From Sulfobacillus sp. (GTDB lineage: Bacteria; Bacillota; Sulfobacillia; Sulfobacillales; Sulfobacillaceae), in assembly GCA_027309085.1 (NCBI GenBank), contig DAIDDL010000023.1:1-64000 (forward strand): a stretch of DNA of 64,000 nt, in the 5' to 3' direction. The position numbers and the translations under genes were made by a program. Below, in pieces: positions 1 to 64,000 of this stretch (position 1 is the stretch's first letter; the number at the start of each line of letters is the position of its first letter). The notes under the pieces are model-generated. The model ran no database searches. It had not been told where the DNA came from and saw only the letters and a program-made list of their open reading frames with translations.

Positions 1-35
1 GCAAATATTGGCCCTGTCGGGCCATGGGCTTATAT

Positions 36-56
36 CCCCAGGCCTAAAGGCCGGGG
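36..56 (-). terminator. Hairpin just past the stop of the small minus-strand ORF
   Basis: CCCC and GGCC arms pair with GGCC and GGGG around a TAAA loop, with one bulged A. On the minus strand the hairpin lies 2 bases after the TAA at 61-59. The U-tract is poor (GATATAAG), so this is only a candidate terminator. Its position supports the small ORF upstream. Confidence 0.35.
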
Positions 57-58
57 CT

Positions 59-226
59 TTACGCCCTGTTTTGGTAAATAGACAGCACCCAACTGGCATG
101 ATAGACCCAGTGAAATCCCAGAACCCCTATAGTCAGGACCGCCGCAATGAGGGTCATGGCCCATTTTACTCGTGTAGAAACGTGCGCGGCCCCCCCTCCA
201 TCGCCGTAGCGGAATCTATTCCCCAT
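59..226 (-). CDS. Small hypothetical membrane protein
   Basis: I do not recognise this 55-residue product. About 22 N-terminal residues (MGNRFRYGDG...) precede one hydrophobic segment, roughly residues 24-45 (AMTLIAAVLTIGVLGF), and a short polar tail ending in QNRA. It could be a single-pass membrane protein. The ATG at 226 has no clear ribosome site. A GGAGGGGGG run inside the frame (near 200-192) suggests a shorter product could start downstream, but no ATG, GTG or TTG sits at proper spacing. A hairpin immediately after the stop and the divergent gene at 400 fit a real short transcription unit. Confidence is low because the ORF is short and the start unclear. Confidence 0.33.
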   Translation of the reverse strand: MGNRFRYGDGGGAAHVSTRVKWAMTLIAAVLTIGVLGFHWVYHASWVLSIYQNRA

Positions 227-399
227 GGCCGATTCTGGCCTGTGAGCCCTTAGGCCTGTCTGCGTCATCGTAGCACAGTCTTTGGTTCTGAACCAGACGC
301 AAGCGCGCTGCCCCAAGCCCTGGCGGGCAGCCGCCACCCGCACAGCCACCCTATGGTATAGTTAACCCGTGAAATTTTCAGGATGCAGGAGGGAGACGG

Positions 400-1644
400 G
401 TGTCAAAAAATTTACCATGGCTTTACGCCAACCGGGCCCTGCGCAGCTTTGCGACCGCATTTTTGACCGTAGTGTTTCCTTTGTATCTCGCTGTGTCGGG
501 TTACTCGGCGGCGCGCATTGGCTTGGTCCTGACACTGTCCGGAGTGGTCAGCGTGGGACTTTTGGCTGGTGTGGGGATCTTCGCGGATAAGGTGGGGCGC
601 AAGCGCGCCATTATCATTTTGAGTGTGCTCTCTTTGTTGGGCGGCTTGGCGATGGCGGCGTCCACAGCGTTTTGGCTCATTGTGCTGTCGTCTGGGCTGG
701 GTGGTGTAGGAAAAGGAGGGGGCGCTGGCAGCGGGGGGTCCTGGGGTCCGCTGTTTCCGGCAGAACAGCCGCTTCTGGCTGAGGCCGTGTCTTCTGAAAA
801 CCGCACGAAGGTGTTCGGCCGAATTTCTTTTGTGGGAGTGATGGCGGGAGCTGTGGGGTCCTTGGTCGCAGTGGTTCCTGAGTGGCTTCACCGAAATGGC
901 TGGACATGGAATGCCGGCTATCATCTTTTGTTCGCTTTCAGCGCCTTCCTGTCTTTGCTGATGATTCTCGTCGCGATGCCTATTCGGGAAACAACGGGGA
1001 CCTTGGCTGCGGAGCCGGGGGAGGCGCCGCCCATCAGCGTCAGGAGCCTCACGGGGCGTCTAGGCCTAACCAACGCCCTAAACGGACTGGGATTTGGATT
1101 TTTAGGACCTCTGCTCACCTATTGGTTTTACCGGCGCTACGGCGCCGGGCCCGCCGAGCTGGGCGTCCTCTACACCATTATCAATTTGGCCACAGCTCTC
1201 CCTTACCTGCTGGCTTCGCGGGTGGCGCAGTGGCTGGGTGCAGTGAAGGCCGTCACCTTCACCCGGATTCTGAGCATTGTCTCATTGCTGTTGATGGCGT
1301 TTATGCCGGTCTTTTGGGCCGCTGGGCTATTATATCTTCTCCGGATGGTGTTCAATTCCTTGGGCATGCCCGCTAGACAGTCATTTGCGATGGGGGTGTC
1401 CGACCGCCGCTACCGCAGCCGTGTGGCGGCATTCAGCAATCTCCCGTCCCAACTGACGGCGATGATTTCCCCCGTCATAGGCGGTGACGCCATGGAAACT
1501 ATGCTGGACTTTCCGATTTATGGGGCCGCATTCTTCATGATGCTGAATGTGGCCGCATACTATTTGGCATTCAGGAATATTGCTCCTCCGGAAGAGAGGA
1601 ATCGGCGAAAACCCTCCGGGCCATCCCATTCGCTGGCGCCCTGA
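400..1644 (+). CDS. Major facilitator superfamily transporter
   Basis: A 414-residue polytopic inner-membrane protein with the usual MFS length and about 12 hydrophobic segments. The loop between helices 2 and 3 carries the MFS signature (GIFADKVGRKRAIII, about residues 60-74). A Gly/Ser-rich stretch (GGVGKGGGAGSGGSWGP, near 105-121) sits in helix 4 territory, followed by a polar segment (LLAEAVSSENRTKVFG) before the next helix. Family members are proton-coupled secondary carriers or drug exporters; the substrate cannot be read from sequence. The GTG start is chosen for the AGGAGGGA site 7 bases upstream. murI follows after about 90 bases on the same strand. Confidence 0.85.
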   Translation: MSKNLPWLYANRALRSFATAFLTVVFPLYLAVSGYSAARIGLVLTLSGVVSVGLLAGVGIFADKVGRKRAIIILSVLSLLGGLAMAASTAFWLIVLSSGLGGVGKGGGAGSGGSWGPLFPAEQPLLAEAVSSENRTKVFGRISFVGVMAGAVGSLVAVVPEWLHRNGWTWNAGYHLLFAFSAFLSLLMILVAMPIRETTGTLAAEPGEAPPISVRSLTGRLGLTNALNGLGFGFLGPLLTYWFYRRYGAGPAELGVLYTIINLATALPYLLASRVAQWLGAVKAVTFTRILSIVSLLLMAFMPVFWAAGLLYLLRMVFNSLGMPARQSFAMGVSDRRYRSRVAAFSNLPSQLTAMISPVIGGDAMETMLDFPIYGAAFFMMLNVAAYYLAFRNIAPPEERNRRKPSGPSHSLAP

Positions 1645-1737
1645 CCCTATCGCTATGAAAGAGGCATGGGCCAGGTTGGATCGCAAGACGCTTTTGGCTA
1701 TACTGGGACCACCGTTTTGCGGAATTCGAAGGGAGTG

Positions 1738-2559
1738 TTGGCCACGTCCCAACCTATCGCCATATTTGATTCGGGGGAAGGCGGCCTGACTGTTCTCAAA
1801 CGCGCCGTGGCTCTTTATCCCGGGGAGGATTTTATTTATGGCGCGGATTCGGTGCACTTTCCCTATGGCTCGCGGTCCTTGGAGGATGTGCAGCGGTTGT
1901 TCTTGAGATTTCTTGATTTTTTTCTGGCCGAACAGGTCAAAGCGGTCGTCATCGCATGCAACACGGCGACAGCGGCAGCCCTGGACGTCGCCCGGAGAAT
2001 GTCCCCCGTCCCTGTCATCGGAGTCGTGGAACCGGGAGCCCGGAAAGCGGCGGCCTTGTCGCGCAACGGCCACATCGCCGTCCTGTCCACCTACGCCACC
2101 TATAAGTCCGGGGTGTACCTCCGGGCCATCACGGACAGCAATCAGGCGGCCCATGTTGTGCAGCATCCGTGTCCGGCGCTGGTGACCATGGCCGAGGCCG
2201 GGGCAACCGATACGGAGCAGGCCCGCATGGCGGTGCGGGCCTGCTTGACGACGGTATTTGCGTGCGGTGTGGATACTGTCGTCCTGGGGTGTACGCACTT
2301 CCCCCACATGGAGCGGATTTTTTATGAAGAAATTGCAAACCGGGCGCAGATCGTTGACCCCGGATACGAAACAGCCAAACAGCTAGCGGATGTTCTCGGC
2401 CCTCTGAACCGTGAACCGGGCGGGACTCTGCGCTTTTACACCACAGGACTTCCCGCGGAATTCAACCGGATTTCGGCCATTTTGTGGCCGGAAACCCCCG
2501 TTCAGGCGACGCCGCTAATTTGGCAGGGCGGCGGATATCAGACTACGCGTGAATCATGA
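1738..2559 (+). CDS. murI: Glutamate racemase
   Basis: Interconverts L- and D-glutamate in the cytoplasm, supplying D-Glu for peptidoglycan. The product is about 273 residues, normal for MurI. The N-terminal phosphate-binding motif FDSGEGG (Asp11-Ser12) is present, and both catalytic cysteines are seen: Cys74 in ACNTATAA and Cys185 in VVLGCTHFP. GVVEPGA also matches the family. The TTG at 1738 follows a GAAGGGA site and starts 6 residues before the first strand. GTG at 1735 is equally possible, and the frame is open back to an ATG at 1666, which would add a 24-residue tail unusual for the family. The 3' end overlaps the convergent acyl-CoA synthetase gene by 22 bp. Confidence 0.93.
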   Translation: MATSQPIAIFDSGEGGLTVLKRAVALYPGEDFIYGADSVHFPYGSRSLEDVQRLFLRFLDFFLAEQVKAVVIACNTATAAALDVARRMSPVPVIGVVEPGARKAAALSRNGHIAVLSTYATYKSGVYLRAITDSNQAAHVVQHPCPALVTMAEAGATDTEQARMAVRACLTTVFACGVDTVVLGCTHFPHMERIFYEEIANRAQIVDPGYETAKQLADVLGPLNREPGGTLRFYTTGLPAEFNRISAILWPETPVQATPLIWQGGGYQTTRES

Positions 2560-4127
2560 TTGGCCCAGAATTTTTCGCGCAATACGTGCTTCATAATTTT
2601 CCCTGTGCCGGTTTTGGGAAGGGAGGGTGCGACTTCCCAAGACCTGGGCACTTCGAATCCTCCCAAGCGGGTCCGGCAAAAGGCCTCTAGGCTTTCTGGG
2701 GTGAGGGATTTTCCCTCTTTGGGCACGACGACCGCATGGGGAATCTCTCCCCATTTGGGGTCGGGGATACCGACGACAGCGACCTCCAGAACATCGGGGT
2801 GAGCGTAGAGAATCTCTTCCACGTGCAGGCTCGAAATATTTTCACCGCCTGAAATGATCACGTCTTTTTTGCGGTCCACAATATTGATGTATCCTTCGGC
2901 GTCAATGACGGCGATATCTCCCGTGACAAACCAGCCGTTGAGAAAAACCTTGGCGGTTTCTTCCGGACGGTTCCAGTATCCTTTCATAACACTGTCCGAC
3001 CTGACAGCGAGCTCTCCGGAATGCTGCCCGTCATGGGGCAATGCGTGCCCGGCATTGTCAAGGATTTCCACCTCAATGCCCACCGCCGGCAATCCCGTCA
3101 ATGCCTGCAGCCTATCCTGGTCCTCACGCGGGAGAGATTTCAGCGGCTGCTTGACGTAGGCGACAGAGACAATGGGACAGGTTTCGGTGAGACCGTAACC
3201 GACAATGCACTCGCACCCCAGCCGCTGGCGGCCTTCTTCAATCAGGGGATAGGCTGTGGCGGCGCCGCCCAGGATAATCTGCTCCAGACTCGAGAAATCG
3301 TACCGGGCCATCGCCGGAGAATTCAGCAGGGCGGTGAGCATGGTGGGGACCAACAGCGCGTGGGTGGAACGGTAGCGCTCCACGGCCTGCCCGAACAGTT
3401 CCGGGTCAAAACGCGGCACCACGACTTGCGTGGCCCCGATCGCGACAAGATAATGGGGCGAGCCCCAGGCATTAACATGAAAAAGCGGGACGGTGCCGAC
3501 AATCTGCACAACATCATCAGTCAGTTGCAAAGTGGCCAATATGCTCATGGCATGCGCATACAAATTGCGGTACGTCATCATCACGCCCTTCGGCGCGCCT
3601 GTCGTGCCCGACGTGTAAAAAAGCTCAGCCACGTCGTTTTCGTCGATGGCGGGCACGTCCGGAGGAACAGCCGGTTCTTCCAAAAGCTTGGAATCATAGG
3701 TCGGGTAACTGACGCCCTCAACCGAATCCTCCATGAGCCAGACCTCTTGAATACTGGGACAGCGGTCTGCCACCGATTGCCAGACCGGAAGCAGCACGGT
3801 GGACACAATCAGAACTTTGGGTGCCGCATCGTTCAGAATAAAAGCGATTTCATCGGCATGCAGGCGAACATTAAGGCAGAGCAGCACAGCCCCAATCTGC
3901 GGAATGCCGTAATATCCCTCAATCATGCGGTGGCAATTGAGAGCCAGATAGGCCACCCGGTCTCCCTGGGTGACTCCAGCATGCACCAGGGCCCATGACA
4001 ACTGGTTGACCCGGCCTTCGAATTCGTCGTAACTCTCGTCATAGCCTCCGCACACGACGGCGGTCTTTTGAGGATAAAGGCTCTGCGCCCGGTGGAGAAA
4101 GCGAATGGGCAACATCGGCAGTTGCAT
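2538..4127 (-). CDS. AMP-dependent acyl-CoA synthetase (fatty acid-CoA ligase family)
   Basis: Activates a carboxylic acid to its acyl-AMP and then to the CoA thioester. The 529-residue length and motif order fit the ANL superfamily: P-loop YTSGTTGAPKG (171-181), GYGLTE in the A5 region, the hinge and ADP-binding part (WFVTGDIAV, then DRKKDVIISGGENIS), and a C-terminal lid with catalytic Lys510 in PKTGTGK. The sequence resembles medium/long-chain fatty-acyl-CoA ligases; chain length cannot be told. Two acyl-CoA dehydrogenases, a thiolase and an SCP2 protein elsewhere in the window would use such products. It is convergent with murI and divergent from csoR. Confidence 0.9.
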   Translation of the reverse strand: MQLPMLPIRFLHRAQSLYPQKTAVVCGGYDESYDEFEGRVNQLSWALVHAGVTQGDRVAYLALNCHRMIEGYYGIPQIGAVLLCLNVRLHADEIAFILNDAAPKVLIVSTVLLPVWQSVADRCPSIQEVWLMEDSVEGVSYPTYDSKLLEEPAVPPDVPAIDENDVAELFYTSGTTGAPKGVMMTYRNLYAHAMSILATLQLTDDVVQIVGTVPLFHVNAWGSPHYLVAIGATQVVVPRFDPELFGQAVERYRSTHALLVPTMLTALLNSPAMARYDFSSLEQIILGGAATAYPLIEEGRQRLGCECIVGYGLTETCPIVSVAYVKQPLKSLPREDQDRLQALTGLPAVGIEVEILDNAGHALPHDGQHSGELAVRSDSVMKGYWNRPEETAKVFLNGWFVTGDIAVIDAEGYINIVDRKKDVIISGGENISSLHVEEILYAHPDVLEVAVVGIPDPKWGEIPHAVVVPKEGKSLTPESLEAFCRTRLGGFEVPRSWEVAPSLPKTGTGKIMKHVLREKFWANHDSRVV

Positions 4128-4282
4128 AATCAGCCTCCTTAGGCTTGTATCCAGTGTGGTGAATCACCAGCGATTTCATTATACGAATTATTCTGGCAGG
4201 CGCGTGGCTGCAAAGAATTTTATTCCGGAACCCGGTAAGAAACCGGAACCCCACGGATTTCCGGCATATTTTTTGGACACGC

Positions 4283-4311
4283 TTGATACACATACTGTGT
4301 AGGGGTATCAT
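4283..4311 (+). promoter_or_regulatory. Promoter of the copper operon with overlapping CsoR-type operator
   Basis: A -35 TTGATA (4283-4288), 17-base spacer and -10 TATCAT (4306-4311) lie 24 bases before the csoR start. An imperfect dyad covers the spacer: GATACACATA (4285-4294) and TAGGGGTATC (4300-4309) pair at 8 of 10 positions. CsoR proteins are known to bind GC-rich dyads with GGGGTA half-sites and leave when Cu(I) binds. The GGGGTATC half here fits well. That this dyad is the operator is inferred from motif, position and the adjacent csoR. Confidence 0.65.
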
Positions 4312-4334
4312 AGATTATGGAGGGGGGCCGTTTC

Positions 4335-4610
4335 ATGTATCTGTATCTTGAACAGAAAGACAATTTAATGGGCCGTCTCAAACGGGTTGAAGGACAGGTC
4401 AAAGGCGTGATGCGCATGATTGAAGAAGGCCGCTACTGTCCGGATATCCTCCAGCAGATCGCCGCAATGTCGGGGGCCATGGATGAGGTGTCTCTGATTC
4501 TTCTGCAAAGCCACATCACCGGCTGCGTGTCCGATGCCATCCAGAGTCAAAGCGGCGAGGAGTCTATTCAGGAACTTATGGCGCTGATACGCAAGGTTGT
4601 CAAGCGGTAG
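4335..4610 (+). CDS. csoR: Copper-sensing transcriptional repressor CsoR
   Basis: A 91-residue all-helical repressor of the CsoR/RcnR family (DUF156). The Cu(I)-binding triad of CsoR is intact: Cys35 (YCPDILQQ), His60 and Cys64 (LQSHITGC). This Cys-His-Cys set, with no His at the N-terminus as in RcnR, argues for copper rather than nickel or cobalt. The family motif NLMGRLKRVEGQV is present. The ATG at 4335 has a GGAGGGGGG site 7 bases upstream; the ATG at 4317 lies before that site. It is the first gene of csoR-copA-copZ and should repress its own operon from the dyad at 4285-4309. Confidence 0.93.
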   Translation: MYLYLEQKDNLMGRLKRVEGQVKGVMRMIEEGRYCPDILQQIAAMSGAMDEVSLILLQSHITGCVSDAIQSQSGEESIQELMALIRKVVKR

Positions 4611-4625
4611 AAAGAGGCGAAAAGC

Positions 4626-7031
4626 ATGGCTCAGCAAGACCCCGTGACCTCCCAGGATAAGATTACCCTAGACATAGGGGGGATGACGTGCGCCAGTTGC
4701 TCACTGCGGATTGAAAAGGAACTCAGCCACCTCCCCGGAGTAGGTCAGGCGGAGGTGAACCTGGCCCTGGAAAAAGCCAACATTGTCTTTGACCCCCGGC
4801 TGATTACACCCCAGCAGTTTGTCGAGGCCGTGACGGGCATAGGATACCAGGTGCGTCAGGAAACTTACCGGGTCGCCGTTGACGGCCTGGACGAGGCGCC
4901 CGTCAAGGCGCGCTTTGAAGAGGAGGCAGCTAAAACCGAGGGCGTCTACAAGGTGATCGCCAATGCTGCGACCGGCACGGCCACCCTGACCGTTCTGCAG
5001 GGGCTTGGAGACATTCACAGGATTGTCGAAAGCTTGGGACAGAAAGGCTTCGCCGTCTCGCTGCTGACGGACCAGGCTCAAGATCCCAAGGAGCTGGAAC
5101 GGCGGAGCGCCCTGCGCCGCCTTGTGTTTTCCGCGGTCCTGACCGTTCCCCTGTGGATGGCCATGGTCAAAATGTTTTTTCATGTCGGTCCCGTCTGGAT
5201 CACAAATCCGTGGCTGGAATTCACTCTAGCGACAGTCGTGCAGTGGGGCCCGGGATGGTCCTTCACCCGGCGGGCCTATCAGAATATCCGCCACGGCAAT
5301 GCCAACATGGACGTGCTTGTCGCCTTGGGCACCTTGTCCGCGTGGAGCTTTTCCACTTACAACGTGTTTGCGCACGGGCCGCTGTTCTTCGATTCGTCGG
5401 CCACGGTTATTACCCTGATTTTAGTGGGAAAATATCTGGAAGCGGTGGCCAAGGGCCGGACCAGCTTGGCTATTCAAGAAATGCTGGCCCTGCGTCCCAC
5501 GACCAGCCACGTGCGCCAGGCTGACGGGTCGTACGCGGCCACGGATGTTGAGAACATTCAGGTGGGCGAGCAGATTCAGATTCGTCCCGGAGACAGGATT
5601 CCTGTCGACGGAATTATTGTAGAGGGCCGCGGCCTGATTGATGAATCGCTATTGACCGGGGAGCCTGACCGGCAAAGCCTCGAACCGGGCAGCAAGGTGA
5701 GCGCCGGCACCGTGCACGAAGGAGACCGCGCCTTTATCATGGAAGCGCGCGAAGTGGGGCAGGACACCATGCTGGCGCAAATCGTCCGCACGGTGGAGGA
5801 GGCGCAGGCGGGCAAAGCGCCGATTCAGCGGTTTGCGGACCGGGTTAGCAATGTCTTCGTGCCCACTGTTGTCGGCTTTGCCGTGCTGACCTTTGTGATG
5901 ACCGGCGGCATCACCGGCCACTGGACCCCCGCCTTGCTGCATGCTGTGGCGGTGCTGGTCGTGGCGTGCCCTTGCGCGCTGGGACTGGCTACCCCGACAG
6001 CTGTCATGGTCGGATCGGGGATCGGCGCGCGGCACGGAATTTTGTACCGAAACGGGGAAGCTCTCGAGCGCGTCAGCCAGGTCACCCGTCTAGCCATGGA
6101 CAAAACCGGGACCTTGACCGAAGGGCGGCCCCGGGTGGTCAAAGTCTTTCCGCGTGACGGATCCTCAGAGGAGTCGGTTTTGACTTACGCGGCGAGTGTG
6201 GAGGCCGAGGCCAACCATCCCCTGAGCCGGGCCATCATGCTGGGGGCTAAGGGATATGCCGTGGCCGCGGCGGAAGGAGTCTACAGCGAGGAAGGCCGGG
6301 GGGTAGTGGGAGAGGCAGCCGATGGCTCAGGCACGATTACCGTGGGCACTGAGGCCCTGCTCCGCGATTATGGCGTGGCGTGGCCCGAGTCGTGGCCGGA
6401 TTCAGCCATCGGCGACATGATGGGGAGAGGCGCCACGGTGGTGTACGTCGGAGTTCAAGATCGCTTGCTGGGGGCTATTGCGATTGCCGACCAGCTGCGT
6501 GACGATGCTGCGCAGTCTGTCAAGCGCCTGCAGCAGGCAGGCTACCGTGTCAGCATGCTCACCGGCGACCGGCTGGCTTCCGCCGAGGCTATTGCCCGGC
6601 AGGTCGGCATCCAAGACGTTCATGCCGAGCTCTCCCCCGTGGACAAAGCCCGCATTATCAGCCGGTGGCAGAAGGACGGGGAAAAAGTCGCGATGGTGGG
6701 CGACGGAGTCAATGACGCGCCCGCGCTCGCCGAGGCCTTTGTGGGGATAGCCGTGGCAAGCGGCAGCGACATTGCCATGCATACGGCCGACGTCACCTTG
6801 GTGCGCCCGGAAATCCGCGCCAGCTGGCAAGCACTGTTGGTGGGTCAGCGCACGATGGCTAAAATCCGGCAAAACCTTTTCTGGGCCCTAGGTTACAACA
6901 TTGTGGGCATCCCCTTGGCGGCTTTCGGGGTTATTTCACCGGCGCTTGCGGGAGGCGCCATGGCCTTCAGTTCGGTGCTGGTAGTGACCAACTCGCTCGC
7001 CCTGCGGCGCATGTCCGTGGATGATAGATAA
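4626..7031 (+). CDS. copA: Copper-exporting P1B-type ATPase
   Basis: Pumps Cu(I) out of the cytoplasm using ATP. The 801-residue chain has an N-terminal metal-binding domain with MTCASC (Cys22, Cys25). A second HMA-like domain (about 80-145) has lost its CxxC. The ATPase core has TGEP in the actuator loop, CPC at 448-450 in the transport helix, the phosphorylated Asp492 in DKTGTLTEG, an HP motif (NHPLSRA) and GDGVNDAPAL. The YN of helix 7 (GYNIVG) and MAFSS of helix 8 match the Cu(I) subgroup. The gene starts 15 bases after csoR and precedes copZ, so all three are probably co-transcribed and copper-induced. Confidence 0.95.
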   Translation: MAQQDPVTSQDKITLDIGGMTCASCSLRIEKELSHLPGVGQAEVNLALEKANIVFDPRLITPQQFVEAVTGIGYQVRQETYRVAVDGLDEAPVKARFEEEAAKTEGVYKVIANAATGTATLTVLQGLGDIHRIVESLGQKGFAVSLLTDQAQDPKELERRSALRRLVFSAVLTVPLWMAMVKMFFHVGPVWITNPWLEFTLATVVQWGPGWSFTRRAYQNIRHGNANMDVLVALGTLSAWSFSTYNVFAHGPLFFDSSATVITLILVGKYLEAVAKGRTSLAIQEMLALRPTTSHVRQADGSYAATDVENIQVGEQIQIRPGDRIPVDGIIVEGRGLIDESLLTGEPDRQSLEPGSKVSAGTVHEGDRAFIMEAREVGQDTMLAQIVRTVEEAQAGKAPIQRFADRVSNVFVPTVVGFAVLTFVMTGGITGHWTPALLHAVAVLVVACPCALGLATPTAVMVGSGIGARHGILYRNGEALERVSQVTRLAMDKTGTLTEGRPRVVKVFPRDGSSEESVLTYAASVEAEANHPLSRAIMLGAKGYAVAAAEGVYSEEGRGVVGEAADGSGTITVGTEALLRDYGVAWPESWPDSAIGDMMGRGATVVYVGVQDRLLGAIAIADQLRDDAAQSVKRLQQAGYRVSMLTGDRLASAEAIARQVGIQDVHAELSPVDKARIISRWQKDGEKVAMVGDGVNDAPALAEAFVGIAVASGSDIAMHTADVTLVRPEIRASWQALLVGQRTMAKIRQNLFWALGYNIVGIPLAAFGVISPALAGGAMAFSSVLVVTNSLALRRMSVDDR

Positions 7032-7087
7032 ATTTAGGGACCCAGTAAGCACGCGCTTACAGTTCCGTCAAAGGAGACGAAGACAAA

Positions 7088-7294
7088 GTGGAACGCATTA
7101 GCCTGGGAGTGAAGGGAATGACCTGCAATCATTGTGTCATGAGTGTGACCAATGCTTTGAAGGGGGTTGACGGTGTGAAAGCTGCGACGGTGAGTTTAGA
7201 GCAGGAAACCGCAAAAGTCACCTATGATGAGTCGAAAACATCACTGGAACAACTCAAACAGGCCGTAGTCGATGCGGGGTACCAGCCCGAATAA
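7088..7294 (+). CDS. copZ: Copper chaperone CopZ
   Basis: A 68-residue single HMA domain with the metal-binding loop MTCNHC (Cys13, Cys16). It carries Cu(I) in the cytoplasm to CopA. Length and the beta-alpha-beta-beta-alpha-beta pattern match CopZ of Gram-positive bacteria. The GTG start follows an AAAGGAGACG site. It is the last gene of the copper operon, 56 bases after copA, and a very strong palindrome follows its stop. Confidence 0.93.
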   Translation: MERISLGVKGMTCNHCVMSVTNALKGVDGVKAATVSLEQETAKVTYDESKTSLEQLKQAVVDAGYQPE

Positions 7295-7300
7295 AGGGCA

Positions 7301-7347
7301 AGTCTTTGCACAAACGTCTGGGATTCCCAGACGTTTGTGCAAAGACT
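7301..7347. terminator. 47-bp perfect palindrome between convergent genes
   Basis: AGTCTTTGCACAAACG... pairs over 23 bases with its exact reverse complement around one central base. It lies 6 bases past the copZ stop and 33 bases from the stop of the convergent acetyltransferase. Neither side has a U-tract (CTCTTCTC on the plus strand), so it would be an atypical bidirectional terminator or a 3'-protecting hairpin. Confidence 0.6.
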
Positions 7348-7379
7348 CTTCTCAAATGTCTTACCAGGTCGGTCTTTCG

Positions 7380-7916
7380 TCAGCGGTCTGCGAGCATCGA
7401 CAAAGATGCGCTCAGAGATTCTGTGCCGGGTTCGGGCTGCGCTGTGCGCACACTCACGGCCAGCGCCTTTTCCATGGCTACCTCATCACAGTGAGACAGC
7501 ATAGGACACCCTACGCAATCCGTAAAGTACTTGGCAGGCACACTGTCGCGGGATACTGTCTGAAACCCGCAGTGTTCAAAAAACGCGACCTGCCGGGTAA
7601 AGGAAATGACCTTCGCAAACCCAGCCGTCTGGGCTTGATTAACGGCATACTGCACCAGTTTTTCCCCAATGCCTTGTTTGTGGAAAGCCGGGGCGACCGC
7701 CAGCGACCGGACTTCTCCCACAGTAGGCTCAAGCTGGTGCAGCGCCACAATGCCGGCCAGCTCAGGGCCTTCACAAGCGACGCCGAGAAAAGGGAGGTAT
7801 GCCAGCAAGGATTCCCGGCTTCGGGGAAGGAGAGCGCCCTGTTCGGCGTAATAATCGACAAGGGCCCCGATATTATCCAAATCTGAGAAACGAGCCGCTC
7901 GGATGAGCACATGCAC
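7380..7916 (-). CDS. GNAT N-acetyltransferase of the short ArgA-like type
   Basis: A 178-residue acetyl-CoA-dependent acetyltransferase. The acetyl-CoA loop is seen as VRSLAVAPAFHKQGIGEKLV. The C-terminal part reads FFEHCGFQ, then a Cys-rich segment (TDCVGCPMLSHCDEVAM). That segment is typical of the stand-alone amino-acid N-acetyltransferases that act as N-acetylglutamate synthase in arginine synthesis in actinobacteria. That role is inferred; no arg genes are nearby. The four cysteines (CVGC...HC plus FEHC) may bind metal. The last ~25 residues (AVSVRTAQPEPGTESL) are a low-similarity tail. It is convergent with the copper operon. Confidence 0.78.
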   Translation of the reverse strand: MHVLIRAARFSDLDNIGALVDYYAEQGALLPRSRESLLAYLPFLGVACEGPELAGIVALHQLEPTVGEVRSLAVAPAFHKQGIGEKLVQYAVNQAQTAGFAKVISFTRQVAFFEHCGFQTVSRDSVPAKYFTDCVGCPMLSHCDEVAMEKALAVSVRTAQPEPGTESLSASLSMLADR

Positions 7917-8061
7917 CGCTCCTTAAAGTTTTTATCATTCTACGCTATCATGCATTTTTATGCAATGACGGGTGCTATTTATGCCTGTTGATTTTCATGT
8001 GCTTCTCACCTCGCAGAGTCATACTCACCAACATAGAGACACGGATGACAGGAGAGGACCT

Positions 8062-8706
8062 ATGCATCAGGTGACTCATTTGCCGGCACTGATCCAGTAC
8101 GTGGTTCCTTTTCTTCACCGCTACGGATACTTTGCGATATTTTTGGGAGTGCTGTTCGAGGACTTTGGCGTGCCAGTGCCTGGGGAAACTATTTTGGTGG
8201 CCGCGAGCATTCTCGCTGGGCAGCATGTGTTCAGGATAACGGACGTGATCATTGTGGCGGCGCTTGGAGGAATGATTGGCGATACGGTTGGATTTTTGCT
8301 GGGCCGCCGTTTCGGCCACCGCCTGCTGTTGAGATTCGGCCGCTATGTCGGCCTGAGCCCTCAAATGCTTCACCGGTTCAATGGCTGGGTAGTGCACCGC
8401 GGAGTCTGGCTCATCGCCGGTGCCCGCTTTGTTGACGGTTTCCGGCAGCTGAATGGGTGGATTGCGGGGGCAAACAATGTGCCGTGGCGCCGTTTTATTC
8501 CCTTGAACGCCGTGGGCGCAGTGGCATGGGTCAGTGCCTGGTCGCTGTCCGGCTACTTTTTCAGCAACCGCATTCTCTCAGTCATGGAGCAGTTCAAACT
8601 GATTGATGCCGGCCTCGTCGTCGTTGCTGTTCTAGGCATTGTGCTGCCGGTGGCCCTTCATTACTATCATGGCAGAAGGAGCACAGGCCATGGCCCTCAG
8701 CCGTAA
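8062..8706 (+). CDS. DedA family membrane protein
   Basis: A 214-residue polytopic membrane protein of the DedA/SNARE-associated (VTT) family. Family features seen: GVLFEDFGVPVPGETILVAA near the N-terminus, an FGRYVGLS segment, then GARFVDGFRQLNGWIAG and LNAVGAVAWVSAWSLSGY. DedA proteins are linked to lipid flipping (undecaprenyl phosphate or phospholipids) and membrane homeostasis. The ATG at 8062 is preceded by ACAGGAGAGG at proper spacing; an in-frame ATG at 7972 has no such site. A second DedA gene lies at 36188-36787. An 8-bp dyad follows the stop. Confidence 0.88.
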   Translation: MHQVTHLPALIQYVVPFLHRYGYFAIFLGVLFEDFGVPVPGETILVAASILAGQHVFRITDVIIVAALGGMIGDTVGFLLGRRFGHRLLLRFGRYVGLSPQMLHRFNGWVVHRGVWLIAGARFVDGFRQLNGWIAGANNVPWRRFIPLNAVGAVAWVSAWSLSGYFFSNRILSVMEQFKLIDAGLVVVAVLGIVLPVALHYYHGRRSTGHGPQP

Positions 8707-8771
8707 GAGTCCGAATAGAAGTAGGGGCCACGGGGAGATCTTTGTGGATGGGCGCCCTTCGGGAGAAGACA

Positions 8772-8795
8772 AATCATGCTGAAAATGGCATGATT
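8772..8795. repeat. Inverted repeat in the dedA-lipoprotein intergenic region
   Basis: AATCATGC (8772-8779) and GCATGATT (8788-8795) form a perfect 8-bp dyad around an 8-base spacer. No U-tract follows, so an operator is as likely as a terminator. It lies 87 bases before the lipoprotein start. Confidence 0.35.
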
Positions 8796-8881
8796 AACTG
8801 GTATTGGGCGTAATTTCAACGACAAAGAAGTGCCCTATCGAAGCGGGATCTCCTATCATAGAAGGGGTGGAGGTGATGGAT

Positions 8882-9262
8882 ATGAGGCGGATCGTTCCCA
8901 TAATTTTAAGTCTGGGACTGCTGGCGGCGGTCTCAGGCTGTGGGGCCCTTATTGCGCCCGCGATCGGCGGACATGGTTATCCAGGCGCTGTGGCGTGGAT
9001 CGATCACCGCCTTTCGCCTAAGGATTACATTTTACTGATCGGATTGAGCCGGGCTCTTCCTGACCACAGGCCAATGACAGTGTACATTATGCGCCGGCCA
9101 GTGCGGCTGATTGGGCTGGATTTAGCCCGCAACACTTTGGTGGGCATTGTGGTGAATCCCCGGCAACCCAAGTGGACAGGGCCGGTCTACTATCAGCTGC
9201 CGCACCAGCACCACTGGACCCAACTGGCCTCCTCGCCCCGTGTTTACCCTGCACCCTCTTGA
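8882..9262 (+). CDS. Putative lipoprotein of unknown function
   Basis: I do not recognise the 126-residue product. The N-terminus is a clear lipoprotein signal: MRR, a hydrophobic core (IVPIILSLGLLAAV) and a lipobox ending VSGC, with Cys20 as the lipidation site. The mature part is basic and aromatic with no known domain. The ATG at 8882 is 8 bases from GGAGG; the ATG at 8876 is too close to that site. The protein should be anchored on the outer face of the membrane. The TPR gene follows 38 bases downstream and may be co-transcribed. Confidence 0.68.
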   Translation: MRRIVPIILSLGLLAAVSGCGALIAPAIGGHGYPGAVAWIDHRLSPKDYILLIGLSRALPDHRPMTVYIMRRPVRLIGLDLARNTLVGIVVNPRQPKWTGPVYYQLPHQHHWTQLASSPRVYPAPS

Positions 9263-9300
9263 GGCGGGTGATAAAATATAAGGGGGAGGAGAGCGATCTG

Positions 9301-9777
9301 ATGGCGACGAAATACTCCGATAAAGCGGAGCCGCATTATATGCGGGCTGTGCGCTACGAAGGTGAGGGCCGGACCCTGGATGCCATCCGCGAATACCGGA
9401 TGGCCAACCGCATAAAAAAAGACTTAATACCCGCACGCAAGAGACTGGGAGATCTGCTGATCCATCTCGGAAAAACGGACGAGGCCATCGCCCAGTATCT
9501 GAAAGCGACGGAAATTACCAGTCAGAAGCGCAAATGGCATCGAACCTTCGTGCCAGATGAAGACAAATATTCTCTCATTCAGGTGCTGAGCGCTCTGGCG
9601 GAAGCCTACCAAGTCGCAGGTCAGCCCCACGAGGCCTTGGAAACATGGGAGCGCCTGGTCGGGACGGCGCCGCTCCAGCCTGGTGACCAAGAGCTTATCA
9701 CAATGGCGCAAGAGCAACTGAAGCGCCATTTGCCAGGACCTGACGGAATAACGGGACATGCCCCGCTTTGGGACTGA
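9301..9777 (+). CDS. Tetratricopeptide-repeat protein
   Basis: A 158-residue, mostly helical protein with TPR-like helix pairs: about residues 12-45 (YMRAVRYEGEGRTLDAIREY), 47-80 (ARKRLGDLLIHLGKTDEAIA) and 99-130 (ALAEAYQVAGQPHEALETWE). Such proteins mediate protein-protein contacts; the partner is unknown. The start is chosen for GGGGGAGGAG just upstream. A possible extended -10 (TGATAAAAT, 9269-9277) lies close before it, so the gene may have its own promoter. No signal peptide is seen, so it is probably cytoplasmic. Confidence 0.75.
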   Translation: MATKYSDKAEPHYMRAVRYEGEGRTLDAIREYRMANRIKKDLIPARKRLGDLLIHLGKTDEAIAQYLKATEITSQKRKWHRTFVPDEDKYSLIQVLSALAEAYQVAGQPHEALETWERLVGTAPLQPGDQELITMAQEQLKRHLPGPDGITGHAPLWD

Positions 9778-9895
9778 CGTTCAGGCAAATCTCAGCTTCC
9801 TTACCCAGTTGTTAACAGTTTTGCAATGATTCGGTGGTTAAATAGCCTTACGGAAAGGCATTGCGAAACATTTAAGGGAAAAGGGGGGCACATCC

Positions 9896-10939
9896 ATGGA
9901 CCGTCGTCGGCTCTTCAAAGAAGTTCTGGCAGGCGTGACATTATGTGGCATAGAAGCCTTTTTATTGTATGGCCACGGCAGCATCGGCTCTGGTATTGCC
10001 GTGAAGGGATTGGCCACGCAAAAAGCGCAGGCTGTGAAATACGCTCCGGTTACCAAACTGTCTTCCATTCAGAGTTCGCAAAACTGGGCCGGCTATGTCG
10101 TTTCCTCGGGCGTTTACCACAGCGTGTCGGCTACCTGGAAGGTGCCCGACCTCACGAGTTCCGGCGGAGTGGCCGCGCAGTGGGTTGGACTGGGCGGGGT
10201 GAACAGCCAAGACCTCCTGCAGGCCGGAACCATCGAACAGCAGACGGGTGGTGCCACCACCGCACAGGTTTTTGTCGAGGAATTGCCCCAGCATGCCCAA
10301 AACATCATGAGCGTGCCGATTGGGTCCACGATTGCGGCGAGTATTGTGCCGGTGACGGGAACTGAGTGGGACTTGCAGGTGACAGCAACCTATCAGGGCA
10401 AGACGCAGAGCAAGACAGTCCCCATGACGGTATCCTCCGGATATGTGCAGGGAATGGAATCGTCGGCCGAATGGATTTTTGAGGACCCGGCGAGCACTTC
10501 CGGAAACCTTTATCCATTAGGGATGACGGGCAATGTGACTTTCAGCAATGTCCAGGCCAACAACCAGGCCGTCCGCGCGGCGAATGCCCTGGTCATGACG
10601 GGCCCGGGAGGGCAGAGTGAAGTGGAGCCCTCTGTCATGAAAGACGGGTCATTTACCACCAAAGAAGTGAGCGGGGGACCGTCCTATCCCTCTCCGAGCC
10701 AAGGCTTTCCCTTCTCTGTATTCCCTCAGAGCGGCTACGGGAACGGCGGGGGCAACGGTTACGGTGGCTATGGCAACGGTGGCGGTTATGATGGCTATGG
10801 CAACGGTGACGGTTATGGCGGGGGCAACGGTTACGGGTCCGGCTTTCCGGGGTATTCGTTTCCGTCGGCGCCAGTGATCATTCAGGTTCCGGTTGGCCCG
10901 ATATCCCCAGGGCCCTTGCCTTTCAGCATCAACCTCTGA
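9896..10939 (+). CDS. Peptidase G1 (eqolisin, secreted acid glutamic protease)
   Basis: A 347-residue secreted endopeptidase of family G1. The catalytic dyad is visible: Gln109 in DLLQAGT after WVGLGG, and Glu192 in SSAEWIFEDP. Their spacing of 83 residues equals that of Gln53 and Glu136 in scytalidoglutamic peptidase. The domain starts at QNWAGYVV (62-69), the usual G1 opening. The N-terminus (MDRRRLFKEVLAGVTL) has a twin-arginine-like motif before a hydrophobic stretch. From about residue 279 the tail is a Gly/Tyr/Asn-rich repeat followed by a Pro-rich end. G1 enzymes work at very low pH, which fits an acidophile. The TrmB regulator is convergent and 9 bases away. Confidence 0.9.
   Translation: MDRRRLFKEVLAGVTLCGIEAFLLYGHGSIGSGIAVKGLATQKAQAVKYAPVTKLSSIQSSQNWAGYVVSSGVYHSVSATWKVPDLTSSGGVAAQWVGLGGVNSQDLLQAGTIEQQTGGATTAQVFVEELPQHAQNIMSVPIGSTIAASIVPVTGTEWDLQVTATYQGKTQSKTVPMTVSSGYVQGMESSAEWIFEDPASTSGNLYPLGMTGNVTFSNVQANNQAVRAANALVMTGPGGQSEVEPSVMKDGSFTTKEVSGGPSYPSPSQGFPFSVFPQSGYGNGGGNGYGGYGNGGGYDGYGNGDGYGGGNGYGSGFPGYSFPSAPVIIQVPVGPISPGPLPFSINL
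10733..10846 (+). repeat. Gly/Tyr/Asn-rich repetitive segment inside the eqolisin gene
   Basis: Short units such as GYGNGGGNGYGG and GYDGYGNGDGYG recur, built from GGC-AAC-GGT and GGT-TAT/TAC-GGC codons. The segment codes for a flexible low-complexity region after the catalytic domain and may vary in length between strains. Confidence 0.8.
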
Positions 10940-10947
10940 TTACCCGT

Positions 10948-11667
10948 TTAGGATGTACTCACCGCCTGGCGGAGGTTGATTAGCATATCCAGGCTGAAAA
11001 TGATGGGCTCCATGGTGGTCAGGACTGTCTGCGGATGATCGGGATAGCCCGTCGCAATGAACGCCTGGCGGTGGTCGCTCACCATTGCCAGCCATCCTGT
11101 CTCATGAAAGTTGCCCAGGGTGATCGCCAAGGGCTGGACGCACAAACCACAACCCTGGCCGGGACAATTATCAAAACATAAATACCGTTGCGATACTCCG
11201 CGCTCACGGGACTGTGCCAGCTCAAATTCGAATAGAGTCACCAGGCCGACAGATGAGCCCACGTCAAGGCTGGCGGTGGTGCCGTTGATCAGGCTTCTCC
11301 CATGGGCTAGCAATGCGTCCAAGCCTTCGCTGCGGGTCAAGACCATGCTCGAAGCGGGCTGGGGCATTAGCCGCGACAGCTTCTCGACCTGGTCGGACAG
11401 GGTCTGCACGTGACTGCGGCCCAAGGTGCGGAACGGGACTGAAACATAACGGACAGTCCCGTCTTCAGGAATTTCCAGACATGCGCCCCGCTGCACCAGG
11501 CGTTTTAACGCCGGATACACATTGGGGCGGGGGATACTGGCAACTTTAGCGACTTGATAGCCGGTTAAAGGGGCGTTTTGCTCGATTAGGGCTAAGTACA
11601 CCTTCGCTTCAAGCGCGCTAAACCCGAAAGCCTGCAAATCGTCTATGAGATTGTCCGATGCCATCAT
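10948..11667 (-). CDS. TrmB family transcriptional regulator
   Basis: A 239-residue regulator. The N-terminal winged helix-turn-helix (about 10-75) reads LQAFGFSALEAKVYLALIE, then SIPRPNVYPALKRL, typical of TrmB. The C-terminal effector domain contains four cysteines (164, 168, 173, 176; CFDNCPGQGC then GLC), unusual for sugar-binding TrmB proteins and suggestive of a metal or redox sensor. The ATG at 11667 sits 6 bases after GAGGAGG; an upstream in-frame ATG would fall within the promoter dyad. A perfect TACTCC/GGAGTA dyad just upstream suggests autoregulation. Target genes are unknown. Confidence 0.82.
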   Translation of the reverse strand: MMASDNLIDDLQAFGFSALEAKVYLALIEQNAPLTGYQVAKVASIPRPNVYPALKRLVQRGACLEIPEDGTVRYVSVPFRTLGRSHVQTLSDQVEKLSRLMPQPASSMVLTRSEGLDALLAHGRSLINGTTASLDVGSSVGLVTLFEFELAQSRERGVSQRYLCFDNCPGQGCGLCVQPLAITLGNFHETGWLAMVSDHRQAFIATGYPDHPQTVLTTMEPIIFSLDMLINLRQAVSTS

Positions 11668-11704
11668 AAAGGACCTCCTCTGCTTGTGAAATGGGATGAA
11701 CCTT

Positions 11705-11737
11705 CTATAGTACTCCACATAAGGAGTAATGCTATAG
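11705..11737. promoter_or_regulatory. Dyad upstream of the TrmB-family gene (candidate operator)
   Basis: TACTCC (11711-11716) and GGAGTA (11723-11728) form a perfect inverted repeat with a 6-base centre. They are flanked by two copies of the self-palindrome CTATAG (11705-11710, 11732-11737). Several TrmB proteins are known to bind TACT-(N)-AGTA dyads. On the minus strand it lies 38-70 bases before the start codon, overlapping likely promoter positions. Function is inferred. Confidence 0.5.
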
Positions 11738-11787
11738 ACTACTAATGGACCCCAGCGTGCCGGTTGCAGCTCGACATGGGGGGCAAA

Positions 11788-12492
11788 TTACTCGTCGTGA
11801 AAAAGGCAGCTCAGAGAATAGCGTTCCCCAGTGGTCACTTTGGAGACTCCATGAAAAAACTCTCCGCTCCGCGGGCCATGGCCGTACCGGGGACGGCTAG
11901 CCGTGCATAAAACCACCACATCTCCAATATTTCCTCCAATGAGGTGCCGCTCTGGAGGCTTTTGAGGGTACTCTTCCTGCACTAGAAGCTTCCCCCCCTC
12001 AAATTCCACCCCGCTTTCACTCAGCACCAAAATGGTCTGCAGTGGAAACAGCAAAGAGCCATGGCGGTCCTGATGCCACAGATTGTAGCCGTTGGTCGGA
12101 TAATGGAGCATCATGACGCCCGCCTGCTGTTGACCAGCCTGGTGGCAGTCGTCCAGAAACGTGTCAAGAGAGGGAGGATAGGGGACAGGGCTGCGAGACG
12201 TCGCCCAGAGATGATTTGCGATGCTCGCGACATAAGGATACATTTCATGGCGGAACTGCTGCAGAAATTCCGGCAAGGGATAATGAAAATAGCGATACCA
12301 CCCGTACCCAAAATGATGGCGGTCCATCTCGACGGTGGGGCAAAAATAATCAGGGTTGGGCCATAGATCCCGAAGGGTATGGCATTCGGCCTTCGTCAGC
12401 CAGCGGGGAATAATGGAATACCCTTTTTGCCGGATATCCCATTCCACCACTGACCAGTTAACACGTTCAAATCGTTGAGCCGCCAATAACAT
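11788..12492 (-). CDS. 2-oxoglutarate-Fe(II) oxygenase (PF09859/COG3826 type)
   Basis: A 234-residue non-haem iron dioxygenase. The Fe(II) ligands are His140 and Asp142 (LWHQDRHG) and His214 (EFFHGVSKV), with 2OG-binding Arg224 (GERYSL). The order GYSIIPRWLT, YRYFHYPLPEF, HQD, HGVSKV and a C-terminal CLFHDE matches the bacterial family Pfam calls Oxygenase-NA, proposed to act on nucleic acids; its substrate is not established. The ATG at 12492 has AGGTGA upstream. An ATG at 12522 would add 10 residues but lies almost at the predicted transcription start (-10 TATACT at 12530-12525). It is divergent from the DUF3050 gene with under 100 bases between starts. Confidence 0.83.
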   Translation of the reverse strand: MLLAAQRFERVNWSVVEWDIRQKGYSIIPRWLTKAECHTLRDLWPNPDYFCPTVEMDRHHFGYGWYRYFHYPLPEFLQQFRHEMYPYVASIANHLWATSRSPVPYPPSLDTFLDDCHQAGQQQAGVMMLHYPTNGYNLWHQDRHGSLLFPLQTILVLSESGVEFEGGKLLVQEEYPQKPPERHLIGGNIGDVVVLCTASRPRYGHGPRSGEFFHGVSKVTTGERYSLSCLFHDE

Positions 12493-12524
12493 CTCGTCAC
12501 CTACTACCACAGCATTTGTCATTT

Positions 12525-12553
12525 AGTATACACTGCTCGTGGGCCCGCACAAT
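12525..12553 (-). promoter_or_regulatory. Putative promoter of the 2OG-oxygenase gene
   Basis: On the minus strand a -10 TATACT (12530-12525) is preceded, at about 16 bases, by TTGTGC. Transcription would start near 12518, downstream of the ATG at 12522, which supports the start at 12492. The same short region must hold the promoter of the divergent DUF3050 gene. Confidence 0.4.
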
Positions 12554-12590
12554 AGCCTTGACAGCAGCATACGACAGGGGAGGTTGGGAA

Positions 12591-13373
12591 TTGACCGCTG
12601 AACATCAGGACGAGGCGCTGTTAGAACTGCGCCAGTCCTTGCTGCAGCACCCCGTATATCAGGTGATAGGCAGCATGGAAGATCTCCGAATGTACACCGC
12701 GTACCATGTGTTCGCCGTGTGGGATTTTATGAGCCTGCTTAAGCGGCTTCAGCACGACTTAACGGGCACCGCAGTGCCGTGGCTCCCCCGGGGGCAAGAG
12801 CCGTATACCCGTTTCGTCAACGAAATCGTCGTGGGGGAAGAATCGGATGAAGCGGGAGATGGCCGCTACCAAAGCCATTTTTGCCTATATCTGGATGCCA
12901 TGGACCAGATTGGGGCGGACAGCCGCGTGATCCGCGGGTTCCTGGAGCAGTTGCGCCACGGTGCCGAATGGTCTGACGCGCTCGACGCTCTGGAAGTGGA
13001 CGGGAGGGTGAAAGCGTTTGTTCGTTTCGACTTGGGACTGGCCCAAAACGCCGCCACCCATGAAGTAGCGGCGGCATTTTTCTATGGACGTGAGGACATC
13101 ATTCCGGAAATGTTTTTGCGCATTATCGGCGGACTCGGACACGACACCGCCTTGGAGCGCTTTCGGTATTACTTGCAACGGCACATTGAAATCGACACAG
13201 ACAGCCATGGCCCCCTCGCTTCCCGCTTAGTCCACTACTTATGTGGAGATGACCAGGATAAAACCGACCGCGCGGCGGAGATTGCCCGCCAGGCTCTCCA
13301 TTTCCGGATAGGGCTGTTTGATGCGGTGGCTGATCGCATCGCGCGGCGGCGCACGCAAGAATCCCTGTCGTAA
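12591..13373 (+). CDS. DUF3050 family protein (haem-oxygenase-like fold)
   Basis: A 260-residue helical protein matching DUF3050: HPVYQVIGSMEDLRMYTAYH, then HVFAVWDFMSLLKRLQ, then NEIVVGEESDE, then SHFCLYLDAM. Conserved Glu and His residues in these blocks could bind a di-iron centre, as in other haem-oxygenase-like oxidases. No enzyme activity is established for the family. The TTG start has AGGGGAGG 7 bases upstream; the open frame reaches back to 12516, which would overlap the divergent gene. The divergent partner is a 2OG-Fe(II) oxygenase. Confidence 0.8.
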   Translation: MTAEHQDEALLELRQSLLQHPVYQVIGSMEDLRMYTAYHVFAVWDFMSLLKRLQHDLTGTAVPWLPRGQEPYTRFVNEIVVGEESDEAGDGRYQSHFCLYLDAMDQIGADSRVIRGFLEQLRHGAEWSDALDALEVDGRVKAFVRFDLGLAQNAATHEVAAAFFYGREDIIPEMFLRIIGGLGHDTALERFRYYLQRHIEIDTDSHGPLASRLVHYLCGDDQDKTDRAAEIARQALHFRIGLFDAVADRIARRRTQESLS

Positions 13374-13463
13374 TAGAGAGACGGCTGGGAAAAAGTATGC
13401 AAAGTGGAAAAACATTACGGCCGCCAGGAATGCATAGCCGTCGCGGAGAATAGGGCACGACTT

Positions 13464-13472
13464 TGGTATACT
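13464..13472 (+). promoter_or_regulatory. Extended -10 promoter element
   Basis: TGGTATACT is an extended -10 (TGnTATACT). Transcription from it would start near 13479. That leaves almost no leader for the ATG at 13486 but about 30 bases for the TTG at 13510, which has an AGGTG site. Confidence 0.45.
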
Positions 13473-13509
13473 AATCGTAAACGCCATGACGGTAATAGGC
13501 AGGTGTCCC

Positions 13510-14853
13510 TTGCAGCTCATTGCACAGTTTTCACCAACAACTCCCCTGGTTGCCCGCGGGTTCTGGCCTGACGTGGAACAAACTGAGGAATGGCTCCAAA
13601 GCCTCAACAAGAATGTCGCCTCACGCATTCTCTCTTTGGGCAGCAAAAGCATGGCTCTATTGGATCCATGGATCCCCTTGCTGCGTTCGCCGATGGATGT
13701 GGTAGGCTGGCTCGACCCCATGGAAGTTCAGCTGACGTGGCAATACCTGCTGCACTTTCTGGCGGCTTCCGGCCCAGACAGCATCGTGATCCCATTTGGG
13801 GGAGACGCCGCAGTCACTTGGCAGCCCGGCTCGATCACGATTCGCGCTCCCCGCGACACATGGATCTGGGCCTTGGCGGTGGATAGCTGGGACCCTGCCG
13901 GCTGGCACCTTACTGACCGCGTGGAATGGTGGGAGCATGGCCGTCTGCAGCAGGCGGCCCGTACCCAATGGGGGCTGTTTGAGCAGTGGCAGCACCCTTA
14001 CGGCATGGAGGAATGGAGGCTGAGCGCCAATCCCGGCGCCCATGGCCAACTGATGGGATGGTGGGAACAACTAGCGCACCGGCTGGGGTCCCGGCCTCTC
14101 AAGGTGAGCTGGCGCCAGGAGCATTCCCATGACCCCCATAACATTTTGGGTTTGCCTGTGCGCGTCACCTGGCTGGGCTTAAAAATTTCGGCGGACCAAG
14201 CGGATTTCTGGACTGCGCTGCCACAGTGGTCAGAGCCCTTTGGACTGCGCGCGGCGATGCACTGGTCAAGCCCGCAGTGGAACGAGTTTTGGGGAACCAA
14301 CGTGACCCTGAAACGGTGGCGGCAGAGCACCCGGCTGGAAGCACAGTATACCTTGCTCAAAGGTTCTCTTCATAAAAATGCCATAAAAATGATGCGGCAG
14401 GAAATGCACCGCTTTCCTATATTCCGGGTGCAGCCTGTTGTGGCCGGCCACACTCCCGACAATACGCACAGTTGGGGCAGCTTGGTCAGGCGGGCGGGAG
14501 CGGCCGAGTTCAAGGAAAGCCTGGCGGCTAAACTGACGCAATATCCGTGGCCCACACCTAGAGACTTTTCGGCCCCGGCAAGAATCCGCCTGCCCCAAGG
14601 TTGGGTGTTGGACCGCCTGAGTTCCCGGCCAGGCGTATGGTCTCTGCGCCACCGTGGCCTGGAGCTGGCCGTGCAAGTGTTTTGGCCCCGAGCCTATCAC
14701 GCCGGCGGGGTTACGGTGACGATAGGGTCTCAGGTGAATGCCAGCTTGTTTGATCTGGACCCCCATGCCCGCATCGACCGTTTTTCCCCCGACCGCCGGT
14801 ACTGGGCGTATGTAGTGGCGGAGCACATTCTTCCGGCACTGTCCCAAACGTAA
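13510..14853 (+). CDS. Tryptophan-rich protein of unknown function
   Basis: I do not recognise this 447-residue product. It is very rich in tryptophan (31 Trp, about 7 percent), mostly in residues 20-275 (for example DTWIWALAVDSWD and QWGLFEQWQHPYGMEEW). No signal peptide or clear membrane segment is visible, and no catalytic motif stands out. The C-terminal quarter looks beta-rich (GVTVTIGSQVNASLFDL). The TTG at 13510 is preferred for its AGGTG site and the promoter position; the ATG at 13486 would add 8 residues. It stands alone between the DUF3050 gene and the convergent LON-domain gene. Confidence 0.65.
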   Translation: MQLIAQFSPTTPLVARGFWPDVEQTEEWLQSLNKNVASRILSLGSKSMALLDPWIPLLRSPMDVVGWLDPMEVQLTWQYLLHFLAASGPDSIVIPFGGDAAVTWQPGSITIRAPRDTWIWALAVDSWDPAGWHLTDRVEWWEHGRLQQAARTQWGLFEQWQHPYGMEEWRLSANPGAHGQLMGWWEQLAHRLGSRPLKVSWRQEHSHDPHNILGLPVRVTWLGLKISADQADFWTALPQWSEPFGLRAAMHWSSPQWNEFWGTNVTLKRWRQSTRLEAQYTLLKGSLHKNAIKMMRQEMHRFPIFRVQPVVAGHTPDNTHSWGSLVRRAGAAEFKESLAAKLTQYPWPTPRDFSAPARIRLPQGWVLDRLSSRPGVWSLRHRGLELAVQVFWPRAYHAGGVTVTIGSQVNASLFDLDPHARIDRFSPDRRYWAYVVAEHILPALSQT

Positions 14854-14893
14854 TGGCAGGAAGCCTAAACCGGCGGGGAACGGACCCGATGGC

Positions 14894-14929
14894 AAAAAAA
14901 AAGACCCCGGCCACATTCACCGCAGGGTC
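14894..14929 (-). terminator. Rho-independent terminator of the LON-domain gene
   Basis: On the minus strand GACCCTG pairs with CGGGGTC (one G-U pair) and is followed directly by nine T residues. It lies 20 bases after the stop of the LON-domain gene and may also limit readthrough from the convergent gene. Confidence 0.75.
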
Positions 14930-14948
14930 ATCTTGAGATGGTCTTGCT

Positions 14949-15575
14949 TCAGATGGGTTGCTCGCTGCGCAGGCGGTCCATCAAGCGGCGCACCAGGGAC
15001 ACTTCTTTTGCCAGGCGGGTGCGGGTCGTCCGCAGCTCCAGCAATTCTTGCTGAGAGGTTACGGCAAACGGCACGTGCGCGGCGATCCAATAGGACAGGG
15101 CTTCAGGCTCAGACGGAATCTGGGGACGGGAGCGATTTGGGCCAATAAAGCTCCAGATCTCCGAGCTTAAAGCGAGAGCCTCATCAATTAAAGGGGCTGG
15201 CACCGAGTCATCCAAATCGGGAAGATATTTGAACTGGCCCACCATATACCGGCTTCCATGCCGATAAGAAAGCAAACTAATCCGGCTGATTCCCGCAAGT
15301 TCTACCCGCATGCGCCCCCCCTCCAACTCGACTACCTGAAGGATGCGCGCTGAGGTGCCAATATTGGACGGCTCTGCCGTATCCGCGAGAGAAGATCCGG
15401 AGTCTTGTGTAGGACGCTCCATGCAGACACACAGGCCGGTATCCTGCTGTATGCAGTAAGATATCATGACCTTGTAGGAACTGTCCTCGATAACCATATT
15501 GGTTTTCGCTCCGGGGAACAGAATTCCTTTAATAGGTAGAATCGGCATACTGACAGACTCGCGACTTGCAGGCAT
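14949..15575 (-). CDS. Stand-alone LON substrate-binding domain protein
   Basis: A 208-residue protein resembling the N-terminal substrate-binding domain of Lon. It has MPILPIKGILFPGA near the start, GTSARILQVVELEGGRMRVE in the middle, and a helical C-terminus (LLELRTTRTRLAKEVSLVRR). There is no AAA or protease part. Such single-domain proteins are widespread and of unclear role; they may recognise unfolded or damaged proteins. The ATG at 15575 is preferred over GTG at 15578 because of GGGGG 6 bases upstream. It ends at a good terminator. Confidence 0.82.
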   Translation of the reverse strand: MPASRESVSMPILPIKGILFPGAKTNMVIEDSSYKVMISYCIQQDTGLCVCMERPTQDSGSSLADTAEPSNIGTSARILQVVELEGGRMRVELAGISRISLLSYRHGSRYMVGQFKYLPDLDDSVPAPLIDEALALSSEIWSFIGPNRSRPQIPSEPEALSYWIAAHVPFAVTSQQELLELRTTRTRLAKEVSLVRRLMDRLRSEQPI

Positions 15576-15789
15576 CACGCACCCCCTATGAGTACGACCA
15601 CCAAATTCCGTTGCTGTTCTACTGTTTACTATACAAGAGTCTGGTCACTATTTTACCGAATTTCGCGACATCGCACAAAGAAAATTCAGAAGAGGAGACG
15701 GACGCGCAATTTTATGCCGTGCAAGGAGGCCTTGCTATCTAACGGAGTGCTACAATAACTTGGAATAGTCAAGGACAGGAGGATGGACT

Positions 15790-16968
15790 GTGGCAAGTCT
15801 TTCAGAATTTGGACTCTCGGAGGAACAGCGGATGTTCCGGGAGACCGTCAGGCGCCTTGCTGAGGAAAAAGTGAAGCCCAGGGCTCAGCAGATTGATGAA
15901 ACCGGAGAGTTTCCTTGGGATATTGTGGCGCTGTTTAAGGAATATGGTCTGCTTGGGGTAGCCATGCCGGAAGAATACGGCGGGGGCGGCGCGGACTTGT
16001 TAACGTCATGCATCGCTATTGAGGAAATTGCGCGGGTGTGTGCGACGTCGGCTCTGATTATCGCAGCCCAACACCTGGGGGCCATGCCCATTTTAATTGC
16101 CGGGTCCGCAGAGCAGAAGGCCCGTTATCTTCCTGACATAGCGCAGGGCAACCGCCTCAGCGCGTTCGCGCTCACAGAGCCGGACGCCGGCTCTGACGCC
16201 GGGGGCACCCGGACCCGGGCAGTAAGGGAGGGCAACGCTTACCGCATCACCGGCTCGAAAGTGTTCATCACGAATGGCGGGCTGGCAGAAACCATGGTGG
16301 TCTTCGCCTCCACGGACCCAGCGGCAGGCACTAGAGGGATCTCGGCATTTATTGTCGAACTCGATCAGCCCGGTGTCTCCGTAGGCCATATTGAAAAGAA
16401 AATGGGCATTAGAGGATCGCAGACCGCACAACTGCTATTCGACGGGGTCGTGGTGGATGAAGGGTGCCGCCTGGGCGCCGAAGGGGACGGGTTCAAGATT
16501 GCCATGCGAACTCTTGACCGCACTCGCCCCGGTATTGCGGCGCAAGCGCTCGGCATCGCGCAAGGGGCGCTGGATGCTGCCATGCGCCACATCGGGGAGC
16601 GCAGGCAGTTTGGACAGCCTCTGAGCCACTTTGAAGGGCTCCAATTTATGGTGGCCGACATGCAAACCCAGGTGGAAGCAAGCCGCCAGCTTCTGTACAG
16701 GGCGGCGGAGATTGTGGAGTCCGCCGGATTTGCAAGCCATTCCAGCCCGGAAGTGACCAGATTTTCGGCCATGGCCAAACTGATGTGTTCTGATACCGCG
16801 ATGAAAGTGACCACCGATGCGGTTCAGCTTTTTGGGGGATATGGCTATATCCGCGATTACCCAGTTGAGCGCATGATGCGTGATGCCAAGATTACCCAAA
16901 TTTATGAAGGAACCAACCAAGTGCAGCGGCTGGTTATTTTTCGGAATATGGATGGCGGAGGTCTCTAA
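15790..16968 (+). CDS. Acyl-CoA dehydrogenase
   Basis: An FAD flavoenzyme that makes the 2,3-double bond in an acyl-CoA, the first step of beta-oxidation. The 392-residue chain has the three family domains. [15 protein letters not shown] and [16 protein letters not shown] match the two PROSITE regions. The usual catalytic Glu is in [11 protein letters not shown] near the C-terminus. Substrate length cannot be assigned. The GTG start has AGGAGGA upstream. asnS begins 5 bases after the stop, so the two are probably translated from one mRNA despite unrelated functions. A second member of the family lies at 53837. Confidence 0.93.
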
Positions 16969-16973
16969 GTCCC

Positions 16974-18266
16974 ATGGAAATGGTTTTTGTTAACCAGGCG
17001 AGAGAGCATGTTGGAGAAGAAATCACCATGGCTGGATGGGTCACCCATTACCGATCATCAGGCAAGATCCATTTTGTCATTGTCCGGGATGGCACCGGAG
17101 TCATGCAGTGCGTGGTGAAAAACCCGCTTGCCATCCTGAAGAATCTGGACGCATGGGATGGATTGACTCAGGAAACGGCCGTGCGCATTCGGGGAACCGT
17201 GCATGCGGATCCCAGGGCTCCTATCGGCGTGGAATTGGAAGCCGAGGAAGTTGTTGTGGTGGGGCCAAGTGAAGGGTATCCGGTGGCTCCCAAAGAGCAC
17301 GGAGTCGACTTTTTGATGGACCACCGCCACCTGTGGATCCGCAGTCCGCGCCAAGCCGCTATTTTGCGAATTCGGGCGGCAGTCATCCATGCCACCCGGG
17401 ATTTTCTTGACAGCCATGGATTTGTTGTAGCGGACCCGCCTATCATCACCCCAGCTGCTGCTGAGGGGAGCACGACCCTGTTTCCCATTGACTACTTTGA
17501 TGATACGGCTTTTCTCTCGCAATCCGGCCAACTCTACATGGAAGCTCTGGCGATGGCCTTGGGCCGCGTTTATTCGTTCGGCCCCACATTCCGTGCCGAA
17601 AAATCCAAAACCAGGCGTCATTTGACTGAGTTCTGGATGGTCGAACCGGAATTGGCTTTTTGCGAGTTTGAGGAGAATCTAGTCTGGCAAGAACAACTAG
17701 TCAGCCATATTGTCCAGCATGTACTGGCGACCTGCGCGGATGAACTCCACACTATCGAGAGAGATATCTCACGGCTCGAAACCATCGTCGCGCCATTTCC
17801 CCGCATTACTTACGATGAGGCCTTGGCGCGGCTGGCGGAAGCGGGCCTGCCCCTGGATTGGGGCGAGGACATGGGAGCCCCGCACGAAACGGCCCTGGCC
17901 GGGATGTTTGACCGTCCTGTATTTGTGACCCACTTTCCGGTTTCCCTCAAAGCTTTTTATATGCAGCCGGACCCTGCGCGGCCTGATGTGGCCCTGGCAG
18001 CTGACCTGCTGGCTCCCGAAGGCTACGGGGAAATTATCGGTGGCAGCGAACGCATCCACGATTTGGGTCTGCTGCTCCAGAGGATGGACGAGCACCACCT
18101 CGACTTGGCGGTCTATGGGTGGTACATTGACTTGCGGCGGTTTGGATCGGTGCCCCACAGCGGATTCGGAATGGGCCTAGAGAGAATTGTGGCATGGATT
18201 TGCGGGCTTGACCATGTGCGTGAAACCATTCCGTTCGCTCGTACGTTAAACCGGGTGTGGCCATAA
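16974..18266 (+). CDS. asnS: Asparaginyl-tRNA synthetase
   Basis: Charges tRNA-Asn with asparagine. The 430-residue class IIb synthetase has an N-terminal OB fold for the anticodon ([20 protein letters not shown]), motif 2 with [17 protein letters not shown], and motif 3 with [15 protein letters not shown]. The FRAEKS...[12 protein letters not shown] block is characteristic of AsnRS rather than AspRS. It follows the acyl-CoA dehydrogenase by 5 bases and precedes the rodZ-like gene by 19. No T-box leader is seen in the short gap upstream. Confidence 0.93.
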
Positions 18267-18285
18267 AATACTGAGGAGGATGCGA

Positions 18286-19200
18286 ATGGACACGTCAGCG
18301 AATAACGGCCCCGCCAACATTGGCCAAGCGCTCAATCAGGCCCGCATTCGGCGGCGTCTCTCAATCGACCAGGTCAGCGATGCCCTCCACATCCGGCGGG
18401 ATTACCTTCTGGCCTTGGAGCAAAACCGGTGGGACGATTTACCGGGGGAAGTCTATGGCCAGGGATTCCTGAAAAACTATGCCCGTCTGCTGGATTTGGA
18501 CAGTGATGCCGTGGTGGAGCAGCGTCGGCGGGAAATCGGGCAACCTCTAGACCACCCTGCCATCCCGCCCATGGAGTCTACCGGCCGGACGGGGCTGTAC
18601 GCCCATGCATCTCCCCGGACCATGACTAGCCAGCCCTCGCAGCGCAACCGGCGCAAGGGAGCGGAAAGAAACGCGCCCGAGTATTCCAATCCCCGGGTGC
18701 TGATTTGGATCCTGGGGGTGCTGGTCGTGCTCTTTGTCGGGGGGCTGCTGACCCTCAGACACGGACACTCATCTCCCCCGCCAACAGCGGCACTGGCGTC
18801 CAAAAAGACACCGAAGACGGCACCGGCTCCCGCAAAGACCACAGGAACCCGCAGCGCGAAGCATTCGGGCACAGCCTCCCAGCACAAGGCTGTGCAGGGC
18901 GCGACAGTGTCTTTGCAGAGCACCAGCCAGAGCGGCACATCCGTCTTTGCCCATTACCTGGTGACGCCCGCACCGGTGACGGTTGCGCTGGCATTCACCG
19001 GCAATTGCTGGGTGTCCGCTGCGGTGAACGGCGGGCCGGCAACGAGCGGGATGTATTATTCTGGGCAGCATGCCAATTTCTCGGGAACCCAGTCCGTGTC
19101 CCTGATTTTAGGCAGTCATGCAGTGGCTGTCACTGTTGGCGGCAAAAACATTCCACTGCCGACATCAAATGATGTTCTCAACCTGACTTTTCAAGGATAG
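18286..19200 (+). CDS. RodZ-like helix-turn-helix membrane protein
   Basis: A 304-residue bitopic protein with the RodZ layout. A cytoplasmic HTH_25 domain (about 10-75; IGQALNQARIRRRLSIDQV and GEVYGQGFLKNYARLL) is followed by a basic linker, one transmembrane helix (VLIWILGVLVVLFVGGLL, about 142-159), a Ser/Thr/Lys-rich stalk and an extracytoplasmic DUF4115-like beta domain. RodZ links MreB to the wall machinery. The start is the ATG at 18286, 6 bases after GAGGAGG; the ATG at 18280 touches that site. The wall enzyme DacF follows 59 bases downstream. Confidence 0.85.
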   Translation: MDTSANNGPANIGQALNQARIRRRLSIDQVSDALHIRRDYLLALEQNRWDDLPGEVYGQGFLKNYARLLDLDSDAVVEQRRREIGQPLDHPAIPPMESTGRTGLYAHASPRTMTSQPSQRNRRKGAERNAPEYSNPRVLIWILGVLVVLFVGGLLTLRHGHSSPPPTAALASKKTPKTAPAPAKTTGTRSAKHSGTASQHKAVQGATVSLQSTSQSGTSVFAHYLVTPAPVTVALAFTGNCWVSAAVNGGPATSGMYYSGQHANFSGTQSVSLILGSHAVAVTVGGKNIPLPTSNDVLNLTFQG

Positions 19201-19259
19201 TAGCATGGTTTTGCTCCCAGGCGGTCACACTACGCAAAAAGGAACAGCGAGGGAGAGCC

Positions 19260-20411
19260 ATGGTAAAGATCACATCCTGTCTGTTAGCGGCTGGCCTGAT
19301 AACGGCACCAGCCGCTTCTCATATCCGCACGCCATTATCCCAGCACGCCGTGCAGTCGCAGCAAGGCCCGCATGTAGTGTCGCGCGCCGCCATCCTGATC
19401 GATGCGAGAACCGGGGCCATTCTCTATGAAAAGAACGCATTCAAGCAAATGGACCCCGCCAGTGTGACCAAAATGATGACGGCTCTTTTAGTCATACAGC
19501 ACGGGCACCTGTCCCGGACGGTCACAATATCGCGCCAGGCGGCTTATACGGTGGGCTCGCGCCTGCATATTGCTCCAGGCCAGAGGTATACCGTCTATGA
19601 CCTCCTGCACGGGCTCTTGATGCGCTCTGGCAATGACGCCTCTGTTGCCCTGGCTGAGGCAGATGCGGGATCCGTGAACAAGTTTGTGGCTAAGATGAAT
19701 ATGAGCGCGCAGGAACTGGGCGCCTTCAATACCCAATTCGAAAATCCCAACGGTTTGACGAAACCGGGCCATTTTTCGACAGCCTACGACCTCGCCCTGA
19801 TTGCGAGACATGCCATGCGGATTCCCCTGTTCCGCAAAATCGTTGCCAGCAAGGAAGCCTACGTGACTGAACTGCGCGGCCGGAACCGCCGGACTTTAAA
19901 CAATACCAACCAACTCCTGTATACTTTTCCCGGAGCCAACGGGGTCAAGACGGGGACCACTGATGCGGCGGGAAAATGTCTCGTGGCATCGGCAGCCCGC
20001 AACGGCGACGAGCTGATCGCTGTGGTTCTTCATAGCCAGGACCGCTACCGCGACGCTATGAACCTTTTGGAATGGGGCTTTGAACACTGGGCGACCATAC
20101 CTGTCCTCGAACCGGGAACAGCAGTGGCCAAGGCTCCCGTAGCTGGAGGGCAAACCCCTTTTGTGCCTCTCGAACCTGACCGGGCGGTATGGCTGAGCCT
20201 GCCCAACCAGGAAACCTATCACATGACCCCCACTGTCGCGGCCTTGCAAGCGCCGGTCCCGCGCCGCCAGCAGGCCGGTTTCATAACCGTGACCACCCCA
20301 GGACAGCCTGCGGTGGTCACGGGACTGCGCACAATGCAGGGCGACGGCGTCAAAGCCCCGCGCCACCCATTGTGGTCATGGCTGAAATCGCTGTTCAGCC
20401 GCGGTAAATAG
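19260..20411 (+). CDS. dacF: D-alanyl-D-alanine carboxypeptidase (DacF/PBP5 type)
   Basis: Trims the terminal D-Ala from peptidoglycan stem peptides outside the membrane. A signal peptide is present (SCLLAAGLITAPAAS). The peptidase S11 active site is complete: Ser68 and Lys71 in SVTK, Ser123-Gly-Asn125, and Lys230-Thr-Gly. About 383 residues fits DacF/DacB, which modify spore peptidoglycan or vegetative wall. The C-terminal segment ends in a basic tail (WLKSLFSRGK) that may attach to the membrane. Its 3' end overlaps the convergent polysaccharide deacetylase by 17 bp. Confidence 0.9.
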   Translation: MVKITSCLLAAGLITAPAASHIRTPLSQHAVQSQQGPHVVSRAAILIDARTGAILYEKNAFKQMDPASVTKMMTALLVIQHGHLSRTVTISRQAAYTVGSRLHIAPGQRYTVYDLLHGLLMRSGNDASVALAEADAGSVNKFVAKMNMSAQELGAFNTQFENPNGLTKPGHFSTAYDLALIARHAMRIPLFRKIVASKEAYVTELRGRNRRTLNNTNQLLYTFPGANGVKTGTTDAAGKCLVASAARNGDELIAVVLHSQDRYRDAMNLLEWGFEHWATIPVLEPGTAVAKAPVAGGQTPFVPLEPDRAVWLSLPNQETYHMTPTVAALQAPVPRRQQAGFITVTTPGQPAVVTGLRTMQGDGVKAPRHPLWSWLKSLFSRGK

Positions 20412-21153
20412 GCTTGCCGTAAGTCAGGAGCTGCTGCAGCGTGACCAGTTTGTAGCCTTTGGCCTTCAAGTCCCGCAAAATAGTGGGGAGGGCCAGATCC
20501 GTTTGCTTGCAGGTATCCGACGCATGCATTAGGACAATGTCGCCGGGATGGATGCGTGTGGTGACCCGGCGGATAATCGTCGAGACCCCGGGATTCATCC
20601 AGTCCAGGGAATCTGTGCCCCAGGTGACGGTCGTGTACCCCACGGCGCGGGATGCCAGGATGGTGCGGCTGCTGAAGTCCCCATTGGGAGGGCGGACGAA
20701 GCTTGCGCGCTTATGGGTGATTTGGTCAATCACCGCATTGGTTTTCATCAGATTGGCAGCAATGCCCGCATTGGACAGGCCGGTATAGTTGACGTGCGCC
20801 CATCCGTGGGACTCGACTTCCGCCCCGGCCGCTGCATAGGCTTTGACGATGGCGGGATGTTGGGAAGCCCATGGCCCAGAAACAAATATGGTGGCCGGCA
20901 CATGGTCAGCCGCTAGAATCGAGAGAACCTTGGGCGGCATCACCGTACCCCATGAGATATCAAAGGTCAGAGCCGCGACTTTTTGAGTGGTATCCACATC
21001 CCGGAGGGAGTAGCGGTCTTGAGCGGGCAGGGAAGTCTGGGCATACGCCCGCGAGTGGTCGGCAGCCCACAATCCGGCAGCCATCACTCCGGCCATAATC
21101 AGGGTGACAAGCATATAGCGCACCAATCGGTAGCGGACAGTATAAATACGCAC
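20395..21153 (-). CDS. Polysaccharide deacetylase (PdaB/YlxY-like NodB domain)
   Basis: A 252-residue membrane-anchored carbohydrate esterase 4 protein. After a TM segment (about 11-31), the NodB motifs are TFDISWG (Asp65; the usual second Asp is replaced), ESHGWAHVN, RPPNGDFS and HPGDIVLMHAS. The missing second Asp of motif 1 is typical of the sporulation proteins PdaB and YlxY (AFDVAWG-like), so the role is more likely in the spore wall than in bulk chitin deacetylation. The GTG at 21153 has GGAGG 7 bases upstream. It is convergent with dacF and divergent from rimO. Confidence 0.85.
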   Translation of the reverse strand: MRIYTVRYRLVRYMLVTLIMAGVMAAGLWAADHSRAYAQTSLPAQDRYSLRDVDTTQKVAALTFDISWGTVMPPKVLSILAADHVPATIFVSGPWASQHPAIVKAYAAAGAEVESHGWAHVNYTGLSNAGIAANLMKTNAVIDQITHKRASFVRPPNGDFSSRTILASRAVGYTTVTWGTDSLDWMNPGVSTIIRRVTTRIHPGDIVLMHASDTCKQTDLALPTILRDLKAKGYKLVTLQQLLTYGKPIYRG

Positions 21154-21290
21154 AACCTCGCCTCCATTGACAAATTCGACCTGAATGGTATTGCATCTTA
21201 CGTTCGCAGACGTTGCAAATAGAACAGGCACACCGTTTGCCTCTTTATTTTCCCGCCTCGCTGGGCTATGATACGTCCGAGGTGATTTTT

Positions 21291-22607
21291 TTGGCGACGA
21301 AAGTGGGGATGGTCTCTTTAGGCTGCCCCAAAAATCGAGTAGACTCGGAAGTCATGCTGGGTCTGCTTGAACAGGCTGGCTATCAGTTGACTCCGGAGGC
21401 GGATGATGCTGAGGTGTTGATTGTCAACACCTGCGGGTTCATAAATTCCGCAAAACAGGAATCAATTGACACGATCCTGGAAATGAACCATTACCGGGAA
21501 ACTGGCCAGCTCAAAGCGCTGGTTATGGCGGGTTGCCTCTCCCAGAGATACCAGCAAACTCTGTGGAATGATCTGCCGGAAGTCGATGCCATGGTCGGGA
21601 CTGGGGAGTTTCATCGAATCGTGGAAGCGGTCGAGGGCGCATTAAGCGGGAGCCGGCCAAGTTTTTGGGGGGAAATGCCAGTCAGCGGTTTGCCATCGCC
21701 ACGCAAGCTGACCACTCCCAATTACACGGCATATTTAAAAATTGCAGAGGGGTGCGACCACAGCTGCGCGTTTTGCGCCATTCCCCAGATGCGTGGGGGC
21801 TACCGGAGCCGCCCTCTGCAGGATATCTTGCAGGAGGCTCGGCGCTTGGTGGCCCAAGGGGTGCGCGAGCTGATTCTCATTGCCCAGGACTCAACCATCT
21901 GGGGCCATGACCTCTATGGTCACCCGGAACTCCCGCGACTTCTTTATGGGCTGCAGGAAATTCCTGACTTGCTGTTTGTGCGCATCATGTATAGCTATCC
22001 GACGCAGATTACGGCAGAATTGGTCAACGCAATGCGCGACCTTCCTGTGGTCGCCCCCTACCTGGATATGCCTTTGCAGCATGCCCATCCTGACCTGCTG
22101 CAAAAAATGGGACGGCCATTTCGGAGGGATAAAACGGATAGGGTGCTGGGAATGATTCGGGATGCAATTCCGGACATTACCTTGCGCACGACGTTTATTG
22201 TAGGCTTTCCGGGTGAGACGGATGAGCACTTTCAAACTCTGCTGAGCTTCATCGACGCGATGCGTTTCGACCATGTGGGGATTTTTACCTACTCCCATGA
22301 AGAAGGCACGCGGGCCGAAAAACTTGGGGACCCTGTCCCCGAAGCGGTCAAGCAGCGGAGGCGGCGCGAGGCCATGCTCGTGCAGAGAAAACTGGTCGGA
22401 TCAGTGCGGGGCCGCCATATTGGACACGTGATGCCGGTGCTGATTGAGGATACCGGTGACACTGTCAGCGTGGGCCGGGGTGCGGCTGATGCGCCGGGCA
22501 TTGATGGCGTCACCTACGTTAAGGGCCAATTTGCCGCCGGGCAGATTGTTCCCGTGCGGATTACGGGAACCCGGGAATACGATCTTTTAGCGGAGGCATT
22601 AATGTGA
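21291..22607 (+). CDS. rimO: Ribosomal protein S12 methylthiotransferase
   Basis: A radical-SAM enzyme that adds a methylthio group to the conserved Asp of ribosomal protein S12. The 438-residue protein has the N-terminal UPF0004 domain (VSLGCPKNRVDSEVM, NTCGFI, MAGCLSQRY), the radical-SAM cluster motif CDHSCAFC (Cys155, 159, 162) and a C-terminal TRAM domain. The opening LGCPKN and IPQMRGGYRSR point to RimO rather than MiaB. The TTG start at 21291 is chosen for GAGGTGA 5 bases before it. pgsA overlaps its stop by 4 bp (GTGA). Confidence 0.93.
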   Translation: MATKVGMVSLGCPKNRVDSEVMLGLLEQAGYQLTPEADDAEVLIVNTCGFINSAKQESIDTILEMNHYRETGQLKALVMAGCLSQRYQQTLWNDLPEVDAMVGTGEFHRIVEAVEGALSGSRPSFWGEMPVSGLPSPRKLTTPNYTAYLKIAEGCDHSCAFCAIPQMRGGYRSRPLQDILQEARRLVAQGVRELILIAQDSTIWGHDLYGHPELPRLLYGLQEIPDLLFVRIMYSYPTQITAELVNAMRDLPVVAPYLDMPLQHAHPDLLQKMGRPFRRDKTDRVLGMIRDAIPDITLRTTFIVGFPGETDEHFQTLLSFIDAMRFDHVGIFTYSHEEGTRAEKLGDPVPEAVKQRRRREAMLVQRKLVGSVRGRHIGHVMPVLIEDTGDTVSVGRGAADAPGIDGVTYVKGQFAAGQIVPVRITGTREYDLLAEALM

Positions 22608-23110
22608 ACGCAGCCGATCAGGTCACCCTTTCACGAGTCGTTCTCACGCCAGCCGTAGTGGCGATGTGGCTGGCTCCGGCCCCGCGGTGGCATTGGATAG
22701 GCCTGGCGGTGTTTATTGTGGCCGGGGTGACGGATTTCATTGACGGCAGGCTCGCGCGGCACGCGTCGAACACGACGCGGTTTGGGGCCTATATGGACCC
22801 CTTGGCTGATAAGATTCTTGTCCTCGGTTCCGGTTTGGCGCTCATTGCGTCAGACCGGCTTTCCGTATGGATCCTTTTCATCCTGCTGCTAAGGGAGTTA
22901 GCGGTGACTGGGCTGCGCTCAGTGCTCCCGCCGGGGACAACCATGGGCGCCAGCCGTGTTGCCAAGTGGAAGACGACCAGCCAGCTGTTTGCGCTGGGCG
23001 CTTCCGCGGTTTTGACCGGCGTAGTGCCGGACGGGCTATGGGTTCTGGCGTTAGCCCTGACCGTGTGGAGTGGCGGCGAGTATTTTTACCATTACTGGCC
23101 TAGAAATTGA
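22604..23110 (+). CDS. pgsA: CDP-diacylglycerol-glycerol-3-phosphate 3-phosphatidyltransferase
   Basis: Makes phosphatidylglycerol phosphate in the membrane. The 168-residue polytopic protein has the CDP-alcohol phosphotransferase signature DG(x)2AR(x)8G(x)3D(x)3D, seen as DGRLAR...FGAYMDPLAD. The N-terminal block NAADQVTLSRVVLTP is typical of PgsA. The GTG start overlaps the rimO stop, so it is translationally coupled. rimO-pgsA-cinA-recA order is common in Firmicutes; here a protease pair is inserted before cinA. Confidence 0.92.
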   Translation: MNAADQVTLSRVVLTPAVVAMWLAPAPRWHWIGLAVFIVAGVTDFIDGRLARHASNTTRFGAYMDPLADKILVLGSGLALIASDRLSVWILFILLLRELAVTGLRSVLPPGTTMGASRVAKWKTTSQLFALGASAVLTGVVPDGLWVLALALTVWSGGEYFYHYWPRN

Positions 23111-23179
23111 ACATCTTTCCCGCAGTGCCGGCGTTTTCCCTTTAAGACAAGCATTGCCTGCCCCGTTCCCGGCTCGCTG

Positions 23180-23188
23180 TGATATACT
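23180..23188 (+). promoter_or_regulatory. Extended -10 element before the membrane protein/protease pair
   Basis: TGATATACT (TGnTATACT) lies about 64 bases before the 23252 start in the 140-base gap after pgsA. No good -35 is seen, as is usual for extended -10 promoters. Confidence 0.35.
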
Positions 23189-23251
23189 GCCCATTGGCTG
23201 CGGACAGTATCCGCCACGGCGATTTTAAAAAAAAGGGGGCGAGCTGGGTTG

Positions 23252-23767
23252 ATGAAGTTTACGGTGAAACAAGTTTTTCTGGTATTTGCGGTCTTTGCAG
23301 CAATGCTTGGTCTTTTAATGGGAGCCCAGTGGGTGTACCTGCGCTCTGCGGTCCGCTCGCCCCTATTGCATTCCCTGCAGAACGTCCCCGGAGTGAGGAC
23401 AGTGCAAGTCTCTTCGCACGGTGCCGTTACGGTGGACCTGGCTGAGCATTCCAATCTAATGGCGGCATATCAGGCTGTCGCGACCAAGGCCCAACAAGTT
23501 ACAGGCCGCGCGCCGGGCAGCATTACCGTGCTGTCCCATCCCAGCTTGGATATGGTTTCCCTGGTTGATTCGCTGCGCTTGATTATTGCCCAGGGAGAAG
23601 CCACGGGTCAGTATGTGGCCATGAATAGCGCCATCCAAAAACTGGCGGGCCAGCATCATCTGACATCTGCAGTGCAGCTTAGCAACCATCACATTTTTGT
23701 GACGCTCGACGCTCCCGGATACTGGCTGGATATAGTAATGCCCCTACGGTTGGGAGGTGCGGGTTAA
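23252..23767 (+). CDS. Membrane-anchored protein of unknown function, partner of the FtsH-like protease
   Basis: I do not recognise the family. The 171-residue product has one N-terminal TM helix (FLVFAVFAAMLGLLMGAQWV, about 9-28) and an outside or periplasm-like domain of alternating beta and helix (GVRTVQVSSHGAVTVDLAEH). The ATG at 23252 or the TTG at 23249 can be used; GGGGG lies 9-12 bases upstream. Its stop codon overlaps the start of the FtsH-like protease by 1 base (TAATG), a strong sign that the two are made together and may form a complex. Confidence 0.7.
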   Translation: MKFTVKQVFLVFAVFAAMLGLLMGAQWVYLRSAVRSPLLHSLQNVPGVRTVQVSSHGAVTVDLAEHSNLMAAYQAVATKAQQVTGRAPGSITVLSHPSLDMVSLVDSLRLIIAQGEATGQYVAMNSAIQKLAGQHHLTSAVQLSNHHIFVTLDAPGYWLDIVMPLRLGGAG

Positions 23768-25233
23768 TGGTTCGTGAAATCCTCCTGGGCAGTGTTCTCG
23801 GCATTTTAGTTTTCCTGGGTCTCGACGGCATCGATATCTGGCCCATTGTGCTGTTGTTGGGTCTAGGGTCGGCTGTGTATTTCACCGGGATCCTCAACAG
23901 GGTGGGCAACAAAAGCAGCCGCAAGGTCTCCGTGAGTCACGTCACCACGACGTTTCAGGATATTGGCGGGCAAAAGGTGGCCAAGAGTGAGCTGAAAGAG
24001 GCTTTGGAGTTCATCCTGAAGCCCGATATCATCACCCGGCTAGGCATCCGCCCGCTGAAGGGGATCCTCCTGACGGGCCCCCCCGGGACCGGGAAAACTC
24101 TATTGGCGAAGGCCGCTGCCCAATACACCGAATCCGTCTTTTTAACATCATCAGGGTCGGAATTTGTAGAAATGTATGCCGGTGTGGGCGCCCAGCGGGT
24201 GCGCCAGCTTTTTCAAGAGGCGAGGAGCATGGCCCGCAAGGAGAAAAAGTCGAGCGCGATCATTTTTATCGATGAAATTGAAGTGATGGCAGGCAAACGC
24301 GGCAGCAATCAGTCCCACCTTGAATACGACCAGACTCTTAACCAGCTGCTGGTCGAGATGGACGGCATGCAAGTGCACGACGACGAGGTTAGAGTTCTGG
24401 TGATGGCCGCCACCAACCGCGCGGACTTGCTGGACCAGGCGCTGATGCGGCCCGGTCGATTTGACCGCCTGGTCAGGGTAGATCTTCCCGACCGCGAGGC
24501 GCGTCTCAGCATTCTGGAACTGCATACCCGCAACAAGCCGTTGGATGTTGAGGCAAACCTCGATGCTATCGCCCGCGAAACCTTCGGATTTTCCGGCGCC
24601 CACCTGGAGAGTGTATGCAACGAAGCAGCAATTCTCGCCATGCGGGAAGGAGCAGAGGTCATCACGACCAGCTTGCTGCGCCAGGCAGTTGACAAGGTGA
24701 TGCTGGGCGAGCGGATGGACCGCACTATGCGACATGAGGACCAAAAGCGGGTAGCCGTCCATGAAGGCGGCCACGCGCTAGTGGGAGAGCTTGTCAATCC
24801 CGGGTCGGTGGCCTCGATTACCATTGCGGCCCGCGGCATGGCTCTGGGGTTTGTCCGCCACGCTCCGGACGATGACCGCCTTCTGCAAACCGTCTCGGAA
24901 CTGAAGGCTGACATCCAGATCCTTCTCGGCGGCTCGACGGCCGAACGGCTCCTGCTGGGGGAGCAGAGCACCGGGGCGGCGAATGACTTTGAAAAGGCCT
25001 GGGACATTGCCCGGCAAATGGTCCTGTCAGGGCTGTCGTCCATGGGGGTTGTTCAGGAGGAAGCGCTCTCCCCGGAAGTGCTGTATCACACAATCCGGGA
25101 CATCATCGCTGAACAGCAGAGCATCGTCGACGAACTGATTACGCTGCATGAACACGACTTGTGGGCGCTAGCCGCACAGCTGCTGGAACACGAAACACTG
25201 CCAGGAGAGGCAGTCAGGGGATTTATTGCGTGA
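23767..25233 (+). CDS. Compact FtsH-like AAA+ membrane metalloprotease
   Basis: A 488-residue ATP-dependent zinc protease related to FtsH (M41) but shorter than the usual 600-650. Two close N-terminal hydrophobic segments (about 5-42) leave almost no periplasmic domain. The AAA module has Walker A GPPGTGKT (104-111), Walker B IIFIDEIE, and the second region of homology (ATNRADLLDQALMRPGRFD). The protease has HEGGH (332-336) and a likely third zinc ligand Asp407 (AANDFEKA), 71 residues after the second His (74 in E. coli FtsH). It therefore appears active. It is coupled to the upstream membrane protein and ends before a strong hairpin. Confidence 0.88.
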   Translation: MVREILLGSVLGILVFLGLDGIDIWPIVLLLGLGSAVYFTGILNRVGNKSSRKVSVSHVTTTFQDIGGQKVAKSELKEALEFILKPDIITRLGIRPLKGILLTGPPGTGKTLLAKAAAQYTESVFLTSSGSEFVEMYAGVGAQRVRQLFQEARSMARKEKKSSAIIFIDEIEVMAGKRGSNQSHLEYDQTLNQLLVEMDGMQVHDDEVRVLVMAATNRADLLDQALMRPGRFDRLVRVDLPDREARLSILELHTRNKPLDVEANLDAIARETFGFSGAHLESVCNEAAILAMREGAEVITTSLLRQAVDKVMLGERMDRTMRHEDQKRVAVHEGGHALVGELVNPGSVASITIAARGMALGFVRHAPDDDRLLQTVSELKADIQILLGGSTAERLLLGEQSTGAANDFEKAWDIARQMVLSGLSSMGVVQEEALSPEVLYHTIRDIIAEQQSIVDELITLHEHDLWALAAQLLEHETLPGEAVRGFIA

Positions 25234-25235
25234 AA

Positions 25236-25287
25236 CTCCGGCTCGCAGGAATCCCATGAGGGAAACCTGCGAGCCTGGAGCTTTCGG
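25236..25287 (+). terminator. Hairpin after the FtsH-like gene
   Basis: CTCCGGCTCGCAGG (25236-25249) pairs with CCTGCGAGCCTGGAG (25266-25280) with one bulge, followed by CTTTCG. It starts 2 bases after the stop codon. The U-tract is weak, but the stem is strong. Confidence 0.6.
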
Positions 25288-25351
25288 GGCAGTTGTAATT
25301 CTGTCCCAAATATGGCATGATCAATTTACCTGATAGTACGGAGGGACAGGA

Positions 25352-26593
25352 GTGTTCAAACTTACCGGCCTCGTGGCGGTAGGCGATGAAGTGTTGACCG
25401 GCGAAGTCATGAATTCCAATGCCGCGTGGCTTGCACAACAATTATTATCGGTCGGGATACATATTCACGCCCAAACTGTTGTGGGGGATAGTGTGCGCAC
25501 CATTATCCAGACTCTCGCCCAACTGCACCAGGACTGCGATCTGGTCATTGTGACGGGTGGTTTGGGTCCTACGGCAGATGACGTGACCAAAGAAGCGGTC
25601 GCTGAATTCTATCAGCGGACGCTAGCCGTAGATTCCGAAACACACCAATATATTTCGGAACATCATGGGCGGAACTCAGGTTGGGAAGAATCAGTCAGAA
25701 GGCAGTCCGAGGTGGTGTCGGGAGCCGTTATCTGGCCAAATCCCAAAGGTCAGGCTCCTGGTGAGCTGATTGATGAACCCGGGCGGGTGACGGTGTTATT
25801 ACCGGGTCCCCCTCGGGAAATGAAAGCGATTGCGGAGGCATTTCTGCTTCCCTGGCTTCGTCAGATTCAGGGGCATCAAACTGTAGTGCGCAGCAGTCTC
25901 TCGTGCTTTGAGAGCGGTGAAGCCACCTTAGCGCATCAAATTGCGCCGATTTTAGGTGGTCAGCATCCTAAAATGGGAATTTATGCTAAGCCTGGACGGG
26001 TGGATATTCGCGTGGAAGCGCTGGAATCCTCGCAACACGGACAGATATTGGCAGAACGCGCTCTGGCTTGGGTCAAGGGACAGGTTCCCGCGACGCTGTA
26101 CCGTCTGGGAAACGCTGACCGGGCGGATGTCATTATTCGAGCGCTGCAAGACCGCCATGAAACATGCAGCATGATGGAGTCGCTGACGGGAGGTCTCTTG
26201 GCAGCGCGGCTCATCGATGTGGCGGGAGCATCGGCTTGTGTGGCCGGCGGCACGGTTGCATATACTGATGATATCAAGAAATTGTCTGGGGTTTCCCCCA
26301 AAATTCTCGAGACCTATGGGGCCGTCAGCGCGCAGTGCGCTCTGGCGATGGCGGAAACTATTAAGGAACGTTTTGGTACGCAGTGGGGATTGAGCACAAC
26401 AGGATATGCGGGCCCAGGCGGCGGCGACAGGGATAATCCGGTTGGCACATTTTACACGGCCGTCAGTGGACCGCTTCAAACTCTGGTGAGGCGGCGGGTG
26501 ATTCATGTCGAACGCACGGGGGTGCGTGAAGCTGCAGTCGAAATGGCGCTGACCCAATTATGGGATATGCTGGGATTGCCTGTCTGGATCTAG
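25352..26593 (+). CDS. cinA: CinA family nicotinamide-nucleotide amidohydrolase
   Basis: A 413-residue two-domain protein. The N-terminal molybdopterin-binding-like (COG1058) domain reads AVGDEVLTGEVMNSN, then VTGGLGPTADDVTKEAV. The C-terminal PncC-like domain (about 260-410) hydrolyses NMN to nicotinate mononucleotide and ammonia. Its usual ESCTGG is ESLTGG here (MESLTGGLLAARL), so the Cys is replaced by Leu; GYAGPGGG is present. CinA is often next to recA and competence genes, as here. The GTG start has GGAGGGACAGG upstream. The next gene's repeated initiation region begins 8 bases after its stop. Confidence 0.9.
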   Translation: MFKLTGLVAVGDEVLTGEVMNSNAAWLAQQLLSVGIHIHAQTVVGDSVRTIIQTLAQLHQDCDLVIVTGGLGPTADDVTKEAVAEFYQRTLAVDSETHQYISEHHGRNSGWEESVRRQSEVVSGAVIWPNPKGQAPGELIDEPGRVTVLLPGPPREMKAIAEAFLLPWLRQIQGHQTVVRSSLSCFESGEATLAHQIAPILGGQHPKMGIYAKPGRVDIRVEALESSQHGQILAERALAWVKGQVPATLYRLGNADRADVIIRALQDRHETCSMMESLTGGLLAARLIDVAGASACVAGGTVAYTDDIKKLSGVSPKILETYGAVSAQCALAMAETIKERFGTQWGLSTTGYAGPGGGDRDNPVGTFYTAVSGPLQTLVRRRVIHVERTGVREAAVEMALTQLWDMLGLPVWI

Positions 26594-26600
26594 CGACAAA

Positions 26601-26706
26601 AGAGGAGACATTAAAACACACGATGAAGGAGCTTTCGATGGAAGAGGAGACAGTTAAAGACACGATGAAGGAGCTTTCGATGGAAGAGGGAACAGTAAAA
26701 CTTGAG
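26601..26706 (+). repeat. 42-bp tandem repeat, about 2.5 copies, across the helicase start
   Basis: Unit 1 (26601-26642) and unit 2 (26643-26684) match at 39 of 42 bases. A third, partial and diverged unit begins AGAGGGAACAGTAAAAC. Each full unit contains GATGAAGGAGCTTTCGATGG, that is AAGGAG, a 5-6 base gap and ATG. The repeat codes for a 14-residue unit (EETLKHTMKELSME, EETVKDTMKELSME), so all starts are in the same frame. Confidence 0.92.
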
Positions 26707-28266
26707 TCGTTCAAGAGTATGGGGCTGACAGCCCCGGTATTAAAGGCATTAGAGGACATGGGCTTTGAGGAGCCCTCGCCAATCCAGGTCAAGACCATTC
26801 CCCTGATTATGCAGGGCCATGACATGATTGGACAGGCACAGACCGGAACAGGAAAAACCGCGGCATTTGGAGTGCCCATTGTGGAGCTTCTAGACCACCG
26901 GGGCAAGAAGGTCCAGGCACTGGTCATGGCTCCAACCCGCGAATTGGCCATTCAGGTTTCGGAGGAAATCACCAAGATTGGACGCCATGCCGGCGTCAAA
27001 GTTGTGCCTATCTATGGTGGGCAGTCTTATGACCGCCAGATCCGCGCCTTAGAGCACGGAGCGCAGGTCGTCATTGGCACTCCGGGCCGCGTGATGGACC
27101 ATATCCGCCGCGGCACCCTGAAACTCGACGGAGTAAAAATTGTGGTTCTTGATGAAGCGGACGAAATGCTGGACATGGGCTTTATTGAAGATGTCGAGTT
27201 CATTTTGCAAAACGTGCCGACTGAGCGCCAAACGATGCTCTTCTCGGCCACGGTGCCGGATGCGATTTCCCGGCTGGCCAGAAAATACCTGAATAACCCT
27301 GAGCATGTGTCCATCAGTCCTGAGCGCCTGACGGTGCCCCTGACTGAACAGGCATACTATGAAGTGCGGGAACACGAGAAACTGGACGGGCTGTCTAGGA
27401 TTCTCGACATGGAGGGTGCAGAGCGCACAATCATCTTCTGCCGGACCAAGAAAAGGGTGGATGAGCTGGCCGAAGGACTTCAAGCCCGCGGCTACTCTGC
27501 GGAAGCTATTCATGGAGACCTCAACCAGGTTCAGCGAAACCGGGTATTAAAGCGTTTCAAAGAGGGGGCCAGCGAGATTTTAGTGGCCACTGATGTGGCC
27601 GCCCGCGGTTTAGACATTGACAACGTGACCCACGTTATCAATTATGACCTGCCTCAAGACACGGAGACGTATGTGCACCGGATCGGCCGGACGGGCCGCG
27701 CCGGCAAAAGCGGAACGGCCATTACCCTCGTGCTGCCCAAAGAGTTCCGGCAGCTCCGGCAAATGGAGAAAATCCTTCGCGTCCGCGTCCAGCGGCGGCC
27801 GCTTCCCACACAGGAAGATGTGGCCGAAAAGCAGCGGGATGCTTTAAAGAACCGGCTTGCCGATGAAATCGAGCATGGCGTGCTGCCTGCCTATCAGGAA
27901 ATTGTCATGGAACTGGCGCAGTCGTATGACAGTGTGGACATCGCCGCAGCGGCATTGCGCCTGATGTTGGACAAAGGACACGACCAGGCTCCAGAGGGAG
28001 ACTTTGGCGAAACCGGCGCAGAGCCGGGGATGGTTCGGCTGTTTTTGAACTTGGGCCGCATGGACCGGGTCTCGCCTGCCGACATCGTCAGGGGGCTGGC
28101 TGAAGGAGCCCATATTTCCGGAGGAGTTATCGGGCTCATCGATATCTATGACCGCTTCACGTTCGTCGAAATGCCTAAAGATGCGGCCGCCAAGGTCCTG
28201 CAGGCGATGTCATCGATCGTCATTCGCGGCAAATCGGTCAACATGGAACCCGCCCGCCCACGCTAA
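26638..28266 (+). CDS. DEAD-box ATP-dependent RNA helicase
   Basis: Unwinds RNA; family members help ribosome assembly and RNA decay. From the ATG at 26638 the product has 542 residues. Motifs in order: Q motif (GFEEPSPIQVKTIPLI), I AQTGTGKT, Ia PTRELA, Ib TPGR, II DEAD, III SAT, IV IIFCRTKKRVDEL, V ARGLDID, VI HRIGRTGRAG. The C-terminal ~75 residues (VRLFLNLGRMDRVSPADIVR, then ISGGVIGLIDIYDRFTFVEM) are a DbpA-type RNA-binding domain, as in CshA/DeaD/DbpA. Two equally good starts exist (26638, 26680) because of the 42-bp repeat; family alignment favours the second as core start. Confidence 0.93.
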   Translation: MEEETVKDTMKELSMEEGTVKLESFKSMGLTAPVLKALEDMGFEEPSPIQVKTIPLIMQGHDMIGQAQTGTGKTAAFGVPIVELLDHRGKKVQALVMAPTRELAIQVSEEITKIGRHAGVKVVPIYGGQSYDRQIRALEHGAQVVIGTPGRVMDHIRRGTLKLDGVKIVVLDEADEMLDMGFIEDVEFILQNVPTERQTMLFSATVPDAISRLARKYLNNPEHVSISPERLTVPLTEQAYYEVREHEKLDGLSRILDMEGAERTIIFCRTKKRVDELAEGLQARGYSAEAIHGDLNQVQRNRVLKRFKEGASEILVATDVAARGLDIDNVTHVINYDLPQDTETYVHRIGRTGRAGKSGTAITLVLPKEFRQLRQMEKILRVRVQRRPLPTQEDVAEKQRDALKNRLADEIEHGVLPAYQEIVMELAQSYDSVDIAAAALRLMLDKGHDQAPEGDFGETGAEPGMVRLFLNLGRMDRVSPADIVRGLAEGAHISGGVIGLIDIYDRFTFVEMPKDAAAKVLQAMSSIVIRGKSVNMEPARPR

Positions 28267-28337
28267 AGTGTACAGAGGAATTTTGACGCCATCTAGCGAA
28301 TAGTTTCCAGTGCAAGAAGTTGGAGGAGGAAGAAACT

Positions 28338-29375
28338 ATGGCGATGGACCGGGAAAAGGCGCTGGACTTGGCGCTTGCCCAAATTGAAAAACAGTTCGGC
28401 AAGGGTTCGATTATGCGGTTGGGCGAAGCCTCGAGTCAATCCGCCATTGAGGTTATCTCTACGGGATGTCTTCCTCTGGATATCGCTGTGGGTGTGGGCG
28501 GTTTGCCCCGCGGCCGGGTTGTGGAAATTTACGGGCAGGAGTCGTCCGGCAAAACGACCATTGCCTTGCATACCATTGCGGAAGCGCAGAAGCTGGGCGG
28601 AGTCGCGGCGTTTATTGACGTGGAGCACGCTCTGGACCCGCTGTATACAAGCAAGCTGGGGGTCAACCTGAACGACCTGCTTATTTCCCAGCCCGATACA
28701 GGCGAGCAAGCGCTGGAGATTGCTGAAGCGCTGGTGCGCTCAGGGGCCGTCGACATTGTCGTCGTGGACTCCGTGGCGGCTCTTGTGCCCCGTGCTGAAA
28801 TCGAAGGGGAAATGGGCGATGCGCACGTTGGCCTCCAGGCTCGGCTGATGTCGCAGGCTCTCCGCAAACTGACGGCCTCCATCTCCAAATCCAATACTGT
28901 GACGGTGTTTATCAACCAGCTGCGGGAGAAAATTGGGGTGATGTTTGGCAACCCGGAGACGACTCCCGGCGGGCGGGCCCTGAAATTCTATTCGTCACTG
29001 CGGTTGGAAGTGCGGCGCATTGACAGCTTGAAGCAGGGCACGGATGTCGTGGGCAACCGCACACGGGTCAAGGTTGTCAAGAATAAGGTGGCCCCGCCGT
29101 TTAAGCAGGCGGAATTCGATATTCTCTATGGTGAGGGCGTTTCGCGGGAGGGCAGCATTTTGGATTTGGCCGTCGAGATAAACCTCGTCCAAAAAAGCGG
29201 AGCCTGGTATGCCTACGGGGACCTGCGCTTAGGGCAAGGACGCGAGAACACCAGGGAGTACCTCAAAAAAAATCCGGAACTGGCCCAGGAGCTGGATACC
29301 AAAATCCGTCAGCACTTTCAGGCGGCATCTCCCCTGGTCACCATAGGCACTCAAGATGGCCAGGACGTCCAATAA
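28338..29375 (+). CDS. recA: Recombinase RecA
   Basis: ATP-dependent strand-exchange protein and activator of LexA self-cleavage. The 345-residue chain has Walker [10 protein letters not shown] (66-74), [17 protein letters not shown] (Walker B), loop L2 [20 protein letters not shown] and the usual C-terminal domain. The ATG at 28338 follows TTGGAGGAGG. No standard Gram-positive LexA box (CGAAC-N4-GTTCG) was seen upstream, though lexA is in the window at 52089. recX overlaps its 3' end by 20 bp. Confidence 0.97.
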
Positions 29376-29811
29376 GGATCCATACAGCCAAGCCGTACGC
29401 TGGCTCAGCTACCACGATTACAGCGTTCATGATCTCTCCGCCCGGCTAGTCCGGGCGGGGTTTCCTGAATCTGCCGTGGACGAGGCCATTGGGCGGTTAC
29501 AGGATAAAGGCTGGCTCGATGACGCCAAGGTGGCTAAACAGATTATCGACCAGAGCCTGCGCAGCGGCACCATGGGACCAGCGCTCATTGTTCAGAAGGT
29601 GGCGGCCAAAAACATCGCCCGGGACATCTGGGAGCCTTTGTGGGCCGAAATGGCTGAGAACATTGATTGGTTAAAGATTGCCGAAGGTCTGCAGGAGCGT
29701 TACGATATGAAAGATGACCGCGAGCGCATTCGCTACGGACGGTACCTTGTCCGCCGGGGGTTTCCCACGACTATCGTCTGGCAGATGGTAGACATGGACC
29801 AAGGAGGATAG
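29356..29811 (+). CDS. recX: Regulatory protein RecX
   Basis: Binds the RecA filament and limits its activity. The 151-residue helical protein has RecX repeats: [36 protein letters not shown] and [15 protein letters not shown]. It overlaps recA by 20 bp in another frame, so the two are probably coupled. The ferredoxin gene follows 17 bases downstream. Confidence 0.9.
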
Positions 29812-29828
29812 GAAAGGAGCCGTAGGCT

Positions 29829-30119
29829 ATGGCCCTTAAAATCATTGAAGAGTGCATTTCCTGTGGAGCCTGTGAGCCGGAATGCCCCAATGAAGCCATT
29901 ACAGAAGGCGCAGACATCTATGTGATCGATCCCGGTCACTGCACGGAGTGTTTTGGATTTTACGGCACGCAGCAATGTGCCGATGTATGCCCAGTGGAAG
30001 CCTGCGTCGCAGATTTCCAGCACCCCGAGTCGCGGGAGGATCTCGCGGCGAAATTTCGAAGCCTTTACCCCCAAGGTTCCCTTGAAAATTCCGATCGGTG
30101 GAAGCCGCCAGCGCTGTAG
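29829..30119 (+). CDS. 2[4Fe-4S] ferredoxin (YfhL/Allochromatium type)
   Basis: A 96-residue electron carrier with two cluster motifs. The first is Cys9, 12, 15, 19 (CISCGACEPECP). The second is Cys38, 41, 50, 54 (CTEC...QQCADVC), with 8 residues between the second and third Cys. That long insertion and the C-terminal extension mark the low-potential Allochromatium-type (YfhL) ferredoxins. An extra Cys59 follows. The redox partner is unknown. It follows recX and may be the last gene of that operon, since a new promoter appears at 30191. Confidence 0.9.
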   Translation: MALKIIEECISCGACEPECPNEAITEGADIYVIDPGHCTECFGFYGTQQCADVCPVEACVADFQHPESREDLAAKFRSLYPQGSLENSDRWKPPAL

Positions 30120-30190
30120 CAGCGCCGCTAGCAGTGTACGCCTCAAGAAGTCTGAGGGAAGGGTTGGCCGAAAACACAGACAGCACGGGG

Positions 30191-30223
30191 CTGACTGTTT
30201 GCGTTGTGCCACGTATGATACGT
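30191..30223 (+). promoter_or_regulatory. Putative promoter with a palindrome over the -10
   Basis: CTGACT (30191-30196), 17 bases, then TATGAT (30214-30219). The -10 lies inside the 13-base perfect palindrome ACGTATGATACGT (30211-30223), which could bind a regulator. The next start is at 30260. Confidence 0.38.
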
Positions 30224-30259
30224 AGAGGACGTTTGACGGCCGGAAAGGGAGGGTGCCGA

Positions 30260-30772
30260 ATGAACCTATCGTCATCAGGTTGGGGAAGCAGCACACGGGG
30301 ACTTGGGGCATTGATTACGGTCATGATGCGCTATCCGGAGATCAACAGTGTACAGTTCAACCCGGACGACCGCACCTTGAATATGACATTTATAGTCCGC
30401 AAGACGTTGGATGAGGCGACCTGGCAACAGTTCAACGACCAGCTCCAAGACGTGCTGCAAACCTATCGTTGGGTGACCGAACGACCTTTGACAGACATTA
30501 ACCTGGACCGCCTAGAATGGGACACCGCGACCATTATTGAGTTGCGCCGGGACATCGAGACCGTCTCAGTGGAAGAAGTGGGCATGATGATCGAGATTCT
30601 GCACGATTGGTTTGAACAAGATGTGGTCACAGATTCGCACGACTTGCTGGAAGAAGAGCTCATGCTCCAGGAGGAGACAATCCAAGCCAATCTTGAGGCT
30701 TTGGGGCAAGAGTCGCACGGACATCTGGTGGCGTTGCGCGATGAGGGGCGCGTGGTGGTTTTCAACACCTGA
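30260..30772 (+). CDS. Conserved protein of unknown function upstream of ymdB
   Basis: I cannot assign a family with confidence. The 170-residue product is acidic, with an N-terminal alpha/beta part (GALITVMMRYPEINSVQFN, then TLNMTFIVRKTL) and a long helical, Glu-rich C-terminus (LLEEELMLQEETIQANLEAL). No signal peptide or TM is seen. The ATG at 30260 has AAAGGGAGGG upstream. It has its own putative promoter and is followed by ymdB, so a shared role in RNA or cAMP-related signalling is possible but not shown. Confidence 0.72.
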   Translation: MNLSSSGWGSSTRGLGALITVMMRYPEINSVQFNPDDRTLNMTFIVRKTLDEATWQQFNDQLQDVLQTYRWVTERPLTDINLDRLEWDTATIIELRRDIETVSVEEVGMMIEILHDWFEQDVVTDSHDLLEEELMLQEETIQANLEALGQESHGHLVALRDEGRVVVFNT

Positions 30773-30885
30773 TGTGTCAAAATGGGGGTGTGCCCAGGAC
30801 CTTCCCGGGCGCCCTCACCCTGCTTGGCGGCGAAGAAACCTTTGGGTCGCTGGGGCCTATGGATTGTGGAGAAAGGCAGGCGGGT

Positions 30886-31665
30886 ATGAAGGTTTTGTTA
30901 GTGGGGGACATTGTGGGCAAGGTTGGCCGCCGCATGTTGAAATCCGCCATTCCTGTCATGACGGAAGAATTCGGCATTGACATGGTGGTGGCGAATGGCG
31001 AGAACGCTGCCGGGGGCAATGGCATTACCCATGAAATAATGGATGACCTGCTGTCGTCTGGGGTGGATGTGTTGACATCAGGGAATCACATTTTTGACAA
31101 AAAAGAAGTTCTGGATTTTCTTGATGATGTGCCTTCTCTTTTGCGGCCCTTGAACCTTCCCGACGGGACGCCGGGCCACGGTTATGTGATAACGGCCACC
31201 AAAAATATTCCGGTGGCCGTTATCAATGTGGCTGGGAGGGCCTTTATGCCTTTTCAGTACGGAGACCCTCTCACCGCGATGGACCAGGTGCTGAAGAGCC
31301 TCGAGCCGGAAGTGAAGGTGATTCTTGTTGATTTCCATGCCGAGACGACATCTGAAAAGATCGCCATGGGATGGTATCTCGATGGCCGTGTCTCAGCATT
31401 GGTGGGAACGCACACCCATGTGCAGACGTCGGATGAACGCATTTTGCCTGGGGGCACAGCCTATATTACCGATTTGGGCATGACAGGCCCGGGGGATTCC
31501 GTCATTGGAGTCAAAACGGAGCTGGTCATCCAGAAAATGCGCACACAGATGCCGGTGCGCTTCGAGACCGCCATGGGGGCAGGACAGTTCGGAGGTCTCC
31601 TCGTTGAAGTCGACAGCGCGAGCGGCAAAACAATAGCCCTGACCCGCATTTTTTACCGCGAATAG
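30886..31665 (+). CDS. ymdB: YmdB family metallophosphoesterase
   Basis: A 259-residue di-metal phosphodiesterase of the TIGR00282 family. B. subtilis YmdB hydrolyses 2',3'-cNMPs and cAMP and affects biofilm gene expression. Metal-binding segments are DIVGKVGRR (Asp8), NGENAAGGNGI, SGNHIFDKKEV, DFHAETTSEK and GTHTHVQTSDE. The ATG at 30886 gives the usual family length; the frame is open upstream without a matching extension. The recA-...-ymdB neighbourhood is conserved in Firmicutes, although rny (ymdA) is not found here. Confidence 0.93.
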   Translation: MKVLLVGDIVGKVGRRMLKSAIPVMTEEFGIDMVVANGENAAGGNGITHEIMDDLLSSGVDVLTSGNHIFDKKEVLDFLDDVPSLLRPLNLPDGTPGHGYVITATKNIPVAVINVAGRAFMPFQYGDPLTAMDQVLKSLEPEVKVILVDFHAETTSEKIAMGWYLDGRVSALVGTHTHVQTSDERILPGGTAYITDLGMTGPGDSVIGVKTELVIQKMRTQMPVRFETAMGAGQFGGLLVEVDSASGKTIALTRIFYRE

Positions 31666-31676
31666 GAGGAATATCC

Positions 31677-32645
31677 GTGTTGTGGCATGGAGAGGACACA
31701 CCTGTTGTCGACACGCATGCGGACAGCTTGCTGGAGGCCCTGAAGGGAAAGCGGCATCTGTACGAGCGCCACACTGACGGGCAGCTGGATTTCTTGCGGA
31801 TGGCCGAGGCCGGACACCATCTGCAATTTCTGTCGTGCTGGGTCGAGCCCGAGTTCAAACCAGAGCGCGCCTTGCCGCGTGTTTTGGCGTTTGTGGATCA
31901 ATTTTACCGCGAGGTCGAGGGAGCAGGCGGGACCGTGGTTGCCGTGACTGACGAGGCATCTCTCGACAGCGCTCTGGCTCCTGGCAAGACCGGGGTGGTC
32001 ATGTCCATGGAAGGCGCCGAGGCCTTGGGAACTGATCCCCGCCTGGTGCGGATTATGCACCGGCTGGGATTTCGTCTGATCAGCCTGACATGGAATGAAC
32101 GCAACGCTCTGGCCGATGGCGCTGGCGAAGACCCAGGCGGCGGGGGGTTGAGCGTGGCCGGACGGGACATCGTGCGGGAGATGAATGCGGTCGGGATTGT
32201 CTTGGATGTCTCCCACTTGAGTCACGCTTCTTTTTGGGATGCTCTGGAAATCTCGGGCCAGCCGGTTGTCGCGTCCCATTCCAATTGCCGGAGCCTAGCC
32301 GACCACCGGAGAAACTTGACTGATGGGCAAATCGTGGCGTTGGCCAGTGCAGGCGGGATTCAAGGACTTACCTTTGTCCGCGAATTTCTGGCCGGGGGCG
32401 AGAATGCGGACCGGGTCGTCGACCATGCGCGCCACCATCTGGACTTGGTCGGCAATGACCGGCACTTGGGTTTAGGGTCCGATTTTGATGGAGTGGAGCA
32501 TCCCGTGGAAGGTTTGGAGGACGTGACGCGCCTTACGGCCCTAGCGGACCTCATGAGCGCGAGAGGGCTGTCCGACCAGACCATCCGGCGCATTTTCGGA
32601 CTTAATTATGTGGAGTTTTTCAGAAGGCAATGGGCACCAATCTGA
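31677..32645 (+). CDS. Membrane dipeptidase family protein (peptidase M19)
   Basis: A 322-residue zinc dipeptidase of the renal-dipeptidase family. Metal and active-site segments are DTHADSL (HxD near residue 13), a Glu in SMEGAEAL, DVSHLSHASFWDAL, ASHSNCRSLADHRRNLTD and GLGSDFDG. Such enzymes cleave dipeptides, often with a D-residue at the C-terminal side. The GTG start has AGGAGGA upstream. It is followed 18 bases later by a leucyl aminopeptidase, suggesting peptide recycling. Confidence 0.9.
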   Translation: MLWHGEDTPVVDTHADSLLEALKGKRHLYERHTDGQLDFLRMAEAGHHLQFLSCWVEPEFKPERALPRVLAFVDQFYREVEGAGGTVVAVTDEASLDSALAPGKTGVVMSMEGAEALGTDPRLVRIMHRLGFRLISLTWNERNALADGAGEDPGGGGLSVAGRDIVREMNAVGIVLDVSHLSHASFWDALEISGQPVVASHSNCRSLADHRRNLTDGQIVALASAGGIQGLTFVREFLAGGENADRVVDHARHHLDLVGNDRHLGLGSDFDGVEHPVEGLEDVTRLTALADLMSARGLSDQTIRRIFGLNYVEFFRRQWAPI

Positions 32646-32663
32646 CACGTAGGGGGAAGAAAT

Positions 32664-34133
32664 GTGGACATAAGAATTACAACGGAGGAGCTTAGCCAGA
32701 TCTCCGCCGAGCTGGCTGTGGTTGGAATATTTGAGGGGGACCACCCCTCAGCAGGTCGCGAACATATTCCGGCGGCATACCGGGGAGCGCTCGCCGATGC
32801 GCAATCGCGGGGAGAATTTGAGGGGAAGCTCTTGCAGAGCCTCTCCCTTCTGCCCGGTGCTGAAACGGTTGCCAAACGCATGCTCTTTATCGGATTGGGG
32901 CCATCGCAAGACTTTGATGTCCATGGGCTGCGCAAGGTGGCCGGACAGTTGGCTCAGATTGCGGATGCCATGAAAGTGCGGTCAGTGGGGTTCCTCCTTC
33001 CCGCTGCGGGATACCGTGATGGTGATGCTGTGGCCGCGGCCGCGGAAGGGTGGGTGCTTGGCAGCTGGCGTTTTACGGGCTACCACCAGAAGCCACCTGA
33101 GCGGCAGGTGCCGTCCTTCATCATGGCAGGGGTCAATGGGGCGGAAGCTGCTCAGGAGGGGCTCAAGAGGGGACTGATTATTGGACAGGCCCAGAATCTG
33201 ACCCGGGAACTGGGATTCATGCCCTCCAACAAACTGTACCCGGAACTCCTCGCGGCACAGGCCGTACAGGCAGGCAAGGCGCATGGATTTGAGGTAGAGG
33301 TTCTGGATGAAGCCCGCCTGGCCGAGTTAGGCATGGGGGCTTTGCTGGGGGTAGGCCAGGGCAGCGTTCACCCGCCGCGTCTGGTCATCATGCGCTATCA
33401 GGGCCGCAGTGACAAGACCTTGGCGCTGGTGGGCAAGGGGATTACCTTTGACTCCGGCGGAATCAGCCTGAAGCCGCCGGCAGGCATGGAAGAGATGAAA
33501 TACGACATGCTTGGAGCCGGGGCAGTGCTGGGCGCCATGTGCGCAATCGCTGATACCAAGCCGGCTGTGAATGTCACCGGGGTGATGGCCATCGCGCAGA
33601 ACATGCCGTCCGGGTCCTCTTATAAACCTGGGGATGTGGTGCAGGCGTTCAATGGCAAAACCATTGAGGTCACCAACACCGACGCGGAGGGCCGGGTAGT
33701 GCTGGCAGATGGGGTCAGCTATGCCGCCCATCTGCGGCCCGACTGGATCGTGGAGACCTCCACCTTGACCGGTGCGGTTCTGGTCGTGCTGGGTCATGAG
33801 GCCAGCGGTCTTGTGGCCTCTAATGACTCTTTGGCCGAGCGCGTGACAGACGCCGCTAATGCGGCAGGGGAAAGGGTCTGGCGCCTTCCCATCTATCCGG
33901 AATACAAGGCCCTGTACAAATCAGCGGTGGCTGACATCAAGAATTCTCCAGGACGGGATGCTGGCACGATAACGGGCGGCATGATCATCGGCGAATTTGC
34001 GGGAGATGTGCCTTTTGCGCACCTCGATATTGCGGGGACGGCATGGACTAAGGAAGGCCCCCTGAACGCCGTCAGCGGTCCGACAGGCGTCATGGTCCGC
34101 ACCTTTGTGGAACTCGCCCACGCCTTGGCATAA
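32664..34133 (+). CDS. pepA: Leucyl aminopeptidase (peptidase M17)
   Basis: A 489-residue two-metal cytosolic aminopeptidase. The N-terminal alpha/beta domain is followed by the catalytic domain with VGKGITFDSGGISLKP, KYDMLGAGAVLGAM and the signature NTDAEGRVVLAD. Lys, Asp and Glu metal ligands of the family are all in these blocks. It removes N-terminal residues from peptides; some members bind DNA. The GTG start has GGGGGAAG upstream. A terminator hairpin follows 18 bases after the stop, closing the dipeptidase-aminopeptidase unit. Confidence 0.93.
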   Translation: MDIRITTEELSQISAELAVVGIFEGDHPSAGREHIPAAYRGALADAQSRGEFEGKLLQSLSLLPGAETVAKRMLFIGLGPSQDFDVHGLRKVAGQLAQIADAMKVRSVGFLLPAAGYRDGDAVAAAAEGWVLGSWRFTGYHQKPPERQVPSFIMAGVNGAEAAQEGLKRGLIIGQAQNLTRELGFMPSNKLYPELLAAQAVQAGKAHGFEVEVLDEARLAELGMGALLGVGQGSVHPPRLVIMRYQGRSDKTLALVGKGITFDSGGISLKPPAGMEEMKYDMLGAGAVLGAMCAIADTKPAVNVTGVMAIAQNMPSGSSYKPGDVVQAFNGKTIEVTNTDAEGRVVLADGVSYAAHLRPDWIVETSTLTGAVLVVLGHEASGLVASNDSLAERVTDAANAAGERVWRLPIYPEYKALYKSAVADIKNSPGRDAGTITGGMIIGEFAGDVPFAHLDIAGTAWTKEGPLNAVSGPTGVMVRTFVELAHALA

Positions 34134-34151
34134 CCGAGTTAAAAAATCCAT

Positions 34152-34188
34152 AGCCCGCATCCCGAGACCTCGAGGTGCGGGCTCTTTA
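34152..34188 (+). terminator. Terminator after pepA
   Basis: AGCCCGCA (34152-34159) and TGCGGGCT (34176-34183) form a perfect 8-bp stem, followed by CTTTA. The loop is 16 bases and can pair further (CTCGAG). The short T-run makes it a moderate Rho-independent terminator. Confidence 0.65.
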
Positions 34189-34278
34189 TGTCACGAAGCC
34201 CTCTTATCCCGGATCCTGCCACATTAGGAATAATTTGGCACGGGTTTCGGTATACTAAGGCTGAGGAGGGTCGCTCAC

Positions 34279-34494
34279 ATGTATAGAGATGCTCAGCAGG
34301 AGATCGCCCGGCTGGAGGAAGAAATCCGGAACCTGCACGAAAAGCTCCTAGGACTGCGGTCCAGCCGCCGGGTGCTCATGAACCTATTAACGCTCGAGGC
34401 CCGCGAAAAGCAGTTTCGCATTCATTCTCTCGAACTGGAAAACCGGAAACTGCGCACACGGCTGAGAAGTCAGCGAACGTCCGTGAAATCGTAG
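34279..34494 (+). CDS. Small coiled-coil protein
   Basis: A 71-residue, highly charged helical protein (QQEIARLEEEIRNLHEKLLG, then HSLELENRKLRTRLRSQR) with heptad spacing over nearly its whole length. No known family is recognised. The start has TGAGGAGGG upstream. It lies between the pepA terminator and the GH18 gene (75 bases), so it may be co-transcribed with the latter. Confidence 0.65.
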   Translation: MYRDAQQEIARLEEEIRNLHEKLLGLRSSRRVLMNLLTLEAREKQFRIHSLELENRKLRTRLRSQRTSVKS

Positions 34495-34569
34495 GAGCGG
34501 GCAGCGCACTGCATGAAGTGCCAATGTTCGCCCATACTAGGCACAAAGAAACCTGGGAGATGCGTAGAG

Positions 34570-35640
34570 ATGGGGGACTGGCGGGAACTGTGGCACGAGT
34601 ACAAACTGTGGATTGCAGGGGGCCTCGGGGCTGTGGTTGTGGCTCTGGTGATCTGGGTGAGTGTCCGCCCGCCACGGTCGTCTGTGACCTCCGGGCCCGA
34701 AAATTTTCAAGTGGTGGGATTTTATCAGAACTATGACCCGTCGAGCGGGCACCCGGGCTCGTATTCCTCCTTTCGCAGTCATGAGAGCCATCTGAGCACG
34801 GTCAGTCCGCGCTGGTTTGCCGTGAATCCTTCGGGGTCACTGAGCAATGTAGGGTATGATCCCAACGTGGCTAAGATGGCTCTGGCGCACCACATTCAAT
34901 TGGTGCCCCTGCTGACCAATGCCGGGGGCGGCGCCCAAGTGCTGTACAGTGCGGCCAACCGGAACACGGCGGTGGCAAACATTGTTGCGCTGGTGCAGCG
35001 CGACCGCTTCAGCGGGGTCAATATTGACTTCGAGCTGATCCCCGCATCGAGCCGGAATGATTTCAGTCTCTTTATCGAGAGTTTGGCCAAACCGCTCCAT
35101 GCTTTGCACAAAACACTGGCGGTATCCGTTTTCCCTTTGGTTGGCGTCCCTTATTCGGTCAACGGCGCCTATGACTACCACCGTCTGGCCGCCTTCGCAA
35201 ACACCTTGGTCATCATGACCTACGACCACCACTACAGCGGGGGACCGCCCGGGCCTGTGGCTCCCTGGGGATGGGTGAACCAGAATATCCAGGCGGCATT
35301 GAAGGTAGCGCCAGCTGACCGCCTCGTGCTGGCCATAGGCATGTACGGGTACGACTGGGTGGATGACGGGGCGGCCGGCCCAGCCCTTACAGTCCCGGAC
35401 GAGGCGGTGCCGGACCTTGCCCGCCAATTTGGGGTGACGCCGCATTATGATGCTTCCGATTCGCAAAACGTGCTGACCTATACTGACGCCGGGGGGGTGA
35501 GGCATATTGTCTATTACATGGGAAACCGCTCCGCCCAAGCCCGCAGCCGTCTGGCACAATCCTACCATCTGGCAGGAATAGCGTTGTGGCGTTTGGGATT
35601 TGAGGCTCCCGGATTTTGGGCTGAGATTCCAAGGGGGTAG
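34570..35640 (+). CDS. Membrane-anchored GH18 family glycosyl hydrolase (YaaH/SleL-like)
   Basis: A 356-residue protein with a short cytoplasmic tail, one TM helix (about 13-32) and an outside GH18 TIM barrel. The active-site strand reads FSGVNIDFELIP, with Asp153 and the catalytic acid Glu155, resembling the DGVNIDFE of spore cortex N-acetylglucosaminidases. Other barrel strands include VVGFYQNYDP and LVIMTYDHHYS. No LysM domain is present, unlike SleL. Substrate is probably peptidoglycan or cortex; chitin is the alternative. The ATG at 34570 is preferred because the TM segment follows directly; an upstream in-frame start at 34513 would add a Cys-rich stretch. Confidence 0.85.
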   Translation: MGDWRELWHEYKLWIAGGLGAVVVALVIWVSVRPPRSSVTSGPENFQVVGFYQNYDPSSGHPGSYSSFRSHESHLSTVSPRWFAVNPSGSLSNVGYDPNVAKMALAHHIQLVPLLTNAGGGAQVLYSAANRNTAVANIVALVQRDRFSGVNIDFELIPASSRNDFSLFIESLAKPLHALHKTLAVSVFPLVGVPYSVNGAYDYHRLAAFANTLVIMTYDHHYSGGPPGPVAPWGWVNQNIQAALKVAPADRLVLAIGMYGYDWVDDGAAGPALTVPDEAVPDLARQFGVTPHYDASDSQNVLTYTDAGGVRHIVYYMGNRSAQARSRLAQSYHLAGIALWRLGFEAPGFWAEIPRG

Positions 35641-35646
35641 GGCCTT

Positions 35647-36240
35647 TTGACACAGGGACTGTGGGTGCTCGCATCGGGGATGCTGGTAGGATTTCAAGGG
35701 GGGGCAGGATTTTTTCGCAAGGGCCGCCTGACCCATCCCCTGCATTCTCTTGGGCTGTGGGCGGCGGTCATAGCCCTCGTGGCCTTGTTCTGGCAAAACA
35801 TGAGCGACGAATCCCTCCGGGGCTGGTGGTTTGGTGCGGGCGCTATTTTGGTGGTGCGCGCCGCGGCCGACATTCACCAGCAGCAGAAGATTTCTCACAC
35901 CCTGTCAAACGAATGGGTTGAGCCGTTAGAGGCAGTCGGAACACTGCTGGCCCTGATGATTGGCTCGGGGCAGATTGTCGCCGTGGCGGCCGGGTTTATG
36001 GCAGGGTTCGCGCTGCCTTTTGCCCTCCAGAACTGGATGAGTCCCTGGCAGGGGGCGGTCAATGTGTTTCGCACCGTCACTTTGGGAGCTGTCGGACTAG
36101 AAAATTTGACTGAGGCTCTCGCCCCGTTGCGGGCTCATACAGACCTCAAGGTTCTCTGGATGATTCCATGGCTGCTGTGGTGGGAGATCAGCGACTGGCT
36201 TTGGCGCGATTCCTCCATAGCATGGCCACCCAAGCGATGA
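35647..36240 (+). CDS. Polytopic membrane protein of unknown function
   Basis: I do not recognise this 197-residue product. It has about five hydrophobic segments (LWAAVIALVALFWQN, GAGAILVVRAAADI, VGTLLALMIGSGQIVAVAAG, and a C-terminal LWMIPWLLWW) and a Trp-rich end. The TTG start at 35647 follows GGGGGTAGGG at the end of the GH18 gene, only 6 bases after its stop, so the two are probably co-transcribed. Its last 53 bases overlap the convergent dedA gene on the other strand. Confidence 0.65.
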   Translation: MTQGLWVLASGMLVGFQGGAGFFRKGRLTHPLHSLGLWAAVIALVALFWQNMSDESLRGWWFGAGAILVVRAAADIHQQQKISHTLSNEWVEPLEAVGTLLALMIGSGQIVAVAAGFMAGFALPFALQNWMSPWQGAVNVFRTVTLGAVGLENLTEALAPLRAHTDLKVLWMIPWLLWWEISDWLWRDSSIAWPPKR

Positions 36241-36787
36241 AGAGAATTACCACGACCACAGCAAAATACTGGGCCAGCTGTCCAATATTTTGCCATTTTT
36301 TCCCTAAGATGTAGCCAATATATGTGAACAGAATAGTCCATGGCAGGGCTCCTAGAAGGGAAAAGAGCACAAAACGCCCTAGAGGCATCTCGGCTACCCC
36401 TGCCGGCAGGGAGATGTACGTGCGGATGCCAGGGAGCAGCCGCCCGAAAAACACCGCCCCATCCCCGTGCCCGCGGAACCAGCGGTCAGCGCGGTCCATC
36501 TGTTTTTGATGGATGAGCAAGTAACGGCCATACCGCTCCACTAATGGCCGGCCGCCATAGCGGGCAATCCAGTAAGCGAACACGGCGCCAAACAACCCGC
36601 CCAGCAGGCCGGCCAGCATGGCTTCGGCCAGACTCGCCCGGTGGATATAGACCAGATACCCCGCGTAGGGGAGAATGACTTCGGAGGGGACGGGAATATA
36701 AGCGCTCTCGAGAAACATGCCAATGAATACACCCATAATCCCCAACGCTAGGATCCCGTGCGTGATGCTGTGAAGAATGGCCACCAA
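36188..36787 (-). CDS. DedA family membrane protein
   Basis: A 199-residue VTT/DedA protein. Family motifs: FLESAYIPVPSEVILPYAGY, YWIARYGGRPLVERYGRY, and FFGRLLPGIRTYISLPAG followed by MPLGRFVLFSLLGALPW. The conserved Glu and Arg residues (FLES, GRLLPGIR) of lipid-scrambling DedA proteins are present. TTG at 36787 or GTG at 36784 serves as start after AAAGGAGA. It is 24 bases after the nitrilase gene, so it may be the last gene of the niaR cluster. It overlaps the convergent membrane protein by 53 bp. Confidence 0.88.
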   Translation of the reverse strand: MVAILHSITHGILALGIMGVFIGMFLESAYIPVPSEVILPYAGYLVYIHRASLAEAMLAGLLGGLFGAVFAYWIARYGGRPLVERYGRYLLIHQKQMDRADRWFRGHGDGAVFFGRLLPGIRTYISLPAGVAEMPLGRFVLFSLLGALPWTILFTYIGYILGKKWQNIGQLAQYFAVVVVILFIAWVAMLWRNRAKASR

Positions 36788-36811
36788 AGCATCTCCTTTT
36801 TTTCCTGCAGG

Positions 36812-37822
36812 TTATGGTGCTGACTGATATAGATTATGCCATGGGCCGGGGGGCAAATGTAGGCGGGTGCCCTGAAAATCGTGCAGAGCCTCTAAATCCA
36901 CCGTGGCGGTCACCAGACCCTCGCCATAGGCGTCCAAGGACTCAGCGAGAACACCGCTGCCATCTGCCGTGAGTTCCGCCGGCAGGTAAATCCCGGCCTT
37001 GCCTGCTAGGGCAAACCCAAACAGCAAGCCAGTGCCGGCCCCGACAATGCCGCATACGGGCGTTTCCTGAACACGGGCCCAAGTGCCCCGCCGGGCCTTG
37101 TTCTCGGAATATTGGGGTTCAGGGTCCGCAATAGGGACGGCGACCAGATCCGCCCCCAGATGCCTGACCATGCGGAAGGTCTCGTAATAGGTGGCGTCAT
37201 TGCACACCACGGCATATAGCGGCCAGGATCCGGCGTCCTGTCTGGTCAGCGGCCCTGGCTCCACGCCCCAGTCCTGTTCAAAAGCAAACAAATGCATCTT
37301 CGGCTGCTCGGCAATGATCTCTCCCCCAGCAGATATCACAACAGCTTGATTATACAAGATGCCGCCTTGCGCCGTCATTCCCGAACCGGCCACCGTCAAA
37401 ATTCCGAAATGCCCCGCCAGACTCTGCATAACCATCCGCCAGTGGCGGTAGGCAATAGGGCTGAGCACGGTTAAGAATGCCTTGACCTGGGCGGGATGAG
37501 GAGGGCTCCGCGAGGGAGGCAGCCACCGGCGGACCACTCCCAGCAGGGGCATAGGCATATCCTCTGGGAATACCAGAATATCCAGGTGCGCCTCTACAGC
37601 CCGCTGAAAGATTGCCGCCAGCCGACTGTGCCAGACGTCTGCGCTCTCAACGGGACTCAGCCGGAACTGCACCGCCCCGATCCGGGGGCGGGAAATGTCT
37701 GCCGGCCCGCGGGGAGAGGGGGTACTGGGGCACCAAGAACGCCAGGAGCTGTCCAGAACACGGCCGAGACGTCCGGCCAAAAACTGCAGGTAATGGGACT
37801 GCGCCCAGCGCCCTGGCTTCAT
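36812..37822 (-). CDS. Nitrilase/carbon-nitrogen hydrolase family enzyme
   Basis: A 336-residue amidase or nitrilase-like hydrolase with a complete catalytic triad: Glu87 (VFPEDMP), Lys175 (EQPKMHLF) and Cys207 (AVVCNDATYYE). An unusual N-terminal stretch of about 45 residues (WAQSHYLQFLAGRLGRVLD...) precedes the first strand (RIGAVQFRLSP). Substrate is unknown. The ATG at 37822 overlaps the stop of the upstream nitrilase-like gene (ATGA), which indicates coupled translation. It lies in the minus-strand cluster headed by niaR, so a link to nicotinamide or another amide is a possibility, not evidence. Confidence 0.82.
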   Translation of the reverse strand: MKPGRWAQSHYLQFLAGRLGRVLDSSWRSWCPSTPSPRGPADISRPRIGAVQFRLSPVESADVWHSRLAAIFQRAVEAHLDILVFPEDMPMPLLGVVRRWLPPSRSPPHPAQVKAFLTVLSPIAYRHWRMVMQSLAGHFGILTVAGSGMTAQGGILYNQAVVISAGGEIIAEQPKMHLFAFEQDWGVEPGPLTRQDAGSWPLYAVVCNDATYYETFRMVRHLGADLVAVPIADPEPQYSENKARRGTWARVQETPVCGIVGAGTGLLFGFALAGKAGIYLPAELTADGSGVLAESLDAYGEGLVTATVDLEALHDFQGTRLHLPPGPWHNLYQSAP

Positions 37823-38400
37823 GTCCGGCCCCACCAGTGGCGCTGGTACAGGTCCGGCCGCATGCGCGGCCAGATCGGGTGCCGGCTCCTGACGTCCGCC
37901 AGGTCCTGCCATGTCCACCCGACCCGCAGCGGGCCCGCGGACGCTGCGGCAGGGAGGATGCCGGTGCCGTGGGGATCCATTTCGCACGGAACAAGCAATG
38001 AAGGACAAGGATACCAGGATAAGCCGAGAACCTGATTTTGCTGGACTTCCCGCCACAACCCGCTCCGGTAGTCTGTTCGCGGCCGCTCATCCGCCACTAC
38101 GAACAATTTGGCGCCCCCGCCCGCCAGGTATCGGCCGATTTCAGGAAACTGCAGATGGTCGTCGGCTATGACCGCCACGCGCACCCCATCCCACTCCACC
38201 ACGCAGGGCAAAGCCGTCACCAAAATAGGACGCCACTCTTTCTCCTTGATCCATAGGGCGGGTGATCCTGGAGTGGCCGCGAGGCCCCGGCTGGGAAGCC
38301 CCCACGGGGCCCCAGCAGAAGGCGCCCGGCGCGCCATAATCCAGTCACCCGCTGTGCACCGCGGGGCAGGCGCCTGGCTCCAAAATTGGGCTGTGCTCAC
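37819..38400 (-). CDS. Truncated, probably inactive nitrilase-fold protein
   Basis: A 193-residue protein that aligns by eye with the second half of the nitrilase encoded next to it: VRVAVIADDHLQFPEIG corresponds to the nucleophile strand, and LWREVQQNQVLGLSW to WARVQETPVCGIV. The Cys position is Ala79, and the Glu of the first half is missing, so catalysis is unlikely. A Lys (LWIKEKEW) may match the family Lys. The GTG start at 38400 has AAAGGAG 7 bases upstream; earlier GTG/ATG (38424, 38421) lack a good site. Its stop overlaps the active nitrilase start by 4 bp, suggesting a heteromer. Confidence 0.7.
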   Translation of the reverse strand: MSTAQFWSQAPAPRCTAGDWIMARRAPSAGAPWGLPSRGLAATPGSPALWIKEKEWRPILVTALPCVVEWDGVRVAVIADDHLQFPEIGRYLAGGGAKLFVVADERPRTDYRSGLWREVQQNQVLGLSWYPCPSLLVPCEMDPHGTGILPAAASAGPLRVGWTWQDLADVRSRHPIWPRMRPDLYQRHWWGRT

Positions 38401-38435
38401 CAGACATCTCCTTTCCGCCATCACCTTTGGAGGAG

Positions 38436-38954
38436 CTAGCTGGCCTGAAGAAGAAGTCCCTTTTGCGCGAGAGCTTGCTTGGCGCGGGCGATATTGTCGG
38501 GGCTGCCTTCGATCGTATGCAGGTGCACGCCGTCCGTCAACTGCGACAAAAGGGTCGCGTCGAGCGCTTCCATGTTCTGCAAGAAGCGGTCCACATCATC
38601 GACAGTGCTGAGATTGAGATTTCCAACCAGTTCGCCGTAAAGAGGGTGAGCGACGATAACATTGAGGACAGTCACACCGCTCGTTACCATAGTGACAAGC
38701 TCCCCCCTGACCACTTCAGGCGCATCAGAGTGCCTGACCGCCAGCACGGCGCGGATGCTTCCCGAAGCCCGCTCCCAAAACATGTAGCCCCGGGGCGTCG
38801 AAATGATGGGGTGCCCTTCTGCACGCAGCAAGGCAATATCCTGGACAATCACCTGGCGGCTGACCCCTAAAAACTGGGACAGGTCATGTCCTGCTATGGG
38901 GGCAGTCCCTTTTAAATGCTCTTTCAGCCACAGCCGGCGCTCGTTTCCCGTCAT
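38436..38954 (-). CDS. niaR: NiaR-type transcriptional repressor (HTH + 3H domain)
   Basis: A 172-residue repressor of NAD-synthesis or niacin-uptake genes in Firmicutes that senses nicotinic acid. The N-terminal HTH_11 (about 3-58; LSQFLGVSRQVIVQDIALLR, then GHPIISTPRGYMF) is followed by the 3H domain with its conserved histidines (VRHSDA, IVAHPLYGEL, DGVHLHTIEG), which bind metal. No nad genes are in the window. The neighbours downstream are two nitrilase-family genes and dedA, spaced 35, -4 and 24 bases, so they may be regulated together. Confidence 0.88.
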   Translation of the reverse strand: MTGNERRLWLKEHLKGTAPIAGHDLSQFLGVSRQVIVQDIALLRAEGHPIISTPRGYMFWERASGSIRAVLAVRHSDAPEVVRGELVTMVTSGVTVLNVIVAHPLYGELVGNLNLSTVDDVDRFLQNMEALDATLLSQLTDGVHLHTIEGSPDNIARAKQALAQKGLLLQAS

Positions 38955-38982
38955 GTCTGATACCTGCTTCCCAAGGATAATT

Positions 38983-38991
38983 TGCTATAAT
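38983..38991 (+). promoter_or_regulatory. Extended -10 promoter of the ppx-like/mutS/mutL/miaA operon
   Basis: TGCTATAAT is a perfect extended -10 about 50 bases before the ppx-like start. It lies in the divergent gap shared with niaR. No strong -35 is seen. Confidence 0.5.
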
Positions 38992-39041
38992 ACTGACACA
39001 TTGGCTTAGCTCTAGCAATTTTTTGTTAAGAGGGTGACGAG

Positions 39042-39782
39042 ATGCGGACCGTGGCAGCAATGAAAATCGGCTCGACCAGCACGAGCCTCTTGGTGGCGGA
39101 AGACCTGTCCCGTGTGCTCTTGCGCCGGCAGCGGCTGGTGAACCTGTATGCGGAAGCCGGCGCAACAGAACTGGACGCTGTCCTGCAAGAATTCACCGAG
39201 GCTCTGAACGGGACCGGGTGCGCCGTGCGGCTGGCGGCGGGCGGGGAAGCCGTGCGCCGCCAGCCCCACCTGGCGGAACTGGTAGCGCGGCGCGGGTGGC
39301 CATTTTGGGAAGTCAGCGGCGCGGAAGAAGGGCGGGTGACGTGGCTGGCGGTCAAAGCGGCCCTCCCCCAGACGGGCTGGATCGTGGACGTGGGGGGAGG
39401 CAGCACAGAATTTGCGTCAGAAACCCAGGCCTACAGCGTCCCGGCCGGAGCCGCACACCAGGGCGTGGTGTCCTGGCCGGCGCGCGGCGAAATTCAGAAT
39501 CCCGTCATCGTGGGCGGGACAGCCCAGGCGCTGTCTAGCATTCTGAGAACAGAACATATTGCAGCCCAGCAGGTGCAAGACGTTCTGGACAATCTGACGG
39601 CGCATCCCGAAATGCTGAACGTTCTCGATCCCCTGCGCCGAAAAATTTTCCCGCAGGGACTGCGGCTGATTCAGGAACTGTTTTCCTTTTATGGGTGGAC
39701 GCAGGTGACGTTCAGCACCCGGGGCTTTCTGGAGGGACTGTGGCTGGCAGCCAGCGGCGGGAACAGGGCCGTGGCCCCGTGA
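39042..39782 (+). CDS. Short Ppx/GppA-like protein
   Basis: A 246-residue actin-like-ATPase-fold protein related to exopolyphosphatase/GppA but shorter than the usual ~300 residues. It begins with AAMKIGSTSTSLLVAE (cf. Ppx AxIDxGSNS), then DVGGGSTEFASET (phosphate-2 loop), and ends with FSTRGFLEGLWL. The first-loop Asp (usual ID.GSNS) is Lys (MKIGSTS), so catalytic competence is doubtful. GTGA overlap with mutS implies coupling. The function is unknown. The start has GAGGGTGACGAG upstream and an extended -10 at 38983. Confidence 0.78.
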   Translation: MRTVAAMKIGSTSTSLLVAEDLSRVLLRRQRLVNLYAEAGATELDAVLQEFTEALNGTGCAVRLAAGGEAVRRQPHLAELVARRGWPFWEVSGAEEGRVTWLAVKAALPQTGWIVDVGGGSTEFASETQAYSVPAGAAHQGVVSWPARGEIQNPVIVGGTAQALSSILRTEHIAAQQVQDVLDNLTAHPEMLNVLDPLRRKIFPQGLRLIQELFSFYGWTQVTFSTRGFLEGLWLAASGGNRAVAP

Positions 39783-42373
39783 GCAACCCGAAGCCTACCC
39801 CGATGCAAGAACAGTATCAGCGGCTGAAGCGTGAGACTCCGGGGGCTTTGCTGTTTTTCCGGCTGGGTGATTTTTACGAGCTGTTTGGAGACGATGCCCA
39901 GATCGCGGCGCCGGTGCTCGACGTGCAGCTGACCACGCGGGATAAGGTGACCCCAATGTGTGGAGTGCCCTATCACGCAGTTGACCAGTACCTGCGCCGC
40001 CTGATCGACGCCGGGTTCACGGTAGCGATAGCCGAACAGACCGAGGATCCGCGGGAGGCCAAAGGACTGGTTGACCGCCAAATCATCCGGGTCGTCTCTC
40101 CCGGGACATTTGTGGATGACAATGACCGGGAGCCCGCCCGTCTGGCTGTGCTGTATGCCGGCAAGAAAGAGTGGGCCCTGGCCGTCGCCGAACTGGCTAC
40201 CGGCACCATCTACCTCACCGAGCAGAAGACGGCACGCGGCTCTGGCCTCTCTATTGCCGGACAGTGGGAGCACTGGCGCCCCCAGGAGTATCTGTCCAAC
40301 TGGCCTGAGCCCCTCGAACTGTCCGGCAGGCAGGTACCCTCCGCGCAGTGGTTTGCGATTCCCGTCAGCGCCCGCGAGCAAGAAACTTTCCTGGCGGATA
40401 AATTGGGCACGCAGACGCTCAGCGCCTGGGGACTGGCAGACCACCCGGCCGCCCAGAATGCGGTCTACATCCTCTGGCGATACGTCGCGCGTATGGAACG
40501 GCAGGAGCCGCTGCACCTGACCCATGTCATCTGGAACAATCCCGAGGACACGATGCTGGTCAGCGCGCGGACGCTGGCGCAGCTCAACGTATTCAGCGAC
40601 CGCGGTCCCAGTCTGTTGTCGGTGCTGGATGTGACCGAGAGCGCCCTGGGCCACCGCCAGCTTAAGGCCTGGCTTGAGCGCCCCCTCACTTCCCTTGCCG
40701 CCATTGAAAGCCGCCAGCAGGCCATTGCGGGGTGGATGGATGCCCCCATAACCCGGGCGGCCGTCCGGCAAGCCCTCAAACCGGTCGGAGACCTCGCCAA
40801 GCGGGTTTCCCGGGTGGCGCTCGGCCTGGCATCGCCAAAAGACGTGGTCGCCATTCGCTCGGCGCTCTCAGCGTCTTTCGAAACCTATGCGGCGGCACGG
40901 GCGCTGAAGCCTCCCAGCGAGGGGCCAGCGCCGGCCTTCTCCCGCCTCGAGGCACTAGCGGCGCAACTGGGGCCGCTGAATGACGAAGTGCCTGCCAAGT
41001 GGGATGAAGGGGGACTCATCCGAGAAGGCGCAGACCCTGAGGTTGACCGCTACCGGGCCCTATTGGGGAATCAGCGGGAGGCGCTGGCGGCTCTGGAACA
41101 GTCGGAAAAGGAGCGCTCGGGGATCAAGGCGCTGAAGGTGGGGTACCACCGGACCTTCGGGTACTACTTGGAAGTCAGCCGCGGCCAGTCCCACAAAGTG
41201 CCTGAGGACTGGCGGCGGCGGCAGACGATGACCAACGCCGAGCGGTACACGAGCGATGCGCTTTTGGAACTTGAGCGCACAATCCTGGAGGCGGACAGCA
41301 AACTCAAGACCTACGAGTACACCCAGGGCATGGTTCTGCTGGAACAGATCCGCGCATCCAGTGAGGCGCTGAATGACCTAGCGCACTGGCTCGGTGAACT
41401 GGATGCGGTGAGTTCTATAGCCGAAGTCTCCGTGCTGAGAAACTACCGGATGCCGGCATGGAACCGCGAAAGCGGGGACCGTGACATCGCCCTTGAAGGT
41501 CTGCGCCATCCTGTGTTGGAGACCCTTGCCGGGCAGTTTGTGCCGTCCTCCCTGCGCATCCCCGGCAGCATGAGGCTGGCTCTCGTCACAGGGCCGAATA
41601 TGGGAGGGAAGTCGACCTTTATGCGGGCGGTGGCGCTCAATGTCCTGCTGGCCCATATTGGCGCTCCCGTCGCTTGTGAGCGCATGAGTCTGCCTGTATT
41701 CACCGGGGTGTTTGCCCGGATCGGGGCGGACGATGACATCTACCGGGGTCAGAGCACCTTTATGGTGGAAATGGAAGAAATGGCATGGATCTTGCGTCAA
41801 AGCGACCATGGCAGTCTAGTGGTCCTGGACGAACTCGGCCGGGGCACTTCCACCTTTGACGGCATGGCGATAGCCCAGGCCGTGGCCGAGCGCCTGTCAG
41901 CGGAACAGGGGCCGCTGACTTTGTTCGCCACGCACTACCACGAGCTGACTCAGCTCGCGGACAGCCGCGAGCGGGTAGGAAATTTGTCGGTGGAGGTGGT
42001 GCATGATCCCGAAACCCGGCAGCTGGTCTTCACACACCGCATCATCTCCGGGGCGGCTTCGCGTTCCTATGGAGTGGAAGTGGCGGAATTGGCTGGGCTG
42101 CCCAAAACACTGCTGACCCGGGCGCGGCACTTGCTGGGCGAGTGGGAGGAACACAGCCGCGAGCTGACAGAACCTGTGCAGCAGGTGACCTGGTTCAAGC
42201 CGGATCCTATCGGCCAAGAATTGGCCTCTGCGCTGGCCGCACTCGACCCCGATGAAATTTCTCCGCGGGAGGCATGGGACTGGATCAGCGGCTGGCGTGA
42301 AAGGCTGCAGCGGTCCACACCGAAAGGAGCAGGAGATGAGCCAGATACACATTCTGGACGCGCTGGTCGCTGA
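39779..42373 (+). CDS. mutS: DNA mismatch repair protein MutS
   Basis: Recognises mismatches and small loops and recruits MutL. The 864-residue chain has the mismatch-binding Phe-x-Glu motif in FFRLGDFYELFGDDA, Walker A GPNMGGKST (605-613), DELGRGTSTFDGMAIAQAV (Walker B/signature) and FATHYHELTQL. Family length is normal. The GTG start overlaps the stop of the ppx-like gene. The frame is open further upstream to 39695, but the GTG places the start 10 residues before the usual MutS opening (TPMQEQYQ). It overlaps mutL by 38 bp. Confidence 0.96.
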   Translation: MSNPKPTPMQEQYQRLKRETPGALLFFRLGDFYELFGDDAQIAAPVLDVQLTTRDKVTPMCGVPYHAVDQYLRRLIDAGFTVAIAEQTEDPREAKGLVDRQIIRVVSPGTFVDDNDREPARLAVLYAGKKEWALAVAELATGTIYLTEQKTARGSGLSIAGQWEHWRPQEYLSNWPEPLELSGRQVPSAQWFAIPVSAREQETFLADKLGTQTLSAWGLADHPAAQNAVYILWRYVARMERQEPLHLTHVIWNNPEDTMLVSARTLAQLNVFSDRGPSLLSVLDVTESALGHRQLKAWLERPLTSLAAIESRQQAIAGWMDAPITRAAVRQALKPVGDLAKRVSRVALGLASPKDVVAIRSALSASFETYAAARALKPPSEGPAPAFSRLEALAAQLGPLNDEVPAKWDEGGLIREGADPEVDRYRALLGNQREALAALEQSEKERSGIKALKVGYHRTFGYYLEVSRGQSHKVPEDWRRRQTMTNAERYTSDALLELERTILEADSKLKTYEYTQGMVLLEQIRASSEALNDLAHWLGELDAVSSIAEVSVLRNYRMPAWNRESGDRDIALEGLRHPVLETLAGQFVPSSLRIPGSMRLALVTGPNMGGKSTFMRAVALNVLLAHIGAPVACERMSLPVFTGVFARIGADDDIYRGQSTFMVEMEEMAWILRQSDHGSLVVLDELGRGTSTFDGMAIAQAVAERLSAEQGPLTLFATHYHELTQLADSRERVGNLSVEVVHDPETRQLVFTHRIISGAASRSYGVEVAELAGLPKTLLTRARHLLGEWEEHSRELTEPVQQVTWFKPDPIGQELASALAALDPDEISPREAWDWISGWRERLQRSTPKGAGDEPDTHSGRAGR

Positions 42374-44060
42374 CCAGATTGCGGCGGGGGAAGTGGTTGA
42401 GCGTCCGGCGTCGGCCGCCAAGGAATTGGTCGAGAACTCGCTGGATTCAGGGGCCCGCCACATCGACATCACTGTGGGCGACGGCGGGCTCAGCTTTTTG
42501 GCGGTGCATGATGACGGGCGGGGCATGGACCGGGAGGATATCCTTCTATCGGTGAAGAGACATGCCACATCGAAAATTGAGAGGCTAGAGGATCTCATGC
42601 GCTCCCCGACCCTGGGGTTCCGGGGAGAAGCGCTCGCGGCCATTTCCGCGGTAAGCCGGATGCAGATTGCCTCGTGCCAAAAGGGCGCGGCTTACGGATA
42701 CCGCGTGCACATTGACGGCGGAGTGTCTTCGGAACCCCAGCCCTGCGCTATGGGCCAAGGGACCGATATTCAGGTCGAGGACCTGTTTTTTAATGTGCCG
42801 GCTCGCCTGAAGTCCTTAAAATCCCCGACAGCCGAATTGGGCGCCGTGCAGAACACCCTCCAGCACTATGCGGTAGGCTATCCCCAGGTGGCATTCAAGC
42901 TCACAAGCGGAGGCAAGGTGCTGTGGCAGACTCCGGGCCAGGGAAGGATTGAGGACATTGTTGTGCAGCTGTTTGGCCAAGACGTGGCGGCTGACCTTTT
43001 AGAGATTGCCTGGTCAGGGCAGGGCATGGCCATTTCCGGGTTTGTGTGCCCGGCAGGGCGGCACCGGGGGACAAGACAGGGGCAGAGTCTGTTCATCAAC
43101 CGGCGCTGGGTGACCAACTGGGCCTTGCGCAACGCCGTCGAAGAAGCATTCCGCCCGAACGTGCCGGACCGCCGCTATCCCTATTTTTGCCTGTGGGTCG
43201 AGGTGGATGGGGCAGAGGTGGACCCCAATGCCCATCCCACCAAGGCAGAAGTCCGCCTTGACCGGGAGCGCATTATTGCCGGCCGCCTGTACCGGGCGGT
43301 GAGTGATGTGCTGGCGACACACTCGCAGTCCTCTCCCTTAGTGCTGCGCTCATCAGTGGCTGAGACGTTACAGAGAGCACCCTCCCCAGCGCATGGGGGG
43401 CAGTTGGCGCTGACGTGGGAGCAGCAGGAGACGTCACCGCCTGAGGCAGGCCCCATATTGCATCAAGAATACCGTGAGCTGGTTCCTCTAGGGCAGTGGC
43501 AGGCCAAATACATTATAGCCCAGGGCCCTCTCGGGCTCTATCTGATTGACCAACATGCTGCCCACGAGCGCGTGTACTATGAGGAATTCCGCAAGAAGGG
43601 GCACGATATCCTCTTGAGCCAGCCTTTGCTGATCCCGTACACGTACACCTGCTTGCCGGGAGAATGGGCGAAGTGGCAGGAAAATCGGGGCATGTTCGCC
43701 GAGATGGGATTCGACGTCGATGAGGTGGGCGGGACCACCCTTCTGGTGCGGGCCTTGCCCCAAGGCTTGTCCAGCCCGCACGGGGACAGTGGCGGGATCA
43801 TCCGCACGGTGCTGGAATCTCTGGCAGACAGCGAGCAGCACCAAGGCCACCCGATTTTCTGGACCCAGGAAGCGAGATATGCCATGGCAGCGTGCAAGGC
43901 CGCGGTCAAAGCGTACCGGGCCCTGACGCTCGAGGAGATGCAGACACTGCTGGACATGATGGCCCGGACCGAAGATCCCCGGGGGTGCCCGCACGGGCGC
44001 CCCACGACGCTGCACTTAAGCTTAGAGGAGGTGGACCGCCGCTTTGGACGCAGAGGATAA
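42336..44060 (+). CDS. mutL: DNA mismatch repair endonuclease MutL
   Basis: A 574-residue GHKL ATPase that couples mismatch recognition to strand nicking. N-terminal motifs are IAAGEVVERPASAAKELVEN, DDGRGM and GFRGEALAAISAV. The C-terminal domain contains DQHAAHERVYYE (from Asp405), the DQHA(x)2E(x)4E endonuclease metal motif, so this MutL should nick DNA as in organisms without MutH. The ATG at 42336 has AGGAGCAGGAG upstream. It overlaps mutS by 38 bp and miaA by 17 bp. Confidence 0.96.
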   Translation: MSQIHILDALVADQIAAGEVVERPASAAKELVENSLDSGARHIDITVGDGGLSFLAVHDDGRGMDREDILLSVKRHATSKIERLEDLMRSPTLGFRGEALAAISAVSRMQIASCQKGAAYGYRVHIDGGVSSEPQPCAMGQGTDIQVEDLFFNVPARLKSLKSPTAELGAVQNTLQHYAVGYPQVAFKLTSGGKVLWQTPGQGRIEDIVVQLFGQDVAADLLEIAWSGQGMAISGFVCPAGRHRGTRQGQSLFINRRWVTNWALRNAVEEAFRPNVPDRRYPYFCLWVEVDGAEVDPNAHPTKAEVRLDRERIIAGRLYRAVSDVLATHSQSSPLVLRSSVAETLQRAPSPAHGGQLALTWEQQETSPPEAGPILHQEYRELVPLGQWQAKYIIAQGPLGLYLIDQHAAHERVYYEEFRKKGHDILLSQPLLIPYTYTCLPGEWAKWQENRGMFAEMGFDVDEVGGTTLLVRALPQGLSSPHGDSGGIIRTVLESLADSEQHQGHPIFWTQEARYAMAACKAAVKAYRALTLEEMQTLLDMMARTEDPRGCPHGRPTTLHLSLEEVDRRFGRRG

Positions 44061-44997
44061 GCAAGAGGGCAAGCTGCCCCTCATCATACTGGCGGGCCCG
44101 ACGGCCGCAGGCAAGACCGAGGTGAGTCTGGCCATTGCGGAGGCCGTGCACGGCGAGATTATCTCCTGTGACTCGGCCCAAATCTTTCAGGGGGTCAATA
44201 TCGGCACGGCAAAAATTGCGGAGAAGGACCGCCAGCACATTCCTCACTTTGGACTGGATCTGGTTCCGGCAGACGCCGCGTACTCCGTAGCTGATTACCA
44301 ACGGTATGCGAAGGCCTGTATTCAAGATATCGTGTCGCGGGGCAAACTGCCGGTCATGGTGGGGGGGACAGGGCTGTGGATTCGCGCGGTGATTCAAAAT
44401 TTTATCTTCACTCCCCAAGATCCGGTGTTGTCGGCCGCGGTCAGACGCCACATCCGTCTCATTGCCGAGGAGCACGGTTGGGAAAAAATCCGCTCCCTCC
44501 TCAAGATCTTGGACCCTGAAGGCTACCAGGCAATTGCTGCCCAGGATAAAAACCGCTTGAGCCGGGCTTTAGAGGTCGTGTGGACGACTGGCCGCCCTCT
44601 GGCGCGCCAGGGGCAGCCGAGCCCGTACCGTTTTGAGTACTGGGTGCTGACACGTCCTCTGACCGACTTGCACCGCCGCATTGAGCAGCGCACCCAGACC
44701 ATGCTGGATGCGGGGCTGCCCCAGGAAGTCATGGGACTGCTGCAGCAAGGCGTGCCCCGCAGCGCCCAGAGTCTGTCGGCGATTGGGTACCGCGAGACTG
44801 TGCAGTGGGCTTACGGGCTGATGTCCGAATCTGAGCGCAATGCCAGCATTACTGTGCATACCAAACAATATGCAAAGCGCCAGCTCACATGGTTCCGCTC
44901 GGAGAAGTCGGCCCGCTGGCTTGACTTGTCACTCTATGGGCCCGACAGGGTGATTGCCCAGGTTCTCAGCCGCGCGCGGTCACTGCAAGAGTTGTAA
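44044..44997 (+). CDS. miaA: tRNA dimethylallyltransferase
   Basis: Adds the dimethylallyl group to A37 of tRNAs reading UNN codons. The 317-residue enzyme has a P-loop GPTAAGKT (18-25), DSAQIFQGVNIGTAK, PHFGLDLVPAD and GGTGLWIRAV. Start: TTG at 44044, inside the end of mutL, with GAGGAGG about 11 bases upstream. mutS-mutL-miaA order is common in Firmicutes. A hairpin follows the stop before the convergent sleB. Confidence 0.94.
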   Translation: MDAEDKQEGKLPLIILAGPTAAGKTEVSLAIAEAVHGEIISCDSAQIFQGVNIGTAKIAEKDRQHIPHFGLDLVPADAAYSVADYQRYAKACIQDIVSRGKLPVMVGGTGLWIRAVIQNFIFTPQDPVLSAAVRRHIRLIAEEHGWEKIRSLLKILDPEGYQAIAAQDKNRLSRALEVVWTTGRPLARQGQPSPYRFEYWVLTRPLTDLHRRIEQRTQTMLDAGLPQEVMGLLQQGVPRSAQSLSAIGYRETVQWAYGLMSESERNASITVHTKQYAKRQLTWFRSEKSARWLDLSLYGPDRVIAQVLSRARSLQEL

Positions 44998-45000
44998 GAC

Positions 45001-45040
45001 CCCGACCTGACAGAAACAGAGCATGCCGGTCAGTATCGGG
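45001..45040. terminator. Hairpin between convergent miaA and sleB
   Basis: CCCGA (45001-45005) and CTGAC (45007-45011) pair with GTCAG (45029-45033) and TCGGG (45036-45040), with small bulges. No U-tract is seen. It is a weak candidate bidirectional terminator. Confidence 0.35.
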
Positions 45041-45051
45041 CGCTGGCAGGC

Positions 45052-45990
45052 TCACCGGCAGAAAACCTGGCTCCCGATTGTGGCGGTGATAGGCAGGGTG
45101 TTCATCCAGTTGGCATAAGGCAGGGATGGATTGTAATAGAACAGGGCGCCCCCGGTCGGGTCGGCGCCCTTAAGGGCCGCCATGACAGCCTTGTAGGCGA
45201 GAGATCCCGGAGACTGCCAGAAGCTTCCGTTAATAACGGAATCAAACTGGCCCGGCTCCTCAATCACTTCCGGGATGGTTTTGGGGAACCCCGGACTCTT
45301 CAGGCGGTTCAACACCACGGCGGCCACGCCCACCTGTCCCAGAAATGGCTGGTTCCCGGCCTCCGCATGCACCAGATGGGCCAGCAACCGGATGTCCTCG
45401 TGAGTGAAAGGGACTGTAGACGGGGCCGGGCCGGGACCGTTGGCTGGGGTGGTCTGGGCATCAAAGACCGACGCGCTGGCGTCGGCAGCCGGAATGATCA
45501 GCGTCTGTCCCCCGGCCAGCTTGTCCGAAACGAGATGGTTGGCGTGCCACAATGTGAGCACGGGAACCTTATGCTGCCGCGCAATCGATTCGACGGACTC
45601 GCCAGGGACCACCGTATGGGCAGTGGGGATCGTCAGAATGTCCCCCGCATAAATGGTCGTGCCATTCAGGTGATTGGCGCTTTCCAAAGCCGCGATGGAA
45701 ATATGGAAGCGCTGCGCCAAACTCCACAGGGAATCGCCCCACCGGATCCGGTAGACATGGGCGGGCTGGATGGATTGGGGCAGGGACGAAAGTGGCCGCC
45801 GGAGTTTGCTCGGGCGCGGCAGGGCGCGGGGGAGTGACAAAGATGGGGTGTGCCTGGGGACAGGTGCCGGCAGGGAGGAACCGGCCTCGTGGACCGCACT
45901 CCCCAAGAGCAGCGCGCCGCATGCCATGGCGGCCCGTGCTGACCAGATCCTCCTTTTCCGAGCGGGCCAGCCGCTAGATGACGTCATCAT
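45052..45990 (-). CDS. sleB: Spore cortex-lytic enzyme, SleB/CwlJ type with two LysM domains
   Basis: A 312-residue secreted wall hydrolase that breaks spore cortex peptidoglycan during germination. It has a basic N-terminus with a hydrophobic signal segment (about 18-34), a Pro-rich linker, LysM 1 (79-122, VYRIRWGDSLWSLAQRF), LysM 2 (124-167, HTVVPGESVESIARQH) and a Hydrolase_2 domain (198-312) with the likely catalytic Glu210 (LVHAEAGNQPFLGQVGVA). The ATG at 45990 has GGAGGG 7 bases upstream; the long open frame to 46440 is not used. SleB usually has a PG_binding_1 domain; here LysM replaces it, as in some Clostridia. Confidence 0.87.
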   Translation of the reverse strand: MMTSSSGWPARKRRIWSARAAMACGALLLGSAVHEAGSSLPAPVPRHTPSLSLPRALPRPSKLRRPLSSLPQSIQPAHVYRIRWGDSLWSLAQRFHISIAALESANHLNGTTIYAGDILTIPTAHTVVPGESVESIARQHKVPVLTLWHANHLVSDKLAGGQTLIIPAADASASVFDAQTTPANGPGPAPSTVPFTHEDIRLLAHLVHAEAGNQPFLGQVGVAAVVLNRLKSPGFPKTIPEVIEEPGQFDSVINGSFWQSPGSLAYKAVMAALKGADPTGGALFYYNPSLPYANWMNTLPITATIGSQVFCR

Positions 45991-46242
45991 ACGCAATCCC
46001 TCCAAGCAGTATAGTCTTGTCCTATGGACCCATCCTATGAATAAGATTTGGAAATGATGCCCAAATATTAGCCGCCCAGAGCCGCAGCTATAACTCGGGG
46101 CCGCGGGCCTGCTGCAATGCGCACGCAGGTTGCATGATGAAATAGCAGGAACATGGTGCGGATGGCAGGAATTTCCCCCGCCTGTGGCGAAACCTCTCTT
46201 ATTCCGAGCAGGGAGAGAGGGAGAGGAGAGGTGAGGTAAGCA

Positions 46243-48324
46243 GTGGCTTACGAAAAGATGCACGGATTTGCCGTCAGTGACCCTTTCCGCGCACTGGAAG
46301 AAGATAGCGCCGCCACACGGCAATTTGACATTGAACAGCACCGGGCGACAGAAGAAGCTTTGGGTCAGGACCCTTACTGGACGCTGGTCAACGCCCGGCT
46401 CAACGTCCTGACTGCCGGTGTCGACCAAGGCGTGCCGCAAAGACGGGGAAACACTCTGGCATATTTAGTGCGCCCCGCGACTGGCGATCAGTCCCGGCTC
46501 GAGGTCATGGATACCCAAGGGGGATGCGCACAGGTCGTGTACGACCCCTCGAAGGCAGAGACGCCGGAGGCAGTGGACTGGTTTACCCTGTCAGAAGACG
46601 GCCGGTATGTGTTTTACGGGGTGTCAGAGCAAGGGGATGAATGGACGGTCCTCAGGGTCTATGACAGTACCTCGCGGCAGACGCTGGCGGAGGCGATTCC
46701 TGGGACCCGTTGGGCCTCCGTGAGCATGGCACAGGGCCAAAACTCTTTCTTTTACACCCGTTACCCCCTGAATTCGGACGATGAGCCCCAGTTCTATCAC
46801 CAGCGTGTCTACCAGCATGTCCTGGGCACGGATTACCATGATGATGCCGTCGTCTATCAAGATGACAGCAAGACGGCTACGTTCAGCGTGTCGTCGGCGT
46901 CAGACACCGGATCCCATCTTCTGATTGATACCCACCGGGGCTGGAGCGCCAACCGGCTGGTGCTGCACGCTGTCGCCTGTCCCGGCTCTCCCGATGCCAC
47001 CCTGTTCGACAGCTTCAATGAGCGCATCGAGCCTTTTTGGCACCACAACCAGGTATATGGGGTGCACCGGCACGCCGGGAATTTCGGAGAAATTGTCCGG
47101 TGGGATAGCGACACCTCTAATTGGCAGACAGTCACCGCCGAAGTGCCGGGACAACCTCTGGAATTCTGCGCTCCCTGCGGCGGAGGACTCTTGACCCTGC
47201 GCTGGAAAGACGCCCGCGCACTGCTGCAATGGACGTCCCCCGGAGGGGACGTCCGGAAATTCCCCCTGCCCCACGAGGGAATCGGCACCGTATTCGGCAT
47301 CGGGGCGGATCCCCTCAGCTCCACCGCCTATGTGGGCTGGACCTCGTTTGACCAGCCCCGCCAGGTGTATGCGGTAGACACGGCCCAGGACCGCACCCGC
47401 CCGTGGGGATCCGCGGTGACCCCCATACCCGACATCGAAATTTGGTCAGAAAGTGTGCCGTCAACGGGTGGCGCAATGATCCCCATCTTTTTGGCCAAAC
47501 GCGGATCCGGGCCGCTCGACCATCCGCTGCCGGCCGTAGTGGGGGGATATGGCGGGTTCAATATTGCGTACTCTCCCGCGTATTCGGCGGGAATTCAGCT
47601 ATGGCTGGAATCTGGCGGCCTGTACATTGTGGCAGGATTGAGGGGCGGCAGCGAACGTGGCGAACCGTGGCACCAGGCGGGAATGCGGGCCGAAAAACAG
47701 AATGTCTTTGATGATATGGCCAACGTCTTGCGCTACCTCGCGGACCGCGGCTATACCCGCCCTGAATCCTTGGGCATCACCGGGCGCAGCAATGGCGGGC
47801 TGCTGACGGGAGCCCTGGTCACCCAGCACCCGGAACTGATGCGCGCGGCGGTTATCGGGGTTCCACTCCTGGACATGTTGCGCTATGATCAGTTCCTGGT
47901 GGCGGCGCTTTGGACAGCTGAATACGGAGACCCTTACCGTCTGGAAGAATGGGGATGGCTGCAGCGTTATTCGCCTTATCACCATGTGGTGCCGAACACC
48001 AGGTACCCAGCGGTTTTAATTTTCACCTCGGCTCATGACAGCAGGGTAGCCCCTTTACACGCTAGGAAGATGGCGGCCCGCCTGCAGCAGGCCACGGCAT
48101 CGGGATACCCCGTGCACCTGCGCATAGAGCCCCAAGCTGGCCACGGCGTCGGCAAGACCAGGCAGCAGACAGTCAGTGAGGAGTCAGATATCTGGACATT
48201 CCAGTTCCGCCAGCTTGGGCTTTCGCCCAAAGCTCGACGGGAGGGCTCTCACATCTCACGGGGCAATTGCACACGGATAGAGCAGATTAAGCAAGGAGAA
48301 AGGAATGAGTGGGACAATGTCTAA
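46243..48324 (+). CDS. Prolyl oligopeptidase family serine peptidase (S9)
   Basis: A 693-residue cytosolic peptidase cutting short peptides after proline, or a related oligopeptidase. The N-terminal beta-propeller (about 60-400) is followed by an alpha/beta-hydrolase domain with the catalytic Ser516 (TGRSNGGLLTG), Asp599 (SAHDSRVAP) and His634 (AGHGVGK). GGYGGF and GLRGGSERGEPWH match the S9A group. The GTG start has AGGAGAGGTGAGG upstream. No signal peptide is seen. It overlaps the downstream PfpI-family gene by 20 bp. Confidence 0.92.
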   Translation: MAYEKMHGFAVSDPFRALEEDSAATRQFDIEQHRATEEALGQDPYWTLVNARLNVLTAGVDQGVPQRRGNTLAYLVRPATGDQSRLEVMDTQGGCAQVVYDPSKAETPEAVDWFTLSEDGRYVFYGVSEQGDEWTVLRVYDSTSRQTLAEAIPGTRWASVSMAQGQNSFFYTRYPLNSDDEPQFYHQRVYQHVLGTDYHDDAVVYQDDSKTATFSVSSASDTGSHLLIDTHRGWSANRLVLHAVACPGSPDATLFDSFNERIEPFWHHNQVYGVHRHAGNFGEIVRWDSDTSNWQTVTAEVPGQPLEFCAPCGGGLLTLRWKDARALLQWTSPGGDVRKFPLPHEGIGTVFGIGADPLSSTAYVGWTSFDQPRQVYAVDTAQDRTRPWGSAVTPIPDIEIWSESVPSTGGAMIPIFLAKRGSGPLDHPLPAVVGGYGGFNIAYSPAYSAGIQLWLESGGLYIVAGLRGGSERGEPWHQAGMRAEKQNVFDDMANVLRYLADRGYTRPESLGITGRSNGGLLTGALVTQHPELMRAAVIGVPLLDMLRYDQFLVAALWTAEYGDPYRLEEWGWLQRYSPYHHVVPNTRYPAVLIFTSAHDSRVAPLHARKMAARLQQATASGYPVHLRIEPQAGHGVGKTRQQTVSEESDIWTFQFRQLGLSPKARREGSHISRGNCTRIEQIKQGERNEWDNV

Positions 48325-48874
48325 AATACTGATTGTGACTGGTGACGGCGGTGAGGCCCTCGAAGTCATGTATCCCTACCAGCGTCTGCGCGAGGAAGGC
48401 TATGAGGTGCATATCGCGGCTCCGACCAAAAAAATGATCCAGACGGTCGTGCATGACTTCGAACCGGGTTTTGACACGTATACGGAGAAACTGGGGTACC
48501 GGGTGCAAGCAGACCTGGCTTTTCATGACGTGCACCCCGAGGACTATGTGGCATTGGTTGTTCCCGGCGGGAGGGCTCCCGAATACATCCGCAATGATGC
48601 GGATGTCAAGCGGATTGTCGCGTACTTTTTTGCCAAAAACGCTCCGGTGGCCCAAATCTGCCATGCCCCGCTCATCCTGGCCAGCGCCAACGTTCTGGGC
48701 GGCAGGACCACAGCGGCGTATCCGGCACTGGCTCCTGACGTAGAAGCCGCAGGGGCCGTGTTCGTGGATGGTGCGGCGGTGGTGGACGGGCAACTGGTCT
48801 CGGCACGGGCCTGGCCGGACCACCCGGAATGGATGCGGGCATTTCTTGCGGTTCTGAGGGACCAGAATCTATAG
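48305..48874 (+). CDS. DJ-1/PfpI family protein
   Basis: A 189-residue DJ-1/PfpI superfamily protein. The nucleophile elbow is QICHAPLIL with Cys119, and VVPGGRAPEYI carries the usual strand-loop. Members include intracellular cysteine proteases, glyoxalases or deglycases and chaperones; the exact activity is not known here. The start has AAGGAGAAAGG upstream and overlaps the end of the peptidase gene, so they are co-translated. A strong hairpin follows the stop. Confidence 0.88.
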   Translation: MSGTMSKILIVTGDGGEALEVMYPYQRLREEGYEVHIAAPTKKMIQTVVHDFEPGFDTYTEKLGYRVQADLAFHDVHPEDYVALVVPGGRAPEYIRNDADVKRIVAYFFAKNAPVAQICHAPLILASANVLGGRTTAAYPALAPDVEAAGAVFVDGAAVVDGQLVSARAWPDHPEWMRAFLAVLRDQNL

Positions 48875-48911
48875 GACCTTGCGGGCTTCCCCTCTGACGG
48901 TATTGGCAAAT

Positions 48912-48950
48912 ACGGCCGGCATCGTGGATTAGAGCCACGACGCCGGCCGT
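48912..48950 (+). terminator. Long hairpin after the PfpI gene
   Basis: ACGGCCGGCATCGTGG pairs with CCACGACGCCGGCCGT over 16 bases with a single mismatch, loop ATTAGAG. It is followed by GCCTCTAACC, so there is no U-tract. The remaining ~180 bases to the spoVK-like gene hold nothing I can identify. Confidence 0.55.
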
Positions 48951-49132
48951 GCCTCTAACCTTTACGGCATGCCCATGGCTCCCGACGGGGAAGTGTCTGG
49001 CAAGCAGCCATAGCATCTGCCTGAAACGACTGGCGGGAACTGGTCAGCCAAAATTGCTCCCCGGACAGGCAGCATTTCCGTCACCGGCGCGTATAGTTAA
49101 AGGTGTGACGATATTTGGCGGAGGGGAAGCAG

Positions 49133-50131
49133 ATGCCCGAACCGGACTATCAGCCTGGGTATTCACAAGACCCGATGACATCTCGGGAGGTTTTAGCGTG
49201 GTTTGAGGCAGGACGCCTGCCTTCTGACGGGGCGCTCAAACATCTGCAGAAATTGGACAGCCGCATCACGGATGGCCGCAGCAGCATCCGCGCACCCAGT
49301 CAGGAGTCCCGCCGCAAGCGCATCGACTCGGTGTTACATGAACTGGATGGCCTTGTCGGGCTCCATGATGTCAAGAACATGGTGCATGAAATCCGCGCCT
49401 ATGTGGACGTCCAGCAGAGACGTCTGGAACTGGGTCTGGCCAGCGAGCCTCAAACCCTGCATATGGTCTTTTCAGGCGCGCCGGGCACAGGAAAAACCAC
49501 TGTTGCCCGGATTTTGGGACGGTTGTTCCAAACCATGGATGTTCTTCCCAAAGGGCACATGCTGGAAGTGGAGCGTGCGGACCTCGTCGGAGAGTATATC
49601 GGGCATACGGCGCAGAAAACGCGCGACGCGGTGAAGAGGGCACTGGGCGGGGTGATGTTTGTCGACGAAGCGTACGCACTGGCCCGGGGTGGGGAAAAGG
49701 ACTTTGGCAAGGAAGCAATTGACACCCTGGTGAAAGCGATGGAAGATCACCGCGGAGAGTTCCTGCTGATTTTAGCGGGATATTCCGATGAAATGGCATG
49801 GTTTCTGGCGACTAACCCCGGGCTGCTGTCGCGCTTCCCGCTGCACCTGCACTTTCCTGACTATGGGGCCAGTGAACTGGCCGCCATTGCCCGTATCATG
49901 CTGGCGGAACGGCAATACCAACTGTCTGCGGATGCTGACCGCCAATTGACCGAATATCTGGTGCGTTCCGAAGGCCACTGGCACGTGAATTCCGGTAATG
50001 CCCGGTTGGTCAGAAATTTGATTGAGGGTGCCATCCGCCGGCAATCCGTGCGGCTCATCAGGCGTCTGGACATGGCGACACGGGAAGAACTGATGACCTT
50101 GACATGGGCCGACGTGGAAGGGGGCCTGTGA
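49133..50131 (+). CDS. spoVK: SpoVK-like AAA+ ATPase (CbbX family)
   Basis: A 332-residue AAA+ protein required for spore maturation in Bacillus; the family also includes Rubisco activase CbbX. An N-terminal linker (about 1-65) is followed by LDGLVGLHDVKNMVHEIRAY, Walker A SGAPGTGKTT (114-123), Walker B GVMFVDEAYAL and a C-terminal lid. No Rubisco genes are near, and the next two genes match the B. subtilis spoVK-ynbA-ynbB order, so SpoVK is favoured. The ATG at 49133 has GGAGGGGAAG upstream. The GTPase gene starts in its stop codon (TGATG). Confidence 0.88.
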   Translation: MPEPDYQPGYSQDPMTSREVLAWFEAGRLPSDGALKHLQKLDSRITDGRSSIRAPSQESRRKRIDSVLHELDGLVGLHDVKNMVHEIRAYVDVQQRRLELGLASEPQTLHMVFSGAPGTGKTTVARILGRLFQTMDVLPKGHMLEVERADLVGEYIGHTAQKTRDAVKRALGGVMFVDEAYALARGGEKDFGKEAIDTLVKAMEDHRGEFLLILAGYSDEMAWFLATNPGLLSRFPLHLHFPDYGASELAAIARIMLAERQYQLSADADRQLTEYLVRSEGHWHVNSGNARLVRNLIEGAIRRQSVRLIRRLDMATREELMTLTWADVEGGL

Positions 50132-50736
50132 TGGAGGCGCTGGTCGTAGGGAAACCCAACGTGGGCAAGTCGCTGTTTGTTCTCAATTTCGCCTCCTATC
50201 TGGGTCTCAGGGAGATCCGGCTCGAGGCGGTGGGCAGTGACGGGCGGGTGCTTGTCCGCCGTCTCTCATTGGAGGACGCGAAGCGCAAACTGGTCTCGCA
50301 TAATGCCCACAAGACCATGGCGGCGCAGGGCATCGACGTGGAGATCGCAGCGGGGCGGACGCCACGGCGCCTGACGATAGTCGATACCGTCGGAATTTCG
50401 GAGGGGATCCACCACATGGCAGAGATCCGGCAAGCCATGGCGTCCACTCTCGCGCGCCTCGGCACCGCAGATATTGTCCTGCACCTCATCGATTCTTCGC
50501 GAATTGGGCACAAAACCATTGAAGCTCCCGGGGCCGTGGATGAAGAAATTGCCTCGTATGCCAGACAGCTAGGACCCTATATCATTCTGGCCAACAAAAT
50601 TGACAAGCCCGGCTCGGCTGACGCACTGAGCCAGTTGAGGGAACACTACCGCGGGACTCCGGTCATTCCTGTCTCCGCCCTGACCCGCAGAGGATTCCGG
50701 GAGGTCAAATCTTTTGTCCTCCGCCACATGAGCTGA
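50131..50736 (+). CDS. Small Era/Der-like GTPase
   Basis: A 201-residue GTP-binding protein. G1 GKPNVGKS (7-14), G3 DTVG (in VDTVGISEGIHH), G4 NKID and G5 SAL are all visible. The size is that of a bare G domain, without the KH domain of Era or the glycine-rich domain of HflX. It takes the place of ynbA (hflX) between spoVK and ynbB, so it may do a similar job or belong to sporulation; this is inference. Start ATG at 50131 overlaps the spoVK stop; GTG at 50128 is the alternative. Confidence 0.82.
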   Translation: MEALVVGKPNVGKSLFVLNFASYLGLREIRLEAVGSDGRVLVRRLSLEDAKRKLVSHNAHKTMAAQGIDVEIAAGRTPRRLTIVDTVGISEGIHHMAEIRQAMASTLARLGTADIVLHLIDSSRIGHKTIEAPGAVDEEIASYARQLGPYIILANKIDKPGSADALSQLREHYRGTPVIPVSALTRRGFREVKSFVLRHMS

Positions 50737-50897
50737 GGCCAGCTTCAGTGCCGCCCTTACAGCGCTGCCGTCAAGGGAAGGGCTGGTGCCACCCAACATG
50801 TTTGGAGGCAGGCGTTGACCAGTTGGCGCGAATTTCCACCGGCTCCCAATATGGTGTATCATACCGGGGATTGACATCAGGAGGGTGGAATTCGGCC

Positions 50898-52106
50898 ATG
50901 ACTAGTGACGAGAGGGTGCGGTCCAGCCGCAAGGGGTGGGCGCAGGTGGAGGACGTCGTCGCCCACAATATGATGCGGGTGGCCAGGGCATTCAGCGACA
51001 GCGGGCTGGCGACTCCAGATTTGGGCGGCACAACCGGGTACGGCTACGATGACCGGGGGAGAGAGCGTTTGGACCGTATTGTCGCTGCGGTCATGCACTG
51101 TGACGAGGCGATGGTCCGCCCTCAGTGGGCGTCAGGCACCCACGCCCTGACAACCGCCCTGCGGGCGCTTCTAATTCCGGGAGATGAACTGTGGCTGGCC
51201 AACGGCCCAGTCTATGACACATTGCGGCCACTTCTGTCCGGTTCCGGCCGCACCAGTTTGCCAGCGCGCGGCGTCCGGGTCAGGACGCTGCCCGCTGACA
51301 GCCAGGGTAGGACGTTGTGGCCCGCCCGGACAGAATCTTCCGTGGAACCCCGCGTAGTGTACGTTCAGCGTTCACGGGGATACCAGGCCCGGCCGTCGTG
51401 GACCGCAGAGCTGATCCGAAACGCAGCGGACGAGGCGCACGCGCGGGGAGCGTGGCTCGTCGTTGACAATTGTTACGGGGAGTTCACCCTGCCCGAGGAG
51501 CCGACCGACTGGGGAGCTGACCTTATCATTGGGAGCCTGCTGAAAAATCCCGGTGGAGGCATTGCCCCCACGGGCGCGTACGTGGCTGGGCGCAGCGATC
51601 TGGTGCGGGCGGTCGGGGAGATGCTGCTGTCGCCGGGAATCGGCCAGGAAGTCGGCCCGACAGCTCCGTATTTGCGCTTGCTCGCCCAAGGGTGGTTTCT
51701 GGCTCCGATGATGGTCGGGGAAGCCCTGATGGGGGGGATTTATGCAAGCCATGCCTTTCATGAAGCCGGTTACGGGGTGGACCCTGCCCCGGAGGAGGCC
51801 GTGCGCAGCGATATCGTCACGGCGATTGAACTCAACAGCCCCGCGCGCATTCACGCGCTGTGCCAAGCGGTGCAGGCCGTGTCGCCCGTGGATGCCTACG
51901 TGTCCCCGCAGGCATGGGCCATGCCTGGCTACAGTGACCCGGTGATCATGGCGGCGGGAGGCTTTGTGGCGGGAGCATCCTTAGAACTGTCCTGCGATGC
52001 CCCCATGCGCCCCCCTTACACCGCTTACCTGCAAGGAGGGTTATCCCGCTGGCACACGGTGTTGGCGGTAGACGCCGGTTTGCTGGCGTTAAAGGCTGCG
52101 GACTAA
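50898..52106 (+). CDS. YnbB-like PLP-dependent protein (aluminium resistance/methionine gamma-lyase family)
   Basis: A 402-residue fold-type I PLP enzyme related to YnbB, annotated in many genomes as aluminium resistance protein. The PLP lysine is Lys216 in GSLLKNPGGGIAPTGAYVAG. Upstream blocks include TTGYGYDDRGRERLD and MVRPQWASGTHAL. The actual reaction of YnbB proteins is not settled. The ATG at 50898 has AGGAGGGTGG upstream. In B. subtilis ynbB precedes glnR-glnA; here it is followed by convergent lexA with an 18-bp overlap. Confidence 0.85.
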   Translation: MTSDERVRSSRKGWAQVEDVVAHNMMRVARAFSDSGLATPDLGGTTGYGYDDRGRERLDRIVAAVMHCDEAMVRPQWASGTHALTTALRALLIPGDELWLANGPVYDTLRPLLSGSGRTSLPARGVRVRTLPADSQGRTLWPARTESSVEPRVVYVQRSRGYQARPSWTAELIRNAADEAHARGAWLVVDNCYGEFTLPEEPTDWGADLIIGSLLKNPGGGIAPTGAYVAGRSDLVRAVGEMLLSPGIGQEVGPTAPYLRLLAQGWFLAPMMVGEALMGGIYASHAFHEAGYGVDPAPEEAVRSDIVTAIELNSPARIHALCQAVQAVSPVDAYVSPQAWAMPGYSDPVIMAAGGFVAGASLELSCDAPMRPPYTAYLQGGLSRWHTVLAVDAGLLALKAAD

Positions 52107-52679
52107 GCCGATAACCCGCCCCAGAACCTGGATGTCCTTGGCGATGATTGGCTCATACCGGTCATTCGCGGGCATCAGGCGGATACCGCCCGCCTCTTTA
52201 TAGAAGTATTTTACGGTAGCCTCTTCGCCGATGAGGGCAATGACAATGTCGCCGTCGTCGGCCGAAGCGGTGCGTGTGACGGCAACCAGATCGCCGTCGT
52301 AAATGCCCGCCCCGACCATCGAATCGCCGACGACGTGCAAGAGGAAATCAGGTTCGGTATGAAATAATGTCGAGGGCAGAGACAGTCGGTCTTCGATAAC
52401 CTCTGCCGCCAAAATAGGCACACCCGCCGTGATATTGCCAATTACGGGAACGGATACCGGCGCTCGGTGCAAACCGGACCCAATAGCCCATGCTCGCCGC
52501 TTCGAAGGCGGGTGGCTAATGTAACCGTCCTGTTCCAACATCTTTAGGTGTCTGGCGACGCTGGCGGTGGAACTCAGCCCCACGGCTTTGCCAATTTCGC
52601 GGACAGAAGGAGGATATCCATTTTCATTAAGATAGTCTTGAATGAAAGCAAGAATTTGTTGCTGCCTTTCACCAATCAC
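52089..52679 (-). CDS. lexA: LexA repressor
   Basis: SOS repressor that cuts itself when RecA is activated. The 196-residue protein has the winged HTH (1-65; GYPPSVREIGKAVGLSSTAS), the Ala85-Gly86 cleavage site (NITAGVPIL), catalytic Ser120 (VGDSMVGAGI) and Lys157 (EEATVKYF). GTG start at 52679 with AAGGAGGA upstream. On the minus strand TACAAT (52716-52711) may be its -10. No canonical CGAAC-N4-GTTCG box was found near it or recA, so the operator of this lineage may differ. It is divergent from the CPBP gene. Confidence 0.95.
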   Translation of the reverse strand: MIGERQQQILAFIQDYLNENGYPPSVREIGKAVGLSSTASVARHLKMLEQDGYISHPPSKRRAWAIGSGLHRAPVSVPVIGNITAGVPILAAEVIEDRLSLPSTLFHTEPDFLLHVVGDSMVGAGIYDGDLVAVTRTASADDGDIVIALIGEEATVKYFYKEAGGIRLMPANDRYEPIIAKDIQVLGRVIGLVRSL

Positions 52680-52725
52680 ATGGATCGTCCTCCTTATAGT
52701 GCCAGGAATATTGTACCATACTACC

Positions 52726-53730
52726 ATGACAGGGGAGGCGGACCATCTGAGGAAATACGCAGCAATATTGGCGCTGAGCATAGGGTTGGGGGCTCTATTC
52801 GCCCAGGTCTCCCATGCGCCGTCCCCGGCCTTGGCCATAACCGGGGGGGTGGCGCTGGCGATTTTGACAGCGGGCCTGGGGTGGCTGCTAAAGCGGCCCG
52901 TGGCGGCCGGGGGAATCATGATCCTCGTGAGCGCGCCGATGTGGCTGCAGCGTATCCCTCTGGCGGGCCGCATAGGGTTGCCGGGAATGCTGCTCACTCT
53001 GGCTGCAGCCACTGGGCTGTGGTCTTCTAGGGCACGCGCCGGCGAACTGACGCCGGCCGATGGATTTTTTGGATTCGGCGTCTTGGTATGGACCTCTCTC
53101 ATCTTGTCGCTCAGCCTGCTGATGGGACCTCCTGTTTTTTTGGCCGCCAATCTTCCCTTGCTGCTGGCTGCCTACCTGCTGACCCCGCCGACGGAACTCT
53201 TCATTGTGATAATGATCTTAGTCCGCCACCGCATGTTCCGTCCATTTCTCAAGGCCAACTATTGCCAGCAGCGCGCCTGGCCGCGTTTCGCCGCTGTGGG
53301 TGCAGGGGTGGGACTGCTGATGTCGACCGCCGTCGGCCTGTTGGTCGCACTGGAATCGAAAGTCGGGCACATTGCCATCCGCTCCAACAATCCCTTTGTC
53401 TACGCGCCCAGTCTGAATGTCCACCCTGGGGTCCTCGTGCTGATGGCAGTCGCTGTGGTGATTATGGCGCCCATTGCCGAAGAAGCCCTGTTCCGCGGGA
53501 TTCTCTTTGGGTCTCTGCGCCCCGTCTGGAGTTTCGGCTGGGCGAATATCGTGGCTGCTGTGGTGTTTGGCGCGGCGCATATGGATGCCACTCTCTTCAT
53601 TCCCCTGGCGATAGCCGGGATGATATTGAATGGGGTTTATGCGAAAACGCGCTCGTTGATTCCATCAACCATCGCGCATGCCTCGCTCAATGCCCTGGCG
53701 GTGCTGACGGCCGTCTTCGCTGTGCGCTGA
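52726..53730 (+). CDS. CPBP family intramembrane metalloprotease
   Basis: A 334-residue polytopic membrane protein with the CPBP (Abi) glutamate protease motifs in its last third: EEALFRGILFGSL (EExxxR), FGAAHMDAT and STIAHASLNAL. Eight or so TM helices are visible. Role may be membrane-protein or prenyl-CAAX-like processing. The start is uncertain. The ATG at 52726 has no ribosome site. A GGGGAGG at 52731-52737 lies 8 bases before an in-frame CTG (52746; LRKYAAILAL). Translation may be leaderless or from that CTG. Confidence 0.82.
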   Translation: MTGEADHLRKYAAILALSIGLGALFAQVSHAPSPALAITGGVALAILTAGLGWLLKRPVAAGGIMILVSAPMWLQRIPLAGRIGLPGMLLTLAAATGLWSSRARAGELTPADGFFGFGVLVWTSLILSLSLLMGPPVFLAANLPLLLAAYLLTPPTELFIVIMILVRHRMFRPFLKANYCQQRAWPRFAAVGAGVGLLMSTAVGLLVALESKVGHIAIRSNNPFVYAPSLNVHPGVLVLMAVAVVIMAPIAEEALFRGILFGSLRPVWSFGWANIVAAVVFGAAHMDATLFIPLAIAGMILNGVYAKTRSLIPSTIAHASLNALAVLTAVFAVR

Positions 53731-53772
53731 TCCCCAAAAAAGTTCTGGTTATTTCCAGACAATAGTTGTGAC

Positions 53773-53800
53773 TTGTTGAAATTTGATGTGGTAAAATAAT
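53773..53800 (+). promoter_or_regulatory. Putative promoter of the acyl-CoA dehydrogenase-SCP2-thiolase unit
   Basis: TTGTTG (53773-53778), 16 bases, then AATAAT (53795-53800), 37 bases before the start at 53837. The region is AT-rich compared with its surroundings. Confidence 0.42.
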
Positions 53801-53836
53801 TCTGGTTGCAATTAGTGCGAGAGAGGGGAACGCACC

Positions 53837-54976
53837 ATGAACTTTGAATTAACACCAGATCAGCGGGAGCTGCAGGATTGGGCTCACACCTTTGCTGAAA
53901 AAGAAATTCGGCCTGTGGCGGCTTTATATGATGAGAAAGAGGAAATGCCATGGGAAGTTCTTCAAAAGGCGGCCAAGGTGGGACTGCTGTCCTACACGAT
54001 CCCTGAGGCTTACGGCGGCAATGGAGTGCCGGACTTGGTGTCTAGCCTCGTCGTCGGTGAGGAGCTGTTTTGGGGATGCGCAGGCATCGCCACAGCCATT
54101 GGAGGTATCGGCCTTGCATCGATTCCCATTGTAGAAATGGGATCGGAAGAGCAGAAGAAGCAGTGGCTGCCCTTATTTTGTGACCCCGAAAAGGTGCGGA
54201 TGGGCGCCATGTGCCTCACCGAGCCGGGAGCCGGCTCCGATGTCGTGAACATGACAACCAAGGCGATCAAGCAGGGCGCCGAATATATTATCAACGGAAC
54301 CAAAACGTTTATCACCAATGGCGGTATCGCTGATGTGTACGTGGTGTTTGCGAAAACCAATCCGGAAGCGGGTTATGCGGGAGTGTCCGCCTTTATTTTG
54401 GATGGCAAGACCCCGGGCATTTCGTCCGGAAAAAAGTTTAAGAAATTAGGTTTGCGGGCGAGCCACACAGCTGAGGTGCACTTCGATGATGTGCATGTCC
54501 CGGCGGAAAATCTTCTGGGACAGGAAAATATGGCGTTTTTGGGCGCGATGAAAATGCTGGAGCACTCGCGTCCGACAGTCGCTATTGCGGGTGTCGGGGT
54601 AGCCCGGGCGGCTTATGAATATGCCCTGGGATACTCTAAAGAGCGTGTGCAGTTTGGCAAGCCGATCTATCATAATCAGGGGATCTCTTTTACCCTCGCA
54701 GACATGCTGACGAAAATTGACGCGGGCCGGCTTCTGGCATACCGCGCTGCCTGGCTGGCTGACCAAGGCCGCTCGTGCAGTCTCGAAGGGTCCATGGCGA
54801 AGGCTTATTGTGGCGATATGGCCATGGACGTAGCGACCAACGCGGTGCAAATTCTCGGAGGATACGGCTACATGCGGGACTATCCTGTGGAAAAATGGCT
54901 GCGGGACGCCAAAATCATGTCGATTTACGAGGGGACCACACAAATCCAGAAACGAGTCATGACCCGGCTGATGTAA
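53837..54976 (+). CDS. Acyl-CoA dehydrogenase
   Basis: A 379-residue FAD acyl-CoA dehydrogenase. CLTEPGAGSD and TKTFITNGGIADVYVVFAKT are the family signatures, and the catalytic Glu is in SIYEGTTQIQKRV near the C-terminus. It is followed by SCP2 and thiolase genes, so it probably serves beta-oxidation of a fatty acid. It differs clearly from the 15790 paralogue, so chain-length preference may differ. The start has AGAGAGGGG upstream. Confidence 0.93.
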   Translation: MNFELTPDQRELQDWAHTFAEKEIRPVAALYDEKEEMPWEVLQKAAKVGLLSYTIPEAYGGNGVPDLVSSLVVGEELFWGCAGIATAIGGIGLASIPIVEMGSEEQKKQWLPLFCDPEKVRMGAMCLTEPGAGSDVVNMTTKAIKQGAEYIINGTKTFITNGGIADVYVVFAKTNPEAGYAGVSAFILDGKTPGISSGKKFKKLGLRASHTAEVHFDDVHVPAENLLGQENMAFLGAMKMLEHSRPTVAIAGVGVARAAYEYALGYSKERVQFGKPIYHNQGISFTLADMLTKIDAGRLLAYRAAWLADQGRSCSLEGSMAKAYCGDMAMDVATNAVQILGGYGYMRDYPVEKWLRDAKIMSIYEGTTQIQKRVMTRLM

Positions 54977-55018
54977 CGGATTCCCGGACGCTTCACATAA
55001 GAGACAGGAGGATGAATA

Positions 55019-55342
55019 ATGACGACGGCAGAAGTATTTGATGAATTGAAGACGCGTTTGAGCCAAAAAGACGCAACACAGCTGGCAGGGTCACAAGGAA
55101 TATACCAGTTTGTCCTTACCGGGGACGATGCGGGCGAGTATTTTGTAACAGTCGGCGCAGATGCTCCCCAAGTCGAGGCGGGAAAGTCCTCCAACGCGGG
55201 CGTCACCATCACGATGAGCGCCGGCGACTTCAAAGATCTGGCGTCGGGAAAGCTCAATCCGATGACAGCCTTTATGGGAGGAAAGCTTTCGGTGGGCGGC
55301 GACATGAGCATGGCCCTCAAGCTGCAGACGCTGATTAGCTGA
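55019..55342 (+). CDS. SCP2 sterol-binding-like lipid carrier
   Basis: A 107-residue SCP2-fold protein (VFDELKTRLSQKD, then GVTITMSAGDFKDLASGKLN and MTAFMGGKLSVGGDMSMALKL). Such proteins bind fatty acids, acyl-CoAs or sterols and may carry substrates between enzymes. Its place between an acyl-CoA dehydrogenase and a thiolase supports an acyl-CoA carrier role. The start has GACAGGAGG upstream. Confidence 0.88.
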   Translation: MTTAEVFDELKTRLSQKDATQLAGSQGIYQFVLTGDDAGEYFVTVGADAPQVEAGKSSNAGVTITMSAGDFKDLASGKLNPMTAFMGGKLSVGGDMSMALKLQTLIS

Positions 55343-55371
55343 GCAGGCGAGACTGGAAAGGGGGGGATTTG

Positions 55372-56514
55372 ATGGCCGAAGCGTATATTGTGGATGGTGT
55401 GCGAACGCCTTTTGGCAAGCGCAAAGGGATTTTGAAAGATGTCCGTCCAGATGACTTGGCGGCTGTGACACTGAAGCAGTTGGTAGACCGCACCCATGTG
55501 GACCCTCATGATGTTGAGGATGTCCGTCTTGGCTGCGTGACCCAGGTTGGAGAGCAAGGATACAATATCGGGCGCCTGGCCCCGCTCATCGCGGGATTTC
55601 CCGTTGAGGTGCCGGGCACGACGGTAAACCGGATGTGCGCGTCCAGCCTCGAGACGGTCAACCAGGCGGCCCAGGCGATTAAGGCGGACATGCATGACGT
55701 GGTGATAGCGGCGGGGGTGGAATCTATGACCCGCGTGCCCATGGGCAGCGACGGGTCGAGCTTCAGCGACCAGCTGCTGGCGCAATACAATATTGTGCCG
55801 CAAGGAATTTCGGCTGAGATGATTGCGGCAAAATGGCATTTGACCCGTGAAGAACTCGACCGCTATTCTTATGAGAGCCATATGCGGGCCGTGGCGGCTC
55901 AAAATGCGCACTTCTTTGACAAAGAGACGTTTGCTGTCGAAGTGCGGGGTGAAGATGGCCAGATGCACGAGGTGCGGCAGGATGAAGGGCCGCGGGCCGA
56001 CACCACAATGGAGAAAATGGCCAGCTTGCGGCTGCCTTTTAAACCCGACGGAGTGGTAACGGCGGGCAGTTCCAGCCAGATCAGCGATGGGGCGAGCGCA
56101 CTGCTCATGGCCTCGGAACAGGCGGTGCGGCAGCACGGATTTACACCCCGGGCGCGAATTGTCGCAATGGCCGTGGTGGGAGTCGACCCCGTGATCATGC
56201 TGACCGGACCGATTCCTGCCACCCGCAAGGTTCTTGACAAGGCGGGACTGCGGTTTGACGACATCGATGTCTTTGAGGTGAATGAGGCCTTCGCGTCGGT
56301 GGTGCTGGCATGGGGTCAGGAATACCACCCCGACTGGAACAAGGTCAATGTTAATGGAGGCGCTATCGCTCTGGGCCATCCTCTGGGAGCGTCCGGCGGG
56401 CGCTTGGTGTTAACGGCTTTGAACCAGCTGGAGGCTACTCAAGGCCGGTATGGGCTGATTACCATGTGCATTGGCTGGGGAATGGCGGTCGCGACGATTA
56501 TCGAGCGCGTGTAG
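55372..56514 (+). CDS. Acetyl-CoA acyltransferase (thiolase)
   Basis: Splits 3-oxoacyl-CoA with CoA, or condenses two acetyl-CoA. The 380-residue thiolase has the nucleophile Cys89 ([10 protein letters not shown]), His336 ([11 protein letters not shown]) and the acid/base Cys366 (MCIGWGM). The CxSG motif of classic thiolases reads CASS here. The ATG at 55372 has seven Gs 5 bases upstream; TTG at 55369 is the alternative. It is the last gene of the beta-oxidation unit and ends before an 18-bp hairpin. Confidence 0.92.
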
Positions 56515-56538
56515 GGCCCCAGCGGGACTCTGGCATGG

Positions 56539-56585
56539 AACGAAAGCCCCTCATGCGGCAGACGGCGGCATGAGGGGCTTTCGTT
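56539..56585. terminator. Bidirectional terminator between thiolase and beta-propeller genes
   Basis: AACGAAAGCCCCTCATGC (56539-56556) pairs perfectly over 18 bases with 56568-56585, loop of 11. The arms end in CTTTCGTT on the plus side and in A-rich sequence on the other, so it can serve both convergent genes. Confidence 0.8.
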
Positions 56586-56602
56586 TGCGGCACATCAGAA
56601 CA

Positions 56603-58099
56603 TCAGTGGCCGCTCGGCCCTGGCTGCTTGGGGGGAGAGACCACAAAAATTGACCAGCCATTATTGTATCCTGCCAGAATCTGATGGTTGCCAATGGCCT
56701 CCAACGGGTAAGGCGCAGAGGGGGTGGACTGGGATTCAGGAGGAGGAGTGATAAGCTGCCATAGTGAGGTCTGCTTGACCCAGCGGTAAATAGAGCCCGT
56801 GGGGGAACCGTAAAGCAAATCCCCATTGGGGGCCGAGGCCAGCTGACCGATGCCGACCTGCTGACCAGTGGTTGGCACCGCAATAGCCGTCCACTTTTGA
56901 GTATGGGGAGAATAGCGCACCAGCACAGGATTGGTCAGGTTGACTAGGGCGGAGATCCCGCCGGCCGGTGACATGACCATGCTTGAGGGAGCTGCTCCCA
57001 AAGCAGGGAAGTGGGGCAGCTCTTGCCAGCTCTGGCCGCCATTGACCGTCTCGAGCACGGGCCCGATTCCCGTTCCGGAAATTGGCACCAGGGCCACTGC
57101 AATTTGCTGGGCGTTGCTAGGATTAATTGCGAAATCCTCGGCTTGCCACCGGTTGGTGTTGAGCGTCATCATAGACGTCCACGACACTCCATTGGCACTG
57201 GTTTCCAGAGTGCCATTGACAATAGCCCAATATTGATGGCCCATAGCCACGACATTGGAAAAAGTGGTCGGCCCCAGACCCCAAGGCACCCAGCTGATGC
57301 CGCCATTGTGGCTGACATAGCCGGAGCTTAGCCCGGAGGGGTTTTCTTCCGCCAGCAGCACAGAACGGGGGCTGGCAGGCAGAGCCGATACCGTGTCAAT
57401 GACATTGCCCGCCGCATTGCCCGGAGACTCTGTCCAGTAGGCCTTGCTCTGGCCATGGAGCACGGCCCACGTGTTGTTGTGGGTCAGGTAAATGAGAGAA
57501 CCGGCGGCCGCAAATGATGAGATAGGCGTGGGCAGGCCGGAAACCCACGTCCCTTGCAGGGGCTGAGCCTGGGGGTGGGGAGTGATGACATCGCCGCCCG
57601 TGGTGACATCCCCCACAAAATCATACACGGGGACCCCCTGATTGAAGAGAGTGCCCCCCACAACATCACGCCGGTTGTCCAGTTTCAGGACCAGCGAAGT
57701 GGCTGTAATCTGCCCCACGGTGAATTTTCCCGCCAACGTCAGAGCATGCCCCGTGGGCACGGCCATGGGGTAACTGGCGTACACGGGCGACATGCCGATG
57801 ACCTGAACCTGCTGGTTGCTCAATTGGGAGAGAATATTCTTGACAGAGGCAGACAGTGCCGGGGCGGTCAGGGTTTTCTGACCGGTCGAGGTGTGGCTCT
57901 GCCCTGCCGGATGGATTTGCGGCGCAATGAGCAACGCTGCAACAGATGCCGCAGCTGCGCTCAAGAAAATCTGACGGCTCCGAGCTTTTCTCCGGATCGC
58001 TTTTTTCGGGTGCCAGTCTGGTTTAAAGTATAAGCCCATCCCGTCCGCCATAGCCCGGTCCATGCGCTCCCCCACTGTGTCATGACGGTCTTCGCTCAT
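56603..58099 (-). CDS. Membrane-anchored beta-propeller protein, putative anti-sigma factor
   Basis: A 498-residue single-pass protein. It has a short, charged cytoplasmic tail (1-43; DRHDTVGERMDRAMADGMGL), one TM helix (about 44-60, FLSAAAASVAALLIAP) and a large outside region with BNR/Ycf48-like repeats (SHNGGISWVPWG, SANGVSWTSM, TVNGGQSWQELPHF), likely a beta-propeller. Its start overlaps the stop of the ECF sigma gene (ATGA). Small cytoplasmic tails after an ECF gene usually hold the sigma-binding part, so an anti-sigma role is inferred; the tail has no clear ZAS motif. The propeller may sense an extracellular ligand or wall state. Confidence 0.72.
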   Translation of the reverse strand: MSEDRHDTVGERMDRAMADGMGLYFKPDWHPKKAIRRKARSRQIFLSAAAASVAALLIAPQIHPAGQSHTSTGQKTLTAPALSASVKNILSQLSNQQVQVIGMSPVYASYPMAVPTGHALTLAGKFTVGQITATSLVLKLDNRRDVVGGTLFNQGVPVYDFVGDVTTGGDVITPHPQAQPLQGTWVSGLPTPISSFAAAGSLIYLTHNNTWAVLHGQSKAYWTESPGNAAGNVIDTVSALPASPRSVLLAEENPSGLSSGYVSHNGGISWVPWGLGPTTFSNVVAMGHQYWAIVNGTLETSANGVSWTSMMTLNTNRWQAEDFAINPSNAQQIAVALVPISGTGIGPVLETVNGGQSWQELPHFPALGAAPSSMVMSPAGGISALVNLTNPVLVRYSPHTQKWTAIAVPTTGQQVGIGQLASAPNGDLLYGSPTGSIYRWVKQTSLWQLITPPPESQSTPSAPYPLEAIGNHQILAGYNNGWSIFVVSPPKQPGPSGH

Positions 58100-58638
58100 A
58101 ACAATCCCTCCTTCCATATGGGTTCTAGCAAAGGACGCAAGTGCTGGCGCGCACGGTACAGGCGTGTCTTTACCACTTGCTCAGTTACTCCTAAAGCAGA
58201 TGCCGTCTCTTTTAACGACCGATCCATGTAATAAAAGAGCAAGATGCATTGCCGTTCCACGACACCCAGTTTCATTACAGCATCCAAGACATTCACATCA
58301 TCCAAGAGAAGGGGAACCTCATCGACAGACGCCTGCGTGACCTCGAGAATATCGGTCGGATCCTCGGGGTGGCGTTTATAATAGCGCATGCGGTCGCGGC
58401 AGAGATTAGTGATGGTGTGAAAGAGCAAAGCGGGACTCAGCGTGTCAGCTCCATTGCGCTCCGTGTGCCGCCATAGCCGCACAAAAGCTTCTTGCGCGGT
58501 ATCCTCGGCGTCATCCTTCACATGCAGCGTGACAAATGCATACCGCAGGGCCCGGTCACCATATTCCTCCATAAATTGAGTAAACCGCCGTTCTTCCTGT
58601 GCGTCCGTGAGAGGCCACTCCTTGTTATCGTGTCTCAT
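58096..58638 (-). CDS. ECF-type RNA polymerase sigma factor
   Basis: A 180-residue sigma-70 family protein with only regions 2 and 4. Region 2 reads YGDRALRYAFVTLHVKDDAEDTAQEAFVRLW; region 4 reads GVVERQCILLFYYMDRSLKE, then GVTEQVVKTRLYRARQHL. The gene starts at an ATG with no ribosome site, 7 bases after an ECF-like promoter (TGTAAC-N17-CGTT), suggesting an autoregulated, nearly leaderless message. It is translationally coupled to the membrane-anchored beta-propeller protein. Confidence 0.9.
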   Translation of the reverse strand: MRHDNKEWPLTDAQEERRFTQFMEEYGDRALRYAFVTLHVKDDAEDTAQEAFVRLWRHTERNGADTLSPALLFHTITNLCRDRMRYYKRHPEDPTDILEVTQASVDEVPLLLDDVNVLDAVMKLGVVERQCILLFYYMDRSLKETASALGVTEQVVKTRLYRARQHLRPLLEPIWKEGLL

Positions 58639-58645
58639 TCAGCAT

Positions 58646-58672
58646 AACGCTAAAACCCCGGTCAAGGTTACA
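58646..58672 (-). promoter_or_regulatory. ECF-type promoter before the sigma gene
   Basis: On the minus strand TGTAAC (58672-58667), 17 bases, then CGTT (58649-58646) match the AAC...CGT pattern of ECF promoters (for example SigW TGAAAC-N16-CGTA). The ATG at 58638 is only 7 bases after CGTT, so transcription would begin at or next to the start codon. Autoregulation is inferred. Confidence 0.5.
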
Positions 58673-58715
58673 ATGACCAGCGAAATCTCAAATTTCTTGG
58701 CGCCAGGTTCTATGT

Positions 58716-58758
58716 ATGACAACACGCGGCCGGGACATGCCTAGCCGCGTGTTGTCAT
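58716..58758. terminator. 15-bp perfect hairpin between the 3D-domain gene and the sigma gene
   Basis: ATGACAACACGCGGC (58716-58730) and GCCGCGTGTTGTCAT (58744-58758) are exact complements around 13 bases. It is 53 bases after the stop of the 3D-domain gene and 44 bases upstream of the putative ECF promoter. A terminator for the former is likely, although no U-tract follows. Confidence 0.5.
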
Positions 58759-58811
58759 CCGGTCCCAGAAAACCTGTCTGGGCACTGTGGTCCCGCTTGT
58801 TTTCGAGAAGA

Positions 58812-59546
58812 CTAATTTCCGAGAATATAGACAGTGACCGGCTGCACACCGAAATTGGACACTGTATGGGAGCCGTCATTCATGAAGATGTCAATGCGGT
58901 TCCCCTGAATAGCTCCGCCCGTGTCCATAGCTTGCCCCAAAAATCCTCCGCTGGGCAATGATGCATCCTGGTAACCCTGGACGTAGACGGTGGACTTCAG
59001 GGGAATGATTCTGGGGTCCACGGCAATCATCCCTGACTGCAGAGGCTGGCCAAACGCGTCGACAGGTCCGTAGGGATAGTTATCTTGAAGGCTGGGCCCG
59101 TAAGCCGTCGCGGTCATGTGATACACAGCCATGACCGGTTTCCCGTCAATGGTCTGGGTACTATAGCTGGCGGCCGGGGAGCCCGCGTTTTCCGATGGCG
59201 AATACGCCGGTGTCAGATTGAATCCCGACAAGATATCCTGCCACGTTGCGGCGTCGGCCACTCCCGTCACCGGAAGACCGCTGGCTTGCTGAAAATCTTT
59301 GACACCCTGTTCGGTTTTTGGGCCGAAGACGCCATCAGCAGGTCCTACGGCGGAGTAGCCCAGGTCTTGAAGGTCCGCCTGCAGGGTCATGACCCAATGC
59401 CCTTGATCTGAATAGGATAGTTGTTGCTGCATGGCCGGATGCAGCGCCGTGAGACTAGATAGTGTGACACTTTGCGCCCAGGACGGGGCCGACAACAGCA
59501 AAGTCCCACTCATGGCAGACAATGCTACCGCTACAGATTTCCACAT
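58812..59546 (-). CDS. Secreted peptidoglycan-binding and 3D-domain protein
   Basis: A 244-residue wall protein. A signal peptide (1-24, ending APSWA-QS) is followed by a PG_binding_1 domain (about 48-110; LQADLQDLGYSAVGPADGVFG) and a 3D domain (about 135-243) with MTATAYG, GMIAVDPRIIPLKSTVYVQG and AMDTGGAIQGNRIDIFM. The three Asp of the 3D family are present (AVDPR, MDTGG, RIDIF). Such proteins are lytic transglycosylases (MltA-like fold) acting in germination, stationary phase or Rpf-like resuscitation. Its mRNA carries a c-di-AMP riboswitch, a common pairing for wall hydrolases. The start has GAGGAGG upstream. Confidence 0.9.
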   Translation of the reverse strand: MWKSVAVALSAMSGTLLLSAPSWAQSVTLSSLTALHPAMQQQLSYSDQGHWVMTLQADLQDLGYSAVGPADGVFGPKTEQGVKDFQQASGLPVTGVADAATWQDILSGFNLTPAYSPSENAGSPAASYSTQTIDGKPVMAVYHMTATAYGPSLQDNYPYGPVDAFGQPLQSGMIAVDPRIIPLKSTVYVQGYQDASLPSGGFLGQAMDTGGAIQGNRIDIFMNDGSHTVSNFGVQPVTVYILGN

Positions 59547-59561
59547 GCATAATCCTCCTCT

Positions 59562-59680
59562 CGATTAACGCCGCCGAAGTTAGTTTACGGGTTCGGGCAC
59601 GAGAGTCCCTGCCTCTGACTCATCAAAGGGTTCACCCTGGCAAATAATCCTCCGGTTCCCGAAGGAATTTGGCGTTTGCT
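59562..59680 (-). promoter_or_regulatory. Cyclic di-AMP riboswitch (ydaO-yuaA leader)
   Basis: Reading the minus strand, the conserved blocks of this riboswitch appear in order: AAACGCC (P1 5' strand), GGGAACC, CCAGGGTGAACCC, TGCCCGAACCCGT, AACTAACTTCG, then GGCGTT (P1 3' strand, pairs with AACGCC). They match the known consensus GGGUGAA...GCCCGAAUCCGUCAGCUAACCUCG...GGCG. The element ends 5 bases before GAGAGGAGG, the ribosome site of the 3D-domain gene. The riboswitch class usually lowers wall-hydrolase expression when c-di-AMP is high. No separate terminator hairpin is seen, so control may be at translation. Confidence 0.85.
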
Positions 59681-60027
59681 GACGACCGTAAGTCTACCGC
59701 CTGCACGGTTTTTCGCGAAATGCACCTAGCCGGGCTTAACCCCGCTCAGAGACACGGGGGAAACAGATCCCTCAAATCCCGGCGATTCCGCCATCTCCCG
59801 GGGTCTAACCCATCTTTTGCAGAAAGTGCAAACATGTGGATCGGGCAATAAACTTGGCGAATGGCGAAAATCCGCATAAAATACAAGGTATAATGGCGTA
59901 ACGAGTGTATTGCGTGAGGAAGGATACTAAAGGATAGTGTTCATTTGTTTCCTAAAAATTACCATACGGGAGATGGCCAGGAATCGGCTCGATACAGATG
60001 AGGCATACTGAACGTGGAGGGAACACA
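59681..60027. other. Long intergenic region between the riboswitch and the 2'-5' RNA ligase-like gene
   Basis: No convincing gene. On the minus strand it would hold the 5' leader and promoter of the 3D-domain mRNA; TTGCAC, 17 bases, TTAGAC near 59828-59800 is a weak candidate. A GC-rich part (59725-59810) has several short dyads (CCCCG...CGGGG, GGCGGAATCGCC). On the plus strand TATAAT (59890-59895) could be the -10 for the next gene. Confidence 0.5.
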
Positions 60028-60579
60028 TTGCTGATCGACGGTAATGCCTTGATAATTCCGGTGGCCTTGCCTGACGAACTGGAAGCACTGCGGCTGCGGA
60101 GCGATCCGTCAGCACGTCAGCTTCCAGCGCATGTAACTGTCCATTTCCCGTTCGCTGACGAGCCAAAATCCCGCATCATCGCCCCCCAGCTCAAAAGACT
60201 GTTGAGCAAAATGGCCCCGTTCCGCATATATTTTGACAGCATAGGCCAATTTGACATGACCGATGAGGTGATCTTTTACCTAAAGATCACGGTGACACCG
60301 GAACTCATTGCCCTGTTTGAGACCATCTGGCACAAATTCCGGAGTTACCCGCCTTACGACGGAAAACATCAAGAGATCATCCCGCATATTACGCTGGCGC
60401 GCTTTCCGCGGCCGGTGGGCGAGGAAGTTCCGGACCATATAGCGCAGGTCGTCTCCCAGCACCGTGATTCACTGCACTGGGACATCTCCGAGGTCGAATG
60501 GGTCAATGTGCAGCCGGGAGTTCCGGGCTGCCGCATTCTCGGAAGCTTTCCGCTGCGCCGGACCGCCCCGAGAGAATGA
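60028..60579 (+). CDS. 2'-5' RNA ligase/cyclic phosphodiesterase superfamily protein
   Basis: A 183-residue 2H phosphoesterase. Both HxT motifs are present: HVT (35-37, LPAHVTVHFPF) and HIT (120-122, IIPHITLARFP). This superfamily includes LigT/ThpR and cyclic-nucleotide phosphodiesterases; which activity applies here is not readable. The TTG start has TGGAGGG 7 bases upstream, better than the ATG at 59998. It precedes the arsenic operon but has its own end; two dyads lie between them. Confidence 0.85.
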   Translation: MLIDGNALIIPVALPDELEALRLRSDPSARQLPAHVTVHFPFADEPKSRIIAPQLKRLLSKMAPFRIYFDSIGQFDMTDEVIFYLKITVTPELIALFETIWHKFRSYPPYDGKHQEIIPHITLARFPRPVGEEVPDHIAQVVSQHRDSLHWDISEVEWVNVQPGVPGCRILGSFPLRRTAPRE

Positions 60580-60605
60580 GTCGGTCAATGGATTAGATAT
60601 TTTCC

Positions 60606-60646
60606 AAGGCGCTTCCCAACGCCTTCATATAATGATATAGTTATAT
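60606..60646 (+). promoter_or_regulatory. Promoter and dyads of the arsenic operon
   Basis: TTCCCA (60613-60618), 17 bases, and extended -10 TGATATAGT (60633-60641). Two dyads overlap it: AAGGCG-N8-CGCCTT (60606-60625) and ATATAA-N8-TTATAT (60627-60646). The second straddles the -10, as an ArsR-type operator would. No arsR gene is in the window, so a distant regulator must be assumed. Confidence 0.5.
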
Positions 60647-60672
60647 ACAAATAGATGTGAGGGGGAACAGAG

Positions 60673-60942
60673 ATGACGGACTTAACTCGTGAGATGGTTT
60701 TTATGGCGGCGGCCATGACGGTGGGTAACGTAGAAGAGATGAAAGAACATTTGGAGCGGGCACGGGCACTGGGGGCCACACCAGCGGACATGGAAGAGAT
60801 TTTGACAATGGTCCGTGGCGAGCGCCTCAAGGTCACTCTGGAAAGAGACAAGGAAGCCGAATCTCTCCTGCGGGCCGAATCCTTGGATTTGCCTGTCATG
60901 ACGGGCGGGAGCTCTTGTGGCTGCGGTTCAGGCAATTGCTGA
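60673..60942 (+). CDS. Small AhpD-like protein with a Cys-rich tail, first gene of the ars operon
   Basis: An 89-residue protein. Its first ~50 residues (LTREMVFMAAAMTVGNVEEM, then RARALGATPADMEEILTMVR) resemble one half of the AhpD/carboxymuconolactone-decarboxylase fold, but the CxxC active site is absent. The tail SSCGCGSGNC places Cys82, 84 and 89 close together, as expected for binding As(III) or another soft metal. Family is tentative. It is 23 bases before arsD and shares its operon, so a role as an arsenite carrier or sensor is inferred. Confidence 0.7.
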   Translation: MTDLTREMVFMAAAMTVGNVEEMKEHLERARALGATPADMEEILTMVRGERLKVTLERDKEAESLLRAESLDLPVMTGGSSCGCGSGNC

Positions 60943-60965
60943 TGGGACAAGGAGGCGCTTCTACC

Positions 60966-61265
60966 ATGACCGTGCATATTTATGATCCTGAAATGTGCTG
61001 TACAACGGGGGTCTGCGGCCCGTCCGCCGACCCTGAAATGCTCCGGGTGGCCCAGTTGGTGGCAGGGTTGACACGTGAAGGCCACAAGGTGGTGCGCCAT
61101 ATGCTGAGCCAGGACGCGGCAGCCTTCGCAGCTGATCCCCAGGTCTACCAGCAGCTCTTAGCCCACGGTCCAAACAGCCTCCCGATTGTTACGGTAGACA
61201 ATGCGGTCTGCACAATAGGACGGTATCCGGAGCTTGAGGATATCCGTGCCATGCAGGGGGCGTAA
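60966..61265 (+). CDS. arsD: Arsenite metallochaperone ArsD
   Basis: Delivers As(III) or Sb(III) to ArsA. The 99-residue protein has the key Cys11-Cys12 and Cys17 (MCCTTGVCGP), equivalent to Cys12, 13, 18 of the E. coli plasmid R773 protein. The C-terminal CxxC-type pairs of that ArsD are absent; they are not essential. The ATG at 60966 has AAGGAGGCG upstream. It is 3 bases before arsA1. Confidence 0.93.
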   Translation: MTVHIYDPEMCCTTGVCGPSADPEMLRVAQLVAGLTREGHKVVRHMLSQDAAAFAADPQVYQQLLAHGPNSLPIVTVDNAVCTIGRYPELEDIRAMQGA

Positions 61266-61268
61266 CGC

Positions 61269-62144
61269 ATGACGCAGTACCTGTTTTTCTCTGGCAAGGG
61301 CGGGGTAGGCAAGACCTCACTGTCCTCGGCGGCTGCGGTGCGGCTCGCGCGCCAAGGGGCACGGACACTTTTGGTGACAACGGACCCGGCATCCAATCTT
61401 GGCGACGTGTTTGGGCAGGCGGTCGGGCTTGACGCCCGGCCAGTAGCCGGGGTCTCCGGCCTGTTCATTCAGGAGATCAATCCTGAAGCAGCCCTGCAGT
61501 CATACAAGGACAGGGCTCTGGCACCCATGCGCGCGTTATTTCCCGAAGAAATCGTACGGGCCGCCGAAGAGAAAATGAGCGGCCCCTGTACGGAAGAAGT
61601 CGCGACATTTGACCAGTTCATTGCCTGTATGCAAGAACCTGACTACGACTGGGTGGTGTTTGACACGGCCCCCACCGGGCACACTCTCCGACTCTTGGAA
61701 CTGCCTGGCAGCTGGAGCGTGCATATTACCGAGAGCGCGGCGGGGAGCGGGCAGACCTGTATGGGTCCGGTAGAATCCCTCACGGCATCGCAGAAAGAAT
61801 ACGACGCCGCACTAAAGGCCCTGCAAAGCGAATCGCACTCCACCTTTGTCTTTGTGACCCAGCCATCAAAACTGTCCATTGACGAGATGATGCGCGCGTC
61901 AGAAGAACTGAAGAAGCTGGGGATTCACCACCAGACCGCCGTGCTGAATGGAGTCATTCCTGAGGAGGAGCGCGTCCATCCATATTCACAGAGACGGTGG
62001 CGGCGCCAGATGCCGTTCGTTGAATCTCTCCCGCAAGAATTCTCTGGATCAGTGGGGATGATGCCCTTGTATGCGGATGAAATCAAAGGCATCGAAATGC
62101 TCGAACGTGTGGGGAGGGATCTGGATGATGCCATTCACCTATGA
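61269..62144 (+). CDS. arsA1: Arsenite-transporting ATPase, N-terminal-half type (ArsA1)
   Basis: A 291-residue P-loop ATPase equal to half of the fused ArsA of plasmid R773. Walker A is GKGGVGKTS (9-17); VFDTAPTGHTLRLLELP is the DTAPTGH signal loop. Cys107 (GPCTEEVATF) and Cys164 (QTCMGPVESL) match Cys113 and Cys172 of the A1 half, two of the three metal ligands. The third is supplied by the other protein. It overlaps arsA2 by 20 bp. With ArsB it forms an ATP-driven As(III) pump. Confidence 0.93.
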   Translation: MTQYLFFSGKGGVGKTSLSSAAAVRLARQGARTLLVTTDPASNLGDVFGQAVGLDARPVAGVSGLFIQEINPEAALQSYKDRALAPMRALFPEEIVRAAEEKMSGPCTEEVATFDQFIACMQEPDYDWVVFDTAPTGHTLRLLELPGSWSVHITESAAGSGQTCMGPVESLTASQKEYDAALKALQSESHSTFVFVTQPSKLSIDEMMRASEELKKLGIHHQTAVLNGVIPEEERVHPYSQRRWRRQMPFVESLPQEFSGSVGMMPLYADEIKGIEMLERVGRDLDDAIHL

Positions 62145-63027
62145 GAAGCTTCCGGAGGAACTGCTGGTGCCCCTGGGCGGCCGCCCCCGGAAGGTGTTTT
62201 TTGCCGGCAAGGGCGGGGTCGGAAAAACTACGCTGGCCTGTACTGCTGCTCTATTTGCAGCCGAACGCGGCAACCGGACCGTGCTGGTGACTACAGACCC
62301 CGCGTCCCATATTGGGGAAGTGTTCGGGGTAGAGGTAGGGCCTGCCCTCAGGAAGATTCCGGATACTGATTTGTGGCTCGTGCGCATTGATCCCAAGGCG
62401 GCCTTGGAGAACTACCAGCAAGCGGTCCTGGCCACGGTTCCAGACGACGCAGAAACCCAGGGGCGGGTGCGCGAGGAGCTGAATTCGCCTTGCACCGAAG
62501 AGGTCGCCGTATTCCAGCACTTCCTGGATTTTGTGCTGGATGATGCGTTTGATGTCACAGTATTTGACACGGCCCCGACAGGCCACACTGTGCGCCTCTT
62601 GCAGCTGGCCTGGGATTACGCGGGGGAACTGGCAGGCAAGACGGCTCTCAGCAGCGAGACGGCAGCCTTGGATGCCGCGCAGCTTGCGCGCATGCAAGCT
62701 GCGATCCAAACCCTCCAGGATCCCGGCGCCACATCCATGCTTTTTGTAACCTTGCCGGAAATGACGCCGATTGCCGAGATGGAGCGGGCGATAGCGGACT
62801 TGGGAAGAACCGGCATTGCCACCCAAGCCATCATCGTGAATGAGGTGCTCCCTGAAGAAGCTGCGACCAGCCCCTTGTTTGGCAAGCGGCTCGCTAAACA
62901 GATGATGTATATTGATGATCTGCGCCCGCGTCATCCGGCTCAGGCCTTGGCCACAGCGCCGCTGCAGGACGACGAGATTTTGGGAGTGGCGCTATTGCAG
63001 CAGTTTGGGGACCAGCTTATGCGCTAG
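62125..63027 (+). CDS. arsA2: Arsenite-transporting ATPase, C-terminal-half type (ArsA2)
   Basis: A 300-residue partner of ArsA1. Walker A is GKGGVGKTT (28-36), followed by VFDTAPTGHTVRLLQL. Cys123 (SPCTEEVAVFQHF) matches Cys422 of R773 ArsA. The region that holds the second Cys in A1 has none (TALSSETAALDAA), exactly as in the A2 half. The two genes therefore look like a split ArsA that assembles one metal site. The ATG at 62125 has GGAGGG 7 bases upstream, inside arsA1. Confidence 0.93.
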   Translation: MMPFTYEKLPEELLVPLGGRPRKVFFAGKGGVGKTTLACTAALFAAERGNRTVLVTTDPASHIGEVFGVEVGPALRKIPDTDLWLVRIDPKAALENYQQAVLATVPDDAETQGRVREELNSPCTEEVAVFQHFLDFVLDDAFDVTVFDTAPTGHTVRLLQLAWDYAGELAGKTALSSETAALDAAQLARMQAAIQTLQDPGATSMLFVTLPEMTPIAEMERAIADLGRTGIATQAIIVNEVLPEEAATSPLFGKRLAKQMMYIDDLRPRHPAQALATAPLQDDEILGVALLQQFGDQLMR

Positions 63028-63099
63028 TAAGTATTTTTTGCCCATCGCGGCTTTGCGGAATATCTGGCCGGGGGCCAACGACACAATTGCGAGGTTTCT

Positions 63100-64000
63100 A
63101 TGGTCTATCTAGCCGTCGGGATATTTTTGCTGACATTGATATTCGTAATATGGCAGCCCCGTGGCCTCTCCATTGGGTGGACGGCCGCCGCTGGGGCGGC
63201 CTTGGCCTTGCTGACTGGGGTTGTGACGTGGGGAGATGTCGGTCAGGTCGTCGGCATTGTGTGGGACGCGACCTTAACCTTTGTCGCGGTGATATTGATT
63301 TCCCTGATTCTCGATTCGGTCGGATTTTTTGAGTGGGCGGCGCTGCACATGGCCCATGCTTCGGGCGGCAGCGGCCGCCGGCTCTTTATTGGTCTTGGCA
63401 TACTGGGCGCGCTGGTGGCGATGTTCTTCGCCAACGACGGGGCTGCCTTGATCCTCACTCCGATTGTCTATGAACAGGCGAAGGCTCTGCACCTGGACAC
63501 CAAGGCCACTCTGGCCCTGATTATGGTGAGCGGGTTTATTGCTGACACCACATCTTTGCCCCTGGTGGTCTCCAACCTGGTCAACATTGTGTCAGCAGGG
63601 TATTTTCATCTCGGATTTGCTTCGTTTGCGGCCCGGATGGTGCCCGTGGATGTTGTGGCTCTCCTGATGAGTCTGCTTGCCCTCTTCGCCTTTTACCGCC
63701 ATTCCCTGCCGAAAGTCGTGAACACGGCCATTCTTTCGACGCCTCAATCTGCGATCAAGGACCAGCACGTGTTCCGTGCTGCTTGGATAGTTCTCGTCCT
63801 GCTCGTGCTGGGTTACTTTGCGAGTCAGCTCCTGCATTGGCCTGTGGCCATCTTCGCGGGGAGCGCAGCGATTGCGCTGCTCGTCATTGCCCACCGCAGC
63901 CCTGTGGTGAACGTTCCCAAACTGGTCAGGGAGGCGCCTTGGAAGGTGGTCGTGTTCTCGATCGGCATGTACGTCGTCGTCTTCGGACTGAGAAATGCGG
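63100..64000 (+). CDS. arsB: Arsenite efflux membrane protein ArsB (cut by window end)
   Basis: The first 300 residues are in the window; full ArsB has about 430. It reads MVYLAVGIFLLTLIFVIWQP at the start, then LILDSVGFFEWAALHMAHAS, MFFANDGAALILTPIVYE and FIADTTSLPLVVSNLVNIV, all typical of ArsB (not Acr3). It exports As(III) and Sb(III), alone or with ArsA. The ATG at 63100 has GCGAGG upstream. It follows arsA2 by 72 bases and continues past the end of the window. Confidence 0.95.
   Translation, partial: MVYLAVGIFLLTLIFVIWQPRGLSIGWTAAAGAALALLTGVVTWGDVGQVVGIVWDATLTFVAVILISLILDSVGFFEWAALHMAHASGGSGRRLFIGLGILGALVAMFFANDGAALILTPIVYEQAKALHLDTKATLALIMVSGFIADTTSLPLVVSNLVNIVSAGYFHLGFASFAARMVPVDVVALLMSLLALFAFYRHSLPKVVNTAILSTPQSAIKDQHVFRAAWIVLVLLVLGYFASQLLHWPVAIFAGSAAIALLVIAHRSPVVNVPKLVREAPWKVVVFSIGMYVVVFGLRNA

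Follow-up and report, generated by a model that had tools for sequence, protein, structure and literature searches.

A probable membrane-sensing ECF sigma/anti-sigma switch of Sulfobacillales with a beta-propeller partner and a predicted ACG start codon

Background

In Streptomyces, the ECF sigma gene sigR starts at a conserved non-canonical codon behind a strong ribosome-binding site, in which a buried canonical codon misled annotation; it is autoregulated and overlaps its anti-sigma gene rsrA by ATGA, with the anti-sigma Shine-Dalgarno (SD) sequence lying inside sigR (PMC5472188). The GTC start is repressed by IF3, RsrA was shown to be in excess, and replacing GTC with a canonical codon gave constitutive activity (Feeney et al. 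2017, PMC5472188). The Sulfobacillales locus described here resembles sigR-rsrA in all features of this layout, but differs in its codons (GTC, or GTT in two species, versus ACG or CTG), in its partner (RsrA, a zinc redox anti-sigma factor, versus a cysteine-free membrane propeller) and in its regulon (oxidative stress versus a predicted envelope response); likewise, IF3 repression and anti-sigma excess, demonstrated for sigR, are predicted from sequence in Sulfobacillales (PMC5472188).

Other described systems share parts of this design. The SigW/RsiW and SigV/RsiV switches of Bacillota are autoregulated, have a single-pass anti-sigma factor with a short cytoplasmic part and an external sensor, and control envelope regulons, and the profile of the sigma factor studied here matches SigW. 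However, RsiW has a zinc anti-sigma domain and the external domain of RsiV is of another kind, and neither is known to include a propeller (PMC7406223, PMC6066255). The class II anti-sigma factor CnrY (PMC7406223) may be similar in its short tail with about two predicted helices and no zinc motif, although the likeness comes with no sequence link and the Sulfobacillales tail is modelled at low confidence. Ycf48 (PDB 2xbg, 5ojr) is the closest solved fold to the external domain, at ~13-16% identity, but is a Photosystem II assembly factor that has no sigma partner. Finally, infC, which encodes IF3, is a further case of a rare natural near-cognate start used for control, there in IF3 autoregulation and not in a sigma switch.

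In this study, we analyzed a stretch of 64,000 nucleotides from Sulfobacillus sp. (contig DAIDDL010000023.1, hereafter the window), in which a sequence-only reading had proposed an autoregulated unit of an ECF sigma factor and a membrane-anchored extracellular propeller, and compared the locus across Sulfobacillales and the wider phylum.

Results

The gene pair and its distribution

The two genes proposed by that reading are real, lie on the minus strand, and their open reading frames overlap by ATGA at 58096-58099:

58096..58608, minus strand: ECF sigma factor gene, 170 aa counted from ACG (Sigma70_r2 and r4_2 domains, start-codon alignment)
56603..58099, minus strand: membrane propeller protein gene, probable anti-sigma factor, 498 aa (alignment, Pfam, AF2, Foldseek)

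Both Sigma70_r2 and r4_2 score above the Pfam cut-offs in the sigma frame, and the SigW and SigL structures are matches of its profile; as is typical of ECF factors, the protein has the sigma2 and sigma4 domains only and stays below ~200 aa. The propeller gene, whose closest named relative is in Sulfobacillus thermotolerans Kr1 (82% identity), occurs in 40 of 42 sampled Sulfobacillales genomes, as three families (f1 to f3), and the two genomes in which it is missing have completeness values of only 61% and 71%. The remaining 59 genomes of the 101-genome sample lack it, and when a profile built from 33 members was searched against 398 genomes of the phylum, the matches outside the order were all weak and of a generic propeller kind. 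Every locus whose sequence extends far enough has the sigma gene immediately upstream, and most members of f1 and f3 are coupled to it by ATGA or GTGA. We found no report, in the open-licence literature, of propeller or BNR anti-sigma factors, of Sulfobacillus ECF factors, or of this sigma/propeller pairing.

At a further locus, L154, an ECF-like sigma4 region lies within an open frame of just 131 aa with no sigma2, which may represent a disrupted or frameshifted sigma gene. In the window, the next same-strand gene upstream (58812-59546, minus strand) is presumably an exported protein, resembling peptidoglycan-binding and 3D-domain proteins, and would fit an envelope neighborhood; further on, 60915-63027 (plus strand) holds a probable arsenic cluster, made up of a pair of tandem ArsA-type ATPase genes and a gene that resembles arsD.

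Promoter and regulon

The ECF-like promoter noted previously, TGTAAC-N17-CGTT (equivalently TGTAACC-N16-CGTT), spans 58646-58672 and combines the AAC-type -35 and CGT-type -10 elements expected of ECF promoters:

58666..58672, minus strand: -35 element TGTAACC of the autoregulatory ECF promoter (exact match, conserved in 38/39 loci)
58646..58649, minus strand: -10 element CGTT (motif match, locus comparison)

In all but one of 39 loci, GTAAC-N16/17-[C/A]GTT is found upstream of sigma. Because the elements are conserved, with identical spacing in all loci but one, while the spacer and the surroundings vary, we regard the promoter as a real, selected element.

A genome-wide search for the motif, as the earlier reading had suggested, was carried out by pattern matching in 12 genomes and returned 71 matches to TGTAACC-N16-CGTT versus 20 to the reversed motif. 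The 65 unique sites include 37 that lie within 130 nt upstream of an SD-started open reading frame, and among these frames 27 have a signal or transmembrane start and 16 a lipobox; in the reversed-motif control (19 sites) only 2 precede frames, none with a signal or transmembrane start or a lipobox. One lipoprotein family has retained the motif upstream throughout the genus and also outside it, and most of the genus has it in front of a YkuD L,D-transpeptidase gene (as CGTAACC-N16-CGTT in the genome that contains the window). Propeller proteins with 3-9 Asp boxes make up several of the other targets, and one of them (L060) matches PSII_BNR. Matches without a credible downstream gene (L062/L093, L064/L082) are probably chance or coding. 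Assigned by motif and orthology only, the predicted regulon output is an envelope program of lipoproteins, L,D-transpeptidase and further propellers, and the proposal of an autoregulated sigma/membrane-propeller unit gains support from the order-wide gene pair, its promoter and this regulon of exported proteins.

Two observations stand beside this set. A multi-copy lipoprotein family that has no Pfam match (L193-L222; G000 C140, C130, C93, C121, C161) carries the sigma motif upstream of some copies and lacks it at others, and MoxR-type ATPase genes in two genera (L106, L120) also have the motif upstream.

A conserved ACG at the start of the sigma gene

Downstream of the promoter, the window and its relatives share a ribosome-binding site and an unusual first codon:

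58618..58623, minus strand: SD sequence AAGGAG of the sigma gene (conserved in relatives)
58606..58608, minus strand: predicted ACG start codon of the sigma gene (only invariant third base among 55 conserved degenerate columns)

In the window, 9 nt separate AAGGAG from the in-frame ACG; relatives mostly have AAAGGGG, followed 7-9 nt later by ACG in frame, and the SD energies are ~-8 to -17 kcal/mol. Across 26 aligned genes the codon is ACG in 25 and GTG in one (L021), and CTG occupies the equivalent position relative to the SD in a clade of five genomes. In a comparison of 55 alignment columns whose amino acid is conserved and has degenerate codons, only the ACG column showed no variation at the third base; second in uniformity came a column with GTG in 19/26. 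Codon 1 sits 25-65 nt after the -10 element. As in sigR, a conserved codon other than ATG, GTG or TTG is thus found at SD distance, and the alignments make it most likely that the gene has a leader and starts at ACG. Other ECF-type genes of the window's genome that have a recognizable start use an SD and a canonical codon.

The brake, in contrast to sigma, is predicted to have a strong start. In the window the anti-sigma gene starts with AAGGAGG-N7-ATG, and most relatives have an SD-like stretch and ATG or GTG at the sigma stop. Since the predicted sigma start is weak, whereas the anti-sigma gene combines a strong SD with a canonical codon, an excess of anti-sigma over sigma is predicted. For IF3, the first and second bases of the start codon must form Watson-Crick pairs (PMC10158994), and discrimination against ACG and CTG is therefore expected. 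Across the order, infC itself appears to start at ATC, ATA or ATT, as expected where IF3 polices start codons, which suggests IF3 autoregulation in this lineage; at the infC loci L179-L192 these codons lie behind a strong SD, e.g. AAGGAGGG.

The ACG or CTG start is a probable translational throttle of sigma. It could instead be a genuine start that carries no regulatory meaning, an ancestral accident tolerated where little sigma is needed; low expression alone may suffice to explain it, and GTG not only replaces ACG in L021 but also seems to be used by family f2 and by L045. We consider such an accident unlikely, given that two families have kept ACG, that one clade replaces it with CTG, and that no member showed ATG as its likely start, a pattern that suggests selection for weak initiation; moreover, sigR demonstrates that regulation can require a codon of this kind (PMC5472188).

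The propeller protein as a probable anti-sigma factor

The partner protein is predicted to consist of a basic cytoplasmic tail, one transmembrane segment, a low-confidence linker, a small beta domain and a beta-propeller (AF2 model, pLDDT 82):

57971..58099, minus strand: cytoplasmic tail, residues 1-43, candidate sigma-binding part (alignment, AF2 model)
57914..57970, minus strand: transmembrane segment, ~residues 44-62 (sequence; the model helix runs to residue 56)
56630..57805, minus strand: external small beta domain and beta-propeller, ~residues 99-490 (AF2 model, Foldseek)
58107..58113, minus strand: strong SD AAGGAGG within the sigma gene, serving the anti-sigma gene, whose ATG follows after 7 nt (sequence)

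The single transmembrane segment after a ~43-residue tail had been recognized from the sequence alone, and basic residues before it point to a cytoplasmic N-terminus. The suggested BNR/Ycf48-like outside part is also borne out: Ycf48 propellers are the best solved-fold match of the model (Foldseek E 1.5e-11) and the protein has a weak profile match to Ycf48, although it falls below the curated cut-off for Pfam BNR, which is matched in 26/33 members. As the same reading had noted, the classical Hx3Cx2C zinc motif is absent, and the window protein has no cysteine at all, nor do 27 of the other 32 family members. No anti-sigma Pfam domain was matched in any of the 33 members, and a class I zinc anti-sigma domain was rejected on these two grounds; class I domains do include zinc-free members (PMC7406223), and the absent motif does not by itself rule that class out.

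In the tail, D14 and P31 are invariant, and the model places helices at residues 8-21 and from 31, at low confidence (pLDDT ~43-61). Co-operonic with sigma, with a single transmembrane segment and a cytoplasmic N-terminus, the protein has the layout of a membrane anti-sigma factor, and from layout and conservation this is its probable role; binding of the tail to sigma, and sensing by the propeller of something outside the cell, are plausible. It might alternatively be a co-transcribed envelope protein under the control of sigma, as would suit its lack of a known anti-sigma domain and the presence of other propeller proteins in the regulon. That role seems to us rather improbable in view of the obligate ATGA/GTGA coupling in most f1 and f3 members, the conserved cytoplasmic helix with its two invariant residues, and a single-pass arrangement typical of anti-sigma factors.

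Other candidate starts of the sigma gene

More than half of the loci have an in-frame TTG, GTG or ATG 6-9 nt upstream of ACG, which could support initiation at some level in those loci, and automatic annotation would pick such codons; a second candidate is the internal ATG 58572 (codon 13 in the window). A start at either place is nevertheless quite improbable. The upstream codons partly coincide with the SD or directly adjoin it, an arrangement that also misled sigR annotation (PMC5472188), and are missing in the window, where the codon is TGG; in 11/31 loci there is no in-frame ATG, GTG or TTG anywhere between promoter and codon 1. The internal ATG (+36) comes after the invariant F9 and F12, is not conserved and lacks a well-placed SD, and neither type of start accounts for the invariant ACG.

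A leaderless or near-leaderless mRNA starting at ATG 58638 with no ribosome site, as the sequence-only reading had it, was rejected as highly improbable: this ATG does follow the -10 element by 7 nt, a spacing that would allow transcription to start there, but it is not conserved (the closest relative, L002, has TTG there), many relatives have in-frame stops between promoter and codon 1 or no start at that place, and the conserved SD with ACG (or CTG/GTG) follows downstream. RNA editing of ACG to AUG occurs in plant organelles, and we considered it unlikely in bacteria.

Discussion

The gene pair, its promoter, the regulon motif, the conserved ACG with its SD and the anti-sigma SD can be read directly from the compared genomes. 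We consider it likely that they form an autoregulated membrane-sensing ECF sigma/anti-sigma switch of Sulfobacillales, in which a near-cognate start keeps sigma below its membrane anti-sigma factor. In such a switch, the single-pass propeller protein would tether sigma at the membrane through its ~43-residue cytoplasmic tail, while the outside Ycf48-type propeller probably monitors the condition of the envelope. Upon a signal, the anti-sigma factor would be lost, probably by regulated proteolysis, and the freed sigma would transcribe its own operon from TGTAACC-N16-CGTT, in positive autoregulation, as well as genes for exported lipoproteins, L,D-transpeptidase and further propeller proteins. 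Sigma would be translated from ACG behind a good SD, with IF3 expected to repress this codon, and the anti-sigma factor from a strong SD and a canonical codon, so that the brake would be in excess.

An order-specific ECF switch of a generally known type is real here; what is unusual is the Ycf48-fold external domain and the conserved ACG/CTG start. The open-licence literature yielded no bacterial gene reported to start naturally at ACG, and standard gene finders would mis-start this sigma gene. On balance, we lean towards a second, independently evolved and order-wide case of an ECF sigma factor held below its anti-sigma factor by a near-cognate start, with new codons (ACG/CTG) and an unrelated sensor. 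The order-wide conservation, together with the CTG replacement in one clade, amounts to a natural experiment suggesting selected weak initiation at a sigma/anti-sigma switch. These results provide an order-wide promoter and a predicted regulon for little-studied acidophiles, and would tie an external propeller to envelope-stress control; if the proposal is true, weak sigma start codons would be a recurring design rule of sigma/anti-sigma switches.
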